From: an uncultured Bacteroidales bacterium
Lineage (GTDB): Bacteria > Bacteroidota > Bacteroidia > Bacteroidales > P3
Direction: 5' to 3'
DNA length: 64,000 nucleotides
Assembly: GCA_946406015.1 (NCBI GenBank)
Contig: CAMJJD010000001.1
Coordinates: 96,814-160,813, forward strand
Part shown: positions 1-64,000 of the stretch, in pieces
Layout of the letters: every line of letters begins with the position of its first letter
Position numbering within the stretch: position 1 is the stretch's first letter
Translations under genes and position numbers: made by a program
The notes under the pieces: model-generated
Databases searched by the model: none
Seen by the model: the letters and a program-made list of their open reading frames with translations, nothing else
Told to the model about the DNA's origin: nothing

Positions 1-35
1 CTGTTCTCCTCCTCACCTTTGCCCGTTAGTGTAAT

Positions 36-1010
36 ATGTTCCCTAATAAATCCGACGCTGACTGCTTGATAGGTCTCTCGCCGATGGATGACATCACCGA
101 CCTGCCCTTCCGGGAACTTTGCAAAGAGTTCGGGGCCGACTTGCTTGTTACGGAATTCATTGCCTCCGAAGCGCTCAATCGTGATGCCGAGAAGAGTCTC
201 AGGAAGATGCGCTTCACCGAGCAACAGCGTCCTATAGGTATCCAGATATTTGGTGCCGACGAGGATGAATTGCTTCGTTGTCTTGAAATCGTCGAGCAGG
301 CTGAGCCCGATTTTTTAGACATAAATTGGGGCTGCCCAGTACGTAAGGTGGCGGGCAAGGGAGCGGGGTCCGGCATTCTTCAGGATGTTCCTAAGATGCT
401 TAGAATCACTGCAGGTATAGTCAAAAAGGCCCATTTGCCAGTGACGGTGAAGACTCGATTGGCTTATAGTGCGGATTCTATGAAGGTTACAGACTTCGCC
501 GAAGCGCTACAAGATACGGGTATTGCCGCCCTTGCAATCCATGGACGCACTAAAACTCAGATGTATAGCGGTGCTGCCGACTGGACTATGATAGGGGAGG
601 TGAAGAACAACCCTAGGATGCACATTCCCATCTTCGGCAATGGAGACATCACTACCGCTGCTCAAGCTCTTGATAGCAAGAGACGTTACGGCGTCGATGG
701 CATACTTATCGGCCGCGGAGCTATCGGAAACCCTTGGATATTTGAACAATGCGCACATGTGTTTCACGGGGAACACGAACGTACCATCCCTGTGGTCGAA
801 CGTGTGGAGGTCTGCCGACGCCATCTCCAAGCCGCCATCGCTTTCAAGGGCGAGCGCACCGCCATCTTCGAAATGCGCAAACACTACGCTTCCTACTTCA
901 AGGGTCTTTACAATTTCAAACCCTATCGTCTCGCCCTTGTCGCCGCCACCTCCCTCGCCGACATGGAGCGATTATTTGACCAGATAGCGGAACAGTATCA
1001 CAATAATTGA
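36..1010 (+). CDS. dusB: tRNA-dihydrouridine synthase (DusB type)
   Basis: FMN- and NADPH-dependent enzyme that reduces specific uridines in the tRNA D-loop. The 324-residue protein has the Dus TIM-barrel features in order: an FMN-site start (LSPMDDITD, about 14-22), the NWGCP segment with the likely active-site cysteine C100, the lysine/arginine stretch VKTRL (about 137), IHGRT (about 167) and a C-terminal GNGDI/IGRGAIGNPW phosphate-binding region. Length matches the family. It is followed 22 bp downstream by smpB, so the first three genes look like one transcription unit whose promoter is outside the window. Family assignment is firm; the exact subfamily (DusB versus another Dus) is inferred from the GNGDI and GNPW motifs. 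Confidence 0.93.
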   Translation: MFPNKSDADCLIGLSPMDDITDLPFRELCKEFGADLLVTEFIASEALNRDAEKSLRKMRFTEQQRPIGIQIFGADEDELLRCLEIVEQAEPDFLDINWGCPVRKVAGKGAGSGILQDVPKMLRITAGIVKKAHLPVTVKTRLAYSADSMKVTDFAEALQDTGIAALAIHGRTKTQMYSGAADWTMIGEVKNNPRMHIPIFGNGDITTAAQALDSKRRYGVDGILIGRGAIGNPWIFEQCAHVFHGEHERTIPVVERVEVCRRHLQAAIAFKGERTAIFEMRKHYASYFKGLYNFKPYRLALVAATSLADMERLFDQIAEQYHNN

Positions 1011-1032
1011 AGGATAGCTTCGTTACGCAAAT

Positions 1033-1485
1033 ATGGAAGCGAAGAATAAAATTGAGATAAAGAACAAGCGGGCTGCATACGAGTACTTCCTGATGGACGA
1101 GTATACCGCCGGGCTGGTATTAATGGGTAGCGAGATAAAGAGTATCCGCGAGGGCAAGGCCAACCTCAACGATGCGTGGTGCACCTTCATCGGCAATGAA
1201 CTTTTCGTACGAGATATGCATATCTCAGAGTACAAGTTCGGCTCCTACTGGGGACATCAGGCCAAGCGCGACCGCAAACTCTTACTCAACCGACGCGAAC
1301 TACGCAAACTGCAGAACAAAATCAAAGAACGCGGCTACACCATTGTCCCCGAACTGCTGTTCGTCAATCCTCAGGGTTACGCCAAACTCACCATCGCCCT
1401 CGCCAAGGGTAAGCATCATTACGACAAACGCGAGACCATCAAGGCCAAGGACTCGCGCCGCGATATGGAAAGGGAACTCGCATGA
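1033..1485 (+). CDS. smpB: SsrA-binding protein SmpB
   Basis: Binds tmRNA and delivers it to stalled ribosomes for trans-translation. At 150 residues it has normal length and the typical features: an N-terminal NKRAAYEY beta strand, the [18 protein letters not shown] core (about 33-50), and a basic C-terminal tail after [10 protein letters not shown] that enters the decoding centre. The stop codon overlaps the start of the aspartate kinase gene (ATGA at 1482-1485), which suggests translational coupling between two functionally unrelated genes. Confidence 0.97.
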
Positions 1486-2750
1486 AGGTATTCAAGTTCG
1501 GTGGTGCCTCGGTCAATAGTGCCGACGCCGTACGCAACATGGCACAGATTGTGCAGAAACATCTGGAAACAGAGCCTCTGGTGGTGGTAGTCTCCGCCAT
1601 GGGCAAGACCACCAATCTGCTGGAAAAACTTGTCCCCGGGAGCTCAGACAGTTCAACTATGCATGAACTGCGTCAGCAACTCGAGGACTACCACCGTAAC
1701 ATAGCCTCCGAACTAATGTCCGGCGACAACAAGATTCAGGAAAAGATAACTGCCCTACTTTCACAGATCGACATAATGTCAGCACAGCTGAAACCTGCCG
1801 TCGACAACTATAATTACAACTACGATCAGGTTGTCTCCTTCGGCGAGCTGCTCTCCACCACCATCATTGCGCACTATCTCGACCATCTTGGTATCCGTGC
1901 GCAGTGGATTGACGCAAGACAGGTTATCATTACCGACGACCACTACCGCGAGGGTCATGTGGACTGGATGGCTACCCAGAAAGCAATCCATTCGCTCCGG
2001 CAGTCAAACAATCAAGTCCAGGTAATCTTGACGCAAGGCTTTATCGGTGGTACGTCACAGCACTTCACCACGACTTTGGGCCGTGAGGGCTCCGACTACT
2101 CCGCCGCCATCCTGGCCTATTGTCTCGACGCCGAGAGCGTCACCATCTGGAAAGACGTGCCCGGCTTCCTCAATGCTGACCCCAAGTTCTTCGCCGACAC
2201 CGTCAAGATTAGCCAGATACCCTACAACGAGGCCATCGAACTGGCCTACTACGGCGCCTCCGTCATCCATCCCAAGACAGTGAAGCCCATCCAGAACAAG
2301 AATATCCCCCTCTACATCCGCTCGTTCATCACCCCTGACGACGAGGGTTCCTCCATCGGCGACTACAAGACCCTTGTCCCCGAGACTCCCCTTTACATTT
2401 TCAAGAACAACCAGATTCTGCTCTCCATCCTGCCGCGCGACTATTCCTTCATCGCCGAGGACAACCTGCAGGTAATCTTCGGACTGCTCAACGAGGTTGG
2501 TATCCGGGTGAATCTGATGCAGAACTCGGCCTTGAGTTTCTCCATCTGCGTCGACAATAATCCGCAGCGTATCGGCATCCTGATAGAGCGATTGAAGAGC
2601 CTGTTCCGCGTGCGTTACAACGAGAACTTGCAGCTCGTCACTATCCGCTATTACAACCAGCAGGTCATCGACAGCATCGTCGCCGGCCGCCCCATCCTTC
2701 TCGAGCAGCGCAGCCGCTCCACCGAGCAGCTGATTGTCCCCTGTCGGTAG
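1482..2750 (+). CDS. lysC: Aspartate kinase
   Basis: Phosphorylates aspartate, the first step to lysine, threonine and methionine. The 422-residue monofunctional protein begins with KFGGAS (residues 4-9), carries the catalytic domain with the GFIGG and [15 protein letters not shown] region (about 190-210) and [15 protein letters not shown] (about 225), and ends with ACT-type regulatory sequence (about 300-400). There is no fused homoserine dehydrogenase. The start is fixed by the 4-bp overlap with smpB. Feedback regulation by lysine or threonine is likely from the ACT region but cannot be told from sequence alone. Confidence 0.93.
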
Positions 2751-2809
2751 TATCTTTTTTTATACCCCCTGTAAGATTTTCGTCAAAAAGTGGGTATTAT
2801 ATTATTGCT

Positions 2810-3523
2810 ATGAGACGAATTGTTTTTCTTTTACTGCTTGTGTCGGCCGGCTTCCCGATTTGGGCGCAGGAGCCTGACGTGTCCGACAATGTAATGGTGA
2901 TGGGTACTGTAGTCAACCGCATGACCGGCCAGCCCGAGCCCTTCAGTATAGTGCAGCTTCTGCAGGATACACTGGTGGTAGCCTCGGCGCCCTGCGACGA
3001 AGAGGGATGGTTCGGCATCGACGCCCTGCCTGCTGGCAGCTATCTCCTCGAAGTGCAGGTGCGCGGACTCACCCTTTATCAGGCCGACTTGGTGTTGCAA
3101 GAGAACGCCGTGCTCAATATCGGCGTCATCACCGACTCCATCCGCCTGGTCAACTTGCGCGAGGTGGCCATCGTCGCCTTGCGCCACATGCTGGGGCAGC
3201 AACTCATCAGCACAACCCACGACATACGCTTGTGGAACCTGGTCTACCGCAATGGTGGCGGCGACCACAATGCCGCAGTCTCTATCTCGCCCGATATGGT
3301 GCCCGAAATGGACGAATTGGACTATCAAAACGGGGTGAATCGTAGTCTTCTGCCTTTCGGTGTCCCTCCCAGCGCCTACAAGTATTATCTCTCTGACTTC
3401 GGCCTCAACGAAAGCTCCGAGAACAGCGCCATGAAGAACGAGCTGCTCCGCGAGGGCCGCATCCTCGACACCAAGCGCCGTGCTCCAGCTGCAACAGATA
3501 CTATACGCCGTGAAAAGAAATAG
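2810..3523 (+). CDS. Exported protein with carboxypeptidase-regulatory-like domain, tandem copy 1
   Basis: 237 residues. A signal peptide (MRRIVFLLLLVSAGFPIWAQ) is followed by a short beta-sandwich domain resembling the carboxypeptidase regulatory-like fold (about 30-105: GTVVNRMTGQPEPF, DEEGWFGIDALPAGSYLLEV). This is followed by a variable tail with no recognisable domain and no T9SS sorting signal. It is the first of three tandem paralogues. All share the motifs ITDSxxxxxLxxVEI and, near the end of copies 1 and 2, GRILDTKRRA. The last codons (EKK, stop) overlap the start region of copy 2. Function unknown; periplasmic or surface location is inferred from the signal peptide. Confidence 0.8.
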   Translation: MRRIVFLLLLVSAGFPIWAQEPDVSDNVMVMGTVVNRMTGQPEPFSIVQLLQDTLVVASAPCDEEGWFGIDALPAGSYLLEVQVRGLTLYQADLVLQENAVLNIGVITDSIRLVNLREVAIVALRHMLGQQLISTTHDIRLWNLVYRNGGGDHNAAVSISPDMVPEMDELDYQNGVNRSLLPFGVPPSAYKYYLSDFGLNESSENSAMKNELLREGRILDTKRRAPAATDTIRREKK

Positions 3524-4163
3524 TTCTTTTCTCCTAGGCCTGATGCTCCTACTCGGCTCCGGCACCCTCCACGCACAGGAGGCTGTGCCCGACAGTGTGA
3601 TAGTGATGGGTACAGTGGTCGACCATCTGACCAACGAGCCGCAGCCCAACTGCCTGTTGCAGTTCCTTTGCGGTACAGACACTTCTGCCACAGTGCGTTG
3701 TGACGAAGAAGGCTACTTTATCGATAGTCTGCCAGTGGGTGCCTACACCCTCAGGGTGACCCTCAATGGACATCAGGTCTATCTGACTGACTTAGTGCTG
3801 AACGACAACGCCGCCCTCCATATAGCTGTTATCACCGATAGTTTCAGTTTCCGTATATTGCAGCCTGTCGAAGTGACAGCACTGAAAAGCAAGCTGGGAT
3901 ACTTGCTAATCAATGACCCCGACGATGTACGGCTGTGGGATATGAGCGGCAACATGGAGGGAGATGCCAGTTCAAAAAGATCAGCTGATCCGAATAATCC
4001 AGAAAATTTAATCGGTGCCACACTCATGTTTTTCAGCCCCGGGCTTGATGTCAGCGGGAAGAATAGTACCATGAAAAACGAGATACTACTCTATGGCCGC
4101 ATCCTCGACACCAAGCGCCGCGCTTCGGCCGACAAAGATACTACACGCTATGAAAAGAAATAG
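3510..4163 (+). CDS. Exported protein with carboxypeptidase-regulatory-like domain, tandem copy 2
   Basis: I choose the GTG at 3510, not the in-frame GTG at 3480, because it starts a clean signal peptide (KRNSSFLLGLMLLLGSGTLHAQ) matching that of copy 3 and lies at the same overlap with the preceding gene. The mature part has the same layout as copy 1: GTVVDHLTNEPQPN, DEEGYFIDSLPVGAYTLRV, then a divergent tail ending GRILDTKRRASADKDTTRYEKK. The 14-bp overlap at each junction encodes EKK-stop of the upstream protein and KRNS of the next one, shifted by one frame. This indicates duplication of gene plus junction. Function unknown. Confidence 0.78.
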   Translation: MKRNSSFLLGLMLLLGSGTLHAQEAVPDSVIVMGTVVDHLTNEPQPNCLLQFLCGTDTSATVRCDEEGYFIDSLPVGAYTLRVTLNGHQVYLTDLVLNDNAALHIAVITDSFSFRILQPVEVTALKSKLGYLLINDPDDVRLWDMSGNMEGDASSKRSADPNNPENLIGATLMFFSPGLDVSGKNSTMKNEILLYGRILDTKRRASADKDTTRYEKK

Positions 4164-4821
4164 CCTACTCCTCTGTCTTCTACTTCTACTCGGCACTGGT
4201 ACCCTCCGTGCCCAGGAGCCCACCGAGCCCGACAGCGTCGTCATATTGGGCCTCGTGGTCAACCGTATCAGCGGTGAACACGAGCCCTTCTGCCAGGTGC
4301 ACTTCCTGCAGGGAAGCGACACCGTGGCTACTGCCGTCTGCGATCAGGAGGGCTACTTCGGCGTCGACCGGCTTCAGGTGGGCACCTATGGTCTCAGCGT
4401 CTCGCTCCGCGGCATGACGCTCTACCGGTCCGACCTGGTGCTGGGCGACAACGCCATGCTGTACCTCTCCGTCATCACCGACAGCTTCCAGCTGCGCAAC
4501 CTCCGCGAAGTGGAGATTACGGCGCCCAAGCATGACCTGGCTGCCTCGGGCCTCCTGATAACCAATCCCGACGATCCACGTCTCTGGGACTTTATGTACT
4601 GCGACTGGTGCCTCTGGAACGGGCCTCCGCGCAATGCTTCGGCCAGCAGCAGCGGCGACCCCAACAACCCCGAGGGAAGGGTGAGATCGGGACACTTCTA
4701 CAACCGTGCCAAAGGCAGTAAGATGGCCCGGATATGGCAAATCCTCTGGCCCGACCGTATATTGCCGGCGCCGAAGGAAAAAGCCTCTGGCAAAAAGGAA
4801 GAGGAGAAGAACGACGAATAG
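4150..4821 (+). CDS. Exported protein with carboxypeptidase-regulatory-like domain, tandem copy 3
   Basis: The start is taken at ATG 4150, giving the signal peptide MKRNSLLLCLLLLLGTGTLR and a 223-residue protein; a longer in-frame reading from 4093 would begin inside copy 2 and add a non-secretory tail. The regulatory-like domain is conserved (GLVVNRISGEHEPF, DQEGYFGVDRLQVGTYGLSV, LREVEITAPK). The C-terminus differs from copies 1 and 2 and is Lys/Glu-rich, with no further gene following in the series. Its stop lies one base from the end of the convergent aroB. Role unknown. Confidence 0.78.
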   Translation: MKRNSLLLCLLLLLGTGTLRAQEPTEPDSVVILGLVVNRISGEHEPFCQVHFLQGSDTVATAVCDQEGYFGVDRLQVGTYGLSVSLRGMTLYRSDLVLGDNAMLYLSVITDSFQLRNLREVEITAPKHDLAASGLLITNPDDPRLWDFMYCDWCLWNGPPRNASASSSGDPNNPEGRVRSGHFYNRAKGSKMARIWQILWPDRILPAPKEKASGKKEEEKNDE

Positions 4822-4822
4822 T

Positions 4823-5845
4823 CTATTTGGTGATCGTCAGCATCGCGTCGCGCACCTCATTATCAGATATATCTACATCTATTATGGCGGCACCGGGCTC
4901 TTGCAGCAGCACGCAGCGTAGCACTCTGGCAGCGCTCTTCTTGTCCTGGTGCATCAGCGGCAGCATTGCTTCGATATCCTTCAGCGTATAGTGCGGTACG
5001 GCAATATTTGATGCAAGCCAATGGGAATAAGCGTTGTATACCTCTTCTGCAAGCCCCACCTTCTTGGTCGAGAGGTACATGGCGGCCTTCATGCCGATGC
5101 CGACGGCGATGCCATGGGGCAGTTTGCTGTAGACCTCGATGGCGTGGCCGAAGGTGTGGCCGAAATTGAGTATCTTCCTGATACCATGGTCGTAAGGGTC
5201 GGCATTCACCACGCGGGCTTTGATGCGGGCCACCTCCTTAATAGTTGAAAGTTGAAAGTTGAAAGTTGAAAGCAATTGATGGAATAGCGTTGGGTCGGTG
5301 ACGGCGGCGGTCTTCACCATCTCCATCTCTCCGCTGAGTATCTCCTCCTGCGGCAGGGTCTCCAGGAAGGCCGTTTCTATGACCGTCAGGGCGGCAGGGT
5401 AGAAGTGGCCTATGCTGTTTTTCACGCCACCGAAATCGACGGCCGTCTTGCCACCGATGGCCGCGTCGACCATGCCCAGTAAGGTGGTAGGTATGTTGAT
5501 ATGGCGGATGCCGCGCTTGTAGCCTGCGGCCACAAAACCACCTAAGTCACAGATACTTCCACCGCCTAGGTTCACCAGCGCTGCATTGCGGTCGGCCTCG
5601 CCCTCCAGCAACGTCTGCCACACTTGTTCCGCCACCTCCAGACTTTTGCACTCTTCGCCTACAGGCACCTCGATGAATTCCGCCTCCTGTAGCGCCTCCA
5701 CACTGCCTATCAGCAGTGGAAGACAGTGCTGGAAGGTGTTCTCGTCCACCAGAATGGTGTAGCGTGCATCCTGCCATTGCGAAGATGCCAGTTCTCGGTT
5801 CAACGCCCGCAGGCCTCCATAAAGTATCTTGCTTTGTCTCAACAT
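4823..5845 (-). CDS. aroB: 3-dehydroquinate synthase
   Basis: Second step of the shikimate pathway: converts DAHP to 3-dehydroquinate using NAD and a divalent metal. The 340-residue protein shows the nucleotide site GGGSICDLGGF (94-104), GGKTAVDFGGVKN (131-143), and metal ligands expected at E175, in HTFGH (230-234) and at H244. A 28-bp array of four GTTGAAA units lies inside the gene and is translated as STFNFQLST at residues 193-201, in the loop after the metal-binding glutamate. The array looks like an in-frame replacement or insertion and the enzyme still reads as intact. It is transcribed divergently from the U32 gene across only 34 bp. Confidence 0.95.
   Translation of the reverse strand: MLRQSKILYGGLRALNRELASSQWQDARYTILVDENTFQHCLPLLIGSVEALQEAEFIEVPVGEECKSLEVAEQVWQTLLEGEADRNAALVNLGGGSICDLGGFVAAGYKRGIRHINIPTTLLGMVDAAIGGKTAVDFGGVKNSIGHFYPAALTVIETAFLETLPQEEILSGEMEMVKTAAVTDPTLFHQLLSTFNFQLSTIKEVARIKARVVNADPYDHGIRKILNFGHTFGHAIEVYSKLPHGIAVGIGMKAAMYLSTKKVGLAEEVYNAYSHWLASNIAVPHYTLKDIEAMLPLMHQDKKSAARVLRCVLLQEPGAAIIDVDISDNEVRDAMLTITK
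5244..5271. repeat. Heptamer array (GTTGAAA)x4 inside aroB
   Basis: Four perfect consecutive GTTGAAA units with no spacers. The array sits in the reading frame of aroB and encodes a low-complexity peptide on the minus strand. It belongs to the class of short-period arrays found at many other places in this window (see findings). Confidence 0.95.
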
Positions 5846-5882
5846 ACAATAAACAACGTTCCTGCGCGTTATTTATTGTATG
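5843..5882. promoter_or_regulatory. Perfect 11-bp inverted repeat carrying both divergent start codons
   Basis: CATACAATAAA at 5843-5853 and TTTATTGTATG at 5872-5882 are exact reverse complements separated by 18 bp. The outer three bases of each arm are the start codons of aroB (minus) and the U32 gene (plus). The whole divergent intergenic region is 34 bp, too short for two full promoters upstream of leaders, so transcripts must be nearly leaderless or promoters must lie within the neighbouring genes. An operator for a dimeric regulator is possible but unproven. Confidence 0.55.
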
Positions 5883-7973
5883 AAACTGGAACTGCTGTCA
5901 CCGGCGAAGAACCTCGAGTTCGGACGCGAGGCCGTCAACCACGGCGCCGACGCGCTCTATATCGGCGCGCCGGCCTTCGGTGCCCGCGCCGCCGCCACCA
6001 ACACGCTCGAAGATATCGACGCCCTCGTGCGTTACGCCCACCTCTACGGCGCCAAGGTCTTCGCCACCGTCAACACCCTCCTCTTCGACAATGAGTTGGA
6101 ACCCGCCGTGGCCATGATTCGCCAGCTCTACAACGCCGGTGTCGACGCCCTCATCCTTCAGGACCTCGGCCTGCTCGAGTGCGACCTGCCACCCATCGAA
6201 CTCCATGCCAGCACGCAGTGCCACAACGCCTCGGTGGAGCGCATAAAGTTCATGGAATCAGTAGGGTTCAGGCGCGTCATCCTAGCCCGCGAAACCTCCC
6301 TGGAGCAGATGAGTGCCATCCGCGAGGCCACCACGGTCGACCTCGAGGCCTTCGTCCACGGCGCCCTCTGCGTGAGCTACAGCGGTCAGTGCTACATGAG
6401 CCAATATCTCAACGAACGCAGCGGCAACCGTGGCCGCTGCTCGCAGCCCTGCCGCAGCAGCTACGACCTCCTCGCCGCCGACGGACGCCTGCTGATAAAA
6501 GACCGCCACCTGCTGTCGCTGCGCGACTTCAACGCCTCGCAGCGCCTGGCCGACATGATAGCCGCCGGCATCACCTCCTTCAAGATCGAGGGACGCCTGA
6601 AAGACCTCAGCTACGTCAAGAACAACACCGCCTACTACCGGCAGCTGCTCGACAGCATGATGGAGGGCCATTCGCCTGCCTCCAGCGGCCATTGCACCTA
6701 CACCTTCACGCCCGACCCCGACCGCACCTTCAATCGCGGCTACACCGACTATTTCCTCCGCACGCGCCAGCCCATGGCCAACTTCGCCACCCAGAAGTCG
6801 CTCGGCAAGAGGGTAGGGGAGGTCACCGCTGTGGGGCGCCGCACCCTCACCGTCGGCGGCAACGAAGCTTTCGCCAACGGCGACGGACTTTGCTACCTTG
6901 ACTCCGACGGCCGCCTGCAGGGGTTCCTCGTCAACCACGTGGAGGGACGCACCCTCACCCCCAACCAGATGCCCGACCTCCAGGTGGGCACCACCCTCTG
7001 GCGCAACCAAGACCAGCAGTTCGAGAAAACGCTGCAAGGCCGCACCGCCGACCGCAAGATAGCCGTCAAACTCTCCTTCTCTCTTGTTTCTGGCGGCTTC
7101 TCATTGAAGATAGAAGACGAGAACGACATCTGCAGCCAAGCCGATATCATGATGGACTATACCCCCTCGTCCGACCCCGTGCGATTCACCGACACCATCG
7201 TCAAACAGCTTTCCAAACTGGGTGACACGCCCTTCGTGGCCACTGAGGTGCGTGACTGCACCGATGGTGTATACTTCTTGCCGGCCTCCATCCTCAACCA
7301 GCTGCGCCGTGATGCTGTGGCAGCGCTCATGGAGAACCGCATCGCGCACTTCCAGCCAATCGACTGTCCGCGGGAGGACCGCCACGAGGCCTACCCGCAG
7401 GCTGCCCTTGACTATCGCGCCAATGTCGTTAACGCCAAGGCCGAAGCCTTCTATCGCCACCATGGTGTGCAGCAGCTGGAACGCGGCCTCGAGCAGACAT
7501 GCGACTACGAGGGGAAGGCACTGATGACCACTAAATATTGCCTTCGCTACGAACTCGGCTGCTGCCTGCACCCCGAAAAGTGGAAAAAGGAAAGTGATAA
7601 GTTGAAAGCGGAAAGTGGAAAGTGGAATGAGGAAAGAGAAAAGTGGAAGGCGGAAAGTGGAAAGTGGAATGAGGAAAGCGGAAAGTGGAAAGCGGAAAGT
7701 GGAAAGTGGAATGAGGAAAGCGGAAAGTGGAAAGTCGAAAGTGGAAAACGTAACGGGGAAAGAGAAAGGTTGAGGGTGGAAAGTGAGAAGTGGAAAGTGA
7801 GAAGTGGCGGGCAGAAAGATGGTGCGGAGGCAGAGCTCCGTTACGCTGGATTTTCGGCGGAGCAACCCCTCAAGATCAACCCTGGCGACACTCTTCTGCT
7901 CCGGAATCAGGACCACGAATTCCGTCTCGAGTTCGACTGCCGTCAGTGCCTCATGCGCATCTACAAAAAGTAG
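5880..7973 (+). CDS. U32 family peptidase / RlhA-like 23S rRNA hydroxylation protein
   Basis: 697 residues. The N-terminus ([19 protein letters not shown]) and collagenase-like barrel are typical of U32 proteins. C164, C171, C187 and C191 form the conserved four-cysteine cluster ([10 protein letters not shown] and RGRCSQPC). A second barrel-associated domain follows (about 300-480), and the C-terminus has [11 protein letters not shown] and FDCRQC motifs. Family members of this long type include RlhA, which hydroxylates a 23S rRNA cytidine; function here is inferred from that. Residues about 566-643 are a Lys/Glu/Trp-rich heptad repeat encoded by a 7-bp nucleotide array, inserted between the two C-terminal cysteine motifs. 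Without it the protein would be close to the usual size. Confidence 0.85.
7575..7806. repeat. Long imperfect heptamer array (GGAAAGT-like) inside the U32 gene
   Basis: About 230 bp made of 7-bp units such as GGAAAGT, GGAATGA and GGAAAGC. Three units (21 bp) make one seven-residue protein repeat, so the translated insert reads [21 protein letters not shown] and so on. This is the longest array in the window that lies inside a gene. Confidence 0.93.
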
Positions 7974-8141
7974 CTTCAAAAATTTTTTTTTCAAAAAAAT
8001 CCCTCTTTTTTGACTACCCCTAACACTCTATCCCTCAGTCTTTGCCTGCTTCCCTCTTCTTCTACTCTACTTCATCTTTTCTTCTTTTCTTTTGGAGGTC
8101 ATATACAATATTTCTAGGGTTTCTTCGTTACGGTTAATGAA

Positions 8142-8158
8142 CGGGAGGGGAACTCCCG
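8142..8158. other. Short hairpin upstream of the DUF6266-like gene; otherwise empty spacer
   Basis: The spacer 7974-8202 holds an A/T-rich run just after the U32 stop (7977-8012), a small hairpin with CGGGAG and CTCCCG arms at 8142-8158, and a purine-rich ribosome-binding stretch (AGGAGGATAGG) before the gene at 8203. I see no gene or clear promoter in it. Confidence 0.4.
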
Positions 8159-8202
8159 AAGAACAAATGAAGTAAATGCAACGACAATAGGAGGATAGGA
8201 TT

Positions 8203-9012
8203 ATGGCAATCTTGACAAATGGTATCGTGGGTCCGTTCATCGGACGAGTGGGACCGGTGGTGGGCTATATGTGGAAGGGCATCCATTGTGTGCGTGCCTA
8301 TGTGGAGCATGTACGGTATCCCAACACGGAATCGCAGCAACAGGAGCGCAACTGGTTCGTCAGCATGGTGCGTTTTGCCTCCGCGGCACGGCCGGCATTG
8401 AAACTGGGATTGTGTCGGCATGCCAAGGAAGCTGGCATGACGGAAGGGAACTTTTTCGTGATGATGAACAAGCAGTATTTCTCCCGTGCCGACGGACGTG
8501 TGGAGGTGGACTATAGCAAGCTGAAGCTGTCGTTCGGGTCGGCGTCGGATGTCTATTTCCGCGAGGCGCGATTCGAGGCTGGCGAGACGGTGTCGGTCGA
8601 TTTTGAGAAGAACAGTCTGCCGCTGCGCTCCTCGGGTGACGACGGCGTGTACCTGTATGCCTACGCTCCGGGACTGGGCGAAGGTTTCCTGTCGGCGCCG
8701 GCGCCACGTCGCAGCAAGAAGGTGGCTGCCAAGCTTCCCGCTTGGTGGACAGGCCAGGAGGTGCACCTCTACGGCTTTGTGGTCGACAAGGACGGGCGTC
8801 CGTCGAATACTACCTATATTGGCGTGGGACGCGTGAACCACTATGAGGATCGAGGGCGCTATATCCCGTTGAACAAGAACTGGAACGACTTTGTCGAAAT
8901 GGCCAACGAGGTGAATGCCGAACATGAGGGCGGCGACGATGCTGCGGTGGCGTTGCCGTCGGGTCGGGAGCCTCGTGTCGAGCACTTCGGTGACCCGCCA
9001 GAGGTGCCGTAA
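8203..9012 (+). CDS. DUF6266-like protein, copy A
   Basis: 269 residues, no signal peptide. The N-terminus (GPFIGRVGPVVGYMWKGIHC, about 8-27) matches the glycine-rich start typical of DUF6266 proteins of Bacteroidetes, a family of unknown function. The rest has beta-rich segments and an acidic tail. A strong ribosome-binding site precedes the ATG. A divergent paralogue lies at 50943 with the same opening (GFSGKLGTAVGYMWNGIWVM), the same length and a similar acidic tail. The gene is monocistronic, followed by tRNA-Lys. Confidence 0.72.
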   Translation: MAILTNGIVGPFIGRVGPVVGYMWKGIHCVRAYVEHVRYPNTESQQQERNWFVSMVRFASAARPALKLGLCRHAKEAGMTEGNFFVMMNKQYFSRADGRVEVDYSKLKLSFGSASDVYFREARFEAGETVSVDFEKNSLPLRSSGDDGVYLYAYAPGLGEGFLSAPAPRRSKKVAAKLPAWWTGQEVHLYGFVVDKDGRPSNTTYIGVGRVNHYEDRGRYIPLNKNWNDFVEMANEVNAEHEGGDDAAVALPSGREPRVEHFGDPPEVP

Positions 9013-9133
9013 AATGTCGTTTTCGGCTCCCGTGAGGAGCGTTTTCGGACCTTTCCGGACTGCCGTCAGGTAAATATTTGTTTATGTAATCGGCTAGACA
9101 TTAGCTGGTTGTGATTTGTGTTGTACTTTTTAT

Positions 9134-9164
9134 TTTGTCGGATGAAAAAAAAGTAGTACTTTTG
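9134..9164 (+). promoter_or_regulatory. Bacteroidetes-type promoter for tRNA-Lys
   Basis: TTTG at 9134-9137 (-33 element), 19 bp, then TACTTTTG at 9157-9164 (-7 element) match the Bacteroidetes consensus exactly. The tRNA starts about 38 bp downstream. Confidence 0.8.
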
Positions 9165-9202
9165 CAAATCGTTTTAAGGCCGTTGAGAGGCCGGAAAATG
9201 AT

Positions 9203-9278
9203 GACTCAGTAGCTCAGCAGGTAGAGCACAACACTTTTAATGTTGGGGTCCTGGGTTCGAGCCCCAGCTGGGTCACCA
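9203..9278 (+). tRNA. tRNA-Lys (anticodon TTT)
   Basis: A full cloverleaf can be drawn: acceptor GACTCAG with CTGGGTC, D-arm GCTCAGCAGGTAGAGC, anticodon stem CAACA/TGTTG with loop CTTTTAA (anticodon TTT), T-arm GGGTTCGAGCC, discriminator A and an encoded CCA at 9276-9278. No integrase or attachment-site duplication is visible nearby. Confidence 0.96.
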
Positions 9279-9292
9279 TAAACAAACCAGAG

Positions 9293-9321
9293 AACCGGAA
9301 CCTGATGATTCCGGTTTTTTT
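9293..9321 (+). terminator. Rho-independent terminator after tRNA-Lys
   Basis: AACCGGAA and TTCCGGTT arms with an 8-base loop, followed by a run of T. It separates the tRNA from the downstream TPR gene. Confidence 0.85.
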
Positions 9322-9329
9322 GTAGCAAT

Positions 9330-11141
9330 ATGAGACGGCTTATAGCACTTATAGTATATTGTATGTGTGGCGTCGGTATGCTCCTAGCGCAGCAGAGTGA
9401 CGAGCAGGTGGCGGCCTATTACTACGACCATGGCGAGTATGCGCAGGCGGCGCAGCTCTACGAGGGACTCTATAAGCGCGGTACGAACAAATACCACTAT
9501 CAGCGTCTGCTGTCGGCCTACCTGGAGCTGGGAGAGTACAAAGAAGCGATGCGGTTGGTGGAGCGTCGGCAGAAGAGCCATCCGAAGGAGCTGAGTCTGT
9601 TGGTCGACGAAGGTACCGTCTATCAACGTCAACGCCAGGAGAAGAAAGCCGTACGTTGCTACGACAAAGCCGTGGAGCGGATTGGCAGCAACCAGCAACC
9701 GGTCGCCGACTTGGCGCAGGCCTTCCTCTCGGCAGGCCGACCCGACTATGCCGCGCGGACCTACCTGGCCGCCCGCAGTGCCACGAGCAACCGCACGCTT
9801 TACTTCACCGAACTGGTGACTGTCTACCAGCAGATGGGCAACTATGAAGCCATGACGGGCGAGTATTTCGACCTGCTGGACCATCAGCCGGGGATGATGA
9901 GCAGTGTGCAGGTGTCGATGCAGCGCATGCTGCAGGAGGCTCCCGACCGTAGGCTGGCCGACGGCGTCAGGCGTGCGTTGGTGAGCCGTGTGCAGGAGCA
10001 TCCCGACAACAAGGTATACTTGGAGATGATGATATGGTTCTCGTTGCAGGAGAACGACTTCGGCTTTGCTCTGGAACAGGCCGAGGCGGTCGACGCCCGC
10101 TTTCCCGAGCAAGGTGGCGACCAGGTGATGCGGGTGTCGCAGATATCGCAGAAGAACGGTGCCTATGACGTGGCGGCCGATGGCTACCGATACCTGCAAC
10201 GCAAGGGCAAAGAGGACGTCCACTATTTCGATGCCCGTGTGGGTGAGTTGGAGGTGGAGTTCGCACGTATCAATCACAACTACACTATCGACGCGAAGAA
10301 TCTGGCCTCCCTCCGTGCCAGATATCTGTCCGCTTTCGACGAGCTGGGACGTAACGAGCGTACGGTGCCGTTGATGCGACATTATGCCACGCTGATGGCC
10401 TACCATGGCGGCGACGCACAGGAGGCTGTCAGCACGCTGGACGACGTGTTGGAGCTGCCACGTCTGAAGCCACAGGTGCGCGACGAGGTGAAGCTTGAAC
10501 TGGGCGACCTGCTGCTTTTTGCAGGGCAGACATGGGATGCCTCGCTGCTGTACATGCAGGTGGAGAAGGCCAACAAGAACGATGTGCTCGGCGCCGCGGC
10601 CAAATTCCGCAATGCCAAATTGTCGTACTATAGCCACGACTTTGAATGGGCCAAGTCGCAGCTTGACGTGCTGCGGTCGTCGACGAGCAAACTCGTGGCC
10701 AACGACGCCATGGAGCTGTCGCTGCTCATCTCCGACAACATGGAAGATGACAGCACCTACGACATGCTGGCCCTCTTTGCCGATGCCGACCTGCTGCTCT
10801 ACCGCGGGCAGTTGGAATCGGCATGGGATGCTTTCGACGCTGTGGGCCGTGCCGTGCTTTCGCATCCCCTTTTTGACGAGGTGCTCATGCGCAAGGCGCA
10901 GATCCGAATGAAGCAGGCGCGCTATGCCGAAGCCGACAGCCTGTTGCAGCGGCTGGTCGATTTCTACCCCTATGACATCACGGCCGACGATGCCTTGATG
11001 CTGCGCGCCGAACTCAACGAAGACCATCTGGCCAACCCGCAGACAGCCCTCGAATGCTATGAGAAACTGCTACTCGACTACCCGACGAGTCTCTATGTGG
11101 ATCGTGCCCGTAAACGTTACAATGCATTGAAAGCAAGATGA
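9330..11141 (+). CDS. Exported tetratricopeptide-repeat protein
   Basis: 603 residues. An N-terminal signal peptide (MRRLIALIVYCMCGVGMLLAQ) is followed by helical repeats across the whole mature protein. TPR-like units include YYYDHGEYAQAAQLYEGLYK (about 31-50), YLELGEYKEAMRLVER and, at the end, NPQTALECYEKLLLDYPTS. Such proteins usually act as scaffolds in envelope complexes; no specific partner can be named. The stop overlaps the rsmA start by 4 bp (ATGA), so the two are probably co-translated. Confidence 0.85.
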   Translation: MRRLIALIVYCMCGVGMLLAQQSDEQVAAYYYDHGEYAQAAQLYEGLYKRGTNKYHYQRLLSAYLELGEYKEAMRLVERRQKSHPKELSLLVDEGTVYQRQRQEKKAVRCYDKAVERIGSNQQPVADLAQAFLSAGRPDYAARTYLAARSATSNRTLYFTELVTVYQQMGNYEAMTGEYFDLLDHQPGMMSSVQVSMQRMLQEAPDRRLADGVRRALVSRVQEHPDNKVYLEMMIWFSLQENDFGFALEQAEAVDARFPEQGGDQVMRVSQISQKNGAYDVAADGYRYLQRKGKEDVHYFDARVGELEVEFARINHNYTIDAKNLASLRARYLSAFDELGRNERTVPLMRHYATLMAYHGGDAQEAVSTLDDVLELPRLKPQVRDEVKLELGDLLLFAGQTWDASLLYMQVEKANKNDVLGAAAKFRNAKLSYYSHDFEWAKSQLDVLRSSTSKLVANDAMELSLLISDNMEDDSTYDMLALFADADLLLYRGQLESAWDAFDAVGRAVLSHPLFDEVLMRKAQIRMKQARYAEADSLLQRLVDFYPYDITADDALMLRAELNEDHLANPQTALECYEKLLLDYPTSLYVDRARKRYNALKAR

Positions 11142-11905
11142 ATGAAGTAAAAGCCAAGAAGTTTTTGGGGCAGCATTTCCTCACCGACGAGGGCATCGCC
11201 CGACACATTGTGGAGAGCCTGTCGCCGTCGGCGCGGAATGTGCTGGAGATTGGTCCCGGCATGGGAGTGCTCACGAAGTACCTGATTGACAGGCCTGATA
11301 CCGACTTCCATGTGGTGGAGATAGACCGCGAGAGCGTGGAGTGGCTACATGAGCACTACGAGGGTCTGCATGTAATTGAGGGAGACTTTTTAAAGATGGA
11401 CATAAGTGCCCTATTCCATGACACTTGTGCCATTATCGGCAACTTCCCGTACAACATCTCTTCACAGATACTCTTCAAGGTTTTTGAGCAGCGCAACCGT
11501 GTGACCGAAGTGGTGGGGATGTTCCAGAAAGAGGTGGCCGAGCGTGTGGCAGCAGGACCCGGGAGTAAGACCTACGGCATCCTTTCAGTCTTGCTTTCAG
11601 CGTTCTACGAAATAGAATACCTCTTCACCGTTCCCGAGTATGTCTTCAATCCGCCACCCAAGGTGAAGTCGGCTGTCATACGGCTCACACGAAATGGTGT
11701 AACCTCCTTGGAATGCGACGAGAAACTCTTCGTGCAAGTGGTCAAGGCGGGCTTCAACCAGCGGCGCAAGACGCTGCGCAACGCTTTGCGCCAACTGGGG
11801 ATGCCGCTCGACTCGGTGCCCGAAGAACTGCTTGCCAAGCGGGCCGAGCAGCTGTCGGTAGAAGAATTTGTCACCATCACAAAAGCCATAGAATCATGTC
11901 AATAG
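11138..11905 (+). CDS. rsmA: 16S rRNA (adenine1518-N6/adenine1519-N6)-dimethyltransferase
   Basis: KsgA/RsmA uses SAM to dimethylate two adjacent adenines of the 16S rRNA 3' hairpin late in small-subunit assembly. 255 residues with FLGQHFLTD (about 7-15), the SAM-binding motif VLEIGPGMGVLT (about 34-45), and the catalytic NFPYNIS (about 107-113) expected for N6-adenine methyltransferases. The C-terminal helical domain has NQRRKTLRNAL. Start overlaps the TPR gene, and the 3' end overlaps the membrane protein gene by 10 bp. Confidence 0.96.
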   Translation: MNEVKAKKFLGQHFLTDEGIARHIVESLSPSARNVLEIGPGMGVLTKYLIDRPDTDFHVVEIDRESVEWLHEHYEGLHVIEGDFLKMDISALFHDTCAIIGNFPYNISSQILFKVFEQRNRVTEVVGMFQKEVAERVAAGPGSKTYGILSVLLSAFYEIEYLFTVPEYVFNPPPKVKSAVIRLTRNGVTSLECDEKLFVQVVKAGFNQRRKTLRNALRQLGMPLDSVPEELLAKRAEQLSVEEFVTITKAIESCQ

Positions 11906-12474
11906 TATCGTATGTCGTTATCGCCCTTGCGCTGGGCATCAGCAATATGTTGCTGTTCCACCGCTGCGGTGAGGCCACGCCGGTGCGCCTTAGTATTGGG
12001 TTGTTTTACACCTTGTTGGTGTCGGCTGTCCATGTCCTCTTCTTCTATCTGGGCAACCTGTTGGGTAGCCTGCTGAGCCTTGATTCACCCACCGAACCGC
12101 ACCTATACGACGATATTATCGCATACATCTTCCTTGGTATCATTGTGGCGGTGGTTGTCAAGATGTTGGCTCCTTACCTACGTAGAGAGCCCCGTTTGCC
12201 ACTGTTTAATTTAGGCGACATTAAGTCGGTGTTGGCCATGGCGGTGGCTACTGGCATCAACGTGCTGCTCATCGGCGTCGGCATAGGTTTCGCCTCCACT
12301 AGTTTTAACTTGCATAAGATACTTTGGCCACTGTTGATAGTCAGCCTATTGCTGAGCTATCTAGGCCTGATGTTCGGCCGCCAGAAAGTACAGTTGCACC
12401 CCCGCCGCTGGATGGTGGTAGCCTCTGTTCTCCTTTTAGGTACAGCCATCGCTGCCTGCGTCAATGCTGTATAA
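11896..12474 (+). CDS. MntP-like multi-pass membrane protein
   Basis: The start is taken at ATG 11896 because it lies at the rsmA overlap and opens directly into a membrane segment; a longer reading from 11713 would be antiparallel noise inside rsmA. About 192 residues with six predicted membrane helices in two sets of three, separated by a charged loop (RREPRLPLFN). This layout, with ALALGISNMLLFHR at the front, resembles the MntP manganese-efflux family, but the characteristic aspartates are not clearly conserved. Alternative: an unrelated small transporter. It converges with and overlaps the T9SS gene by 14 bp. Confidence 0.5.
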   Translation: MSIVSYVVIALALGISNMLLFHRCGEATPVRLSIGLFYTLLVSAVHVLFFYLGNLLGSLLSLDSPTEPHLYDDIIAYIFLGIIVAVVVKMLAPYLRREPRLPLFNLGDIKSVLAMAVATGINVLLIGVGIGFASTSFNLHKILWPLLIVSLLLSYLGLMFGRQKVQLHPRRWMVVASVLLLGTAIAACVNAV

Positions 12475-13912
12475 TTAGCCGCTTGTGGGTGGTGCCGTTG
12501 TGGGTGTGGATGGAGATGATATAGGTGCCTGCCCGCAGCCAACTGACATCAACCGAGGTGTCGTGGCCCGACCGTTCGCCGTGGTACACCATCACGCCGT
12601 CGGCCGTCCAGATGTCTATGGCCGTGAGGTTGAAACTCGAGGTCACCGTCACCTCGTCGCGAGCGGGGTTGGGTTGCAGGAAGGTCAGGCGCGACAGCAG
12701 CGTCTCGCCTCCCTCGATGCCCTCCGTGCCGCCGCCTGCGGTGTCGGTGCCCACGTAGAAGGTCACCGGCTCGCTCCAGGGCGTCTCCTTTTTGCTGGTG
12801 TCGCACTCGGCCTTCAGCGAGACGCTGTAGAACGACACGGGGTCCAGATCCGTGAGGGTGTACAGCGTGTTGCCCGTCACGTCCTCCTCGCGCCATTGCG
12901 ACTGCGGCTGTGTGCGCTTCCCGTAGCGCAGCAGGACACGGCTGTAGTTGGGGAAGCCGTCCCACGTCACCGTGGCCGAGGTGCCGGAGGTTGTCACCTG
13001 TACGTTTGCAATCGGGTCGCATGCCCACGCCGGCGGCACCGTCGTGTCCACCTCTATGATGGGGTAGATCATCACCGACTGACCCAATGGACTGGTTCCA
13101 TACTCCCAGTCAGCCTGATAGAATGGTGGGTCGTTAACAAAATCAGATCCTCGTTCTCCGTGTTTTATCTTAATCTTCACATCAGGAATATGGCAAGCTG
13201 TCGGTGTTGAATAAGTCTGCGGCTCTTCCGAGTAACAAGATTTGGTATAACTCGCGGGTGTCGCTGCCCAATACTGGGTCGCCAGACGGTTCGTGTTTTG
13301 CTCGTCATATGCACTGAAGTCAGACCCTCCGACATAGAACGAATCGGTGACGTAGATGGCCGAATCGAAATAATACTCGTACAGACGACAATAATAAAAC
13401 GCTGGAGCGTGAAGACAACAGCTGTCATACCAATAGGTAGGGTAATGGCCCCCTAAATGCACGAAACGGTATGGATCAAATGGATTCCATTCCACGCTTG
13501 CCACCAGGGGGAAGCTGTCAGGCATGGCATCATAGATATACAGATACTGTTTGAACTCGTCTGTGTCGACCAAATGTTGTAGAATTGGATATGCACATAT
13601 TGTATTCCATCCTCTGATGGAGGAGGAGGCTATGCCGATGATTTTCAGTGGTACCGGAGTGTAGAACCGTTGCAGCATTATCGCCGAATCCGGATGATAA
13701 TTAGACATCGGCAACCACGTGTTAATTCCCATGACTCTATTCTGTTGAAACCACGACTCAAACTCCCACCAGGAGTAGTAGCCTATCTCCGATTTCCACT
13801 CGATAGTGTCGCCCACGCGGTGGTAGTAATAGTTCGAATACTGCGCCCTTGCCATGTGCGTGGTCATGGTTAACTGTAGCAACGCCACGATAATAATAAC
13901 TTTTGCTTTCAT
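12461..13912 (-). CDS. T9SS-secreted protein with fibronectin type III domain
   Basis: 483 residues. A signal peptide (MKAKVIIIVALLQLTMTTHM...ARAQ) is followed by an aromatic-rich N-terminal region with no known domain (about 25-310) and one fibronectin-III-like domain (about 315-400, with NVQVTTSGTSATVTWDGFP). A Por-type sorting domain (about 415-483) contains LQPNPARDEVTV, TAIDIWTADGVMVY and a GTYIISI strand. The last part marks the protein for type IX secretion and surface attachment or release. It lies 17 bp downstream of the next gene, on the same strand, so the two probably form an operon. Confidence 0.85.
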   Translation of the reverse strand: MKAKVIIIVALLQLTMTTHMARAQYSNYYYHRVGDTIEWKSEIGYYSWWEFESWFQQNRVMGINTWLPMSNYHPDSAIMLQRFYTPVPLKIIGIASSSIRGWNTICAYPILQHLVDTDEFKQYLYIYDAMPDSFPLVASVEWNPFDPYRFVHLGGHYPTYWYDSCCLHAPAFYYCRLYEYYFDSAIYVTDSFYVGGSDFSAYDEQNTNRLATQYWAATPASYTKSCYSEEPQTYSTPTACHIPDVKIKIKHGERGSDFVNDPPFYQADWEYGTSPLGQSVMIYPIIEVDTTVPPAWACDPIANVQVTTSGTSATVTWDGFPNYSRVLLRYGKRTQPQSQWREEDVTGNTLYTLTDLDPVSFYSVSLKAECDTSKKETPWSEPVTFYVGTDTAGGGTEGIEGGETLLSRLTFLQPNPARDEVTVTSSFNLTAIDIWTADGVMVYHGERSGHDTSVDVSWLRAGTYIISIHTHNGTTHKRLIIQH

Positions 13913-13929
13913 CTATCCGACTGTTATGG

Positions 13930-15291
13930 TTATGGGCAAATCTTTTCCACCGCCACCTGAATCAGTGTAGGCAACAACATATTATTGGGACAACTGCGTC
14001 TCTCAAAGCTTGCATCCGTATAGGCTATTGCTCTCAACGCAGTTGTATAGTTAGTCATGATGGGAGAGTATATGGCACAGGGCGGAGTGAGAGAATTCCA
14101 CAAGGCTTCATACACATCGAGATATGTGCCATTCCCGGACAACACGGGCAAAAAGTTTCTCTTCTCTAAATCCAAAGATTGCGATTTGCACAGGTTCGGA
14201 TGCCACGCTTGAGCCGTGTATGATGAATATTGTAGTCTAAACTTTAGCATCCAGTCTTGTATGCCTGTCAATGCACTTGTTGGATGGTCGGCATATTGCA
14301 GCAGATAGGGGGATTCGTTTTTGTCGACATCAAGTTCCAGCAGATTCCACGAGGAACTGAATGGGATTGACGATGCAGGAGTTGTAATCCATGTCGGAAT
14401 GGCAGCTTGCGGCTGGCCTGTACTGGGGTTTATTTTTACCTCGTGGAGCACGTTGCTCACTCCTATGCCGGGAGTGTTGTCGTAGTGCGCCACAGCAGCT
14501 CTATTGTCTTTGATGTGCGAAATCAATACATCTCCCACAGGCGACAGGAAGTCAATGCCATATAGAGTTGATGGCATACATTGATGGTCCAGAAAATCGG
14601 AAATGGCATGATAGGCTCTCACATAGCACCCCTGTCCTACCGGGTCGGTTGCCGCCGCCACGACGACATCGTCCAAACAGGCAATGTCGGTATAGATGAA
14701 CTCATACCCTTTGTTGTAGAATATGTTCAAATACCAGCTGGCACCGCCGAACCAAGCTGAGGCAATACATGTCCCCATCGTTGTTCCTGGGTCGAAGAAC
14801 GTGGACAGCCCAACCATGGCCATGTTCACGGTATCCCCCGACTGCCCACTTGATATAAATAAATCCAACCGCTTCAAATCATGCACTTTCACATAAAAAA
14901 GAGGAGGGGCAGGTCCTGCTATGAATGTATAATTCACGCCGCCACCACCCAAAAAAGTAGAGTAAATGTCGAACATACCCACCAATCCGTCATAACTAGA
15001 TCCGCTGGCCGTCCCACAAAAATATGCTTCGGCATCATTCCAAATACGCACATCGTGGATTTGCCAACCTTTAGGGAGCTTGAATGCCTTGGCTGATGGG
15101 TTCCCGTTTTGATACAATATAAAATAAGCTTCCGATGAGGAGATTTCGGTGTAGATGAGCTGGTGTTCGTCGTCCACCGAGCGGATGATGCTGTTGTTCG
15201 CTGCACTGATATTAAACTCGTTTACCTGTGCCCGCACCATTCCGGAGAAAAGGAACAGTGCGCTGAAAATCAAAATGATGAATCTTTTCAT
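13930..15291 (-). CDS. Exported protein of unknown function
   Basis: 453 residues with a clear signal peptide (MKRFIILIFSALFLFSGMVR). The mature part has repeated beta-strand stretches (IYTDIACLDDVVVAAATDP, VGDVLISHIKDNRAAVAHYD) that suggest a beta-propeller-like or repeat-sheet fold, but I do not recognise a family. It has no C-terminal sorting domain, unlike its downstream neighbour. A TATATTTG-type promoter lies 30 bp upstream on the minus strand. Codon use and base composition are lower in G+C than the surroundings, which may point to a more recent origin. Confidence 0.7.
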   Translation of the reverse strand: MKRFIILIFSALFLFSGMVRAQVNEFNISAANNSIIRSVDDEHQLIYTEISSSEAYFILYQNGNPSAKAFKLPKGWQIHDVRIWNDAEAYFCGTASGSSYDGLVGMFDIYSTFLGGGGVNYTFIAGPAPPLFYVKVHDLKRLDLFISSGQSGDTVNMAMVGLSTFFDPGTTMGTCIASAWFGGASWYLNIFYNKGYEFIYTDIACLDDVVVAAATDPVGQGCYVRAYHAISDFLDHQCMPSTLYGIDFLSPVGDVLISHIKDNRAAVAHYDNTPGIGVSNVLHEVKINPSTGQPQAAIPTWITTPASSIPFSSSWNLLELDVDKNESPYLLQYADHPTSALTGIQDWMLKFRLQYSSYTAQAWHPNLCKSQSLDLEKRNFLPVLSGNGTYLDVYEALWNSLTPPCAIYSPIMTNYTTALRAIAYTDASFERRSCPNNMLLPTLIQVAVEKICP

Positions 15292-15320
15292 AGGCCTTTT
15301 GTATTATGGATTTACGACTG

Positions 15321-15353
15321 CAAATATAGATATTTTTTTTCAACCTGTGCAAA
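15321..15353 (-). promoter_or_regulatory. Promoter for the 15291/13912 exported-protein operon
   Basis: On the minus strand TTTG (complement of 15350-15353) is followed by 21 bp and TATATTTG (complement of 15321-15328), a good match to the Bacteroidetes consensus. Confidence 0.6.
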
Positions 15354-15403
15354 AAAACTTTCCGCAGTCTCACAAAACAGTAGAGGAATATGCTACAGGT
15401 CAG

Positions 15404-15469
15404 CGTGCTATCAGCAGCCGCTTGTGGGTGGTGCCGTTGTGGGTGTGGAAGAGGTCACATAGGAAATGG
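15404..15469 (-). pseudogene. Remnant of a T9SS sorting-domain gene
   Basis: Bases 15416-15449 are identical to 12477-12510, which encode the last residues of the T9SS protein at 12461. On the minus strand this copy reads LFHTHNGTTHKRLLIAR followed by a TGA stop; upstream no continuous sorting domain is preserved. It is the fossil 3' end of a paralogue lost from this spot or a partial duplication. Confidence 0.65.
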
Positions 15470-15589
15470 TGGGAGGGATTGGTATGGTGGGTGGTGATGC
15501 GGGTTTGTTAAAGAATGTTAAGAATGGGCCGGGTGGTGATATCATTCCATTTTTTTATTGTATATTTGCACTCCAAACGAACTATAATT

Positions 15590-16003
15590 ATGGATATGAA
15601 AATTCTTGTTAAACAGGGAATCGGCGATATCCGGTTCAAGATGCCTGTGGAAGAAGTGGTGGCGCTGCTCGGAACTGCCGACGAGGTGGAAAATATTGAC
15701 AATGCCGCCGACGAGCCAACCACGGTGTTGCGCTATAACGACTTGGGTCTGACCCTTTTCTTTGAAGGGGAGAACCCTGTGTTGGCATGCATCGACATCT
15801 GTAACGAGGAGAGCGAGATGCTGGGTGAACAGGTCTTCGAGATGGAAGAACCCGCCTTGGTGCAGTTGATGGTGAAGAATGGATATACCGAAGAAGATGT
15901 CGACGATGAGGACTGGGGTGAGCGCCGTGTGAGCTTCCCCGAAGCCAATGTGGACTTCTTCTTCGACGAGGGAGAATTGGTCTCCATTACGTTGGGAGCA
16001 TGA
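15590..16003 (+). CDS. Small acidic protein of unknown function
   Basis: The start is set at ATG 15590, 21 bp after a TATATTTG promoter box at 15561-15568; the longer frame from 15515 would begin upstream of the promoter. 137 residues, strongly acidic, with MKILVKQGIGDIRFKM at the front and a repeated alternation of strands and acidic loops (FFEGENPVLACIDICNEES). No signal peptide, so cytoplasmic. The stop overlaps the next start by 4 bp (ATGA), suggesting a coupled pair with the WbqC-like protein. I do not recognise the family. Confidence 0.7.
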   Translation: MDMKILVKQGIGDIRFKMPVEEVVALLGTADEVENIDNAADEPTTVLRYNDLGLTLFFEGENPVLACIDICNEESEMLGEQVFEMEEPALVQLMVKNGYTEEDVDDEDWGERRVSFPEANVDFFFDEGELVSITLGA

Positions 16004-16623
16004 GTGTTGCGCTGTTCAGCACGGCATACTTCCCCCCTGTGGCCTATATGGCGGCCATGCTACGTTTTGAGGAGGTCCTCGTCGAGGCTAAAGAGACCTT
16101 TCCCAAGCAGACCTACCGCAACAGGATGGAGATAATGACCGCCGAGGGAGTGAGGACTTTGTCGGTGCCGGTGGTGCGGAAAAACCACAGCCGGACAGAA
16201 GAGGTGGGTATCGACTACAAGGAGCGGTGGAACGTGGTGCAATGGCGCACCCTGACGGCGGCTTATGCTGCATCGCCATATTGGCTTTACTATCAGGATG
16301 ATATCGGGCAGTTTTTGATGACCCGCCACGACCGCTTGATGAACCTCAACGGAGCGGTGTTGGCATGGTTGCTACGGAAACTGAAGGTCGACTGTCGTGT
16401 GACGTTGACGGAGGACTATGCGCCCACAGCGACGGACGAGGTGATCGACTTCCGCAATCGTTTCTCGCCCAAAGTGGCGATGCCGACGGAGGGATTTCCT
16501 CCATATTATCAGGTGTTTGGCGACCGGCAGCCCTTTGTGGCCAATCTCAGCGTGTTGGACTTGTTGATGAATCTTGGACCCGAAGCCAGAGAGTATCTGT
16601 TGAAAGTATCAAACCATGGATAA
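16000..16623 (+). CDS. WbqC-like family protein
   Basis: 207 residues matching the WbqC/DUF family: an N-terminal YFPPVAYMAAMLRFEEVLVE in place of the usual YFPxxxYxA opening, YRNRMEIMTAEG and LSVPVVR (about 40-60), the central WRTLTAAYAASPYW and a C-terminal YQVFGDRQPFVANLSVLDLL. Members lie in polysaccharide or lipopeptide loci and in signal-peptidase neighbourhoods of Bacteroidetes; no enzymatic function is established. It overlaps cdd by 8 bp, so three genes (15590-17086) form a compact operon. Confidence 0.85.
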   Translation: MSVALFSTAYFPPVAYMAAMLRFEEVLVEAKETFPKQTYRNRMEIMTAEGVRTLSVPVVRKNHSRTEEVGIDYKERWNVVQWRTLTAAYAASPYWLYYQDDIGQFLMTRHDRLMNLNGAVLAWLLRKLKVDCRVTLTEDYAPTATDEVIDFRNRFSPKVAMPTEGFPPYYQVFGDRQPFVANLSVLDLLMNLGPEAREYLLKVSNHG

Positions 16624-17086
16624 AACATTTGTAATCAGTTTCCGGGAGTATGAAGGTGTGTCGAAGCTGCCTGCTGCCGACCGAGAATTGCTGACGGCGG
16701 CGGCGGATGCTGCCAAGGGAGCCTATGCCCCATATTCGCACTTCCACGTGGGGGCTGCTTTGCGGTTGGCGGACGGCACCATCGTCTGTGGCAGTAATCA
16801 GGAGAATGCGGCCTATCCGTCGGGGTTGTGTGCCGAACGTACTGCCATCTTCGCTGCCTCGTCGCAACGTCCAGAGTGTCGTGACTTTGAGGCGATAGCA
16901 ATTATCGGTGTCAATGAACGGGGAGAACGTTGCGAGGCGTCGCCTTGCGGTGCCTGCCGCCAGGTGCTGTCGGAATACGAGCGGAACCAAGGTCATCCGC
17001 TGCGGGTGGTGTGCTATGTGGCGGAGGATTGTGTCCGGGAGTATGGCTGTGTGGCCGACTTGCTGCCCTTCGCTTTCAGTCTATGA
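16616..17086 (+). CDS. cdd: Cytidine deaminase
   Basis: Zinc enzyme that deaminates cytidine and deoxycytidine to uridine in pyrimidine salvage. 156 residues with the two signature motifs: CAERTA (C72, catalytic E74) and PCGACRQ (C111 and C114, zinc ligands). YAPYSHFHVGAAL precedes them and binds substrate. Length fits the tetrameric one-domain class. The preceding gene overlaps its start by 8 bp. Confidence 0.96.
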   Translation: MDKTFVISFREYEGVSKLPAADRELLTAAADAAKGAYAPYSHFHVGAALRLADGTIVCGSNQENAAYPSGLCAERTAIFAASSQRPECRDFEAIAIIGVNERGERCEASPCGACRQVLSEYERNQGHPLRVVCYVAEDCVREYGCVADLLPFAFSL

Positions 17087-17096
17087 AATAAAAAAA

Positions 17097-17128
17097 TTTC
17101 GCCAGTTGCGAAAAAGTTTGTACCTTTG
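17097..17128 (+). promoter_or_regulatory. Promoter for the PpiD-like gene
   Basis: TTTC at 17097-17100, 20 bp, then TACCTTTG at 17121-17128. Transcription should start near 17136, at the base of a long hairpin. Confidence 0.65.
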
Positions 17129-17133
17129 CATCT

Positions 17134-17187
17134 TTGACAAGCGGTGCGAGAGGCAAGTGTAGTGCCTTTCTCGGCGCTGGTTGTCAA
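17134..17187 (+). promoter_or_regulatory. Structured 5' leader of the PpiD-like gene
   Basis: TTGACAA (17134-17140) pairs with TTGTCAA (17181-17187), and inside it GAGAGGCA-like and TGCCTTTCTC-like sequences pair, giving a nested stem-loop of about 54 nt at the predicted transcript 5' end. No T-run follows, so it is not a simple terminator. It could stabilise the mRNA or control translation. Confidence 0.45.
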
Positions 17188-17238
17188 CGGATTAGATTAT
17201 AAGTAATAACATAATAAAAACAACTAACTTTAACAGAA

Positions 17239-19365
17239 ATGGCAATTATTGGAACCATCAGAAAGCATTCGTGGATAGCAGTTGTCCTTGTGGGCGGTGC
17301 TATCTTGGCCTTCATTTTTCAAGACTTGAGCAAGAACAATAGCGGTATTCCCGATGTGGGCAAGGTGAATGGCAAGACCATGACCTCGCAGCGCTTCAAC
17401 GAGTTGGTGACGGAGGCAGAGGACAATTACAAGATGCAGTACCAGTCGACGCAGGTGCCCTCCGAGGTGGAGATGCAGCTGCGCGACCAGGTGTGGCAGC
17501 AGTTTGTCGAGGAGACCCTTCTTGAGGAGCAGACTGCCAAACTCGGTCTCACCGTTACACCGGCCGAAATGAACGACATGTATGTCGGTCAGTTCATCCA
17601 TCCCTACATCCGTCAGTCGTTCACCGACCCCAAGACAGGCGTATTCGACATTCAGCAGGTTAACTATTGGATTGAGAATTTCAATGACATCGACACCATG
17701 CGCCGTCATCAGTGGGTGGAGCTGGAGAAGGCCGTGAAGATCGACCGTGAACAGCAGAAGTACTCGACGCTCCTTATGAGTGGTTTCTACATGCCCAAGG
17801 CCATCAGCGAGAAGGTCTCCTCCTATGCTCAGCAGGCTTCCAACATCCGCGTGGTGGCTCTGCCTTATATGAATGTTACCGATGAAGAGGCCGCTGTGGT
17901 CGATGCCGACTACAAAGCCTACTACGACGAGCACAAAGCCGAGTTCCGCATTCGCGAAGAGATGCGTGAGCTGGAGTTCATCACCTATCCCGTGAATCCC
18001 ACTGCCGAAGACCTTGCCGAGATTGAGCAGGAGGTGCAGAAGGTGTGGAGCGAGTTCCAGACGGTGCCCGATGACGAGTTGGCTTTCTTCGTCAATGCCG
18101 AGTCGGATCGCAGCTATGATTCCACCTATGTCAAGGCCAGCAGTTTCCGTGCTCCTTTTGATGAGCAGATTGCCGCTGCCGGTGTTGGCCAGATGCTGGC
18201 TCCCCAGCAGGTGGGCAACGAGTGGATGATGGCCAAGGTGTTGGGTAGCGCCGTGCGCCCCGACAGTTTGCGTGCCAGCATATTGTACATCTTGAACGAG
18301 AAAGCTGGTGGTGGCATCACCCGCTCCAACGAACAGGCCAAGCACCTTGCCGACAGCGTGCTCGCCCTCGTCAACAGCAAGAAGATGACTTTCGAGCAGG
18401 CCGTCAGCCAGTTCAGCGACGACCCGCAGAAAGAAGAGAACAAAGGTGATATGAATTGGCAGCTCGATGGCGGTTACGGCTTCCTCAACGAGCAGATTGT
18501 CAATACCCCCGTGGGTACCAGTTTCCTCTTCGAACTTCCCCAGGGCGCCGGCTACTATGTCGTGAAGGTCACTGACAAGACTCCTGCCACCAAGAAGTAC
18601 CGTGTGGCTATGATTACTCGCGAGATTGTTCCCTCGAACAATACCAACCGTGCCATGTATAACGAGGCCAACCGTTTTGCTGGTCAGAACCGTACTGTTG
18701 ACGCCATGGATGCCGCTGCTCGCGAGCAGAATTTGCAGGTGCGCAACGCCCAGGTCTACATGATGGACGACCGTATGGCCGGTGTGGCCAATGCCCGCAG
18801 CATCATCCAGTGGGCCTATAATGAAGACACCAAGGTGGGCGACGTGGCCGACCAGGTCTACGAGTGCGACGGCATGTTTGTAGTGGTTGCCCTCAAGGAC
18901 ATCTACAAGAAGGGTATCGCCACCCTCGAGCAGGTGCGCCCGATGATTGAGCAGCAAGTGCGTGTCGAGAAGAAGGCCCAGATACTGATGGATCGTGCTT
19001 CGGCTGCTGTCAAGTCCGGTCAGGATATCCAGTCGGTGGCTGTGGCGCTGAATGCTCCCGTCGATACCCTCGACAGCATTGCCTTTGGCGACATGAACCT
19101 CCAGAAGTTCGGCATGGAGCCCAAGGTCATCTCTGCTGTGGCTGCCACGCAGAGCGGCTTGGTGGGACCCGTCAAGGGTGCCAACGGTGTCTATGTGGTG
19201 CAGGTCGACAGCAAGGTGCCTCACGAGTCCAACGGCTATGAGTTGGCCCGCATGGCTCAGATGTACCAGTATAAGGCTATGCGTGATAACCGTCGTGCCT
19301 GGCCTGTCACTCAGGTGCTCCGCGACGCTGCCAAGATTACCGATCAGCGCAACAAATTCTTCTAA
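17239..19365 (+). CDS. PpiD/SurA-like peptidylprolyl isomerase and periplasmic foldase
   Basis: 708 residues. An N-terminal membrane anchor (AVVLVGGAILAFIFQDLS, about 14-31) is followed by a SurA_N-like chaperone region (about 35-200, with VNGKTMTSQRFNELV). A parvulin-like domain sits at about 335-450 (FEQAVSQFSDDP, GYGFLNEQIVN, GYYVVKVTDKTP), followed by a second chaperone-like half. Members assist folding of outer-membrane and secreted proteins in the periplasm, which fits a genome making large T9SS cargoes and beta-barrels. It is monocistronic, with its own promoter and a folded leader. Confidence 0.88.
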   Translation: MAIIGTIRKHSWIAVVLVGGAILAFIFQDLSKNNSGIPDVGKVNGKTMTSQRFNELVTEAEDNYKMQYQSTQVPSEVEMQLRDQVWQQFVEETLLEEQTAKLGLTVTPAEMNDMYVGQFIHPYIRQSFTDPKTGVFDIQQVNYWIENFNDIDTMRRHQWVELEKAVKIDREQQKYSTLLMSGFYMPKAISEKVSSYAQQASNIRVVALPYMNVTDEEAAVVDADYKAYYDEHKAEFRIREEMRELEFITYPVNPTAEDLAEIEQEVQKVWSEFQTVPDDELAFFVNAESDRSYDSTYVKASSFRAPFDEQIAAAGVGQMLAPQQVGNEWMMAKVLGSAVRPDSLRASILYILNEKAGGGITRSNEQAKHLADSVLALVNSKKMTFEQAVSQFSDDPQKEENKGDMNWQLDGGYGFLNEQIVNTPVGTSFLFELPQGAGYYVVKVTDKTPATKKYRVAMITREIVPSNNTNRAMYNEANRFAGQNRTVDAMDAAAREQNLQVRNAQVYMMDDRMAGVANARSIIQWAYNEDTKVGDVADQVYECDGMFVVVALKDIYKKGIATLEQVRPMIEQQVRVEKKAQILMDRASAAVKSGQDIQSVAVALNAPVDTLDSIAFGDMNLQKFGMEPKVISAVAATQSGLVGPVKGANGVYVVQVDSKVPHESNGYELARMAQMYQYKAMRDNRRAWPVTQVLRDAAKITDQRNKFF

Positions 19366-19378
19366 ACACAATACTGTT

Positions 19379-19454
19379 GTGTAGGGACGCGGCGTGCCGC
19401 GTCCGCAAGAGATGTTGCTATCTTCAGCGGACGTGGCACGCCGTATCCTTACAC
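19379..19454. repeat. REP-like nested palindrome
   Basis: Arms at 19379-19406 and 19427-19454 are reverse complements at 24 of 28 positions, and each arm is itself palindromic (GGACGCGGCGTGCCGCGTCC). A decayed single copy lies at 47814-47841. This fits an extragenic palindromic repeat. It may also terminate transcription between the foldase and M23 genes. Confidence 0.75.
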
Positions 19455-19475
19455 GACTGACAAGAGACAGCAGAT

Positions 19476-20375
19476 ATGGGTCTCAAGGATTGGTGGTTCA
19501 GACTAAAGGGGAGTTCCATTGCCGATGTCATCAAGCGGAAACACCGCTTCGTCGTGATGGATACCGACACCTTCAAGGAGAAGTTCTCTTTCCAGTTGTC
19601 CGGTAGTAACCTTTTCGTCGCCGTTGGCATTACCATCATTGTCCTTATCCTGCTCACCACCATACTCATTGCCTTCACCCCTTTGCGCGAGTGGATCCCC
19701 GGCTACACCAATAATGCTGCTGTGGAACAGACCTACGCCAACGCCAAGAAACTTGACTCGCTGCAGGTGCAACTTGAAAACCAGGAGTGGATGGTTGCCA
19801 CTATGCAGGCGGTACTGCGCGGCGAGGAGTTGGGAGAGACACAGCAGATGGACAGCAGTGCCACGCTGCAACAGGTGGCCACTGTCTACCGTCGTTCAAA
19901 GGAGGATAGCCTTCTCCGCCTTGAGGTGGAACGCGAAGACAACCTTTACCAGGTGAAGAGCAACAATAGCGGTAGTGCCGCTACGACAGTTGTTGATGCT
20001 TCACCAGCCATCACGCACCTCTTCTTCACACCTCTTAAAGGCAATATCCTAACTCCATACAGCCGTGAGCATTATGGTGTTGACATAGCCGGTGAGGCCG
20101 GTCATGCAGTATGTGCTGCCTACAGCGGCACAGTGCTCTTCTCGGGCTTCACTGCCGAAGCGGGCCAAACGCTGACCATCCAGCATCCTGGGAATGTCGT
20201 CACCGTTTACCGCAACTGCAGTTCGCTGTTGGTGCGGCAAGGCGACGCGGTTCGCGCCGGTGCACCGGTGGCCTATGTGGGCAACAACGGCCGTCGCGAA
20301 TTGGGGCCATATCTGCATTTCGAGATATGGGTGAACGGCGCCGCCGTCAACCCGGAGGAATACATATCTTTTTAG
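19476..20375 (+). CDS. M23/LytM-fold envelope protein, probably non-catalytic
   Basis: 299 residues: a short cytoplasmic part, one membrane helix (about 49-69), a helical linker likely to form a coiled coil (about 85-165), and a C-terminal LytM/M23 domain (about 185-299). Zinc ligands H199 and D203 (HYGVD) and H281 (LHFE) are present. The two catalytic histidines are not: the usual YxHxS is YRNCS (N247) and the usual PHLHF is PYLHF (Y279). By analogy with EnvC and NlpD it may regulate another hydrolase rather than cut peptidoglycan; this is inference. It is followed 4 bp later by dxr. Confidence 0.82.
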   Translation: MGLKDWWFRLKGSSIADVIKRKHRFVVMDTDTFKEKFSFQLSGSNLFVAVGITIIVLILLTTILIAFTPLREWIPGYTNNAAVEQTYANAKKLDSLQVQLENQEWMVATMQAVLRGEELGETQQMDSSATLQQVATVYRRSKEDSLLRLEVEREDNLYQVKSNNSGSAATTVVDASPAITHLFFTPLKGNILTPYSREHYGVDIAGEAGHAVCAAYSGTVLFSGFTAEAGQTLTIQHPGNVVTVYRNCSSLLVRQGDAVRAGAPVAYVGNNGRRELGPYLHFEIWVNGAAVNPEEYISF

Positions 20376-20379
20376 CCAC

Positions 20380-21507
20380 ATGAAACGTATCGCCATATTA
20401 GGATCTACGGGCTCCATCGGTACACAGGCACTGAATGTCATACGACGCCACCGCGACTTGTTTGAGGTGGAGGTGCTGTGTGCCGGTAGCAATGCCGACT
20501 TACTGGTGCAGCAGGCCCTTGAGTTCCGGCCCAATGCCGTTGTCATTGCCGACAAGGACAAATACAGCCGCGTGAGCGACGCACTGGCGAATACGGACAC
20601 CAAGGTTTTCGCCGGCGAGGAGTCGATGGTCGACCTGATGGAGATGTCAAGTATCGACTTGGTGCTGGCAGCCATCGTCGGCTTTGCAGGGCTCAAGCCC
20701 ACCCTCCGCGCCATCGAGTGCGGCAAGCCGGTGGCATTGGCCAACAAAGAGACTATGGTAGTGGCCGGCGCCATTGTCACTGCCGCCGCCGCGAGCCATC
20801 GTGTGCCCATTCTGCCGGTCGACAGCGAACATTCGGCCATCTTCCAATGCTTGATAGGTGAGGGAAGCCCCATTGACAAGATACTCCTCACTGCCAGTGG
20901 CGGCCCTTTCCGCGGCATGAAGCGCGACCAGCTGGCTACCGTCACCCTTGAGCAAGCCCTCCACCACCCCAACTGGAGCATGGGCCGCAAGGTGACCATC
21001 GACAGCGCCAGCCTGATGAACAAGGGACTCGAAGTCATCGAAGCCAAGTGGCTCTTCGGAGTCGAGGCCGACGATATCGAGGTCATTGTCCATCCCCAGT
21101 CGGTGGTCCATTCGATGGTGCAGTTTCGTGACGGCAGCATCAAGGCGCAGCTCGGAGTCCCCACCATGGAGACCCCTATCCAGCTGGCTTTCTCGTTTCC
21201 CGACCGCATCGAGAGCCATCTTCCAAGGCTCGACTTTGCACAGTATCCATCGCTCACTTTCGAGCGCCCTGACCGTACCACTTTCCGCTGCCTCGACCTG
21301 GCTTACCAAGCCATCGCCCGTGGAGGTAACATTCCCTGCGTGATGAATGCAGCCAACGAAGTGGCGGTGCGACGCTTCATCGAAGGTAAAATAGGTTTCC
21401 TTGACATTGCCGACCACGTCGAGCGAGCCATGCAGGAAGCCCCATTCATCCCCAACCCATCACTCGACGACCTGTTACAAACCGATAAAAACATTCGCAA
21501 CCAATGA
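20380..21507 (+). CDS. dxr: 1-deoxy-D-xylulose 5-phosphate reductoisomerase
   Basis: Second enzyme of the non-mevalonate isoprenoid pathway; makes MEP from DXP with NADPH. 375 residues with the NADPH motif GSTGSIG (8-14), ANKETMV (about 123-129), the substrate loop with PVDSEHSAIFQ (about 147-157), and ASGGPFR (about 171). The C-terminal four-helix domain has NAANEVAV. Length is normal. The gene is coupled to rseP by a 4-bp overlap (ATGA at 21504), a common order in bacteria. Confidence 0.97.
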   Translation: MKRIAILGSTGSIGTQALNVIRRHRDLFEVEVLCAGSNADLLVQQALEFRPNAVVIADKDKYSRVSDALANTDTKVFAGEESMVDLMEMSSIDLVLAAIVGFAGLKPTLRAIECGKPVALANKETMVVAGAIVTAAAASHRVPILPVDSEHSAIFQCLIGEGSPIDKILLTASGGPFRGMKRDQLATVTLEQALHHPNWSMGRKVTIDSASLMNKGLEVIEAKWLFGVEADDIEVIVHPQSVVHSMVQFRDGSIKAQLGVPTMETPIQLAFSFPDRIESHLPRLDFAQYPSLTFERPDRTTFRCLDLAYQAIARGGNIPCVMNAANEVAVRRFIEGKIGFLDIADHVERAMQEAPFIPNPSLDDLLQTDKNIRNQ

Positions 21508-22904
21508 AGTGGATTGCCATGCTCCTCAGCCTCTCCCTGCTCGTGCTCACCCACGAGCTCGGACACTTGGGTTTCTCGAAACTGTTCCGTACGCGTGTGC
21601 GTAGGTTCTATATTTTCTTTAACTGGAAGTTCTCCATCCTCAAAGCCAAGAAGTTCGGCGGCAAGTGGCACTTCCTCTTCTTCAATGCCAAGACACCCGA
21701 TTCGTGGGACGAGAAAAACCTTGCCCCCGAAGATCAGGACAACACCCTCTGGGGCATCGGCTGGATACCCCTCGGCGGTTACTGCGATATTGCCGGCATG
21801 ATTGACGAGAGCAAGGATGCAAACGACCTGCCGGCGGAACCGCAGCCGTGGGAGTACCGCACCAAGCCTGCCTGGCAGCGTCTGCTCATCATCAGCGGCG
21901 GTGTGATGGTCAACTTCGTCTCTGCCCTTCTCCTCTTCACTCTCGTCTTTTCGCGCTGGGGGCAGGACGAGTTGCCGCTGCGCAACGCCACCCTCGGCTA
22001 CGATTACCATCAGGTGCTGCTCGACGAAGGTTTCCAGAAGGGCGACATCATCTATACCGTCGATGGACGTGAGATGTACGACCTCAGCGACGCTACGCGG
22101 GCTTTGCTGCTCGACAATCCACGTTATGTTACCGTTCTCCGTGGCGACTCGTTGGTCGACATTGCCATGAGTGGACACCTGCTCGAGCATGCCAACCGTC
22201 AGCAAGCCAAACACCTCATCAAGCCCCGTATGCCCTTCGTCGTGGACGGCTTTGTCGCCGGTTCTGTGGCCGAGCGTGCCGGCATACAGGTGGGCGACAG
22301 TGTGGTGGGCCTCAACGGCATCCACATGGAGTCCTACAGTGAAATTTCGCCTGCACTCCAAGAACATGCCGGCGACAGCGTGACCCTTGCTTTCTACCGA
22401 CAGGGGCAGCTCGATTCTGCCGTTGTCATCCTTGGCTCCGACGGGAAGCTCGGTGTGAAGCTCGTCAGCGACATCTCCAAACTATTCGTCGTCAAGCATA
22501 TCGACTACACCTTCTGGGAGGCTCTTCCCGCTGGCATCAGTCATGGGTGGAACACCCTCGTTGAATATGTCTCTTCGCTCAAGTTGCTCTTCTCCCCCGG
22601 CGGCATGCAGAGCCTCGGCGGTTTTGGCACCATCAGCAGCATCTTCCCCGACCACTGGGATTGGCACGCCTTCTGGACCGTCACCGCCCTCCTGGCACTT
22701 ATTCTGGCGTTCATGAACATTATCCCCATTCCAGGCCTTGACGGCGGACACCTCGTCTTCGTCCTTTGGGAGATTGTCACCGGCCGCAAGCCCTCCGACA
22801 AATTCCTCTCCGTGGCCCAGAACATTGGCATGATACTCCTTCTGGCCCTGATGGTCCTTGCCAACGGCAACGACCTCTGGCGCTGGCTTTCGGGTAAATT
22901 CTAA
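21504..22904 (+). CDS. rseP: RIP zinc metalloprotease RseP (site-2 protease family)
   Basis: Intramembrane protease that cleaves membrane-anchored anti-sigma factors and remnant signal peptides. 466 residues with the active site HELGH (about 12-16) in the first membrane helix, a lengthened N-terminal loop, GYCDIAGMIDE, a second helix (ISGGVMVNFVSALLLF), a PDZ domain with FVAGSVAERAGIQVGDSVV (about 247-265), and the third catalytic motif GLDGGHL (about 412). The substrate sigma system is not in this window. It lies between dxr and the LptF/LptG gene with 6 bp to the latter. Confidence 0.95.
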   Translation: MKWIAMLLSLSLLVLTHELGHLGFSKLFRTRVRRFYIFFNWKFSILKAKKFGGKWHFLFFNAKTPDSWDEKNLAPEDQDNTLWGIGWIPLGGYCDIAGMIDESKDANDLPAEPQPWEYRTKPAWQRLLIISGGVMVNFVSALLLFTLVFSRWGQDELPLRNATLGYDYHQVLLDEGFQKGDIIYTVDGREMYDLSDATRALLLDNPRYVTVLRGDSLVDIAMSGHLLEHANRQQAKHLIKPRMPFVVDGFVAGSVAERAGIQVGDSVVGLNGIHMESYSEISPALQEHAGDSVTLAFYRQGQLDSAVVILGSDGKLGVKLVSDISKLFVVKHIDYTFWEALPAGISHGWNTLVEYVSSLKLLFSPGGMQSLGGFGTISSIFPDHWDWHAFWTVTALLALILAFMNIIPIPGLDGGHLVFVLWEIVTGRKPSDKFLSVAQNIGMILLLALMVLANGNDLWRWLSGKF

Positions 22905-22910
22905 CCCTCG

Positions 22911-24329
22911 ATGAAGAAACTCGACCGCCTCATACTCCGCTCTTTCATCGGCCCTCTGGTGCTCACTTTCGCCATAGCCGTCTTCGTGCTGCTCATGCAG
23001 TTCGTGTGGAAGTATGTCGACGACCTCGTCGGCAAAGGCCTCGAGTTCAAAGTCATTGCCGAGCTCCTCCTCTACGCCTCCGCCACCTTCGTCCCCATGG
23101 CCCTGCCCATCGCGGTCCTCTTTGCATCCATTATGACTATGGGCAATTTTGGTGAACGCTACGAGCTTGTCGCCATGAAGGCCGGCGGCATCTCTGTCAG
23201 CCGCATCATGCTCCCCATGGCTTTCGTCGTCCTCCTGCTCACGGGCATGGCTTTCTACTTCGCCAACAACGTGATGCCCACCGCCATGCTCCGCTACCGC
23301 ATGACCCTCTACGACATCACCCGCAAGAAACCCGCTGTCAACATTCGTCCCGGCGAATACTATAAAGAAATTGAAGGCTACGTCATCCGTGTCGGCAGCA
23401 AAGACTCCGATGGCAGCACCCTCCATGATGTCGTCATCTACGACCACTCCCACGGTATGAACGAGACCTCGGTCACGGTGGCAAGCAGTGGCGTGATGAC
23501 TGCCTCGGCCGACAACCGCTTCCTTTGCTTCACCCTCCGCGACGGATACTCCTACACCGAGTCCTCCTCAGGCGACCAATACTATCGGCGTCCCTTCACC
23601 ACCATCGGCTTCGACGAACAGACCCTCACCTTCGACATCTCCTCCTTCTCCTTCAACCGTAGCAGCGAGGACCTCTTCAAGGGTAGCTATCAGATGATGA
23701 ATATCGCCCAGCTGGACACCACTGTGCGCCGCCTCGACAGTTCTCTCGCCGTGCGTCGTGCCCAAGGTGCCGAACAGATACTGGCGCCCCTCCACGCCTG
23801 GCATCAGGCAGCCGCAGAACCTAGCCGTATCGTGAAAAAAGTGTCCGGAAGCAACGACCGGGAAGAGGGGCAGGAAGCTCAAGTCAAGTTACGTAACTCA
23901 CAAATCGCCTACGCCCTCAATACCGCCCGCACGGCGGCCAAAGACGTCCGTATGCAGGCCGAATTGCAGCAGGCCGACCAGGAATACATCAATCGCCATC
24001 TCATCGAATGGCAGCGCAAATACACCCTCTCTGTCGCCTGCCTCCTTTTGTTCCTCATCGGAGCCCCCTTTGGAAGCATTGTCCGCAAGGGCGGCCTTGG
24101 CCTTCCCTTGGTCGCCTCGGTGCTCTTCTTCGTATTCTACTACGTTGTCGGCATGATAGCTGAGAAAGCTGTCCGTGAGAGCGCCATAGGACCCATAGGC
24201 ATGTGGATCAGCACCTTCGCCATGCTCCCCATCGGCATCCTCCTCACCATCCAGGCCACTACCGACAGCGCCCTCTTCGATGCCTCCTCGTGGAAGAAGT
24301 TCTTCGGGAAGCTCTTCCGTCGTCGATAG
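22911..24329 (+). CDS. LptF/LptG family permease (YjgP/YjgQ)
   Basis: Membrane subunit of the LPS export complex that moves lipopolysaccharide from the inner membrane to the outer membrane with LptB and the Lpt bridge. 472 residues: two N-terminal helix groups (RSFIGPLVLTFAIAVFVLL, ALPIAVLFASIMTMGNFGER), a large periplasmic jellyroll-like domain (about 120-350) and C-terminal helices. FGERYELVAMKAGGIS is the typical family signature. Only one such gene is present here; its partner (LptG or LptF) must be elsewhere. It is probably in one operon with dxr and rseP. Confidence 0.92.
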   Translation: MKKLDRLILRSFIGPLVLTFAIAVFVLLMQFVWKYVDDLVGKGLEFKVIAELLLYASATFVPMALPIAVLFASIMTMGNFGERYELVAMKAGGISVSRIMLPMAFVVLLLTGMAFYFANNVMPTAMLRYRMTLYDITRKKPAVNIRPGEYYKEIEGYVIRVGSKDSDGSTLHDVVIYDHSHGMNETSVTVASSGVMTASADNRFLCFTLRDGYSYTESSSGDQYYRRPFTTIGFDEQTLTFDISSFSFNRSSEDLFKGSYQMMNIAQLDTTVRRLDSSLAVRRAQGAEQILAPLHAWHQAAAEPSRIVKKVSGSNDREEGQEAQVKLRNSQIAYALNTARTAAKDVRMQAELQQADQEYINRHLIEWQRKYTLSVACLLLFLIGAPFGSIVRKGGLGLPLVASVLFFVFYYVVGMIAEKAVRESAIGPIGMWISTFAMLPIGILLTIQATTDSALFDASSWKKFFGKLFRRR

Positions 24330-24350
24330 CCTTCTAGCCTCCCAAGATTT

Positions 24351-24502
24351 GTCGGCAGAGCCGACCCGAAGGCTCCGGTGGAGCCACGAGACTTCAAGAC
24401 ATCAAGACTTCGAAACTTGGCGTCGTTTGAAGGGATAAAAGTTATCGGTTATCGGTATAGGGCTGACGATTCGACAGCCTTTAACCGATAACCGACAACT
24501 GG
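24351..24502. repeat. Repeat-rich spacer after the LptF/LptG gene
   Basis: The spacer 24330-24521 has two perfect hairpins (GTCGGC/GCCGAC at 24351-24365 and GGCTCC/GGAGCC at 24371-24385), an imperfect array of 8-bp GACTTCAA-like units (24389-24420), and an inverted pair of GTTATCG arrays (24441-24457 and 24482-24499). A 12-bp perfect core of the pair is TCGGTTATCGGT. No gene is present. Confidence 0.8.
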
Positions 24503-24521
24503 TTAATTGTGTGGTGCTGCG

Positions 24522-24914
24522 TTAGTTGTTCTTACGCTGGCACTGTTTGGGTGTGACGCAGGTACCGGTGGCGCGGCACACGAGGATTTTCTCCTCGAGC
24601 ACGTCGGCGGCCGAGTCGCTGATGTCGGGACGGGTCTTGATGACCTTGTAGGCCTCGAAACTCATCTTGCGGCTGGTGTTGCCGACATGGGTGATTTCGC
24701 CGTAGGCTTCGATATAGTCGCCGGCGTAGACGGGGGCCTTGAACTCGACCATGTCGTAGGCGCAGAAGAGGCCTTCGTCGCCGTCCTGGATGATGAGAAG
24801 CTCGGTGGCGACATCGCCAAAGAGATGAAGCATGTGGGCGCCGTCGACGAGGTTTCCGCCATAGTGGGCGTCCTTGGCGCTCATGCGGACGCGGAGCATA
24901 GATTTAACTGCCAT
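24522..24914 (-). CDS. kal: 3-aminobutyryl-CoA ammonia-lyase (hotdog fold)
   Basis: Kal removes ammonia from 3-aminobutyryl-CoA in anaerobic lysine fermentation to butyrate and acetate. The 130-residue hotdog protein has the family segments [21 protein letters not shown] (about 11-31), [21 protein letters not shown] and [15 protein letters not shown]. Placement next to a CoA-transferase subunit supports this over a generic thioesterase. The other lysine-pathway genes (kamA, kamDE, kdd, kce) are not in this window. Its upstream leader is an array, because a four-helix-bundle element lies between it and the CoA-transferase gene. Confidence 0.75.
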
Positions 24915-24922
24915 TTTCTTAT

Positions 24923-24979
24923 AAAGTTTAAAAGGTTTAAAAGTTCAAAAGGTTTAAAAGGAAATGGTAGGTTTAAAGG
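24923..24979. repeat. Left array of four-helix element 1
   Basis: Units of 8-9 bp (TTTAAAAGG, TTTAAAAG, TTCAAAAGG), opposite in orientation to the array at 25354-25397. It forms the leader immediately upstream of kal and runs up to the end of the four-helix gene. Confidence 0.88.
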
Positions 24980-25341
24980 TTCTCTTTCTGTTGTTTTAAG
25001 GTTTCTAAATATTTGATATGACTATTTATTGCTGATGATATAATTTTGCATTGCGAAATCATATCCTGAGACATCTCTTCTGAACAATATCTCAGTTCCT
25101 TACATAAATAAACCATACTTCGTACTTCGGCACAACTTCCCTTAGCTGTATGGAGATATTTTATGAAAAGTTGGGTGGAACCTGACTCGCTTCCCTCCGC
25201 AATATTATTCATAATTGATACCGCTGCACGCTGAATTTGGTCTTTAAAGCCAAAATCACTGCTATCCTGCATCAACTCATACACCCTTACCGTCAACTTT
25301 TTTGCCAACGACCATGATGTAAGTTCCTCAAAATAAGCCAT
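24973..25341 (-). CDS. Four-helix-bundle protein (23S rRNA IVP / S23 family), element 1
   Basis: 122 residues. FEELTSWSLAKKLTVRVYEL at the front, FKDQIQRAAVSIMNNIAEG in the middle and a C-terminal amphipathic helix match the S23/IVP family, proteins first seen in 23S rRNA intervening sequences and related in fold to Avd of diversity-generating retroelements. No nuclease or transposase motif is visible. The protein is less G+C-rich than its neighbours. Function unknown. Its start is 12 bp from the right array and its stop lies within the edge of the left array. Confidence 0.88.
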   Translation of the reverse strand: MAYFEELTSWSLAKKLTVRVYELMQDSSDFGFKDQIQRAAVSIMNNIAEGSESGSTQLFIKYLHTAKGSCAEVRSMVYLCKELRYCSEEMSQDMISQCKIISSAINSHIKYLETLKQQKENL

Positions 25342-25353
25342 ACAGGAAGCCCG

Positions 25354-25397
25354 TTACCTTTTTAACCTTTAAACCCTTTTAACCTCTTTAACCCTTA
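25354..25397. repeat. Right array of four-helix element 1
   Basis: Units such as CTTTTTAAC and CTTTAAACC with a period of 8-9 bp, inverted relative to 24923-24979. The array reaches into the stop codon of the upstream CoA-transferase gene (25388-25390). Confidence 0.85.
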
Positions 25398-26035
25398 ATG
25401 ACGTAGTCGACAAAGATGCCGGGGGTCTTGACGTTCTCGGGAGCGATGCTGCCGGTGGCGACAATCTCCTGCGGCTCGACGATGACGGTGTCGGCGGCGG
25501 TGGCCATCATGGGGCTGAAGTTCTGCGAGGTGCCCTTGTATACCAAGTTGCCGCTCTCGTCGGCGATGTTGGCTCCGATGATGGCGACGTCAGCGCGGAC
25601 GGGTTTCTCAAGGAGATATTCCTTGCCGTCGACGGTGACCTTCTGCTTGCCGTTTTCGACCACGGTGCCAAGACCTGTCTGGGTCAGCACGCCACCGAGA
25701 CCTGCACCCGCGGCGCGGATCTGCTCGGCCAGGGTGCCTTGGGGCTGCAGGGTGACCTTCAGCTCGCCGGCATTCATCTGGTCGATGGTGTTGTTATTGG
25801 TGCCGATATGGGTGGCGATGAGGGCCTTCACCTGATGGTTGGTGATGAGTTTGCCGACGCCGACTTCGGGATAGGCGGTGTCATTGCAGATGATGGTGAG
25901 ATCCTTCACGTTGCGAGCTACGAGCTCGTCGATGAGTGCAATGGGGTTGCCCACGCCGAGGAATCCGCCCACCATGACGGTCATGCCGTCGTGAATCATG
26001 TCGGCGGCCTCTTTTACGGTGACAAATTTCTTCAT
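25388..26035 (-). CDS. atoD: CoA-transferase subunit A (AtoD-like)
   Basis: Alpha subunit of a 3-oxoacid or butyrate/acetoacetate CoA-transferase. 215 residues with VMVGGFLGVGNP (about 21-32, the CoA-binding glycine motif), TIICNDTAYPEVGVGKLI and the C-terminal GTSQNFSPMMATAADTVIVE. The catalytic glutamate resides in the beta subunit (AtoA), which is usually adjacent but absent here. With kal it suggests the last steps of lysine fermentation. A minus-strand promoter lies about 45 bp upstream. Confidence 0.87.
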   Translation of the reverse strand: MKKFVTVKEAADMIHDGMTVMVGGFLGVGNPIALIDELVARNVKDLTIICNDTAYPEVGVGKLITNHQVKALIATHIGTNNNTIDQMNAGELKVTLQPQGTLAEQIRAAGAGLGGVLTQTGLGTVVENGKQKVTVDGKEYLLEKPVRADVAIIGANIADESGNLVYKGTSQNFSPMMATAADTVIVEPQEIVATGSIAPENVKTPGIFVDYVIKG

Positions 26036-26080
26036 AATAGTATACTATTTTATTGTTTGTTGCGTTATTGTTTCAGCGTG

Positions 26081-26110
26081 CAAAGATACTATATTTTTTG
26101 CATATTGAAA
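26081..26110 (-). promoter_or_regulatory. Promoter for the CoA-transferase/kal operon
   Basis: On the minus strand TTTC (complement of 26107-26110) is followed by 18 bp and TATCTTTG (complement of 26081-26088). Confidence 0.5.
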
Positions 26111-26116
26111 AAAAAA

Positions 26117-26148
26117 TTTGCCCAGATGCCGAAATATGAGTAATTTTG
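26117..26148 (+). promoter_or_regulatory. Promoter for the exported protein at 26174
   Basis: TTTG at 26117-26120, 20 bp, then TAATTTTG at 26141-26148; the start codon is 25 bp downstream. Confidence 0.7.
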
Positions 26149-26173
26149 CACTTGAAAATTAAGACGTAAAAGG

Positions 26174-26806
26174 ATGAAAAAGACGTTGATTTTTGCCGTA
26201 ATAGTGATGCTTTTCGCCCCCTTGGCGGGTGCGCAGGAATATATTGAGCCGGTTGAAAAGTGGAAGGTGGCCGAGGTGTGGGGCATCAATTACCACGGTT
26301 GGTCGTTCCATCAAGACTGGGAAGTGGACTTCACTGTCGAGAACCAGGACGGCCGTTTCACTCCCACCGACGCCGAAATCGCCGAAGCCGAGCGACTCAT
26401 ACAGAAACGCATATCATACGTCAACCGCGACCATTACAACCAAGGCGGCATGTGCCCCGTCATCGACGAGCACATGCGCATGTACCGCCGTCAGTATGTG
26501 GGCTTCACCAACGACCGCGGTGACCACGTCATCTGGGTCAACTTCCTGTGGGACGATGAATTGACCGATGAGCGACTGGCCAGCGACGTGCTGCTCACCA
26601 CCGGTGGCTGTGGCCACTTCTGGCATCTGAAATGCAACCTCAACACCAAGAAGGTCTATGGCCTCGAGGTGAATGGCGACGGCGACATCCGCTACCTGCC
26701 GCGCGTGGCCAAACCGCAGCCTCGCATCAGCAAGCCTAAGGGCAACAAGAAACAGAAAGTCCGTAAGACCGGTATCATCCACTCTCCTGAAGAGAAAGTA
26801 TTCTAG
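26174..26806 (+). CDS. Exported protein of unknown function
   Basis: 210 residues with a signal peptide (MKKTLIFAVIVMLFAPLAGA). The mature protein includes a conserved-looking centre (QGGMCPVIDEHMRMYRRQY, TNDRGDHVIWVNFL, GGCGHFWHLKCNL) and a basic tail. The two cysteines around GGCGHFWHLKC could bind metal or form a disulphide. I do not recognise a family. The stop codon shares its last two bases with the left array of four-helix element 2. Confidence 0.7.
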   Translation: MKKTLIFAVIVMLFAPLAGAQEYIEPVEKWKVAEVWGINYHGWSFHQDWEVDFTVENQDGRFTPTDAEIAEAERLIQKRISYVNRDHYNQGGMCPVIDEHMRMYRRQYVGFTNDRGDHVIWVNFLWDDELTDERLASDVLLTTGGCGHFWHLKCNLNTKKVYGLEVNGDGDIRYLPRVAKPQPRISKPKGNKKQKVRKTGIIHSPEEKVF

Positions 26807-26836
26807 TTCGGAATTCGGAACTCGGAGTTCGGAGTT
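26805..26836. repeat. Left terminal inverted repeat (AGTTCGG array) of element 2
   Basis: Four 7-bp units plus four bases, ending directly at the ATG of the four-helix gene. It matches the reverse complement of 27196-27227 at 30 of 32 positions. Confidence 0.95.
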
Positions 26837-27196
26837 ATGGATAGAAGCGTTCTTCAACAAAAAAGCTACAACTTTGCTATTAGGGTTGTACGATTATATT
26901 CACATCTGCGCGATAATAAACACGAATATACCTTATCGAAACAATTACTCCGCTCAGGAACCAGCGTTGGCGCCAATCTACGAGAAGCCAAACGAGGACA
27001 ATCCAGAGCAGATTTTGCTGCAAAATTGACCATAGCACTCAAAGAGGCTGAAGAGTCTCTCTACTGGATTGAGTTGCTTAAAGAAGCAGGGTTGTTAACC
27101 AGCGATGAATTCGATAGTATATACCATGACTGCGAAGAACTAGTTAAAATGCTCGTGTCGGCGACAAAGAAACTATATGGGCCAGATACAAAATAA
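26837..27196 (+). CDS. Four-helix-bundle protein (S23/IVP family), element 2
   Basis: 119 residues. LLRSGTSVGANLREAKRG (about 37-54), AALKEAEESLYWIELLKEA-like sequence and a C-terminal helix match the second common form of S23/IVP four-helix proteins. It is less G+C-rich than the neighbouring genes. There is no room for separate regulatory DNA: the leader is the terminal repeat itself. Family assignment is firm from the SGTSVGANLREA motif; function is unknown. Confidence 0.9.
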   Translation: MDRSVLQQKSYNFAIRVVRLYSHLRDNKHEYTLSKQLLRSGTSVGANLREAKRGQSRADFAAKLTIALKEAEESLYWIELLKEAGLLTSDEFDSIYHDCEELVKMLVSATKKLYGPDTK

Positions 27197-27620
27197 ACTC
27201 CGAACTCCGAACTCCGAATTCCGAACTCTACTATTAAAGTTCTTAAAATTTGGCGTGGTAGGCGCTTCGGGGATGGTGGTGCATGGAGGCGTGCTCTACC
27301 TGCTGAAAGAGGTGGCAGGTCTCAACCCTTTTGTGGCCAACACCATCGGCTTCGTCACCGCAGCCACCACCAACTACATCCTCAACCGTATCTGGACCTT
27401 CCGCAGCCATGAGAAGCAGGTGGGCGTGGAGTACCTCAAGTTCATCCTCGTCAGTGTCGTCGGACTCGGCATCAACAATGCCACCCTCTGGCTTGGCGGA
27501 CGTCTGCTGCCCGCTTGGAACGACGACTGGCGCTTCTACATTCTCTGGGTCTTTGCCGTCGGTGTCACCACACTCTGGAACTTCTTCGGCAATATGTTGT
27601 TTACATTTAAACAGAAATAA
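27177..27620 (+). CDS. GtrA-like membrane protein
   Basis: 147 residues with four predicted membrane helices: KFLKFGVVGASGMVVHGGVL, VANTIGFVTAATTNYILN, FILVSVVGLGINNATLWLG and ILWVFAVGVTTLWNFFGNM. NYILNRIWTF is the GtrA signature. Members take part in flipping or transferring undecaprenyl-linked sugars. The only good start is ATG 27177, inside the end of the four-helix gene, so the first 16 or so residues come from the repeat array. This N-terminus is unlike normal GtrA proteins. It is followed 2 bp later by the aminotransferase. Confidence 0.85.
   Translation: MGQIQNKLRTPNSEFRTLLLKFLKFGVVGASGMVVHGGVLYLLKEVAGLNPFVANTIGFVTAATTNYILNRIWTFRSHEKQVGVEYLKFILVSVVGLGINNATLWLGGRLLPAWNDDWRFYILWVFAVGVTTLWNFFGNMLFTFKQK
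27196..27228. repeat. Right terminal inverted repeat of element 2
   Basis: Units AACTCCG x3, AATTCCG, then AACTC, starting within the stop codon of the four-helix gene. It is translated in the gtrA frame as [12 protein letters not shown]. Confidence 0.95.
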
Positions 27621-27622
27621 TT

Positions 27623-28825
27623 ATGGAAATCCTTTCAAACCGTATCCTCAATATGGCCGAGAGCGAGACTCTCGCCATGACCGCCAAAGCCCGCGAACTG
27701 AAAGCACAGGGCAAAGACGTCATCAGCCTCTCCATCGGCGAGCCCGACTTCAACACCCCCGAGGTGGTCAAAGAAGCCGCCAAGAAGGCCATCGACGACA
27801 ACTTCACCCACTATCCTCCCGTGCCCGGCTATGCCGACCTGAAGGAGGCCATCTGCACCAAGCTCCGCCGCGACAACGGCCTCGAGTACAAGCCCGAGCA
27901 GATTGTCGTCAGCACCGGCGCCAAGCAGAGCCTGTTCCAAGTGGTACAGTGCCTCATCAACCCCGGCGACGAGGTCATCATCCCCACCCCCTTCTGGGTC
28001 TCCTACAAGGAGTTCGTCCGCCTCGCCGAAGGTAAGTGCGTATTCGTGAAGACCAAACTCGAGAACGACTTCAAGGTCACTCCCGAACAGCTCGAGGCTG
28101 CCATCACCCCTCGCACCAAGCTCATCATGTTCTCTTCGCCCAGCAACCCCACCGGCATGCTCTACACCAAGGAAGAGCTGAAAGGCATCGCCGAGGTCGT
28201 GGCTCGTCATGAGAACCTCTTCGTCATGGCCGACGAAATCTATGAGCACATCAACTTCGTGGGCAAGCATGAGAGTATCGCCCAGTTCCCCGAGGTCAAG
28301 GAGCGTGTCATCACCGTCAACGGCGTCGCCAAAGGTTTCGCCATGACCGGCTGGCGCATCGGCTTCATCGCCGCCCCCACCGTCATCGCCAAGGCCGCCA
28401 ACAAGCTTCAGGGTCAGGTGACCAGCGCCACCTGCTCCATCGCCCAGAAGGCCACCGTCTGCGCCATGCTCATGGATCCCAAGACCAGCAAGGACATCAT
28501 CGATATGCGCAACATCTTCCAGCAGCGTCGCGATATGGTCTACAAGCTCCTCTGCGACATCCCAGGCCTCAAAGTCCGTCTGCCGCAGGGTGCCTTCTAC
28601 TTCTTCCCCGATTGCAGCTCCTACTATGGCAAGAGCTACAACGGCACCAAGGTTGAGAACTCCACCGACATGGCCTTCTACCTCCTCAACGAGGCCGGCG
28701 TGGCCACCGTCATGGGTTCCGCCTTCGGCGACGACAGCTGCATCCGCCTCTCCTACGCCACCTCCGAGGACCTCCTCCGCGAAGCCCTCCGCCGCATCAA
28801 AGAGGCCTTGGCCAAACTGCAGTAA
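27623..28825 (+). CDS. aspC: Aspartate aminotransferase (class I, PLP)
   Basis: 400 residues, fold type I aminotransferase of the Ib subgroup: ISLSIGEPDFNTPE (about 33-46), YPPVPGYADLKEAI, SSPSNPTGMLY (about 172), the DEIYEH loop (about 203) and the PLP lysine in NGVAKGFAMTGWRIG (about 233-247). It makes aspartate or glutamate from oxaloacetate or 2-oxoglutarate, which would supply the aspartate kinase seen at 1482, though they are not linked. A large hairpin follows. Confidence 0.92.
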   Translation: MEILSNRILNMAESETLAMTAKARELKAQGKDVISLSIGEPDFNTPEVVKEAAKKAIDDNFTHYPPVPGYADLKEAICTKLRRDNGLEYKPEQIVVSTGAKQSLFQVVQCLINPGDEVIIPTPFWVSYKEFVRLAEGKCVFVKTKLENDFKVTPEQLEAAITPRTKLIMFSSPSNPTGMLYTKEELKGIAEVVARHENLFVMADEIYEHINFVGKHESIAQFPEVKERVITVNGVAKGFAMTGWRIGFIAAPTVIAKAANKLQGQVTSATCSIAQKATVCAMLMDPKTSKDIIDMRNIFQQRRDMVYKLLCDIPGLKVRLPQGAFYFFPDCSSYYGKSYNGTKVENSTDMAFYLLNEAGVATVMGSAFGDDSCIRLSYATSEDLLREALRRIKEALAKLQ

Positions 28826-28852
28826 GTTTTCCCCCGGAGCAATGTTCCGAAA

Positions 28853-28960
28853 AGTTAGGTCGCACACGGCCTAACTGCCTCTCCCGCCGGTAGTGAAATC
28901 CAAAGAACGGGTCCCAAACGCTCTTCCTTGGATTCCACCATCGGCGGGAGTTTTTCTTTT
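28853..28960 (+). terminator. Two hairpins after aspC, the second followed by a T-run
   Basis: A small perfect hairpin (AGTTAGG 28853-28859 with CCTAACT 28870-28876) is followed by a large one whose 25-bp arms (28881-28905 and 28926-28950) pair at most positions, ending in TTTTTCTTTT. The second fits a strong rho-independent terminator. The long arms are more than a terminator needs. The rest of the spacer to 29070 shows no gene. Confidence 0.65.
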
Positions 28961-29074
28961 CCCGACTCAACTCTGAGGATGGTCCGTCTGCGGCCGGAGA
29001 AAACACGGAGGAGTCGGGGAGGTGGCTTGGGGAGATGCTGTTGGTCGGTCGTGCATGACCCAAGTGATAAAATA

Positions 29075-29105
29075 GCGGCGGCGCTGGAACTCCAGCGCCG
29101 CCGCC
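29075..29105 (-). terminator. GC-rich palindrome, terminator of the Ser/Arg-rich gene
   Basis: GGCGGCGCTGGA (29077-29088) and TCCAGCGCCGCC (29091-29102) are perfect arms with a 2-base loop; on the minus strand the hairpin is followed by a short T-run. It is 30 bp from the gene end. Confidence 0.7.
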
Positions 29106-29136
29106 TTGAAGAAAGTTCTATTGTGTTGTAGTCAGC

Positions 29137-30210
29137 TTAGTCGGCTTCGTAGATGAGGAGCTGGCCGTCGGCCCAGATGAAGAGCAGCGGGTCTTTCTCG
29201 TGCTTCTTGCTGATCCAGCAGCCGCCGTTGTCGGCATCGATGACCATGTTGCAGTACTTCTTGTTGATCTTCTGCTCGGCCAGCAGGTGGTCGTCCTTGT
29301 CGTAGACCTGCAGGTAGGTGCTGCCGCCGTCGCGGACGATGGCGTACATGATGTCGCCGCTGATGCCGTAGGTGATCATGTCGACGTGGTAGGTGTCTTG
29401 CACATATTGGCGCACCACGACTACGTCGGTCACGTGGTAGTCATACCAGTAGCTGTTGCAGTAGTGCCAGAAGCCGGGCCAGTACCAGGGACGCGGGGGG
29501 AGGGGGTCCCAGTAGACGGGGTGGCAGTGCACGATGTGGTGGTGCCAGGGGTGGTAGAAGTAGGGGGCGGGGTGGATAGGACGGTGGCTGGGGGGCATGA
29601 CGCCGCCGGGACGACCCGGACGGGCGTAGGAGGGGGTGCCGGAGGGGCGACCCGATGCTGCCACCGTACCGGCGGGGGCGGTGCGCGGGCTGCCGCCTAC
29701 GCGGCTGCCGCCACGTTCTGCGGGGCTGTTGTGGCCAGGGTCTGCGGTTCTGGCCATGGGAGTGGTGCGGCCTGCCTCGCGGCCACGCACGCCGGCGTGG
29801 CTGCCGCGGGCCTCTACGCCGCTGCGCATGGCGTGGCTGCCTTCGCTGCGGCTGACGCTGCCGCCCGAGCGGCTGGGGGCGCTGAAAGAGCCGTTACGGG
29901 GCGACGAGCTACGGTCGAAACTGGACGAGCTGCGGCTGGAACTGCTGCCTACTGTCGAGCGGCTGGGGCTGGACGAGCGGCTCGAACTGCTGCTGAAGCT
30001 GCTGCGGCTCGAACTGGAGCTGGACGAGCGGCTCGAACTGCCGCTGAAACTGCTGCGACTGGAGCTGCTGGAGGAGGAGCGGCTGCTGCTCACCGAGCTG
30101 CTGTGTCCGCCACCGCCGCTGCGGCTGCCACCGCTGCGCTGTGCCAAGGCCGGCGTGGCGCTCAGCGCCAAGGCTACCATTGCAAGTGCGATTACTTTCG
30201 AAGTTTTCAT
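29137..30210 (-). CDS. Exported Ser/Arg-rich low-complexity protein
   Basis: 357 residues. A signal peptide (MKTSKVIALAMVALALSATP...ALAQ) is followed by about 110 residues dominated by Ser and Arg (SSSSRSSFSGSSSRSSSSS), then a Gly/Pro/Arg-rich segment. A His/Tyr/Trp/Pro-rich patch (HPAPYFYHPWHHHIVHCHPV, about 218-237) and a globular end (about 255-357) with AIVRDGGSTYLQVYDKDDHL and CNMVIDADNGG follow. The low-complexity part is built from internal 15-bp-like DNA repeats. A cell-surface or envelope role is likely, but no family is recognised. The His-rich patch could bind metal. Confidence 0.75.
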   Translation of the reverse strand: MKTSKVIALAMVALALSATPALAQRSGGSRSGGGGHSSSVSSSRSSSSSSSRSSFSGSSSRSSSSSSSRSSFSSSSSRSSSPSRSTVGSSSSRSSSSFDRSSSPRNGSFSAPSRSGGSVSRSEGSHAMRSGVEARGSHAGVRGREAGRTTPMARTADPGHNSPAERGGSRVGGSPRTAPAGTVAASGRPSGTPSYARPGRPGGVMPPSHRPIHPAPYFYHPWHHHIVHCHPVYWDPLPPRPWYWPGFWHYCNSYWYDYHVTDVVVVRQYVQDTYHVDMITYGISGDIMYAIVRDGGSTYLQVYDKDDHLLAEQKINKKYCNMVIDADNGGCWISKKHEKDPLLFIWADGQLLIYEAD

Positions 30211-30295
30211 ATCTTTACTCCTTTCTTTATTTATTGTTTTTTCTATTCTGCTTTCACTTCCGCATTCTCACATTCTCCCGTTCTTTTTTCTGCTG

Positions 30296-30303
30296 CAAAA
30301 ATA
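30296..30303 (-). promoter_or_regulatory. Possible -7 element for the Ser/Arg-rich gene
   Basis: TATTTTTG on the minus strand, 86 bp upstream of the start. No good -33 element is visible at the right spacing. The rest of the spacer 30304-30549 holds no gene. Confidence 0.35.
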
Positions 30304-30549
30304 CAACCTTTCCCCGAGGGAAATTCCCAAATCGTCCCCTATTTTTCCTAGTAAAACATAATACATTATATTTGAGTGATATACATTTAATGCATACGTC
30401 TTGATAGTATAGTTGTTTTGCCGTCTACAGAAAAAAACTCATGAGTGGAGGTAAGACGAACCATTAACTTTTAATTTTTGGATTGCGATTCCCCAAAAAG
30501 AAAGACAGTCAATTGGCCGTTGGTCATTTTCGTATCACTAGGGTATACA

Positions 30550-30584
30550 ACAAAGGCATCCCCCAGGTTTGAGGATGCCTTTGT
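30550..30584 (-). terminator. Hairpin after metG
   Basis: Perfect 12-bp arms, ACAAAGGCATCC (30550-30561) and GGATGCCTTTGT (30573-30584), located 22 bp beyond the metG stop codon. The T-run is weak. Confidence 0.6.
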
Positions 30585-30606
30585 CTTTACGAATGTTATG
30601 TAATTT

Positions 30607-32679
30607 TCAACCCACCGAGCAGCCGGGGGTGACAAGGTCGCTGGGGGTGAGGAGGACGAGACGGCCGTCCTTGTCCTCGGCGCTGAGGATCATGCCCTGG
30701 CTCTCGACACCCTTGAGTTTGCGGGGCGGGAAGTTGGCGATGAAGCAGACCTGACGGCCTACCAACGCCTGCGGGTCGGGGTAGAACTTGGCGATGCCGC
30801 TGACGATGGTGCGGGTGCCCATGCCGTCCTCAATCTTGAACTGCAGCAGTTTGTCGGCCTTGGGGACCTTCTGGCACTCGAGGATGGTGCCCACACGGAT
30901 GTCCATCTTGCCGAAGTCGTCGATGGTGACCGGCGCCTTCACCTCGGCGGGCTTCCAGGCGTTGAGTTCGTTCTGCGCCTTGGTGGCCTGCAGCTTGTCG
31001 ACCTGGGCCTGGATGGTCTCGTCGCTGATCTGCTCGAAGAGCAGCTCAGGCGTGCCGATGGTGTGGCCTTCCATCAGGAGGTCGGCGCGGCCGGCGTCTT
31101 TCCAACCGAGGGCCTGCAGGTTCATGATGCGGTGCATCTTGTCGGCCGTGAAGGGCAGGAAGGGGGCGCAGAGGATGGCCAGGTTGGCGCAAATCTGCAA
31201 CGAGAGGTTCATCACCGTGGCGGTGCGCTCGGGGTCGCTCTTGACGAGCTTCCAGGGCTCGGTGTCGGTGAGGTATTTGTTACCCAGACGGGCCAGGTTC
31301 ATCATCTCGGCGAGGGCCTCGCGGAAGCGGTAGGTCTCAATTGAGCGGCCTATGCGCTCGGGGAAGGTGGCCATCTCTTTGATGACTTCGTCATCGAGTT
31401 CGGAGTTCGGAGTTCGGAGTTTGGAGATGGCGGGCACGCGCCCGCCGTAGAACTTGTGCGTCAGCACCAGCGTACGGTTGACGAAGTTGCCGAGGATGGC
31501 TACCAGCTCGCTGTTGTTCTTCAGCTGGAAGTCCTTCCAGGTGAAGTCGTTGTCCTTGGTCTCCGGGGCGTTGCTGCAGAGGGTGTAGCGCAGCACGTCC
31601 TGCTTGCCGGGGAACTCCTGCAGGTATTCGTGCAGCCAGACGGCCCAGTTGCGCGAGGTCGAAATCTTGTCGCCCTCGAGGTTGAGGAACTCGTTGGCCG
31701 GCACGTTGGCGGGCAGGATGTAGCTGCCGTCGGCGTGGAGCATCGAGGGGAAGATGATGCAGTGGAAGACGATATTGTCCTTGCCGATGAAGTGCACCAG
31801 CTTGGTGTCCTGGTCTTTCCACCACTTCTCCCAGTCGTCGCCTTTCAGCTGCTTGGTGAAGCTGATGTAGCCGATGGGGGCGTCGAACCAGACGTAGAGC
31901 ACCTTGCCGTCGGCACCCTCCAAGGGTACCTTGACGCCCCAGTCGAGGTCGCGCGTGACGGCGCGGGGCTGCAAGCCGGCGTCGATCCACGACTTGCACT
32001 GGCCGTAGACGTTGGTCTTCCAGTCGCCTTTGTGGCCTTCGAGAATCCACTCGCGCAGCCAAGGCTCGTCCTGGTCGAGGGGGAGGAACCAATGCTTGGT
32101 CTCTTTCAGCACGGGTTTCGAGCCGCTGAGGGCGCTCTTGGGGTTAATCAAATCGGTGGCGTTGAGCGAGGTGCCGCAGGCTTCACACTGGTCGCCGTAG
32201 GCGCGCTCGTTGCCGCAGTGGGGGCAGGTGCCGGTGATGTAGCGGTCGGCCAGGAAGCAGCCGGCCTCCTCGTCGTAGTACTGCATCGACACCTTCTCGA
32301 CGAACTTGCCCTCGTCGTACAGCTTCTTGAAGTAGGCCGCTGCGGTCTCGTGATGCTCCTTGCTGGAGGTGCGGCTGTAGATGTCGAACGAGATGCCCAG
32401 CTCGGCGAAGGAGTCCTTGATGATCTTGTGGTAGCGGTCGACGATGTCCTGCGGCGTGCAGCCCTCCTTGCGGGCCTTGATGGTGATGGGCACGCCGTGC
32501 TCGTCGCTTCCGCCGATGAACATCACCTCCTCGCCTTGGGCGCGCAGGTAGCGCACGTAGACGTCGGCAGGCACATAGACACCCGCCAGGTGGCCGATGT
32601 GCACGGGGCCGTTGGCGTAGGGCAGCGCCGAGGTGACGGTGTAGCGCTTGTATTTATGGTCTTTTTCTGTGTAGGTCAT
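30607..32679 (-). CDS. metG: Methionyl-tRNA synthetase
   Basis: Charges initiator and elongator tRNA-Met. 690 residues with HIGH at 27-30, a zinc knuckle ([17 protein letters not shown], about 153-169), the [10 protein letters not shown] site, the KISTS form of the KMSKS loop typical of Bacteroidetes, the anticodon-binding helical domain and a C-terminal OB-fold tRNA-binding domain ([15 protein letters not shown], about 590-605). A 30-bp AGTTCGG array is translated at residues 419-428 as KLRTPNSEL between catalytic and anticodon domains. It reads through in frame and the enzyme appears intact. Confidence 0.97.
31397..31426. repeat. Heptamer array (AGTTCGG)x3 plus variant inside metG
   Basis: Units at 31397, 31404 and 31411 are identical and 31418 is AGTTTGG. 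The unit is the same as in the terminal repeats of four-helix element 2, 4.2 kb away. Confidence 0.93.
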
Positions 32680-32682
32680 TGC

Positions 32683-33756
32683 TTATTGTTGATAGGTGTA
32701 TTGTGTCACGCTGCCTTCACCGTTGGTGAACGATGTGGGGAATCCGGCGGCGTCATAGGTATAGGTACGGGTCTCGGTGGTGGTGCCCAGCGGGTAGGGG
32801 AGGGTGAAGGGCAGCTGCATGAGGCCGAAGTTGAGCGTAATCGTCACCATGGCGGTACCGCTGTTGGTCGTGACGGTGGCGTTGTTGGCCGAGAGGTTGG
32901 TGGGGTCGAGGGCGCCGAGGAAGCCATAGAAGGGGTTGTGCTGGCTGTCGTAGGTGAAGCTGGCGGTGTCGGCCAGAGTGATGGTCAGCGGGATGGCTGT
33001 GGTGTCGACCAGGTAGGAGAGCATGGAGGCATAGCTGCCGGCCAACGAGTCGAGGTTGACCATCTGGCGTATCTCGTCGAGGCTCACCGAACCGTCTATC
33101 TGGGCGCTGAAGACAATCTGCGACACATTGTCGCCCTGCCAGGTCAGGTCGGCTGCGAGAGCGGAATTGTCGACGCTGAGTTTGCCGGCATTCTGGGCGG
33201 GACGGATAAGGCCGAAGATGTCGGGGATGCCGCCGCTGAACAGCTCGGAAAGCATCGTCAGCAGGACGGGGTTGAGCTCCATGGTCAGGTGGCTCACCTT
33301 GCCGGCCGTGTTGCGGGTGGGCACGACGCTCATCACCTCCATGGGACCGGAGTAGAGCGACATCATGGTCAGCAGGTCGCCGTTGTAGGTGTAGCTCACT
33401 TCGACGGGCATGTCTTGGAGCGTGGTCGTCGCCGACGCCAGGCGGTAGTTGTCATACTCATACCAGCCGGTCTCCAGCATGTTGCCGTTTTCGTCGGCTG
33501 TCGCAATGGTGGTCACCACATCGTTGGCCCAAGTCCATTCCTCTGTCGTCGTTCCGTCGACAGCAATGCTTACAATACGCTTGGCAGGATTGAAGACACC
33601 GTCGCCGGTAGGCATCTGGACGGGAGGATTGTCGCCGCCGCCGTTGCCACCCGACGGGTTGACCGGTTCCGTAGTTCCGTTGTCTTTGTTGCATGCCGTC
33701 ATACCCAGCATCATCACGGCGCAGAGCGCCAGCAATATTTTCTTCATGGCTTTCAT
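32683..33756 (-). CDS. Lipoprotein of unknown function
   Basis: 357 residues. The signal peptide ends in a lipobox (LGMTAC, C22), so the mature protein is lipid-anchored. After a Gly/Pro-rich linker (NPSGGNGGGDNPP) the rest is beta-rich: TKRIVSIAVDGTTTEEWTW-like strands near 50-70, WYEYDNYRLASATTTLQDMP, and a C-terminal TYTYDAAGFPTSFTNGEGS. The repeated YxYD(x)xG pattern looks like YD-repeat-related lipoproteins of Bacteroidetes. It lies 3 bp upstream of metG on the same strand and so may share its transcript. I cannot name the family. Confidence 0.78.
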   Translation of the reverse strand: MKAMKKILLALCAVMMLGMTACNKDNGTTEPVNPSGGNGGGDNPPVQMPTGDGVFNPAKRIVSIAVDGTTTEEWTWANDVVTTIATADENGNMLETGWYEYDNYRLASATTTLQDMPVEVSYTYNGDLLTMMSLYSGPMEVMSVVPTRNTAGKVSHLTMELNPVLLTMLSELFSGGIPDIFGLIRPAQNAGKLSVDNSALAADLTWQGDNVSQIVFSAQIDGSVSLDEIRQMVNLDSLAGSYASMLSYLVDTTAIPLTITLADTASFTYDSQHNPFYGFLGALDPTNLSANNATVTTNSGTAMVTITLNFGLMQLPFTLPYPLGTTTETRTYTYDAAGFPTSFTNGEGSVTQYTYQQ

Positions 33757-33775
33757 TATTAGGGATTTATAATGA

Positions 33776-34201
33776 TTACTTGTCCTGACCTTCCTCGCTC
33801 TTCTCCTCTTCGTCGAGGGTGATTTTGCCTGCGGCCAGCAGCACGTTGTACCACGAGAAGAGCTTCTTCACGTCGGAGGCATGCACACGTTCGCGGTCGT
33901 AGTCGGGAAGTGCTTCGCCCAGCAGGTCGAACATCACCTTGCTCTCCGCTTTCTTGGGGTCGAAGGCGGTGGCCTTGCCTTCCAGCTTGCGGAAGATGTT
34001 CTGCATCACCTCTTCCAGAGGACGCTCGTCGGTCTCGGTAAAGAGACGTATCTCACCCAGCGAGCTGATTCTATCGTTCTTGAATACAGGGTATTTCTGA
34101 CCCGTCACGAGGTTCGCCACCACAGCGCCGCCTTTGGTTTGCGACACCAGTTCACTCAAATCCGGCTTGCCGGCAATCACTAAGATGTTTGATAAATCCA
34201 T
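33776..34201 (-). CDS. DUF5606 family protein
   Basis: 141 residues. SNILVIAGKPDLSELVSQTK (about 4-23), VANLVTGQKYPVFKNDRISS and EIRLFTETDERPLEEVM follow the DUF5606 pattern, a cytoplasmic family found in Bacteroidetes with no known function. The C-terminus is charged (EEEKSEEGQDK). It has a separate start and lies 19 bp upstream of the lipoprotein. Confidence 0.85.
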   Translation of the reverse strand: MDLSNILVIAGKPDLSELVSQTKGGAVVANLVTGQKYPVFKNDRISSLGEIRLFTETDERPLEEVMQNIFRKLEGKATAFDPKKAESKVMFDLLGEALPDYDRERVHASDVKKLFSWYNVLLAAGKITLDEEEKSEEGQDK

Positions 34202-34323
34202 TTTGCAGTATTCGTTTTTTATCGTTAATTAGCAAAAGAAAACGCGTAATATATGCTATTATTGTGTCGCAAGGTGTTTTTTTTTACTTCGTCGCGTCTG
34301 ATCCGAGTAGCCTCCCGTTTCAT

Positions 34324-34622
34324 CTCTCCGCTTTCTCCGCTCATCTTCTCCCTGCTTTCTCCGTACCTTCTCCCTACCTTCTCCGTACTTCTCCCTGCCC
34401 CGCACGGAGGATGTACCTTGCCGCCGTTGTTTTGCTCGCGCGCTGGTAGCGCTTTGAGTCCTTAGGTCTTTGAGTCCTTGGGTCCTTGAGTCTCGATGGC
34501 TCTTCGACTTTTCGACTTTTCGACTCTTCGACTTTTTGACTTTTCGACTTTTTGACTTTTCGACTTTTTGACTTTTTGACTTTTCGGCTCTTCGACTTTT
34601 TGACTTTTTGACTCTTCGACTC
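34324..34622. repeat. Composite of three short-period arrays in a gene-free spacer
   Basis: The 475-bp spacer 34202-34676 contains three distinct arrays. First, an 11-bp-period CT-rich array (34324-34400, TTCTCCGTACC, TTCTCCCTACC). Second, an 8-bp-like array (34452-34493, TTTGAGTCC, TTAGGTC, TTGGGTCC). Third, about 15 units of 8 bp (34501-34622, CGACTTTT, TGACTTTT, CGACTCTT). No real gene is present; the open frame through it on the minus strand is Lys/Ser low complexity caused by the repeats. Confidence 0.9.
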
Positions 34623-34676
34623 AGCCACTCATGATACAGGGGGGACAGAAATCCGTGGAGTAAACTATTTATATGT

Positions 34677-35507
34677 CTAGGAAACAGGTGTTTGTGCTTG
34701 TTCAAACGAGTGGGCGAACCGTTTCACCAGGAGGTGCAGGAGGCGGTTGGGCAGCAGCGGGCACAGCAGGATGACCAGACGGTCGGTGAAGCAGGGGATG
34801 AGGGTGGCCCTACGCCTGAACATGGCTTTCAGCGCCAACTGCGTCGCCCGCTCGGGCGAGAGCATAATTCCCATACGTAGAAGCAGTTTGCGATGCCGCA
34901 TGAAGGGCATGTCGGCCGACATCGGTGTGTCGACGGCCCCGAAGACGGCTGTGGTGACGCTGACGGGCGACCCCATGCACTCGATGCGCAACGCCCGCGA
35001 ATAGCCCTTCACAAAGCGTTTGGTGCAGCCATACATGCCCACGAGGGGCCAATCCATCCAAGCCGTGATGGACGAGATGTTGAGGATGTAGCCTCCTCCC
35101 TGCTCTTTCATGAGCGGCAGCAGCAGGCGGCAGAGCAGCAAGGGAGTGGTGCAATGCAACGCCATGATGCGCCGAAGCTGCTCGAGCTCGGCATTCTCGA
35201 TGGTCGACGTGATGAGCATTCCCGCGTTGTTGACCAGTATCGCCACCCGCCAGCCGCACGTTCGGCACTGGGTTGCAATGTGTTCCGCTGCGTCGGGCAG
35301 GGTGAGGTCCATACAGATGACGGGGGCCGGGACGCCATGTTGGCGGGTAATCTGGAGCGCGAGCTCCTCTGCCGCCAATCCGTTGATATCCACCAGCACT
35401 ACGCCGTAGCCCCGTTCGGCCAGCTGCAGGGCGTAGCAGCGCCCCATGCCCGAAGCCGCCCCGGTGACGACAGCATATTTCACGTCCTGTAACATGCTTG
35501 GAAACAT
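34677..35507 (-). CDS. Short-chain dehydrogenase/reductase
   Basis: 276 residues, classical SDR: TGAASGMG (about 15-22, cofactor glycine motif), LVDINGLAAEELA (acidic residue after strand 2, hence NAD(H) or mixed preference), NNAG (about 91-94), ISSITAW, and the catalytic YGCTK (Y-x3-K, about 158-162). The C-terminal half is more hydrophobic and basic than usual (LVILLCPLLPNRLLHLLVKR), which suggests membrane association, as in DltE/SDR family members acting on lipids. The substrate is unknown. It is followed closely by the kinase-like gene, upstream on the same strand. Confidence 0.87.
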   Translation of the reverse strand: MFPSMLQDVKYAVVTGAASGMGRCYALQLAERGYGVVLVDINGLAAEELALQITRQHGVPAPVICMDLTLPDAAEHIATQCRTCGWRVAILVNNAGMLITSTIENAELEQLRRIMALHCTTPLLLCRLLLPLMKEQGGGYILNISSITAWMDWPLVGMYGCTKRFVKGYSRALRIECMGSPVSVTTAVFGAVDTPMSADMPFMRHRKLLLRMGIMLSPERATQLALKAMFRRRATLIPCFTDRLVILLCPLLPNRLLHLLVKRFAHSFEQAQTPVS

Positions 35508-35511
35508 TTGG

Positions 35512-36363
35512 TTATGACGGCTGTTGGCCGAGGTGGTATTGGCGCAGCCCTTCGATGGGGTCGGCCATCACAGTGCCGATGGCGAGTTTGTCGGAGGACA
35601 TGAAGCTGCGCAGGGTAGGCTCGATGGCCTTGGCGAATCCTCCGACCAGGTTGAGTTGTCCCTCGGATATACCGCTCTGTTCCTGCAACGTGGCCAGCAT
35701 TCCATGACGCCAGTCGTAGAGTGCTTCCGTAATCACGCTGCGGCAGTAGTCAGCCTCCTGCCGATGCACGGCGAAGGGAGCCAGCGATGCCAGGAAGCGG
35801 TTGGGGTTGGATTGGTGATATACGGCGTCGATAAGCTGGTCGTCGGTCATGGGGTAATTGTCATGGAACATGCATCTTACCTCCTCTGGCATGCGATGGG
35901 TGAGGTAGTCGTTGAGCAGTATGCGACCCACATGGTTGGCCGACCCTTGGTCGCCGAGGATAAAGCCTGTGCTGACAGGTTGGCAAGCGATGCGGAGGCC
36001 ATCGTAACAGCAGGCGTTGCTGCCGGTACCCAGGATGGCTACCAACGAGGGACGGCCGCCGCTCACCGCTCGGCAGGCACCCAGCATGTCGGTCTCGACA
36101 TGCACCTCGGCGGCACAGAATCCCGCCGACAGGAGTCGCTCCACCCGCTCCCTCTGCGAGGCATTGCCGCAGCCGGCACCATAGAAGTAAATTGAGAATT
36201 GAGAATTGAGAATTGAGAATTGCTGGCGCACGGCGGAGCAGGCGGCGAGGAACCGCTCGTCGGAGGTGAAATGGGGGTTGAGACCTTCGGTAACCACCTT
36301 GTTACCAGACTCCACTTCCATCCACGTGGTCTTGGTGCTCCCGCTGTCGGCTATGATTGTCAT
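35512..36363 (-). CDS. BadF/BadG-type ATPase, N-acetylglucosamine kinase-like
   Basis: 283 residues of the ASKHA superfamily: DSGSTKTTW (phosphate 1 motif, about 6-14), FYGAGCGN (about 60-67), LGTGSNACCYDG (phosphate 2, about 110-121), GFILGDQGSANHVG (about 132-145). The closest functional type is the GlcNAc kinase-like group of Bacteroidetes, which phosphorylates amino sugars from peptidoglycan or glycans; substrate is inferred. A 33-bp AATTGAG array is translated at residues 48-58 as QQFSILNSQFSI, an insertion before the FYGAGC strand. Confidence 0.85.
   Translation of the reverse strand: MTIIADSGSTKTTWMEVESGNKVVTEGLNPHFTSDERFLAACSAVRQQFSILNSQFSIYFYGAGCGNASQRERVERLLSAGFCAAEVHVETDMLGACRAVSGGRPSLVAILGTGSNACCYDGLRIACQPVSTGFILGDQGSANHVGRILLNDYLTHRMPEEVRCMFHDNYPMTDDQLIDAVYHQSNPNRFLASLAPFAVHRQEADYCRSVITEALYDWRHGMLATLQEQSGISEGQLNLVGGFAKAIEPTLRSFMSSDKLAIGTVMADPIEGLRQYHLGQQPS
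36190..36222. repeat. Heptamer array (AATTGAG)x4.7 inside the BadF-type gene
   Basis: Four perfect AATTGAG units and a partial fifth without spacers, in frame in the kinase gene. Confidence 0.95.
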
Positions 36364-36379
36364 GGTTTCTCTGTTTTAA

Positions 36380-36444
36380 CATGAATAACCATAAATGACC
36401 ATGAATTTTACTAAAATATTTGTGGCCATTTATGGTAATTCGTG
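36380..36444. repeat. Imperfect 24-bp inverted repeat between the kinase and pyrD genes
   Basis: Arms at 36380-36403 and 36421-36444 pair at 19 of 24 positions, with a core ACCATAAATG/CATTTATGGT. Each arm contains near-direct repeats of ATGAATAACC and ATAAATGACC. It could act as a terminator or be a gene-less relative of the inverted-array units. Confidence 0.65.
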
Positions 36445-36471
36445 TTTTGTTAAGCTCTGGTTGTTCTCCGC

Positions 36472-37371
36472 TTAGATAATGCCTATAATCTCATTTATAT
36501 CGCTGACACCATGCTTCTTGCACCAAGCTTCCATGCCGTCGATAATCTTGACGGTGACGGCGGGGTCGATGAAGTTGGCGGTGCCCACTTCGATGGCCGT
36601 GGCGCCGGCCATGAGGAACTCGATGGCGTCCTCGGCGGTGCAGATGCCGCCCAAGCCGACTACGGGAATCTTCACGGCGTGAGCCACTTGCCACACCATG
36701 CGCACGGCCACAGGCTTCACGGCGGGACCGCTGAGGCCACCGGTGACGTTGGCCATGAAGGGACGGCGACGCTCGATGTCGATGGCCATACCCAACAGGG
36801 TGTTGATGAGACTCACGCTGTCGGCACCGGCACCCTCGACGGCTTTGGCGATCTCGGCAATGCTGGTGACGTTGGGTGAGAGTTTTACTATCAGCGTCTT
36901 ATGATACACCTTGCGCACCGCGCTCACCACTTGGGCCGCCATATCGGGGCTGGTGCCGAAGCCCATGCCGCCGCATTTGACGTTGGGACAGCTGATGTTC
37001 AGCTCGATGGCGGGAATGTGTTCCAAGGCGTCAATCTGCTCGGCCACGGAGCAGTATTCCTCGATGGAGGAGCCGCTGACGTTGACAATGATATTGGTGT
37101 CTAAGTGTTTGATTCTATGATACACTTCGGAGCAGAACTTCTCCACGCCGCAGTTTTGCAGGCCCACGGAGTTGAGCATGCCCGAAGGGGTCTCGACCAT
37201 GCGGGGGTAGGGGTTGCCTTCGCGGTGGGTGCCGGTGGTGCCCTTGACGACAAAGCCACCCAGGCGGTTGAGGTCGATGAAATCGGCGAACTCCTCGCCA
37301 TAGCCGAAGGTGCCGCTGGCGGTCATCACCGGATTCTTCAGATTGAGATTATGTACTTTGACTGCTAACAT
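36472..37371 (-). CDS. pyrD: Dihydroorotate dehydrogenase, class 1B catalytic subunit
   Basis: Oxidises dihydroorotate to orotate in pyrimidine synthesis with FMN, passing electrons to PyrK. 299 residues: [13 protein letters not shown] (about 13-25), the substrate loop with NSVGLQNCG, catalytic-site ELNISCPN (C128), [20 protein letters not shown], and the C-terminal FMN phosphate site [19 protein letters not shown]. Cysteine at the active base is characteristic of class 1 enzymes. It lies downstream of pyrK with a 141-bp spacer containing an inverted array. Confidence 0.96.
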
Positions 37372-37386
37372 ATGCTTAATCTTTAT

Positions 37387-37518
37387 GTAGTTATGTAGTA
37401 AAGTAGTTATCGCTTCGCTCGCCCTGCGGGCAGTAGTTAAGACAAATGTTTATGTTGCCTCTTTGCTGCCAACGACAGTATTGCCCTATCTACTTAACTA
37501 CTGTCTACTTAACTACTT
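37387..37518. repeat. Inverted pair of GTAGTTA arrays between pyrK and pyrD
   Basis: Left 37387-37410 (GTAGTTAT, GTAGTAAA, GTAGTTAT) and right 37490-37518 (CTACTTAA, CTACTGTC, CTACTTAA) are in opposite orientation about 80 bp apart; a short extra copy lies at 37432-37440. The right array includes the pyrK stop codon (37513-37515). No gene lies between them. Confidence 0.88.
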
Positions 37519-38298
37519 ATTCTCATACCATTTCTTCATGCTTGTGATGTCGAACACAGGTCCGTCCTTGCAGACGCAGCGGTGTCCTTGGTCGGTGTCG
37601 GTGACGCAGCAGAGGCAGGCGCCGACGCCACATGCCATCATATTCTCGAGCGATACCTCGCAGCGGATGCCGCGTTCAGCCGCCGAGCGGGCCACGGCCT
37701 TCATCATGGGTGTGGGGCCGCAGGTGTAGATGATGTCGTACTGCTCAGCGAAGGCGGGGTTCTCAATTACCAACCCTTTGTGTCCCAGACTTCCGTCGTC
37801 GGTAGAGAGGCACACGGTGCCGTAGGGGCGGAACTCGTCGCGCACGGGGATGAGTTCGGCGGTGCGGCCGCCCAGCAGGATGGTGCAGTCGACACCCTTT
37901 GCTTTCAGCACCTTGGAGAGGTAGAAGAGGGGGGCGATGCCTGCGCCGCCACCCACCAGAAGGGCGCGGCTGGATACCGGCAGGTCGACCGAGAAACCAT
38001 GACCCAGAGGGTAGACGATATTCACGCGGTCGCCTTCGGTGAGTTGGCTCAGCCGGCGCGTGCCCTTGCCCACCACCTGGACGAGCAACGAGAGGGTGCC
38101 GGCGTCGGGGTCGACATCGTGTACCGAGATGGGGCGGCGCAACATCACACCGGGTTCGCCGTCGACCCTCACCTCGACAAATTGTCCTGGAGCCACCGGC
38201 GGCATCGGGCTGAGGTGGCTGTGGCGCAGCACAAGGGTGAAGTAGTGTTCGCCGTGCCGATGCAACGCTAAGAAGCTGAAATCGTGTATTTCTTTCAT
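37513..38298 (-). CDS. pyrK: Dihydroorotate dehydrogenase electron-transfer subunit
   Basis: FAD and 2Fe-2S subunit that passes electrons from PyrD to NAD. 261 residues: an N-terminal ferredoxin-reductase-like FAD domain (PVAPGQFVEVRVD, RRPISVHDVD), an NAD-binding half (LLVGGGAGIAPLFYLSK, about 112-128) and the C-terminal cluster (CGVGACLCCV, then CVC). Co-directional and just upstream of pyrD, which confirms pairing. It has a TATCTTTG-type promoter on the minus strand. Confidence 0.95.
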   Translation of the reverse strand: MKEIHDFSFLALHRHGEHYFTLVLRHSHLSPMPPVAPGQFVEVRVDGEPGVMLRRPISVHDVDPDAGTLSLLVQVVGKGTRRLSQLTEGDRVNIVYPLGHGFSVDLPVSSRALLVGGGAGIAPLFYLSKVLKAKGVDCTILLGGRTAELIPVRDEFRPYGTVCLSTDDGSLGHKGLVIENPAFAEQYDIIYTCGPTPMMKAVARSAAERGIRCEVSLENMMACGVGACLCCVTDTDQGHRCVCKDGPVFDITSMKKWYENK

Positions 38299-38322
38299 AG
38301 TAGTGAGTTACAATAACCGCTG

Positions 38323-38330
38323 CAAAGATA
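38323..38330 (-). promoter_or_regulatory. -7 element for pyrK/pyrD
   Basis: TATCTTTG on the minus strand, 25 bp upstream of the pyrK start; no clear -33 element. Confidence 0.45.
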
Positions 38331-38492
38331 CACATTTTTCCGGTATATTCTCGCATGAATAGAGATAAATCCTTCTATGCGGCTGTCAATCAATTCGGTA
38401 AAACAATAAGTACAAATGAAGGAAAGCCGCCATGAAAAACACTTCCATTTGTTAAAAACTCCTAGGAGTCATCCTTTTTATAAAAAAGTGTG

Positions 38493-38500
38493 TATCTTTG
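38493..38500 (+). promoter_or_regulatory. -7 element upstream of the giant T9SS gene
   Basis: TATCTTTG with no clear -33 element. If used, it gives a leader of about 225 bp to the gene at 38735. The spacer 38299-38734 is otherwise A/T-rich and holds no convincing gene. Confidence 0.4.
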
Positions 38501-38734
38501 TAAAGATTTATTGAATGAAAAAGAAGTATGTGAATCACGGTAAGGCGCTGGTTGATAGTGAGAAATAAGGCTTGTGCAGAAAGTGGTTCAATGCGTATTT
38601 TTTGTATAAAAAAGCGAAATATTTATACATTTTGAGGGCAAAATATGCGCGTGTACATTATAAAATGGGAGGGTGACGCATAAATTTTTAAGAGACAAGA
38701 CAAAATACCATATTTATTAACTAAAAATGTTTTT

Positions 38735-41700
38735 ATGAAAAAGTATTTACAAATGTTCGCCCTGGTGGCTTTGATGGCCATACCGTGGGCAACGAACGCA
38801 CAGTTCTGCACGCCGAGTCCTTCGTCGAAGGACGGCGACGGCGTTACGAACGTTGTGTTCGGAGTGGGCAGCGAGATCGTGAACAGTGCTGTTTCATGGT
38901 CGGCCGCGCCCTATTACATCGACAACAGCAGCATGATAGGTGCTGTCCCCGCAGGCACTACCTGTGAGATGAGCGTCACCTTCGCTACTGGCTACACCTA
39001 TGGCTACATTGTCTGGGTGGATTGGGACGGTGACAGCACGTTCAGCGGTACCGAGGTTGTCTGTGTGGGCACTGCGCCCAACACCAGCCCTGTCACTGTT
39101 GCGGCTGAGTTCGACATCCCCACCACACAGGACACGGGTACCTACCTGATGCGCATCTGCGCGGCCGACAGCTACTTTGACAGCTACACCGGCTCTGTTG
39201 CCTCTGCGGCCGGTGCCAATCCCTGCGCTAGCTATAGCTGGGGTGTGGCTCTGGATTACACATTGCGTGTGCTGGAGGCACCCAGTTGTGTCCGTCCTGA
39301 GAGCTACAGCATCAGCGGTATCACCAGCGACGGTGCCACGCTCAACTTGGTTGACAACTTGAACACCGGTGCTTCCTACAGCATTGAATACTGGAAGGCT
39401 GGCAGCGACGACACCAACACCGTCACCGCTACTACCACCAGTTACACCTTCACAGGCTTGGATGCCAACAGTCTTTACTACTTCGCTGTGAAGGCCGTCT
39501 GCTCGGCCAGCGACGAATCTCTGCCTCTCAACGGGAGCTTCGCCACCGCCTGTGGCGGCTCGACCTGCGACCTCACAGTCAGAACGTGGGGCGAATACAG
39601 CGGCAGTTACTATTCGCCCACCGTCACTCTCTACCAAAACGGCAGAGAACTGGCCTCGGTGTGCAATACAACCGAGACGGTGTCTGTCTGCTCGACCGAC
39701 ACAGTTATCGTCATCTATACCGACGCCAGCTATAGCTGGGCCACCCGCAACGTCTCCATCACCGACGGTGGCGGCACTTCGCTCTTCGACGGTCCGTCGA
39801 CCAACTACTCGACTGGCGACACGATGATGCGTATCGCCACCCCTTGCCCCTCCTGCATCCCTCCGACGGCACTCACTGTGTTGCCCGACTCGAATGAGAT
39901 TACCTTCTCGTGGAGCCCTCGCAGCGGTGCCTCGCAGTTTATCGTCTATCTGAACGACAATATTGTCAACGACAATGTGTCCGACACCTTCTATGTCTTC
40001 TCCGGCCTCACCGCCAACACGCCCTACACGGTGAAGGTGCAGAGCGTCTGCTCCTACGACGACAGCTCCTCCATCGTCAGCCTCAGCACCCGCACGGCCT
40101 GCGGCCAGATTACGCTTCCCTACTTTGTCGACTTCGAGGATGCCGCCTACAACGGTGCCTGGTATCCCTGCTGGGACAGCACCATCCACGCCGGCTCCGA
40201 CCCGAGTGTGAACAATGTGCGCAACCACACCGCCGGCGGCCAGTATGGCATGTACCTGCAGGCCACGAGCTCGCAGAATTACAACCTGGTGGTGAGCCCG
40301 CAGATTCCTACTGCCGGCAACAACATCTACGTGCGTTTCTGGGCCTACCGCAACAACGGCTGGATCAAAGCCGGTGTGATGACCAATCCCCACGACACTT
40401 CCACCTTCATCCCGATGGTGAACATCGAGAGCGCCAGCGGTTGGAACGAATATGAGTTCCGCACCGACACCCTCGACGCCAACGCCACCTACTATGTCGC
40501 TTGGCTGGCCTATTCAACGGTGAGCTACAGCACGACCCAGATTGGTGAGATCGACGACATATATATCAGCGAAGCCCCCTCGTGCGCCCGCGTGCCCGTG
40601 GTGAGCATCGACACCACCACTTCCGATGCCATCACCCTGAGCTGGGCCGACAACGGAAGCAACAGCTACACTGTGTACTACTGGGTCACCGGCTCGACCG
40701 ACACCCTCAGCGTCATGGTCTCCGACACCGTCGCCACGTTGAACAACCTCGAGTCACTGACGGGCTATAGCCTGTATGTGGTGGCCAACTGCTCGGGCGG
40801 CGACGCCGAACCCTCGCCGGTGTACAGCGCCGCCACCACCTGCGCGGCTTCGACCTGCAATCTGACGGCCTATGTCACCGACAGCTATGACGATAGCTGG
40901 AACGGCTGCGGCATCAATATCGTACAGGCGGGTGTCGTCGTTGGCACAATTGAATGTCCCAGCGGTCAGAGCGGCTCCTCGTTCACCTATGAGGTCTGCT
41001 CGTCGGCTCCCGTGAAGTTCACCTTCGTCCGCGGCAGTTACCCCAACGAGCTGGGTGGCTACATCCAGGACGGCGGTGGCAACACGGTGTATACTATCAG
41101 CAGCATGGGTAGCTACTACACCGGCGACAGCCTGGGTTATGTGGCTGTTCCCTGCCCCAACTGCGTGCCTCCCACCAGCGTCTATCTGAGCGACACCACC
41201 GCCTCAGGCGTCACCATCCACTGGACCGCCCAGGCAGGTCAGTCCGCATGGATTGTCCGCGTCGACAGCACTGACATCAATGTCACCGACACCTTCTACA
41301 CGGTCAGCACTCTGGCCGAGCGTACGGCCCACACCGTCAGCGTGGCCACCGACTGCTCCGGAGACACCTCCGCCTTCGTCACCCTGCCCTTCGTCACCGG
41401 TTGCACTGGTGGCGAGTGCGAACTGTCTGTCTCCTCGACCAACGACTACCTCTCCTATGGTTCTTACTATAGCGACTATAGTCCCGCCCTGCGCATTGAG
41501 CAAAATGGTTCCGTGCTGGCCACCGTGCAGAGCACGACCGACGAAATCAGCGTGTGCGCGGGCATGCCTGTCGTGATAATCCTTGAGAACGCTGGCGAAT
41601 CGTGGGTGAACCCCACCGCTACCGTCATCAACGGCGGCGACGAGGTGCTCTTCAACGGCGCGACGAGCAGCTATTCGACCGGCGACACGCTGGTTTCTGT

Positions 41701-44700
41701 GGCCAACGCCTGCCCCAGCTGCTTGAAGCCGACGGTGCAGATTTCGACCGTCGACTCGAACTCGCTGACCTTCACTTGGACGGTGGAGGGCGGCGCCAGC
41801 TACCTCGTGTCGTTCGACGGCGGTGCCTATGTGGCCAATACCACTGGCATCTATACTGCCTACGGCCTCGCTCCCAACACGCTTCACACCTTCGCCGTGA
41901 AGGCTATCTGCTCGGTGGGCGACACCTCGAATCCGCGCGAGCTCAGTGTGAAGACCGCCTGCGGCGAGATGGCCATCCCCTACATCGAGAGCTTCGAAGG
42001 CGATGCCATGGGCGATGTGCCTTCGTGCTGGACGGTGGTGAGCGCCGGAGCCAACGGCTATCCTATGGTTGACGACGACGGCCACACTGGCAGTCAGAGC
42101 TTGACCTTCGTAAGCAACACCAACAACACCGCCATGATTGCCGGTAGCCGTATCCCGCTGCCGGGCGACTCCATCAAGGTGAGCTTCTGGGCCTACAAAG
42201 ACTATGGCACCGGCACCCTTGAGGCTGGTATGATGACCAACCCCTATGTCGACTCCTCCTTCATCAGCTTGGTCACCGTCACCGCCGACACCTATACGCT
42301 GTACGAGTTCAACACCAATACGCTGAGCCACGATTCGACCTACTACCTGGCCTTCCGTTATGCTTACAACTACGACTACTACTATGCCAAGGTTGACGAC
42401 ATCAACATCACCCTCGACGAGGGTTGCATGACGCCGACCAACGTCACCGCCACTCCCGACAGCATCTATCCCAATATCGATGTTGCCTGGAGCAGCACCG
42501 GCTCGGTGACTTCCTTCGTGGTGCAGTACCGCATCTCGGGTTCGGACACCTGGAGTGCTCCGCAGACCACCAGCACCACCAGCAAGCTGCTCGCCGGTCT
42601 GAGCTATTCGACCGCCTATGAGATCCGTGTGGGTCAGGTGTGCGGTAACGATACGCTGTGGGCTGCTTCCGTCGTGACCACCACCGTCTGTGGTCTCACC
42701 CCGCTGCCTTACCTGGAGAACTTCGTCAGCGCCGACGGCACGCTGCCTCCCTGCTGGAACTACACTGCCCCGACCTACTTCCATTGGAACCGTTGGACCA
42801 CTCATGCTGAATATAGTGGTGACGGCGAGATGATGGTCGGCAGCGGCTCGGCCGGCGAGGCCGCCATCCTTCCCACGTTCTATGCTCCTATCGTCAAACT
42901 TGAGATTTCGTTCGACGCCAAGCTGGGCAACGTCAGCGAAGGCGACGGCATCATGATGGGCGCCTACAACGAAAGCACCGGCACGGTGGAATGGCTCGAC
43001 ACTCTGACCAATCCCGGCCAGAGCCGTGAGAACTTTGTCCGCTTCACTTACAACTACCTCAACTATTCGGGTAGCGGTACGCGCATCGCCGTGGGTCACA
43101 GCCATAACAACTCTGGCGACTGGGGCTTCGCCATGGACAGCATCGTCGTCATCGAACTGGCCACCTGCAATCCGCCGGAGAACGTGACGGCTCACAACAC
43201 GATGTATCCCAACACGGCCGACGATGTGTTCTTCACATGGACGGTCTCTGGCACCGGCACAGAAATACCTAGCCAGTGGCAGCTCTACATCGACACCATC
43301 ACCTCGACCGACATTATTGACAGCGTGCCCGAGAGCCAGCTGATCACCGTCGACACCAACTATTACATGCCTCCCGTCAACATGCTGGCCGAAGGCGCCC
43401 ACTACCGCTTCTTCGTCCGCAGCGTTTGTGGCCCCGCTTCCCACAGCAACTGGGTGGAACTGCAGGGCGGTTTCGCTACCGACGAGTTCTGGATGTCCAA
43501 TACGGGCGTTGCCGACACCATCATCGGATGTGACTTCATCATCTACGACAACGGCGGTCCTGTGGCAGGCTATCTGCACAACAGTAACTCGGCCCTCGTC
43601 ATCCAGGCTGGTGAAGCCGGCCGTGAGTTGCAGCTGCAGGGCGGTTTCTTCAGCCACGGTGCCGACGCCAACAGCTTCACCGTCTATGACGGTATCGGAG
43701 TGGGCGGAACGGTGCTCTACAGCCGTAATGTCACCAACATGACCGAGACCATCGACAGCGTGCTGGCCACCTCGACCACCGGCGCTATGACCATCACTTT
43801 CACCTCCGGCTACTATGCCGCTCTCGGTTACGAGCTCTACATCCACTGTGTGGGTGATGCTTCGTGCCTGCGTCCTACCAACCTGCAGGTGGAGATGATT
43901 GGCGACGGCGAGGCCCTCGCTACTTGGGATTCCACGGGCGCCAGCCTCTACCGCGTCTACCACCACACCAGCGGCGACAGCGTCTGGAACATGAACCCCA
44001 CCTACACCAACAGCATCACGCTCACCGGCCTGCCCGCCGACGTGACCTACGACTTCTATGTTGTGGGCTACTGCAGCGCCACCGACACTTCGGCTCCCAG
44101 TATCATCCGTCACTTCAGCACCCATTGGGAGGCTCCGTGCGAGGCCGTCTCCAACGTGCAGGCAAGCAGTGTCCAGCAGAACACCGCCACCCTCACCTGG
44201 ACCAGTACCGGTACTCAGTGGCAAGTCGCCCTCGTGGGTGGCTCTACGGCTACTGCGACCACCAACTCCTACACCTTCACGGGCTTGACGGCCAACACCG
44301 AGTACAAGGCGGTCGTGCGTAACGTGTGCGACGCTTCCACTGGCCGTTATTCGGAATGGAGCGACACCGTCACCTTCGTCACGCTGCCCGTCACCTACAC
44401 CATCACTGTGGCTTCGAACAACGACGCTTGGGGCACGGTGACCGGTGGCGGCACCTATACCGAAGGTGATACCGTTGAGCTTGTTGCCACCCCCAACGAA
44501 GGCTACCGCTTTGTCAGCTGGCAGGACGGCAACTCCCACGCCACCCGTACCATCACGGTTGTCGGCGATGCCACCTACACTGCCACCTTCGCAGCGCAGA
44601 ACGGTATCGACGACGTGCAGAGCGCCAATGTGACCCTCTTCCCGAACCCCGCCAGCGCTGCGGTAACCATCCGTGGCTTGGAGGGCGAGTGCGTGGTCAC

Positions 44701-44848
44701 GGTGGTCGACCTCAACGGCCGCGAGGTCTACAAAGCCAACGCCAACAATACTCTCACGATCGACCTTACGGGCTATGCCAAGGGCGCCTACATCGTCCGC
44801 ATCACGGGCGAACGCACCACAGCTATCCGCAAGCTCGTTGTGAAGTAA
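38735..44848 (+). CDS. Giant multidomain T9SS-secreted surface protein
   Basis: 2037 residues. A signal peptide (1-23) is followed by a GEVED-like domain (about 60-165, VWVDWDGDSTFSGTE), several fibronectin-III-like units marked APSCVRPESYSI, CPSCIPPTALTV and CPNCVPPTSVYL, and three cleaved-adhesin/MAM-like jellyrolls. These start near 455 (CGQITLPYFVDFED), 1076 (CGEMAIPYIESFEG) and 1319 (CGLTPLPYLENF). A CUB-like unit follows (about 1590-1705), then an InlB-type B-repeat (about 1886-1953, GGGTYTEGDTVELVATPNEG) and a Por sorting domain (about 1960-2037, LFPNPASAAVTIRG). All domains point to adhesion or glycan binding outside the cell; no enzyme domain is seen. Codon use is uniform, so not obviously foreign. 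Confidence 0.9.
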   Translation: MKKYLQMFALVALMAIPWATNAQFCTPSPSSKDGDGVTNVVFGVGSEIVNSAVSWSAAPYYIDNSSMIGAVPAGTTCEMSVTFATGYTYGYIVWVDWDGDSTFSGTEVVCVGTAPNTSPVTVAAEFDIPTTQDTGTYLMRICAADSYFDSYTGSVASAAGANPCASYSWGVALDYTLRVLEAPSCVRPESYSISGITSDGATLNLVDNLNTGASYSIEYWKAGSDDTNTVTATTTSYTFTGLDANSLYYFAVKAVCSASDESLPLNGSFATACGGSTCDLTVRTWGEYSGSYYSPTVTLYQNGRELASVCNTTETVSVCSTDTVIVIYTDASYSWATRNVSITDGGGTSLFDGPSTNYSTGDTMMRIATPCPSCIPPTALTVLPDSNEITFSWSPRSGASQFIVYLNDNIVNDNVSDTFYVFSGLTANTPYTVKVQSVCSYDDSSSIVSLSTRTACGQITLPYFVDFEDAAYNGAWYPCWDSTIHAGSDPSVNNVRNHTAGGQYGMYLQATSSQNYNLVVSPQIPTAGNNIYVRFWAYRNNGWIKAGVMTNPHDTSTFIPMVNIESASGWNEYEFRTDTLDANATYYVAWLAYSTVSYSTTQIGEIDDIYISEAPSCARVPVVSIDTTTSDAITLSWADNGSNSYTVYYWVTGSTDTLSVMVSDTVATLNNLESLTGYSLYVVANCSGGDAEPSPVYSAATTCAASTCNLTAYVTDSYDDSWNGCGINIVQAGVVVGTIECPSGQSGSSFTYEVCSSAPVKFTFVRGSYPNELGGYIQDGGGNTVYTISSMGSYYTGDSLGYVAVPCPNCVPPTSVYLSDTTASGVTIHWTAQAGQSAWIVRVDSTDINVTDTFYTVSTLAERTAHTVSVATDCSGDTSAFVTLPFVTGCTGGECELSVSSTNDYLSYGSYYSDYSPALRIEQNGSVLATVQSTTDEISVCAGMPVVIILENAGESWVNPTATVINGGDEVLFNGATSSYSTGDTLVSVANACPSCLKPTVQISTVDSNSLTFTWTVEGGASYLVSFDGGAYVANTTGIYTAYGLAPNTLHTFAVKAICSVGDTSNPRELSVKTACGEMAIPYIESFEGDAMGDVPSCWTVVSAGANGYPMVDDDGHTGSQSLTFVSNTNNTAMIAGSRIPLPGDSIKVSFWAYKDYGTGTLEAGMMTNPYVDSSFISLVTVTADTYTLYEFNTNTLSHDSTYYLAFRYAYNYDYYYAKVDDINITLDEGCMTPTNVTATPDSIYPNIDVAWSSTGSVTSFVVQYRISGSDTWSAPQTTSTTSKLLAGLSYSTAYEIRVGQVCGNDTLWAASVVTTTVCGLTPLPYLENFVSADGTLPPCWNYTAPTYFHWNRWTTHAEYSGDGEMMVGSGSAGEAAILPTFYAPIVKLEISFDAKLGNVSEGDGIMMGAYNESTGTVEWLDTLTNPGQSRENFVRFTYNYLNYSGSGTRIAVGHSHNNSGDWGFAMDSIVVIELATCNPPENVTAHNTMYPNTADDVFFTWTVSGTGTEIPSQWQLYIDTITSTDIIDSVPESQLITVDTNYYMPPVNMLAEGAHYRFFVRSVCGPASHSNWVELQGGFATDEFWMSNTGVADTIIGCDFIIYDNGGPVAGYLHNSNSALVIQAGEAGRELQLQGGFFSHGADANSFTVYDGIGVGGTVLYSRNVTNMTETIDSVLATSTTGAMTITFTSGYYAALGYELYIHCVGDASCLRPTNLQVEMIGDGEALATWDSTGASLYRVYHHTSGDSVWNMNPTYTNSITLTGLPADVTYDFYVVGYCSATDTSAPSIIRHFSTHWEAPCEAVSNVQASSVQQNTATLTWTSTGTQWQVALVGGSTATATTNSYTFTGLTANTEYKAVVRNVCDASTGRYSEWSDTVTFVTLPVTYTITVASNNDAWGTVTGGGTYTEGDTVELVATPNEGYRFVSWQDGNSHATRTITVVGDATYTATFAAQNGIDDVQSANVTLFPNPASAAVTIRGLEGECVVTVVDLNGREVYKANANNTLTIDLTGYAKGAYIVRITGERTTAIRKLVVK

Positions 44849-44865
44849 TACTAACACTACTCAAC

Positions 44866-44899
44866 AAAGAAAGGCGCCTCGTCAGGGGCGCCTTTCTTT
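44866..44899. terminator. Bidirectional terminator between the giant gene and pgi
   Basis: Perfect 13-bp arms (AAAGAAAGGCGCC and GGCGCCTTTCTTT) with T-runs on both strands, fitting the convergent genes on either side. Confidence 0.92.
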
Positions 44900-44920
44900 A
44901 TTATAGAATATAGGGTTGAA

Positions 44921-46228
44921 TTAGAAGCCGGGTTTGCCGAGAAGGTGGAACATGTTGCGTTTGTAGGCCTCCACACCTGGCTGGTCGAAGGGGTTGATGC
45001 CGAGGGTATAGCCGCTCACGCCGCAGGCAAACTCAAAGAAGTAGATGAGCTGTCCCAAGGTGTACTCGTCAATCTTGTCAACGGTGAGTTCCACTACGGG
45101 GACGCCGCCATCGACATGAGCCTGGATGGAGCCTTCGGCGGCACAGGCGTTGATTTCTGTCAGACTCTTGCTGGTGAGGTAGTTGATGCCGTCGAGGTTG
45201 CGCTCGTCGGTGGGCACAGGAACCGTGGAGTTCGGCTTCTGTACGCGCAGCATGGTCTCCATCATCAGGCGTTCGCCATCCTGGACATACTGTCCCATGG
45301 AGTGCAGGTCGGTGGTGATGCTCAGGCTGTGGGGTAGCAGACCTTTGTGCTCCTTGCCTTCGCTCTCGCCGTAGAGCTGTTTCCACCATTCGGCCAGATA
45401 GCGCAGGTTGGGCAGGCAGCTCACCAGCATCTCCACCTTGATTCCGCGGCGGTAGAGGGCGTTACGTACAGCGGCATACATCAGGGCGGGGTTGTCTTCC
45501 AGCGTGTTGTTGTTTTGGCAGACGGCACGCATGTCGCGGGCGCCTTGAAGCATACGGTCGATGTCGTAGCCGGCCATGGCGATAGGCAGCAGTCCTACTG
45601 GAGTGAGCACCGAGTAGCGGCCTCCTACGTTGTCGGGAATGACATAGGCGGGATAGCCCTCTTGCTGCGCAATGTCGTGCAGCGCACCGCGACGGGCGTC
45701 GGTGATGGCCACGATGCGTTGCGAGGCCTCGGCCTTGCCGTACTTCTTTTCAAGGTGAGCCTTGACAATACGGAAGGCTACGGCGGGCTCGGTCGTGGTG
45801 CCGCTCTTCGAGATGACGCAGACGCTGTAGTCCTCGCGGTCCAAGAGCGTCAGCAGCTGGCTGTAATAGTCTTCGCCGAGGGTGTGTCCGGCATAGACGA
45901 TGTAAGGCTTCTCCCCTCGCACCATGGAGGCAAACTCCGACTGCAGGGCTTCAATGACCATGCGGGCACCCAGGTAGGAACCTCCGATGCCGACAACCAC
46001 GAGTAACCGGCTTTTGGCACTCAGGCGTGCTACATCCGCTTTTAAGCGAGCAAGCATGTCGGCATCGATTTCCTCCGGGAGGTTCACCCAACCGAGGAAG
46101 TCGTTCCCGGCAGCGTCACCTTTCAGCAGGTGCTCCCGAGCAGCCACTACGTCGGGCAGCATACGCTGCAGATCTTCTTTCGAGAGATGGTTGAGAACGT
46201 GCTCAACATTCACTTTCAGAGTATTCAT
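44921..46228 (-). CDS. pgi: Glucose-6-phosphate isomerase
   Basis: Interconverts glucose 6-phosphate and fructose 6-phosphate. 435 residues, the short bacterial type: VVGIGGSYLGARMVIEAL (about 79-96), VISKSGTTTEPAVAFR (about 139-154, SIS-type phosphate site), VGGRYSVLTPVGLLP (about 202), and a C-terminal GVSGYTLGINPFDQPGVEAYK with the active-site lysine. Divergent from ompA with a 225-bp spacer. Confidence 0.96.
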   Translation of the reverse strand: MNTLKVNVEHVLNHLSKEDLQRMLPDVVAAREHLLKGDAAGNDFLGWVNLPEEIDADMLARLKADVARLSAKSRLLVVVGIGGSYLGARMVIEALQSEFASMVRGEKPYIVYAGHTLGEDYYSQLLTLLDREDYSVCVISKSGTTTEPAVAFRIVKAHLEKKYGKAEASQRIVAITDARRGALHDIAQQEGYPAYVIPDNVGGRYSVLTPVGLLPIAMAGYDIDRMLQGARDMRAVCQNNNTLEDNPALMYAAVRNALYRRGIKVEMLVSCLPNLRYLAEWWKQLYGESEGKEHKGLLPHSLSITTDLHSMGQYVQDGERLMMETMLRVQKPNSTVPVPTDERNLDGINYLTSKSLTEINACAAEGSIQAHVDGGVPVVELTVDKIDEYTLGQLIYFFEFACGVSGYTLGINPFDQPGVEAYKRNMFHLLGKPGF

Positions 46229-46350
46229 TTTTGAATGGTTTTGTTGATAAATTGTTCATTTGTATTAGCGAAAAATGGGCGTTTTGGAAAATATTTTCAC
46301 ATGTAACTCCAACATTTTCGACACTTTAACGAAATAATAAAAAAAATATT

Positions 46351-46381
46351 TTTCATAATCGAAAAAATATATGTATTTTTG
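46351..46381 (+). promoter_or_regulatory. Promoter for the OmpA-like gene at 46454
   Basis: TTTC at 46351-46354, 19 bp, then TATTTTTG at 46374-46381. The region 46229-46453 is A/T-rich and has no gene. Confidence 0.65.
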
Positions 46382-46453
46382 CACCAAATTATGAGCAGAT
46401 AAAGCACTTAGGTAACAAATAAAGAATATTAACAATTTAAAATCATTAATGAT

Positions 46454-47734
46454 ATGCTGAAAAAATTAATCAAGATGGGCGTTGTGATGTCGCTTTTGGT
46501 GACTTCCGTTAGCGCCTTTGCACAGAACAACGACTACCCTCGTTACAGCTTCGGCAGTAACTGGGCACTCGGTGGTGCTATCGACTATGACTGGGAGGCT
46601 CAGCAGCATGGTGCCAGCCATCCTGATGGTATGTGGAGAAGGTCGACCAACGTTGGTTTCGACATCTTCGGTATGAAGAAATTCCACCACGCCTTCGACC
46701 TCCGTATCCGCGCTCACGTCCCCACCCTGTGGCGTGGTCTGCAGGACCAGCCCGTTGATGGTCAGAGCTACTACATGGCCCGCTATACCACCCTTACCGG
46801 TGAGTTGATGTGGTCCATCAGCAACGCCATCCATGGCTACGATCCCGAGCGTCGCTGGAGCGCCCCCTACCTCTTCGTGGGTGCTGGTGCCGCCATTGCC
46901 AATGCTTTCATTGACAAGGACCAGTTCGACGGTACTCACTATGCCGAGAAGGACATGGGTCATGTCATGCCCGTGCTGACCGCCGGTATCGGTGCCAGCT
47001 GGCAGTTCACCGAAAAGAGCTCCCTGTTCGTCGAACTCGAGCTCAACGGTAACGACATCCCCAACATCTTCCGTCAGAATTTGAGCGACCTCAGCATGAT
47101 TCACGCCGATGCCCGTCTGGGTTACTTCTACAACTTCGGTCTGACCGAGGCTGACCAGGCCATCGCTTCGCAGAAGAGCATGCTCACTCAGGACAACTTC
47201 GGCGCCCTCAACAGCCAGGTTGCCGCCCTCGAGCAGCAGGTTGCCAACGACCGCAACAACGAGAAGAAACTCCAGAACCGTATCGCCGAGCTCGAGAAAC
47301 AGCTCGCCGACGCTCTTGCCAACCAGGGCAACAAAGTCAACAGCGCCGCTGCCGACAGCCTCCAGAACATCATCAACCAGATCAAGGCCGACCAGCTCAA
47401 CTACTACGCCATGCCCTTCTCGGTGCAGTACGGTGTTGACGAGTGGCAGGTCAGCGACGAGGAGATGGACAAGGTCAAAGCCGTCGCCCGCGTGATGAAA
47501 GACAACTCGAACATCAAGATCATGTGCGTCGGTTTCGCCGACTACACTGGCAGCGATGCCTACAACATGAAGCTCTCCGAGCGTCGTGCCAACGAGGTCA
47601 AACGCCTCCTCACCAAGAAGTATGGTATCGACGAGGACCGCATCGAAGTCGACTTCAAGGGTAAGAGCGCTCCCTTCGGCGATGTGCAGTATGCCATCAA
47701 CCGTCGCGTCAGCTTCTACCGCGTGATTGAATAG
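46454..47734 (+). CDS. OmpA family outer-membrane protein with coiled coil
   Basis: 426 residues: a signal peptide (LIKMGVVMSLLVTSVSAFA), an N-terminal part rich in aromatic beta strands (about 25-235) likely to form a barrel, and a coiled coil (about 250-315, LEQQVANDRNNEKKLQNRIA). A C-terminal OmpA peptidoglycan-binding domain (about 325-426) carries CVGFADYTGSDAYNMKLSERR and YAINRRVSFYRV. It links the outer membrane to peptidoglycan. A strong terminator follows; the gene is monocistronic and probably highly expressed. Confidence 0.88.
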   Translation: MLKKLIKMGVVMSLLVTSVSAFAQNNDYPRYSFGSNWALGGAIDYDWEAQQHGASHPDGMWRRSTNVGFDIFGMKKFHHAFDLRIRAHVPTLWRGLQDQPVDGQSYYMARYTTLTGELMWSISNAIHGYDPERRWSAPYLFVGAGAAIANAFIDKDQFDGTHYAEKDMGHVMPVLTAGIGASWQFTEKSSLFVELELNGNDIPNIFRQNLSDLSMIHADARLGYFYNFGLTEADQAIASQKSMLTQDNFGALNSQVAALEQQVANDRNNEKKLQNRIAELEKQLADALANQGNKVNSAAADSLQNIINQIKADQLNYYAMPFSVQYGVDEWQVSDEEMDKVKAVARVMKDNSNIKIMCVGFADYTGSDAYNMKLSERRANEVKRLLTKKYGIDEDRIEVDFKGKSAPFGDVQYAINRRVSFYRVIE

Positions 47735-47755
47735 TCCATTCGACTATCGTAATTG

Positions 47756-47790
47756 AAGAGGGCTTCTCGAAAGAGAAGCCCTCTTATTTT
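47756..47790 (+). terminator. Terminator after the OmpA-like gene
   Basis: 13-bp arms (AAGAGGGCTTCTC and GAGAAGCCCTCTT) with a GAAA tetraloop and a T-rich tail. Confidence 0.92.
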
Positions 47791-47813
47791 ATATATATGT
47801 ATTACTATGTTTG

Positions 47814-47841
47814 GAAGGACGTGTCGTGTTACGTCTCTACA
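47814..47841. repeat. Degenerate REP-like palindrome
   Basis: The minus-strand sequence TGTAGAGACGTAACACGACA resembles one arm of the palindrome at 19379, differing mostly by transitions. It lies just beyond the end of the OmpA-family gene on the other strand. Confidence 0.5.
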
Positions 47842-47846
47842 TTGTG

Positions 47847-48989
47847 TTAATCTGCAAGAACCCTATATTCCACACGGCGGTTGTTCTGGCGCCCTTCAGG
47901 AGTGCTGTTGGTGTCGGTGGGTAGCGATTTGCCGAAGCCTCGCCACGTGAGACGGCTGCGGTCGATGCCATGTGCCACCAGATACTCGGTCACGGCTTTG
48001 GCTCTCGCCTCGGAGAGGATGCGGTTGCGTTCCACGGTGCCTTGGTTGTCGGTATGCCCGCGCAGTTCGACACGCATGGTGGGATGCTCGTTGAGAAGTG
48101 TGATGAGGGTCAGCAGGTCGTGATACGACTGCGGCAGGATGTCGCTCTTGTCGGTATCGAACAGCACGTTGCGGAGCGTGACAATGTCGCCCTTCTTCGG
48201 CACCGGAACGGTGTCGACCGTTTGCGGTTCCTCTTGGCAATCCAGACATTCGACCGTCACGTCGTCGATATAGTAATAGGCACCGGAAAGGACGGTGTTC
48301 TCGGCACGGGTGTCGATGACGTTCGAATGGTTGAAGGAGTTGAAATTGCCGATAGTCAGATACCTCTCCCCGCCGACAGCCGTGAATTCGCCGGCAACCT
48401 CGTTCCATTGGTCCATGTAGATAAGGACGTATCGGGAGGGGGTGGACACCTGGGGTTTGTAGTAGGTGGCGATGACCTGCTTCTGCCCATTCTCCAGCTC
48501 GGTCGTCTCGTTGTGCATCAGTATGTTCCACGTTGTGTCGGAGATGCGGTCGGCGGTGAACAGAGCCCCGAGCGTGGCAATGGCGTTGGGCGATTTGTCG
48601 GCAAGGCTTGCCCAGTAGCTGACGCGGTAGCGGCGGCCGGCTTTCAGGGGCTCGCGCAACTCTGTCTGCAGGTATTCGCGGTAGGTCTCCTTCGAACAGT
48701 AGATGCCGCAGTAGGCGGCACCGGAGTGTGGCTCCTGCACCCCCATCTTGTTGCGGGGCGTCAGGCACTCGCGACCGCCACAGGCGTTGAAGTAGTCGCT
48801 GCTGCCCTTGGTGGGTTGCCACCAGGCATCGACACCGCTCATGATTCCCAGCGCGTCGATACGTTGAGGGCAGGCGCTGTATTCCTCGAACGAACCGTTA
48901 TATACCAGATTCTCTGTATTCTGCGCCAATGCAGAACCCCAATGGAGCATGGCCAGCAGGCTGACCAACGGTAGCCAGTGTTTTCTCAT
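47847..48989 (-). CDS. OmpA family protein with N-terminal jellyroll-like domain
   Basis: 380 residues. A signal peptide (MRKHWLPLVSLLAMLHWGSA) is followed by a carbohydrate-binding-like jellyroll (about 28-240: NLVYNGSFEEYSACP, YFNACGGRECLTP, GAAYCGIYC) and a C-terminal OmpA domain (about 270-380: LRNVLFDTDKSDILPQ, RVELRGHTDNQGTVERNRIL, NRRVEYRV). The combination places the first domain at the outer membrane while OmpA holds peptidoglycan. It is 2 bp downstream of the glycosyltransferase. Confidence 0.88.
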   Translation of the reverse strand: MRKHWLPLVSLLAMLHWGSALAQNTENLVYNGSFEEYSACPQRIDALGIMSGVDAWWQPTKGSSDYFNACGGRECLTPRNKMGVQEPHSGAAYCGIYCSKETYREYLQTELREPLKAGRRYRVSYWASLADKSPNAIATLGALFTADRISDTTWNILMHNETTELENGQKQVIATYYKPQVSTPSRYVLIYMDQWNEVAGEFTAVGGERYLTIGNFNSFNHSNVIDTRAENTVLSGAYYYIDDVTVECLDCQEEPQTVDTVPVPKKGDIVTLRNVLFDTDKSDILPQSYHDLLTLITLLNEHPTMRVELRGHTDNQGTVERNRILSEARAKAVTEYLVAHGIDRSRLTWRGFGKSLPTDTNSTPEGRQNNRRVEYRVLAD

Positions 48990-48991
48990 TT

Positions 48992-50113
48992 CTATTCAAT
49001 TGTATGTAACATGCATTGCCACAGCCTCTCGGCGGTCTTGTCCCAGCTGAAGAGCTCCCGTTGCCTACGTCCTTTGGCGATAAGCCCGTCGCGCAGCTGC
49101 CGGTCGTCCAACTGCTTGATAGCATGTGCTATGCTGTCGGGCTCGGCGGGGTCGATATAGAGCACGGCGTCGCCCCCTACCTCGGGCATCGAGGTGGTGT
49201 TCGAGGCGATGACGGCCGTTTCGGCATGCATCGCTTCGAGAATCGGGATGCCAAATCCTTCGAAGTAAGAGGGATAGACCAATGCTTCGGATGCCGAAAG
49301 CAATGCCGCCAGCTCGGCAGGTTCCACGTGGCCGGGCATGATGACGTCCGCTTGGTGGCGCATGCCGTCGTAGGCGGCCGCCAGTTCGTCCTGCCACCAC
49401 ACGCGGTTGCCCACCACAACCAGTTTCAAACCTCTTGTGTCTATGTCTTTTACACGGTCGAAGGCGAGCAGCAGGTTGGCCAGATTCTTACGCTTGAGGA
49501 TGGTGCTGATAAATATCAGGTACGGGCATCCGTCGGTGTAGCGTTGCCTGACGGCGGTCTTCTCCTCCTCCGTGTGGGGGCGGTAGCATTCGTGGGCACC
49601 GTCGTATACCACCTCAATCTTTTTGGAATCAATTCCGTAGGTGTCTATGATATCTTTCTTCGAGTATTCCGATACGGTGGCGATGCGTGTGGCGTGACGT
49701 GCGTAGCGGGGGAAGAAATGGGTCATGAAGCGCTGGTGCGAAGGACGCAGGTTGTCGTTGAAGTGTTCGAAGTTGATGTCGTGTATCACCGCCAGCGAGG
49801 GCACGTTGCTGCGGAGCGGAAGGAATCCGTCGGGCGAGAGGAAAAGGTCTATATGGTATCGCTTAAGCGCCATGGAAACAGCCCCTTCGAAGAACATCCA
49901 CCACAGGACGGGATGCCTTGCCGGAGGTAGCAGCACGACAGGCACGGCGTTGTCGGCGAAGACGAATTCGGGTGCCGGCTGCCGGTCGAAGAGCAGGTAG
50001 AAGGTGTGCTCGGGGTGGGCCTCGACGATGCGGCGGGTGGTCTCATAGGTGAACCATCCGATGCCGTCCATCTTGCCCTTCACGAGCAGCCGTGTGTTGA
50101 TGGCAATCTGCAT
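48992..50113 (-). CDS. Glycosyltransferase family 1/4 (GT-B)
   Basis: 373 residues. GT-B fold with KMDGIGWFTYETTRR at the front and a C-terminal nucleotide-sugar site with SYFEGFGIPILEAMHAETAV (about 285-304) and NTTSMPEVGGDAVLYIDP. The E-x7-E motif is present (EGFGIPILE). Acceptor and sugar unknown; mannose or glucose transfer to a surface glycan is likely. It is one bp downstream of purN and 2 bp upstream of the OmpA-family gene, so the three form one operon. Confidence 0.9.
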   Translation of the reverse strand: MQIAINTRLLVKGKMDGIGWFTYETTRRIVEAHPEHTFYLLFDRQPAPEFVFADNAVPVVLLPPARHPVLWWMFFEGAVSMALKRYHIDLFLSPDGFLPLRSNVPSLAVIHDINFEHFNDNLRPSHQRFMTHFFPRYARHATRIATVSEYSKKDIIDTYGIDSKKIEVVYDGAHECYRPHTEEEKTAVRQRYTDGCPYLIFISTILKRKNLANLLLAFDRVKDIDTRGLKLVVVGNRVWWQDELAAAYDGMRHQADVIMPGHVEPAELAALLSASEALVYPSYFEGFGIPILEAMHAETAVIASNTTSMPEVGGDAVLYIDPAEPDSIAHAIKQLDDRQLRDGLIAKGRRQRELFSWDKTAERLWQCMLHTIE

Positions 50114-50114
50114 G

Positions 50115-50699
50115 CTATGAGCGCTTTATGGTCTCGTCAATCACGCGGGGGAAGTGCTCTTTCTCGAGCAGGTGTATCTTGGCCGCCAGCGTGTCGGGCG
50201 TATCGTCCGGCGTGACGGTGCAACGTGCTTGGAACAAGGTGGTTCCGCGGTCGTAATGGTGGTCGACGATATGGATGGTGATGCCGCTTTCCCGCTCGCC
50301 GGCGGCGACGACGGCTTCGTGCACGTGGTGGCCGTACATGCCCTTGCCGCCGTACTTGGGCAACAGGGCAGGGTGAATGTTGATGATACGGTTGGGGTAG
50401 GCTTCGAGCATCGCCTCGGGCACCAGCCAGAGGAATCCGGCCAGGATGACCCAGTCGATCTGCTTCTCATGCAGGTAGTCGAGCACGGCGTTGGTGTCGT
50501 AGAAGTCGGCGCGGCCGAAATAACGGGCTTCGATGCTGAGATTTTTGGCGCGCTGCGCAATGTATGCGTCGCGCTTATTATAAATGATACACGCGACCTC
50601 CACGTCGGTGCGGCCGGCGAAGTATTCGCTGATTTGTTGTGCGTTGGTGCCGTTGCCGGAGCCCAGGATGGCTAGTCGGACAGGGTGGTTCATAGGCAT
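50115..50699 (-). CDS. purN: Phosphoribosylglycinamide formyltransferase
   Basis: Transfers a formyl group from 10-formyl-THF to GAR in purine synthesis. The start is set at ATG 50699 (MPMNHPV) or 50693 (MNHPV), because a TACCTTTG promoter overlaps the longer start at 50726. About 195 residues: GSGNGTNAQ (phosphate loop), NIHPALLPKYGGKGMYG with the catalytic histidine, and HIVDHHYDRGTTLFQ with the catalytic aspartate in the DxG segment. Confidence 0.93.
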   Translation of the reverse strand: MPMNHPVRLAILGSGNGTNAQQISEYFAGRTDVEVACIIYNKRDAYIAQRAKNLSIEARYFGRADFYDTNAVLDYLHEKQIDWVILAGFLWLVPEAMLEAYPNRIINIHPALLPKYGGKGMYGHHVHEAVVAAGERESGITIHIVDHHYDRGTTLFQARCTVTPDDTPDTLAAKIHLLEKEHFPRVIDETIKRS

Positions 50700-50723
50700 T
50701 GTGATTGTGTTTGTTTCGAAGTG

Positions 50724-50731
50724 CAAAGGTA
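50724..50731 (-). promoter_or_regulatory. -7 element of the purN operon promoter
   Basis: TACCTTTG on the minus strand, 25-32 bp upstream of the preferred purN start; it excludes the longer in-frame start. The spacer 50727-50942 holds nothing else recognisable. Confidence 0.55.
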
Positions 50732-50942
50732 CGCAAAAAAAACGAAATAGCGACGACGGAATGAAAAAATACCGTTTTTCGCCCCCTCACAGCTGCCTCA
50801 TCCCCAGGACAAAACGGCATCATCTCCTACTCATCACCTACTCTTACATTACTCTTCGCCTTATGAAAATTTATTCGAGTAGGCAATAAGTAGTCGAGAA
50901 CTACGTTATAGGTAGTGGAAAAGTAAACTAAAATATCGCGTT

Positions 50943-51722
50943 ATGGCAAAGCAATGGGGTAGTTATATGGGCGGATTCTCGGGGAAGCTGGGGACCGCTG
51001 TGGGGTATATGTGGAACGGAATCTGGGTGATGCGCAGTCGTCCCTCGATGGTGCGGAATCCACGGACGGAAAAGCAGATGGAGCAGCGGATGCTGTTCAA
51101 GCAGGAGGTGCAGCTGGCGGCGCGGATGCGCCGCGGGGTGAACCAAGGGCTGACGGCGTTGGCGCGTCAGTCGCACATGACGGCATACAATCTGTTTGTG
51201 AGCCTCAACCAGCGTTGTTTCAGCAGCGACGAGGGCCGGCTGGCTGTCGACTGGCAAGGGCTGACGCTCAGCGAAGGACCGGTGGCGCCGGTGTTGTTCG
51301 GTGCGCCGGAGTTGGACGAGCGGGGCGTGCTGACGGTGCCGTTCGACCGCAACAGTAGTGCGCGTCGGGCGCGGACCTTTGACCGGGTGTATCTCTACGT
51401 CTATTGTCCCGAGGCGGAAGAGGGGGTGCTGACGGCGCCGGTCGAGCGTTGCGGCCACTGTGTGCGGCTGGTGTTGCCCAATCTTTTTGCCGGCAAGGCG
51501 TTGGAAATCTATGGGTTCGTGCAGAACGAGAAGGGCGAGGGGTCGCCGACGATGTATATTCCTTTCGGCGAGGACGAGGGTGAGACGTCGCCGTCGGAGG
51601 ATGAAGACGCTTCGTTGCAGAGTGTTGACAAACAGAATGATAAGTCGATAGAAAGGGCTGATATGCCTTTGGAGAGGGTGGAGGGGGTTCCAAAACGGTC
51701 GAAACCGGGTGGCGCGGGGTGA
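50943..51722 (+). CDS. DUF6266-like protein, copy B
   Basis: 259 residues, paralogue of the gene at 8203. The shared front is GFSGKLGTAVGYMWNGIWVM; further matches are a LxNPRTEKQ-like segment, TAYNLFVSLNQRCFS and the GRLAVDWQGLTL strand. The C-terminus is acidic and Ser/Glu-rich. No signal peptide. Function unknown. The two copies lie 42 kb apart and are not flanked by repeats, so they look like ordinary old duplicates. Confidence 0.72.
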   Translation: MAKQWGSYMGGFSGKLGTAVGYMWNGIWVMRSRPSMVRNPRTEKQMEQRMLFKQEVQLAARMRRGVNQGLTALARQSHMTAYNLFVSLNQRCFSSDEGRLAVDWQGLTLSEGPVAPVLFGAPELDERGVLTVPFDRNSSARRARTFDRVYLYVYCPEAEEGVLTAPVERCGHCVRLVLPNLFAGKALEIYGFVQNEKGEGSPTMYIPFGEDEGETSPSEDEDASLQSVDKQNDKSIERADMPLERVEGVPKRSKPGGAG

Positions 51723-51771
51723 AAAAACAGGCTTGACGGGCCGTGTTTCGTTAAAAATTTATAAAATTTAT

Positions 51772-51779
51772 TATCTTTG
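51772..51779 (+). promoter_or_regulatory. -7 element for acpP
   Basis: TATCTTTG 112 bp before acpP. A TTTC lies 22 bp further upstream. A second, weaker box (TTTCTTTG) is at 51851-51858, closer to the gene. Confidence 0.45.
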
Positions 51780-51890
51780 ATATCAACTCCTTATCGTCGG
51801 AAGAGGGTAGGGAAAGTGTTAAAATGTATTGCGGTATGAAAAAAATTTCGTTTCTTTGCACCCAGTTTTTAACATTAAAATAGAAGAAAA

Positions 51891-52127
51891 ATGTCAGAAA
51901 TTGCTACTAAAGTTGTCAGTATCATCACCGACAAACTGGGAGTTGAAGAGAGTCAGGTGGTCCCCGAGGCCAGCTTCACCAATGACCTTGGCGCCGATTC
52001 GTTGGATACCGTCGAGCTGATTATGGAGCTTGAGAAAGAGTTCGACCTCTCCATTCCCGATGAGGAAGCTGAGAAGATTGTCACCGTTGGCGACGCCATC
52101 GCTTTCATTGAGAACAACAAGAAGTAA
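51891..52127 (+). CDS. acpP: Acyl carrier protein
   Basis: Carries growing acyl chains on a phosphopantetheine attached to S37 in the [12 protein letters not shown] motif. 78 residues, acidic, with [15 protein letters not shown] as helix III. Followed by a terminator-like hairpin and then fabF, the standard fatty-acid cluster order. Confidence 0.97.
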
Positions 52128-52139
52128 GTTCTTCTTTAC

Positions 52140-52182
52140 AGAAACGTTGGGATGCCAGCCACACTTGCGTCTCAACGTTTCT
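52140..52182 (+). terminator. Hairpin between acpP and fabF
   Basis: AGAAACGTTG (52140-52149) pairs with CAACGTTTCT (52173-52182), followed by T-rich DNA. It may reduce transcription into fabF and so keep ACP in excess. Confidence 0.7.
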
Positions 52183-52215
52183 CTTTATTGTAAGTTAGTC
52201 ACCTAACAACCCATC

Positions 52216-53460
52216 ATGGAGTTGAAAAGAGTAGTTGTTACCGGTCTCGGGGCATTGACTCCCATCGGCAACGACGTTCCCGCATTGTGGGAGTCGTTGG
52301 TCAACGGAGTGAGTGGCGGAGGCCCGATAACACATTTTGATGCCACCAAATTCAGGAGCAGAATAGCAGCAGAGCTGAAAGGATTTGATCCGCTGAACTT
52401 CTTCGACCGCAAGGAGATGCGTCTACTTGACGGTTACACCATCTACGGCCTTGTGGCCGTCGACGAGGCCATGCGCGACGCAGGTCTGACCGACGAGAAC
52501 ATCGACAAGGAGCGCATGGGTGTTATCTGGGGTTCGGGCATGGGCGGTGTCACCAGTCTCCAGGATGAGATAATAGAATATGCCACCCACGACCGCACGC
52601 CGCGCTTCAGCCCCTACTGGGTGCCGAAGGTCATCATCGACATTTGCGCGGGACAGATAGCCATCCGCTACGGCTTGCGTGGTCCCAACTACTGCACCGC
52701 GGCGGCTTGCGCCTCTTCGGCGGCAGCCATCAACGACGCCTTCAACCTGATACGTCTGGGCAAGGTGGACGCCATGATAGCGGGCGGCAGCGAGTGTGCC
52801 GTCATGGAAGCCGGCATCGGCGGCTTCGGCAACATGCGTGCCCTCTCGACCCGCAACGACGACCCGCAGACCGCTTCGCGCCCCTACGACAAGGACCGCG
52901 ACGGTTTTGTGCTGGGCGAAGGTGCCGGTACCTTGGTCCTTGAGGAGCTGGAGCATGCGCTGGCTCGCGGCGCCAAGATATACGCCGAAGTCACGGGTGC
53001 GGGCCTCTCGGCCGACGCCTACCACATCACCGCCTCGCATCCCGAGGGTTTGGGTGTCATCAGCGCCATGCGTCAGGCCATCGAGGAGTCGGGCATGCAG
53101 CTGACCGATGTGGACCACATCAACACCCACGGCACGTCGACCCCCATCGGCGACATCTCCGAACCGAAGGCCATCGTGGGTCTCTTCGGCGACCATGCCT
53201 ACAAGATGGGTATCAACTCGACCAAGTCGATGACGGGCCATCTGCTGGGAGCCGCCGGCGCGGTGGAGAGCATAGCCACCATCCTGGCCATCAAGAACGG
53301 CATCATCCCGCCGACAATCAACCACTTCACCGACGACCCCGACATTCCGGCGCTCGACTTCACCTTCAACCACGCCAAGCGCCGCGAGGTGAACTTTGCC
53401 CTGAGCAACGCCTTCGGATTCGGCGGCCACAACGTGTGTCTCGCTTTCAGAAAGTACTGA
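52216..53460 (+). CDS. fabF: Beta-ketoacyl-ACP synthase II
   Basis: Condenses malonyl-ACP with acyl-ACP during fatty-acid elongation. 414 residues with the catalytic triad C165 (AACASSAA), H305 (NTHGTST) and H342 (TGHLLGAAG). Length and all motifs are standard. It is 2 bp upstream of rnc. Confidence 0.97.
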   Translation: MELKRVVVTGLGALTPIGNDVPALWESLVNGVSGGGPITHFDATKFRSRIAAELKGFDPLNFFDRKEMRLLDGYTIYGLVAVDEAMRDAGLTDENIDKERMGVIWGSGMGGVTSLQDEIIEYATHDRTPRFSPYWVPKVIIDICAGQIAIRYGLRGPNYCTAAACASSAAAINDAFNLIRLGKVDAMIAGGSECAVMEAGIGGFGNMRALSTRNDDPQTASRPYDKDRDGFVLGEGAGTLVLEELEHALARGAKIYAEVTGAGLSADAYHITASHPEGLGVISAMRQAIEESGMQLTDVDHINTHGTSTPIGDISEPKAIVGLFGDHAYKMGINSTKSMTGHLLGAAGAVESIATILAIKNGIIPPTINHFTDDPDIPALDFTFNHAKRREVNFALSNAFGFGGHNVCLAFRKY

Positions 53461-53462
53461 CC

Positions 53463-54212
53463 ATGCTGCTCTTCGCCCGACGCAAGGAAAGCCCTGAGTT
53501 CTATCGTTTCTTCAAGAACGTGCTCGGCTTCACGCCACGTCGCACGGAGTTGTACCATATTGCGCTGACGCACAGCTCGTCGTCTACCGTCGACCACGGC
53601 CACCGCGTCAACAACGAACGCCTCGAATACCTGGGCGACGCCGTGCTGGGTGCCATCGTGGCCGAGTACCTGTATCGCAAGTATCCCATGAAAGGGGAGG
53701 GCTTCCTCACCGAGATGCGGTCAAAAATAGTGAGCCGCAAGAGTTTGGGCAACCTGGCCCGCAAGATGGGTCTGCCCGAGCTGGTGGAGCACCAGCGGGG
53801 TCATGAAGGGGCCTTCAAGAGTCTCGGCGGCGACGCCTTTGAGGCCCTCATCGGGGCCATATACCTTGAAAAGGGCTTCCGCTTCACCCGCCGCTTCATC
53901 GTCGACAAGCTCCTCTGCACCTATCTCGACATCGACCAGATAGCGCAGACCGACTGGAACTTCAAGGGCAAGCTCATCGACTGGGGTCAGAAGAACAAGC
54001 AGAAGGTCACCTTCGAGATAGTGCGCACGCTGACCCGCGACCGCGAGGGGCGGCGCGAATACGAGTGCCGCGTCAACGTGGACGGCAAACCCCGCGAGTC
54101 GGCCATCGGCTACACCATCAAGAGCGCCGAACAGCTGGCCGCCGAGAAGACCTACAAGGCCATCATGGCCGATGGTGCATCGTCTTCTGTAGCAGAAAAA
54201 GAGAGCAGGTAG
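53463..54212 (+). CDS. rnc: Ribonuclease III
   Basis: Double-strand-specific endonuclease for rRNA and mRNA processing. The start is taken at ATG 53463, two bases after the fabF stop, not the upstream GTG at 53436 inside fabF. 249 residues with NNERLEYLGDAVLG (metal-binding signature), GGDAFEALIGAIYLEKG (second acidic cluster) and a C-terminal double-stranded-RNA-binding domain (YECRVNVDGK, then SAEQLAAEKTYKAIM). Confidence 0.95.
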   Translation: MLLFARRKESPEFYRFFKNVLGFTPRRTELYHIALTHSSSSTVDHGHRVNNERLEYLGDAVLGAIVAEYLYRKYPMKGEGFLTEMRSKIVSRKSLGNLARKMGLPELVEHQRGHEGAFKSLGGDAFEALIGAIYLEKGFRFTRRFIVDKLLCTYLDIDQIAQTDWNFKGKLIDWGQKNKQKVTFEIVRTLTRDREGRREYECRVNVDGKPRESAIGYTIKSAEQLAAEKTYKAIMADGASSSVAEKESR

Positions 54213-54257
54213 CAGTCGGTTGGCAAGTGTCCGTTACGGGTACTTCGAAAAAAATAT

Positions 54258-54288
54258 TTTGCCAGTTCGGGAAAATGTTGTATATTTG
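54258..54288 (+). promoter_or_regulatory. Promoter for the gene at 54315
   Basis: TTTG at 54258-54261, exactly 19 bp, then TATATTTG at 54281-54288: a perfect Bacteroidetes promoter. Confidence 0.82.
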
Positions 54289-54314
54289 CATTTTCAAAAA
54301 ACCGGATTAAATAT

Positions 54315-54878
54315 ATGAAGCGTGTCGTATTATTTCTTGGATTGCTGTTAGGGTTTAGCCTGATGGCCGATGCCCAGATGGTGGGTGCAACCAACCGTCA
54401 AAGAGGGGGCTCTGGAAGCGGGGTCGAGCCACAATACCGTGAGACTGGATGGCGTCTGAATGCTGAGGTGGGCACCTCGACTGCCGTTTCCTTCGGCTAT
54501 CAGTTTACGCCCAACATTATGGCTGCTGCAGGACTGGAGATGGTGAGCGATTTCGACTATATGCTTATCTGGGGCCCCATCTTTGCACAGGTCCGTTTTA
54601 CCACGCCGATGTACCACTGGTCATTCTTTGCCGACCTGCGGTTTGGCTGGACGGTCTTCAGTTTCTATGGAGGGGAATCGGTATCGCAGGCCATGGTGGG
54701 CATCGGCTACAAGAACTGGTCGCTGGGCGGCGGGGTGGCTTTCAGTCCCTATTTGGTCTATGACAGAGGGTATGATGTTTATGGCGACTTCTATATTTAT
54801 CAATCAAACATCTGGACCCCCATCGTCAGTCTCTCCTATAGTTTCCCGTTGAAGAGGCTCAGCGGGGTATTTTTCTAA
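54315..54878 (+). CDS. Small outer-membrane beta-barrel-like protein
   Basis: 187 residues with a signal peptide (KRVVLFLGLLLGFSLMADA). The mature part alternates short beta strands ending in aromatics (FGYQFTPNIMAAAGLEMVSD, FFADLRFGWTVFSFYGG) and ends in a terminal phenylalanine (SGVFF), as expected of outer-membrane barrels. It is small, so eight strands at most. It is cotranscribed with the phosphoglucomutase 29 bp downstream. Function unknown. Confidence 0.75.
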   Translation: MKRVVLFLGLLLGFSLMADAQMVGATNRQRGGSGSGVEPQYRETGWRLNAEVGTSTAVSFGYQFTPNIMAAAGLEMVSDFDYMLIWGPIFAQVRFTTPMYHWSFFADLRFGWTVFSFYGGESVSQAMVGIGYKNWSLGGGVAFSPYLVYDRGYDVYGDFYIYQSNIWTPIVSLSYSFPLKRLSGVFF

Positions 54879-54907
54879 TCATAGACAATAGTAACAAATA
54901 ACATAAT

Positions 54908-56659
54908 ATGGACATCAAGACACTGAATATCGACGAGAGCGCCAAGCTGAATGCACAGGCATGGCTTGACGGAGCATACGACGAGGCCACCAAGCAGGCC
55001 ATCCGCGACATGGCGGAGACGAACCCCCAGGAGTTGAACGAGAGCTTTTACCGCCACTTGGAGTTCGGTACCGGCGGCTTGCGCGGCATCATGGGCGTGG
55101 GCACCAACCGTATGAACAAGTACACGGTGGCTATGGCCACCCAGGGGTTGGCCAACTATGTGAAGAAGGTCAATTCCGGCGAGAAGGAACTGCGCGCCGC
55201 TGTCTCGCACGACAGCCGCAACCACAGCCGCGAGTTTGCCGAGATTACGGCCCACGTGCTGGCCGCCAACGGCTACAAGGTGTTCCTTTTCGACGGCATG
55301 CGTCCCACGCCGGAGCTGAGCTTCGCCGTGCGCCACTTCAAGTGTCACACGGGCGTGATGGTCACCGCTTCGCACAACCCCAAGGAGTATAACGGCTACA
55401 AGGCCTACTGGAGCGACGGCTGCCAGCTGACGGCGCCGCACGACGAGGCAGTCATCGACGAGGTGCTGAAAATCAAGAGTGTCGCCGACGTGAAGATGAC
55501 CGGCGGCGAGCAGAATATCACCATCATCGGCGAGGAGGTGGACAAGGCCTTCCTGGCCCGTGTGGAGGCCAACAGCCTCAATCTAGAGCTCATCCGCAAG
55601 CACCACGACGTGAAGATTGTCTACACGCCGCTGCACGGCACGGGCATCACCCTCATCCCGCGCATGCTGAAGCAGCTGGGATTCACCAATGTGAATGTTG
55701 TCGAGGCACAGGCGGTGCCTGACGGCAACTTCCCCACCACCCCCAGCCCCAACCCCGAGGAGAAACCCGCCATGAAGATGGCCGTCGACCTGGCCAAGGA
55801 GATTGACGCCGACATCGTCTTCGCCTCCGACCCCGACGCCGACCGCGTGGGCGTGGCCGTGAAGCGTCCCGACGGCGAGTGGATGCTGCTCAACGGCAAC
55901 CAGACGATGAGCGTGTTGTTCTACTACATCGTGAAGCAGTGGCAGGAGAAGCAGATGCTTACCGGCAACGAGTTCATGGTGAAGACCATCGTCACCAGCG
56001 AGCTGCCCGCCGACATCGCCACCCGTGCCGGCATCAAGATATACGACGTGCTGACGGGCTTCAAGTTCATCGGTGCCAAGATACTGGAGTTGGAGGGCGT
56101 GGAGCAGTTCATCGCCGGCGGCGAGGAGAGCTACGGCTACATGATTGGCGACTTCGTGCGCGACAAGGATGCCGTGGCGGCTTGCTCGATGATTGCCGAG
56201 ATAGCCGCCTGGGCCCGCGAGCAGGGCAAGACCTTCTTCGACGTGCTGGTGGATATCTACCGTGAGTACGGCTTCTACAAGGAAGGCCTGGTGAGCGTGG
56301 TGCGCAAGGGCAAGAGCGGCGCCGAGGAGATACAGCAGATGATGCGCGACTACCGCAGCAACCCGCCCGCCGAGATTGACGGCGAGAAGGTGGTGTGCAT
56401 CAAGGACTACCAGACCCACGAGAGCAAGGACTTGACGACTGGCAAAGTCACCAAGCTCGACCTCCCGAAGAGCAACGTGCTGCAGTTCTTCACCGACAAG
56501 GGCAACAAGGTCACCGTCCGTCCCAGCGGCACGGAGCCCAAGATCAAGTTCTACTTCAGCGTCAAGGCCGACCTCTGCTGCAAAGGCAGCTTCGACACCA
56601 CCAATGCCGCCCTCGATGCCAAGATTGAGAGCATCAAGAAGAGCATGAAGCTGGTATAA
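54908..56659 (+). CDS. Phosphoglucomutase/phosphomannomutase
   Basis: Interconverts hexose 1- and 6-phosphates for glycogen and surface-glycan synthesis. 583 residues, alpha-D-phosphohexomutase superfamily: FGTGGLRGIMGVGTNRMN (about 55-72), TASHNP with phosphoserine S155, metal loop DPDADRVG (about 298-305), GGEESYGYM (about 408-416) and the phosphate-binding RPSGTEPKIKFYF (about 538-550). The length and GTGGLRG motif are those of the PgcA/PGM-type long enzyme. Confidence 0.93.
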   Translation: MDIKTLNIDESAKLNAQAWLDGAYDEATKQAIRDMAETNPQELNESFYRHLEFGTGGLRGIMGVGTNRMNKYTVAMATQGLANYVKKVNSGEKELRAAVSHDSRNHSREFAEITAHVLAANGYKVFLFDGMRPTPELSFAVRHFKCHTGVMVTASHNPKEYNGYKAYWSDGCQLTAPHDEAVIDEVLKIKSVADVKMTGGEQNITIIGEEVDKAFLARVEANSLNLELIRKHHDVKIVYTPLHGTGITLIPRMLKQLGFTNVNVVEAQAVPDGNFPTTPSPNPEEKPAMKMAVDLAKEIDADIVFASDPDADRVGVAVKRPDGEWMLLNGNQTMSVLFYYIVKQWQEKQMLTGNEFMVKTIVTSELPADIATRAGIKIYDVLTGFKFIGAKILELEGVEQFIAGGEESYGYMIGDFVRDKDAVAACSMIAEIAAWAREQGKTFFDVLVDIYREYGFYKEGLVSVVRKGKSGAEEIQQMMRDYRSNPPAEIDGEKVVCIKDYQTHESKDLTTGKVTKLDLPKSNVLQFFTDKGNKVTVRPSGTEPKIKFYFSVKADLCCKGSFDTTNAALDAKIESIKKSMKLV

Positions 56660-56662
56660 GGC

Positions 56663-57277
56663 ATGAATTTGCCAAGCAAGATACTGGAGCAGGCCGTGGA
56701 GCAACTCTCCACGCTTCCGGGCGTGGGCAAGCGGTCGGCATTGCGGTATGCGTTGCACCTGATGCGGGAGGACGAGCTGAAGGTACGTGACCTCAGCGAG
56801 TCCCTGCTGCGCCTGAAGACCGACCTGCACCGCTGCCGCTACTGCCACAACGTGAGCGACACCGAGGTGTGTCCTGTCTGCTCGTCGGAGAAGCGCCAGC
56901 GGGGTATCGTCTGTGTGGTGGAGAATGTGCAGGACGTGATGGCGCTGGAGAACACACAGCAGTATCGCGGCTTGTATCATGTGCTCGGCGGTGTGATTTC
57001 GCCCATTGACGGTATCAGCCCCAGCGATTTGCAGATTGCCTCGCTCGTGGAGCGTGTACGCACCGGCGTGCCCGACAAGGTGGAGGAGGTGGTCCTGGCC
57101 CTGCCCACCACCATGGAGGGCGACACCACCAACTACTACATCAACAAGCTGCTGCAGCCGCTGGGGGTGAAGGTTACCACGCTGGCCCGTGGCGTCGCCG
57201 TGGGCGACAGCCTGGAGTATGCCGACGAAATCACCCTGGGCCGCAGCATAGCACACAGAATACCGTTTGAAGGATGA
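56663..57277 (+). CDS. recR: Recombination protein RecR
   Basis: Acts with RecO and RecF to load RecA on gapped DNA. 204 residues with a helix-hairpin-helix (LSTLPGVGKRSALRYAL, about 15-31), a C4 zinc finger (CRYCHNVSDTEVCPVC) and a Toprim domain (VVENVQDVMALE to about 170). It lies 3 bp after the phosphohexomutase and overlaps the next gene by 4 bp. Confidence 0.96.
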   Translation: MNLPSKILEQAVEQLSTLPGVGKRSALRYALHLMREDELKVRDLSESLLRLKTDLHRCRYCHNVSDTEVCPVCSSEKRQRGIVCVVENVQDVMALENTQQYRGLYHVLGGVISPIDGISPSDLQIASLVERVRTGVPDKVEEVVLALPTTMEGDTTNYYINKLLQPLGVKVTTLARGVAVGDSLEYADEITLGRSIAHRIPFEG

Positions 57278-58413
57278 ATATGAAACTGACAGTTATTGCC
57301 CTGATGCTGGCCCTGGCGGGCTGCGGCGGTAAGAAAGCACCCGACACGCCTCCCGTGCTGCCTGAGCCCGAGCCGGAGTACACGTTGGAGGAGAACATCG
57401 GCATGATGCTGCTGGTGGGATTCCGTGGACAGGAGGTGGACTATGACAAGAATGTTGAGATCATCAGTGCCTTGCGCGACTATCATGTGGGGTCGGTCAT
57501 TCTCTTCGACTACGACGTACCCACGGGCACCCGCGGTCGCAACATCAAGGATGCCGGGCAGCTGAAGCGGCTGTGTCAGCAGCTGCGGTCGTTCAACCCC
57601 ACCTTGTTGATAGGTATCGATCAAGAGGGTGGCTACGTGTCCAGGTTAGCCACTCGATATGGCTTCCCCGCCATACCTTCGGCTCAGAAATGCGCTGCCA
57701 AGGGCGACGACACCGTGCGCCATTATGCCGACTTGACCGGACAGATGCTGGAGGAGATAGGCATCAACCTCGACTTCGCCCCTGTGGCCGATGTGAACGT
57801 CAACCCCGCCTGCCCCGTCATCGGCGGCATCGAACGTAGCTTCTCGGGCGACCCCGCCGTGGTGCGCCGGTGTTGCATGATATGGAGCGAAGAGTTGCTC
57901 AATCACCACGTTGTCAGTTGCTGGAAGCATTTCCCCGGCCACGGCAGCGCTACAGGCGACACCCACAAAGGACTCGTGGATGTGACCAATACCTGGCAGC
58001 CCTATGAACTGGACCCCTACCGTCACGGTGAAAACGGGATGGAGCGCCTCATGCCATTCACGATGGTAATGACCGCCCATGTCATCAACCGCCAGCTCGA
58101 CCCCTCGGGTCTGCCTGCCTCCCTCTCGCCCAAGATAACCTCCTATCTGCGCGACACGCTCGACTTCCAGGGCGTCATCGTCACCGACGACCTGGCCATG
58201 GGTGCCATCGTGCAGCAGTACAGCTTTGAGAAAGCCGTCCGCATGGCCGTGTTGGCCGGTGCCGACCTGCTGTGTCTGAGCAACAACGGCGGCACATACG
58301 ATGTCAACATGGTGCCTCGCGCCGTCAAGGTCATCCAGCAGATGGTGGAGGACGGCACCGTTAGCGCGGAGCGCATCGCACAGAGTGCCGAGCGGGTGCG
58401 CAGCCTGCTCTAG
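57274..58413 (+). CDS. NagZ-like glycoside hydrolase family 3 lipoprotein
   Basis: 379 residues with a lipobox (LAGC, C17), so membrane-anchored. GH3 fold: LVGFRGQEVDYDKNVEI-like start, GIDQEGGYVSRLATRYG (about 110-126, the NagZ DQEGG substrate loop), KHFPGHGSATGDTHKGL (about 222-238, the Asp/His catalytic-loop motif) and VTDDLAMGAIVQQY. The nucleophile aspartate lies in VTDDLAMGA. It probably removes beta-N-acetylglucosamine from peptidoglycan fragments or glycans. The location as a lipoprotein differs from cytoplasmic NagZ. Confidence 0.92.
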   Translation: MNMKLTVIALMLALAGCGGKKAPDTPPVLPEPEPEYTLEENIGMMLLVGFRGQEVDYDKNVEIISALRDYHVGSVILFDYDVPTGTRGRNIKDAGQLKRLCQQLRSFNPTLLIGIDQEGGYVSRLATRYGFPAIPSAQKCAAKGDDTVRHYADLTGQMLEEIGINLDFAPVADVNVNPACPVIGGIERSFSGDPAVVRRCCMIWSEELLNHHVVSCWKHFPGHGSATGDTHKGLVDVTNTWQPYELDPYRHGENGMERLMPFTMVMTAHVINRQLDPSGLPASLSPKITSYLRDTLDFQGVIVTDDLAMGAIVQQYSFEKAVRMAVLAGADLLCLSNNGGTYDVNMVPRAVKVIQQMVEDGTVSAERIAQSAERVRSLL

Positions 58414-58504
58414 CCGGGCGAAATGCAGACTTTGGAGAGAGTATGTGCAAGGGGTTGATGTCCAGGATGGTGAACTTTTTTCACCATGGTATAAAAATAT
58501 TTCG

Positions 58505-58512
58505 TAATTTTG
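58505..58512 (+). promoter_or_regulatory. -7 element for recA
   Basis: TAATTTTG 55 bp before the preferred recA start; -33 not clear. I saw no recognisable LexA box. Confidence 0.45.
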
Positions 58513-58566
58513 CACCTATCGATAAAGAGCAAACATAAGTAATAACACACTAAACAATTGAACATT

Positions 58567-59594
<1,028 letters not shown>

Positions 59595-59598
<4 letters not shown>

Positions 59599-60224
59599 AA
59601 AAGAGACTGTTCATCATAGGATTGCTTATGCTCCTATGCAGCGCCGCGGGAGCCCAGACGACAGACAGCGTGGCTGCCGGGCGCGAGCTGGGCCGCGAGC
59701 CGCGGGTCAAGCGGTCGTACGAGCGCAACGTGCTCGGTGCGCCGGTCTACTACGACACGCTGGGCAATGTCATAGGACAGACGGTGCCGGCCGACAGTTT
59801 CTACCACCGTCCCAAGCACCACTTCCGCAACCGGCTGGAGGACCACTTCTCAGCCTTCTTCCTCGAAGGACAGCTGATGACCGGCAGCCGCGACATGGCC
59901 CTCGGCGGCCAGCTCGCCTATGTGCCGCAGCGTTGGGGTGCCTACCTGGGCGGCAACGTCGGCCTGCAAGGTCCTTACATCAAAGCGGGTCCTGTGTGGC
60001 GCATGTCCGATTGCAGCAACGAAATCGACTGGCAGCTTTACGCCGGCGTCAACATCTGCCGCCGGCCGGGTGCCGAGATAGGTCTCCGTATGGCCGCCCC
60101 GCGCATGTGGAGCAACTTCTGCTGGACCTCCTACTCGATGACATTCGGCTATGCCAACAACATGGGATATATCACCCTCGGTTTCAGTCTCACTCTGTCG
60201 ACAGTACTGGCATTGATATGGTAG
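59595..60224 (+). CDS. Exported protein of unknown function, probable outer-membrane
   Basis: 209 residues. Signal peptide [20 protein letters not shown], then a linker rich in Arg/Tyr, then beta-strand-like repeats ([49 protein letters not shown]) ending in a terminal tryptophan, typical of small barrels. Overlaps recA and is followed 4 bp later by rel/spoT, so it is transcribed with both. I do not recognise a family. Confidence 0.75.
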
Positions 60225-60228
60225 CATT

Positions 60229-62409
60229 ATGGCGGAGTATGTGATTGATGAGGCGCGCGAAGCGTGCGAGATGCAGGTCCGATACCTTGAGTTGGTCAAC
60301 GCCTGCCGTGCGTTGAAGCCGCTCTCCTCCGACGAGGAGCAGGGCATCCTGCGGGCCTACACCATGGCCCGCGAGGCCCATGCCGGCACACGGCGCAAGA
60401 GCGGCGAGCCCTACATCTTCCATCCGCTGGCGGTGGCCCTCATCGCCGTCAAGGAGGTGGGCCTCGGTCCCACGGCGGTCATCGCGGCCCTGTTGCACGA
60501 CGTGGTCGAGGACACCGACATCACCATCGAGGAGCTACGCATGGTCTTCGGCGACCGTGTGGCCAAGATTGTCGACGGCGTCACCAAGATTGACGACGTC
60601 ATGCTGCTCCAGCAGTCAGAGAGCAAGCAGGCAGAGAACTACCGCAAGATACTGCTCTCGATGTGCAACGACGCCTACGTCATCTTCCTCAAGCTCTGCG
60701 ACCGCCTGCACAACATGCGCACCCTCGGCTCGATGAAGGACACCAAGAAGCTCATCATCGCCAGCGAGACCTCCTACCTCTACATCCCCCTGGCCCACCG
60801 TCTGGGCCTCTACAGCATCAAGACCGAGCTCGAGGAGCTCGTTATGCGCTATACCAACCCCGAGAAGTATGCCGAGATAGAAGCCAAGATAGCCGCCACC
60901 GCCGGCACCGGCGAGCAGCTGCAGGAGTGCCTGGTCGAGCCTGTGCGCCGCATGCTCGACGAGGCTGGCTACCAGTATTCGCTGAAGACCCGCGTCAAGT
61001 CGGTCTACAGTTGCTGGAAGAAGATAGAGAACAAGCATGTGGCTTTCGAGGAAATCTACGACCTCTATGCCATGCGCATCGTCCTCAAGGGCATCCCCCG
61101 CGAGCACGAGAGGGAGGAGTGCTTCAAGATATACGCCATGATATCCGGCGCCTTCGAACCCAACCCCAAGCGCTTCCGCGACTGGATCACCCACCCCAAG
61201 AACAACGGCTATGAGTCGTTGCAGACCACCGTCATGACGCCCATCGGCCGCTGGGTGGAGGTGCAGATACGCACCGAGCGCATGGACACCATCGCTGAGA
61301 AAGGTATGGCGGCCCACTTCCTCTACAAGGAGGCGCATCCCGAAGAGCAGATTGACGAAAACCCCTTCGAGGAGTGGCTCGCACAGATACGTACCTCGCT
61401 CGAGCAGAGCGACAAGAGCGCCCTCGACCTCGTCGAGGAGTTCAAGGAGGCCCTCTACACCAAGGAGATATACCTTTTCACCCCACAGGGAAAGACCGTC
61501 ACCCTGCCGTCGCGCAGCACGGTACTCGACTTCGCCTACGCCATCCACACCGACCTCGGACACCACTGCATCGGCGCCAAGGTCAACGCCCGTGTGGTCA
61601 GCCGCAACGAACGTCTCCACACCGGCGACCAGGTGCAGGTGCTCACCACCGAGAACACCATGCCCTCCGAGGAGTGGCTCGCCGACTGTCAGACACCCCA
61701 CGCCCGCGAGGCCATCAAGCTGGCCCTGCGTTCGCAACGCAAAGGATACTCCGCCGAAGGACGCCGTCGCCTCTCCGAATATCTCAAGAAACTGCGTCTG
61801 CGCAACAACCCGCAGAACCTCGGACAGCTGAAGCGCTTCTTCAGCCAGCCGTCCGACATCGACCTCTTCTATGATCTGGCTGTCGGCAACATCACCGAGC
61901 GTCAGGTGGCCGAGTGCTTCGGCAAGGCACGTCCCGAGCCCAGCTTCTTCTTCCACGAGACGCAGACCACCCCCTTCCTCCTCGACCGCGAGTATGAGAG
62001 CTACCCCACCGAGATGGCGCCATGTTGCAAACCCGTGCAGGGCGACCAGGTGGTGGGCATCGTCCAGGGTAACCGCATCATGGTGCACCGCACCGGCTGC
62101 AAGGTAGCCATGGACGAGATGGCCAACCACGAGAACCATGTGGTGCGCGCCAAATGGCGTCCCGGCGAGCAGCTCTCCCTGCTCACCGGTATCGGCCTCA
62201 CGGCTATCGACCGCAAAGGACTGCTCCAGGAAATCACCCGTCATATCTCCGACGAGCTCGACCTCAACATGCGTGCCATCACCCTCGAAGCCTCCGAAGG
62301 AGTGGCTCGCGGCATGATAATGCTCTACGTCAACGACGTGGAGAACCTCAACGGACTGATTAGCAAACTAGAATCTATCGATGGAGTCGAAGAAGTGCAC
62401 CGCATTTGA
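60229..62409 (+). CDS. Bifunctional (p)ppGpp synthetase/hydrolase Rel/SpoT
   Basis: 726 residues in the standard order: HD hydrolase domain (LLHDVVEDTDITIEE, H90), synthetase domain (RVKSVYSCWKKIENKHV, GYESLQTTVM), TGS domain (FTPQGKTVTLPSRSTVLDFA, about 420-440), and a C-terminal zinc-binding/ACT domain (SYPTEMAPCCKPVQGDQVVGI, ITLEASEGVARGMIML). Both catalytic centres look intact, so it should make and degrade the alarmone. Overlaps mazG by 29 bp. Confidence 0.95.
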   Translation: MAEYVIDEAREACEMQVRYLELVNACRALKPLSSDEEQGILRAYTMAREAHAGTRRKSGEPYIFHPLAVALIAVKEVGLGPTAVIAALLHDVVEDTDITIEELRMVFGDRVAKIVDGVTKIDDVMLLQQSESKQAENYRKILLSMCNDAYVIFLKLCDRLHNMRTLGSMKDTKKLIIASETSYLYIPLAHRLGLYSIKTELEELVMRYTNPEKYAEIEAKIAATAGTGEQLQECLVEPVRRMLDEAGYQYSLKTRVKSVYSCWKKIENKHVAFEEIYDLYAMRIVLKGIPREHEREECFKIYAMISGAFEPNPKRFRDWITHPKNNGYESLQTTVMTPIGRWVEVQIRTERMDTIAEKGMAAHFLYKEAHPEEQIDENPFEEWLAQIRTSLEQSDKSALDLVEEFKEALYTKEIYLFTPQGKTVTLPSRSTVLDFAYAIHTDLGHHCIGAKVNARVVSRNERLHTGDQVQVLTTENTMPSEEWLADCQTPHAREAIKLALRSQRKGYSAEGRRRLSEYLKKLRLRNNPQNLGQLKRFFSQPSDIDLFYDLAVGNITERQVAECFGKARPEPSFFFHETQTTPFLLDREYESYPTEMAPCCKPVQGDQVVGIVQGNRIMVHRTGCKVAMDEMANHENHVVRAKWRPGEQLSLLTGIGLTAIDRKGLLQEITRHISDELDLNMRAITLEASEGVARGMIMLYVNDVENLNGLISKLESIDGVEEVHRI

Positions 62410-63049
62410 ACGATTGAGCGACATCCTCGACACCCTCCGCCGCGAGTGTCCGTGGGACCGGGTGCAGACGATGAAGAGTCTGCGCTACCTCACCATCGAG
62501 GAGGTGCACGAACTCTCCGAAGCCATCGTCAGCGGCAACACCGACGACCTCAAGAAGGAACTCGGCGACCTGGCCATGCACATCCTCTTCTACTGCAAGC
62601 TGGCCGAGGAGGCAGGCCTCTTCACCACCGAGGACGTCTACAACACCATCTGCGACAAGCTCATCGACCGCCATCCTTTCATCTACCACCGCGACCAGTA
62701 CCACGGTGAGAGTTGGGAGCAGCTGAAGATGCGCGAGAAAGACCGCCGCGGCGTTCTCGACGGGGTGCCCGACTCGCTGCCGTCGCTCGTCAAGGCCGTC
62801 CGCATGCAGGAGAAAGTGGCCGGTCTCAAAGACTATAAAGGCCTTAAGGACCCTAAGGAATTTAAAGGCCTTAACGACCTCAATCCTACCGAAGAGGAGT
62901 TTGGCGACTACCTCTTCGCCCTGGTCGACTGGGCCCGCCGCCACGGCATCAACGCCGACGACGCCCTCTGCGGTGCCAACCACCGCTTCAAACAGCAATA
63001 CGAGGCGGCCTCGGAGAGGCCGCCGCACAACAGCCCCACGCAGGTGTAG
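62381..63049 (+). CDS. mazG: MazG-like nucleotide pyrophosphohydrolase with altered second domain
   Basis: Hydrolyses NTPs to NMPs and PPi; MazG also lowers (p)ppGpp effects in some bacteria, so the neighbourhood with rel/spoT is suggestive. 222 residues. The first domain is complete ([45 protein letters not shown]). The second domain keeps [23 protein letters not shown] and the last helix, but the segment that normally carries the second E-E-x-x-E helix is replaced by array-derived sequence ([20 protein letters not shown], about 150-169). The N-terminal domain may still work. Confidence 0.88.
62822..62884. repeat. Imperfect 8-bp array inside mazG
   Basis: Units resembling CAAAGACT, AAGGCCTT, AAGGACCC and TAAGGAAT without spacers. 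On the opposite strand it resembles the array at 34452-34493 (TTTGAGTCC, TTAGGTC), so the two are one sub-type. Confidence 0.8.
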
Positions 63050-63144
63050 TGCCGTGCGGGGGTGGGGGTCAACACCCCTCGGCGAGCCGAAGGCACGCCG
63101 CCAGCAAAGAAAGAAGAAAAGGAAAACAAACAAAACATAGATAC

Positions 63145-64000
63145 ATGGAATTTAAACTCAACACCATAGAAGAGGCTATCGAAGACTTCCGCGAGGGCAA
63201 GTTCGTCATCGTAGTCGACGACGAAGACCGCGAGAACGAGGGAGACTTCATCATGGCCGCCGAGAAGATAACCCCCGAGCACGTCAATTTCATGCTCAAG
63301 AACGGCCGCGGCGTGCTCTGCGCCCCCATCACCGAGCAGCGCTGCCACGAGCTCAACCTCGACATGCAGGTGCACGACAACACCTCGCTCCTCGGCACCC
63401 CCTTCACCGTCACTGTCGACAACCTCGAGGACGGCTGCACCACCGGCGTCTCCATGCACGACCGCGCCAGCACCATCCGTGCCCTGGCCGACCCTGCCAC
63501 CCGTGCCGACCAGCTGGGTCGTCCGGGTCATATCAACCCCCTGCGCGCCCGCAACGGCGGCGTGCTCGTGCGTGCCGGCCACACCGAGGCCGCCGTCGAC
63601 CTGGCCCGCCTCGCCGGCCTCTATCCTGCCGGCGCCCTCATCGAAATCATCAACGACGACGGCACCATGGCCCGCATGCCCCAGCTGCAGGAGGTGGCCA
63701 AACGCTTCGGCCTCAAGATAGTCACCATCAAAGACCTCATCGCCTACCGCATCGCCCACGAGTCGCTCATCCGCAAGGAACAGGAAGTCTTCCTGCCCAC
63801 CCAATGGGGCAACTTTCAGCTTATCGCCTATACGCAGCTCGACAACGGCAACACCCACATGGTGCTCAAGAAAGGGGAGTGGGAGGAGGCCGAGCCCGTG
63901 CTGGTGCGTGTCCACTCCAGCTGTGCCACGGGCGACATCTTCGGTTCGTGCAAGTGCGACTGCGGCGAGCAGCTGCACCACGCCATGCAGATGATCGAGC
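63145..64000 (+). CDS. ribBA: Bifunctional DHBP synthase / GTP cyclohydrolase II, 3' end beyond the window
   Basis: Makes two precursors of riboflavin: 3,4-dihydroxy-2-butanone 4-phosphate from ribulose 5-phosphate, and the pyrimidine from GTP. 285 codons are in the window. The RibB half has [17 protein letters not shown] (about 25-41), CAPITEQRC, and [21 protein letters not shown] (about 130-150). The RibA half begins near 205, with the zinc motif [17 protein letters not shown] (about 259-275). The gene runs off the end. The start ATG 63145 follows an A-rich leader. Confidence 0.94.

Follow-up and report, generated by a model that had tools for sequence, protein, structure and literature searches.

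A probable minimal mobile element with a single S23/IVP gene between inverted heptamer arrays in an uncultured Bacteroidales bacterium

The closest described relative of the element reported here is the intervening sequence (IVS) in the 23S rRNA of Coxiella burnetii, which contains an S23 open reading frame, 28-bp terminal repeats and, before the open reading frame, three tandem GACAGAT heptamers whose number varies between strains; mobility of such IVSs has been proposed by earlier authors (PMC4990558). For a gene that is accompanied by hairpin satellites, REPINs with their RAYTs are the nearest analogue: both systems combine a repeat-flanked gene copy with many short hairpins that have the same ends, but S23 is not a Y1 tyrosine transposase and the tandem 7-mers that form the repeats here change from genome to genome and from locus to locus (PMC3116915). 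Dispersed 7-bp repeats are also represented by the TAACTGA heptanucleotide arrays of Beggiatoaceae, Cyanobacteria and Bacteroidetes, which are patchy across taxa and, in the part of that description considered here, come without a known mechanism and without a stated tie to an S23 gene or to inverted pairs (PMC4679880). Classical IS elements and MITEs differ in that a fixed family terminal repeat and an encoded transposase are absent in S23 units and no target-site duplication is seen at the two resolved insertions. Other bacterial heptanucleotide tandem repeats are the cyanobacterial STRRs. The Avd protein of diversity-generating retroelements, a nucleic-acid partner protein, has an S23-like fold and belongs to the four-helix-bundle superfamily; the bundle is common to Avd and the S23 unit, in which there is no reverse transcriptase with TR/VR.

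The S23 unit under study occupies 423 bp at positions 26805-27227 of the window, the whole 64,000-nucleotide stretch of DNA that was analysed. Its left arm (26805-26836, plus strand) consists of 4.6 copies of AGTTCGG as delimited by TRF and has no equivalent at the orthologous junction of 27 relatives, and its right arm (27196-27227, minus strand) is an inverted copy of the left one according to arm alignment, TRF and a random-site null. The two 32-nt arms match at 30 of 32 positions (94%) across a spacing of 359 nt, with a period of 7 in both (AGTTCGG with 84% matches, AACTCCG with 92%). None of 20,000 random pairs drawn from the source genome at this spacing reached the observed score of 54 (maximum 44, 99.9th percentile 24). 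The S23/IVP gene (26837-27196, plus strand) starts directly on the base after the left arm, and the last base of its TAA stop codon is at the same time the first base of the right arm. Its 119-aa product matches the profile PF05635 (23S_rRNA_IVP) with 99 bits (E 1.7e-28) and is close to the solved structure 2RLD (E 1.6e-31), which we take to be a B. thetaiotaomicron protein. The unit encodes S23 only, neither a transposase nor a reverse transcriptase, and its RNA is predicted to fold with a z-score of -6.4 and a stem of 30 bp. The original prediction, namely inverted AGTTCGG-type ends equal at 30 of 32 positions that tightly enclose one gene of the S23/IVP four-helix family and nothing else, was borne out in each of these respects.

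The Coxiella IVS and the 423-bp unit are alike in having S23/IVP as their sole gene, heptamers within the ends, a length close to 430 bp and inverted repeats of some 30 bp at the termini. Unlike the rRNA IVSs, the S23 units described here lie between protein genes, have their own repeat in each copy, are accompanied by dispersed gene-free cognate hairpins and have arms that are rewritten together. A search for rRNA in the 64-kb window found none, and the 423-bp unit sits between two protein genes instead of a 23S rRNA helix. The claim that no description of such an element is established therefore stands only in part: heptamers in the end of an S23-bearing IVS had already been described for Coxiella (PMC4990558), whereas no report of intergenic S23 units with unit-specific satellites was found in the open literature.

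The insertion site is empty in most relatives. At 27 of 29 other loci of the same genus the upstream gene adjoins gtrA with neither a gene nor an array in between, so that the outcome named beforehand as speaking against mobility, the constant presence of this gene at orthologous loci, is not what is seen. G015 has a different S23 gene (57% aa) with its own arms at this junction, and in G085 the left arm and seven bases resembling an S23 start are fused to gtrA, with a small hairpin interrupting; this remnant is read as a deletion scar. The relative G012 is also empty at the sites of three S23 loci (L005, L008, L009). In the source genome, the open frame of gtrA (GtrA/DPMS; 27177-27620, plus strand) starts inside the S23 gene and runs through the right arm (..RTPNSEFRTLLLKF..), and a comparison with the native starts of relatives indicates that the native gtrA start has been overwritten. 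A near-identical S23 gene at another site, as a sign of recent transposition, was not found within the genus, where the closest S23 relatives have 66% aa identity. Templating of the unit by its target was considered and is not claimed: AACTCCG is found in the native gtrA start (8-nt run, G012, P 0.006), with a weak excess over nine junctions (P 0.04). During insertion the unit could perhaps pair with host sequence that resembles it.

Inverted short-period arrays flank almost every S23 gene that was examined across seven phyla, and the unit differs at nearly all loci. Such arms were found in Bacteroidota, Bacillota, Alphaproteobacteria, Cyanobacteriota, Spirochaetota, Chloroflexota and Kapaibacterium, and both the inverted flanks and the locus-specific units hold across genus and family and in 80 named loci, some of them from Firmicutes and Alphaproteobacteria. 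The controls were windows lying 1.1 kb farther out at the same loci; they took the place of a cross-locus shuffle, which is too harsh as a null because the arrays of different loci resemble each other. The original prediction had asked whether other S23 genes are flanked in this way, and they are: 61 of 79 and 56 of 61 loci lay above the 95th percentile of the far windows, and 11 of 12 plasmid or phage loci had such flanks; plasmid loci with inverted arrays are present in cyanobacteria, Treponema, Chlorohelix and Bernardetia. A period of 7 came out best on 73 of 280 near sides, compared with 4 of 280 far sides, and G exceeded C in the arm, read from the outside inwards, at 101 of 118 loci. Some S23-like proteins (L010 and L014) are without arms, the first of which is at the same place in G012 too and looks like an ordinary chromosomal gene. 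When 2.3 Mb of two genomes were searched for periodic inverted pairs with a loop of about 340-460 nt, all pairs held S23, save those in one repetitive coding region, and S23 was the sole gene found to be tightly enclosed. An inner motif, GCTGACGC, is shared by some loci (4 near versus 0 far) but was rejected as a general feature.

A second unit in the window (24919-25396) had been missed by the original prediction. It is composed of an arm with the unit GGTTTAAAA (24919-24961, plus strand; TRF), an S23/IVP gene of 122 aa (24973-25341, minus strand; PF05635, 103 bits) and the inverted arm (25356-25396, minus strand; TRF), and in G085 a relative of its S23 (67.5% aa) occupies a different site nearby, between AGGTTTAAA-type arms. 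Equally missed was a gene-less array pair, GTAGTTA.. / ..TAACTAC (37383-37519, no strand assigned), a candidate non-autonomous copy whose inner ends GACAAATG..GTATTGCC resemble those of one S23 subfamily. The heptamer of the 423-bp unit itself recurs as a solo AGTTCGG array (31396-31426, plus strand; TRF), in frame within the methionyl-tRNA synthetase gene. About ten S23 genes of this type, a broken copy among them, are present in the source genome; nearly all are within inverted arrays, and the units are all different.

Several further observations concern arrays and neighbouring genes. In-frame short-period arrays at 31396-31426, 5243-5272, 36190-36222 and 7577-7807 fall in the genes of methionyl-tRNA synthetase, 3-dehydroquinate synthase, a BadF/BadG-type kinase and a U32 peptidase, and one intergenic stretch (34323-34622) is a dense mosaic of different short arrays with 11-, 8- and 16-bp periods. 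A putatively shikimate-dehydrogenase-like protein, so named from its sequence (G000:C22:2900-3500 and G012:C5:8860-9440), has three array positions in each of the two species; the units differ but the lengths are similar, so array-coded peptide segments have been swapped in place. The arrays of L046, L036, L029 and L388 and the pair at 37383-37519 contain small perfect palindromes (GTCGGCTGAGCCGAC, GCCGCAAGCGGC and others), and in L388 an identical palindrome-rich insert is present in both arms. A larger S23-related protein of about 240 aa (L013, G000:C90) lies between CTATAGG-type arrays at a site that is empty in G012. At the G012 counterpart of the S23 site L002 (L120:851-1414) a DUF559-like gene within inverted GCCTCACCCC..GGAGAGGGG repeats forms another one-gene unit at the same place, and a GxxExxY-like gene (L121:15505-16041) within inverted repeats containing GAATTACTC units is a possible parallel to the S23 units. 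S23 units on plasmids (L365, L366, L369-L371) are often situated amid restriction and phage-defence genes (DISARM-like, type I RM, DUF1156/Swt1).

Mobility of S23 units can be read directly from the comparison of Nostoc plasmids. The unit of pNsp_c (L374) and that of a UHCC 0870 plasmid (L388) share 418 nt at 87.8%, arms included, with no match beyond, and their sites are unrelated. Three other plasmids (L390-L392) lack the unit; in them a DNA cytosine methyltransferase gene is uninterrupted, and a 328-bp segment of it bridges the two flanks. The unit of pC052_A (L384), with arms identical at 39 of 39 positions, has an empty counterpart in pC052_D of the same strain, where the right flank (99.7%) and the left flank (89.7%) enclose 188 bp of host DNA. 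Dolichospermum has a related unit (78%) at a different site, whose left arm contains two unit types, (AATTCGT)4 and (AATTTGG)6. Because the identity ends at the arms and the flanks exist free of the unit, the arm-bounded unit is what moves and its insertion replaces target DNA; target-site duplications are absent, the two resolved Nostoc insertions having replaced 188 and 328 bp. At L384, the left arm has an outer CAAAA whose mirror image, TTTTG, stands at the right junction and is mostly host-native (TTTG). Empty sites, arms at other S23 genes and movement between plasmids support the idea of a minimal mobile element with termini of short tandem units, with the qualifications that some S23 sites have long been inherited while both arms were rewritten together, that the target is replaced and not duplicated, and that heptamers had been known before in the ends of rRNA IVSs.

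The units of S23 elements also occur in arrays without a gene. In a comparison of 1.24 Mb of the source genome with 1.09 Mb of G012, arrays matching the unit of an S23 element were abundant in the genome having that element and rare in the other. AGTTCGG arrays numbered 18 in the source genome and 0 in G012, and the counts for owner versus other genome were 36 versus 1 for both AGTGTTA and AGTTAAG and 46 versus 4 for AGTGGGT; AAAGTGG (27 versus 44), GTTTACG (17 versus 21) and GAATTTT failed to discriminate between the two. Among 120 genomes, AGTTCGG arrays are present in 12, with most in G085, G000 and G081, all of which have traces at the site of the 423-bp unit. AGTGGGT arrays are present in 26, and S23 arms of this unit are known in two of the richest, G012 and G093. 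Short hairpins that share the ends of the gene copy were found in G012 for AAATTAG and AGTGGGT. The AGTGGGT arrays of this genome are mostly plus-minus ordered pairs with loops of 9-20 nt, and in the AAATTAG family the hairpin loop (AGTGGGCTGACGCGG-CCTGCGCAAGC..) is what an internal deletion would be expected to leave, namely the two inner ends of the cognate S23 unit fused, left to right. Spread by a reverse transcriptase or a RAYT was considered and rejected, as neither was found in G085, a draft genome (81% complete) with 23 AGTTCGG matches. G000 has only one RAYT match (PF01797), which lies elsewhere, and RVT_1 had no match in G085 and G002 despite 7 and 18 S23 matches, its other matches lying outside units.

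The comparisons thus show units with arms at sites that are empty in relatives, near-identical units at unrelated sites, an own repeat unit in each copy or lineage, and dispersed gene-free cognate arrays and hairpins. The 423-bp unit is probably a complete minimal IVS-like mobile element outside rRNA, with REPIN-like satellites, S23 as mobility factor and one arm copied from the other. In elements of this family the repeat that makes up the inverted ends is short and in most cases 7 bp long. The S23 protein would bind the hairpin that the arms form in single-stranded DNA or RNA and would help host replication or repair enzymes to put the unit, or a gene-free hairpin, at new sites, a process that would replace target DNA as in the two Nostoc cases. 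S23, the only gene of the unit, is the probable mobility factor; neither a nuclease or polymerase domain nor any other catalytic domain is known in it, so host enzymes presumably take part. Fold-back copying could use one arm as the template for the other, both when that arm first forms and in later correction, as suggested by arm identity and the L384 junction, and would explain why arms match each other but hardly any other element.

It is conceivable that arrays and hairpins are made and spread otherwise, by slippage, fold-back synthesis or another enzyme, and that S23 is merely trapped in or inserted into them. There are indeed far more heptamer arrays than S23 genes, and arrays turn over in their absence; gene-less hairpins are common, and units at shared positions are wholly replaced between species: all 17 pairs of facing arrays at orthologous positions of the source genome and G012 differ in unit, and the remaining arrays (53 and 27) have none opposite them. 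G012 moreover has AAAATTG arrays and no S23 of this unit in the part examined. Such an independent origin is nevertheless unlikely, as two S23-free genera have almost no arrays and the load scales with the number of S23 genes elsewhere. In 101 genomes of the family, matches to a generic period-7 pattern rise with S23 matches (Spearman 0.80; 0.73 within and 0.68 outside the genus), a relative measure only, in which overlapping matches are counted, a reversed-pattern control matched arrays as well, and base composition and ancestry may confound the correlation. S23 as the only tightly enclosed gene, the co-occurrence of arrays and S23 elements matched by unit, and the presence of one unit with its arms at two sites in Nostoc also argue against it.

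At orthologous S23 sites, arms agree better within than across genomes in 46 of 55 pairs, and both arms therefore change together; one such site has AAACTAA-type arms in L190-L192 and AATTGAG-type arms in L199/L210. A function at the RNA level might account for paired arms if the long transcript stem let RNase III cut the S23 message from host operons, as in 23S rRNA IVSs, with selection on the RNA maintaining the pairing and mobility being incidental. The predicted fold and its 30-bp stem would fit, but arm mismatches have no excess of G.U over A.C (103 versus 128 of 551, p 0.11), which speaks for copying over selection on RNA pairing, and compensatory selection was rejected on this lack of a wobble bias. 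Together with the wholesale rewriting of units and the gene-free hairpins that share S23 unit ends, this makes an RNA-level explanation quite improbable, although cleavage of the stem in S23 transcripts may still occur. That chance short repeats, which are common as heptamer arrays in these genomes, expanded separately on either side of a resident gene is largely refuted and scarcely credible, as the arms share their order of variant units, a unit-by-unit match that independent expansions would not give, have inverted orientation at almost all S23 loci, are missing along with the gene at empty sites and are equalled by none of the 20,000 random sites.

New here are IVS-like S23 elements outside rRNA with unit-specific satellites, heptamer-bearing ends of S23 IVSs being already known (PMC4990558). 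Read as a mobile element, the S23 unit has copy-specific termini and two ends that are rewritten together, which places it outside the known rules of transposition. To our knowledge, what S23 proteins and IVSs do and where they come from has been an open question since about 1990, as has the origin of bacterial heptanucleotide arrays, and the present findings tie these two questions together. We tentatively propose, as an idea that may or may not hold, that S23/IVP proteins serve as mobility factors for a bacterial mobile DNA class in its own right, which would build its inverted ends by copying a short repeat, send out gene-free heptamer hairpins in trans and account for much of the heptanucleotide repeat DNA in Bacteroidota, Cyanobacteriota and other phyla, the 23S rRNA IVSs being members that landed in rRNA by chance. 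If S23 drives the arrays, genomes that lose it should gain no further arrays, and a marked hairpin should stay in place unless S23 is present. Since arrays lie in frame in housekeeping genes such as those of methionyl-tRNA synthetase and 3-dehydroquinate synthase, the process would also shape proteins. Copies with their own repeats and scattered gene-free repeats point to mobile DNA of a kind that is widespread in bacteria and has been little described.
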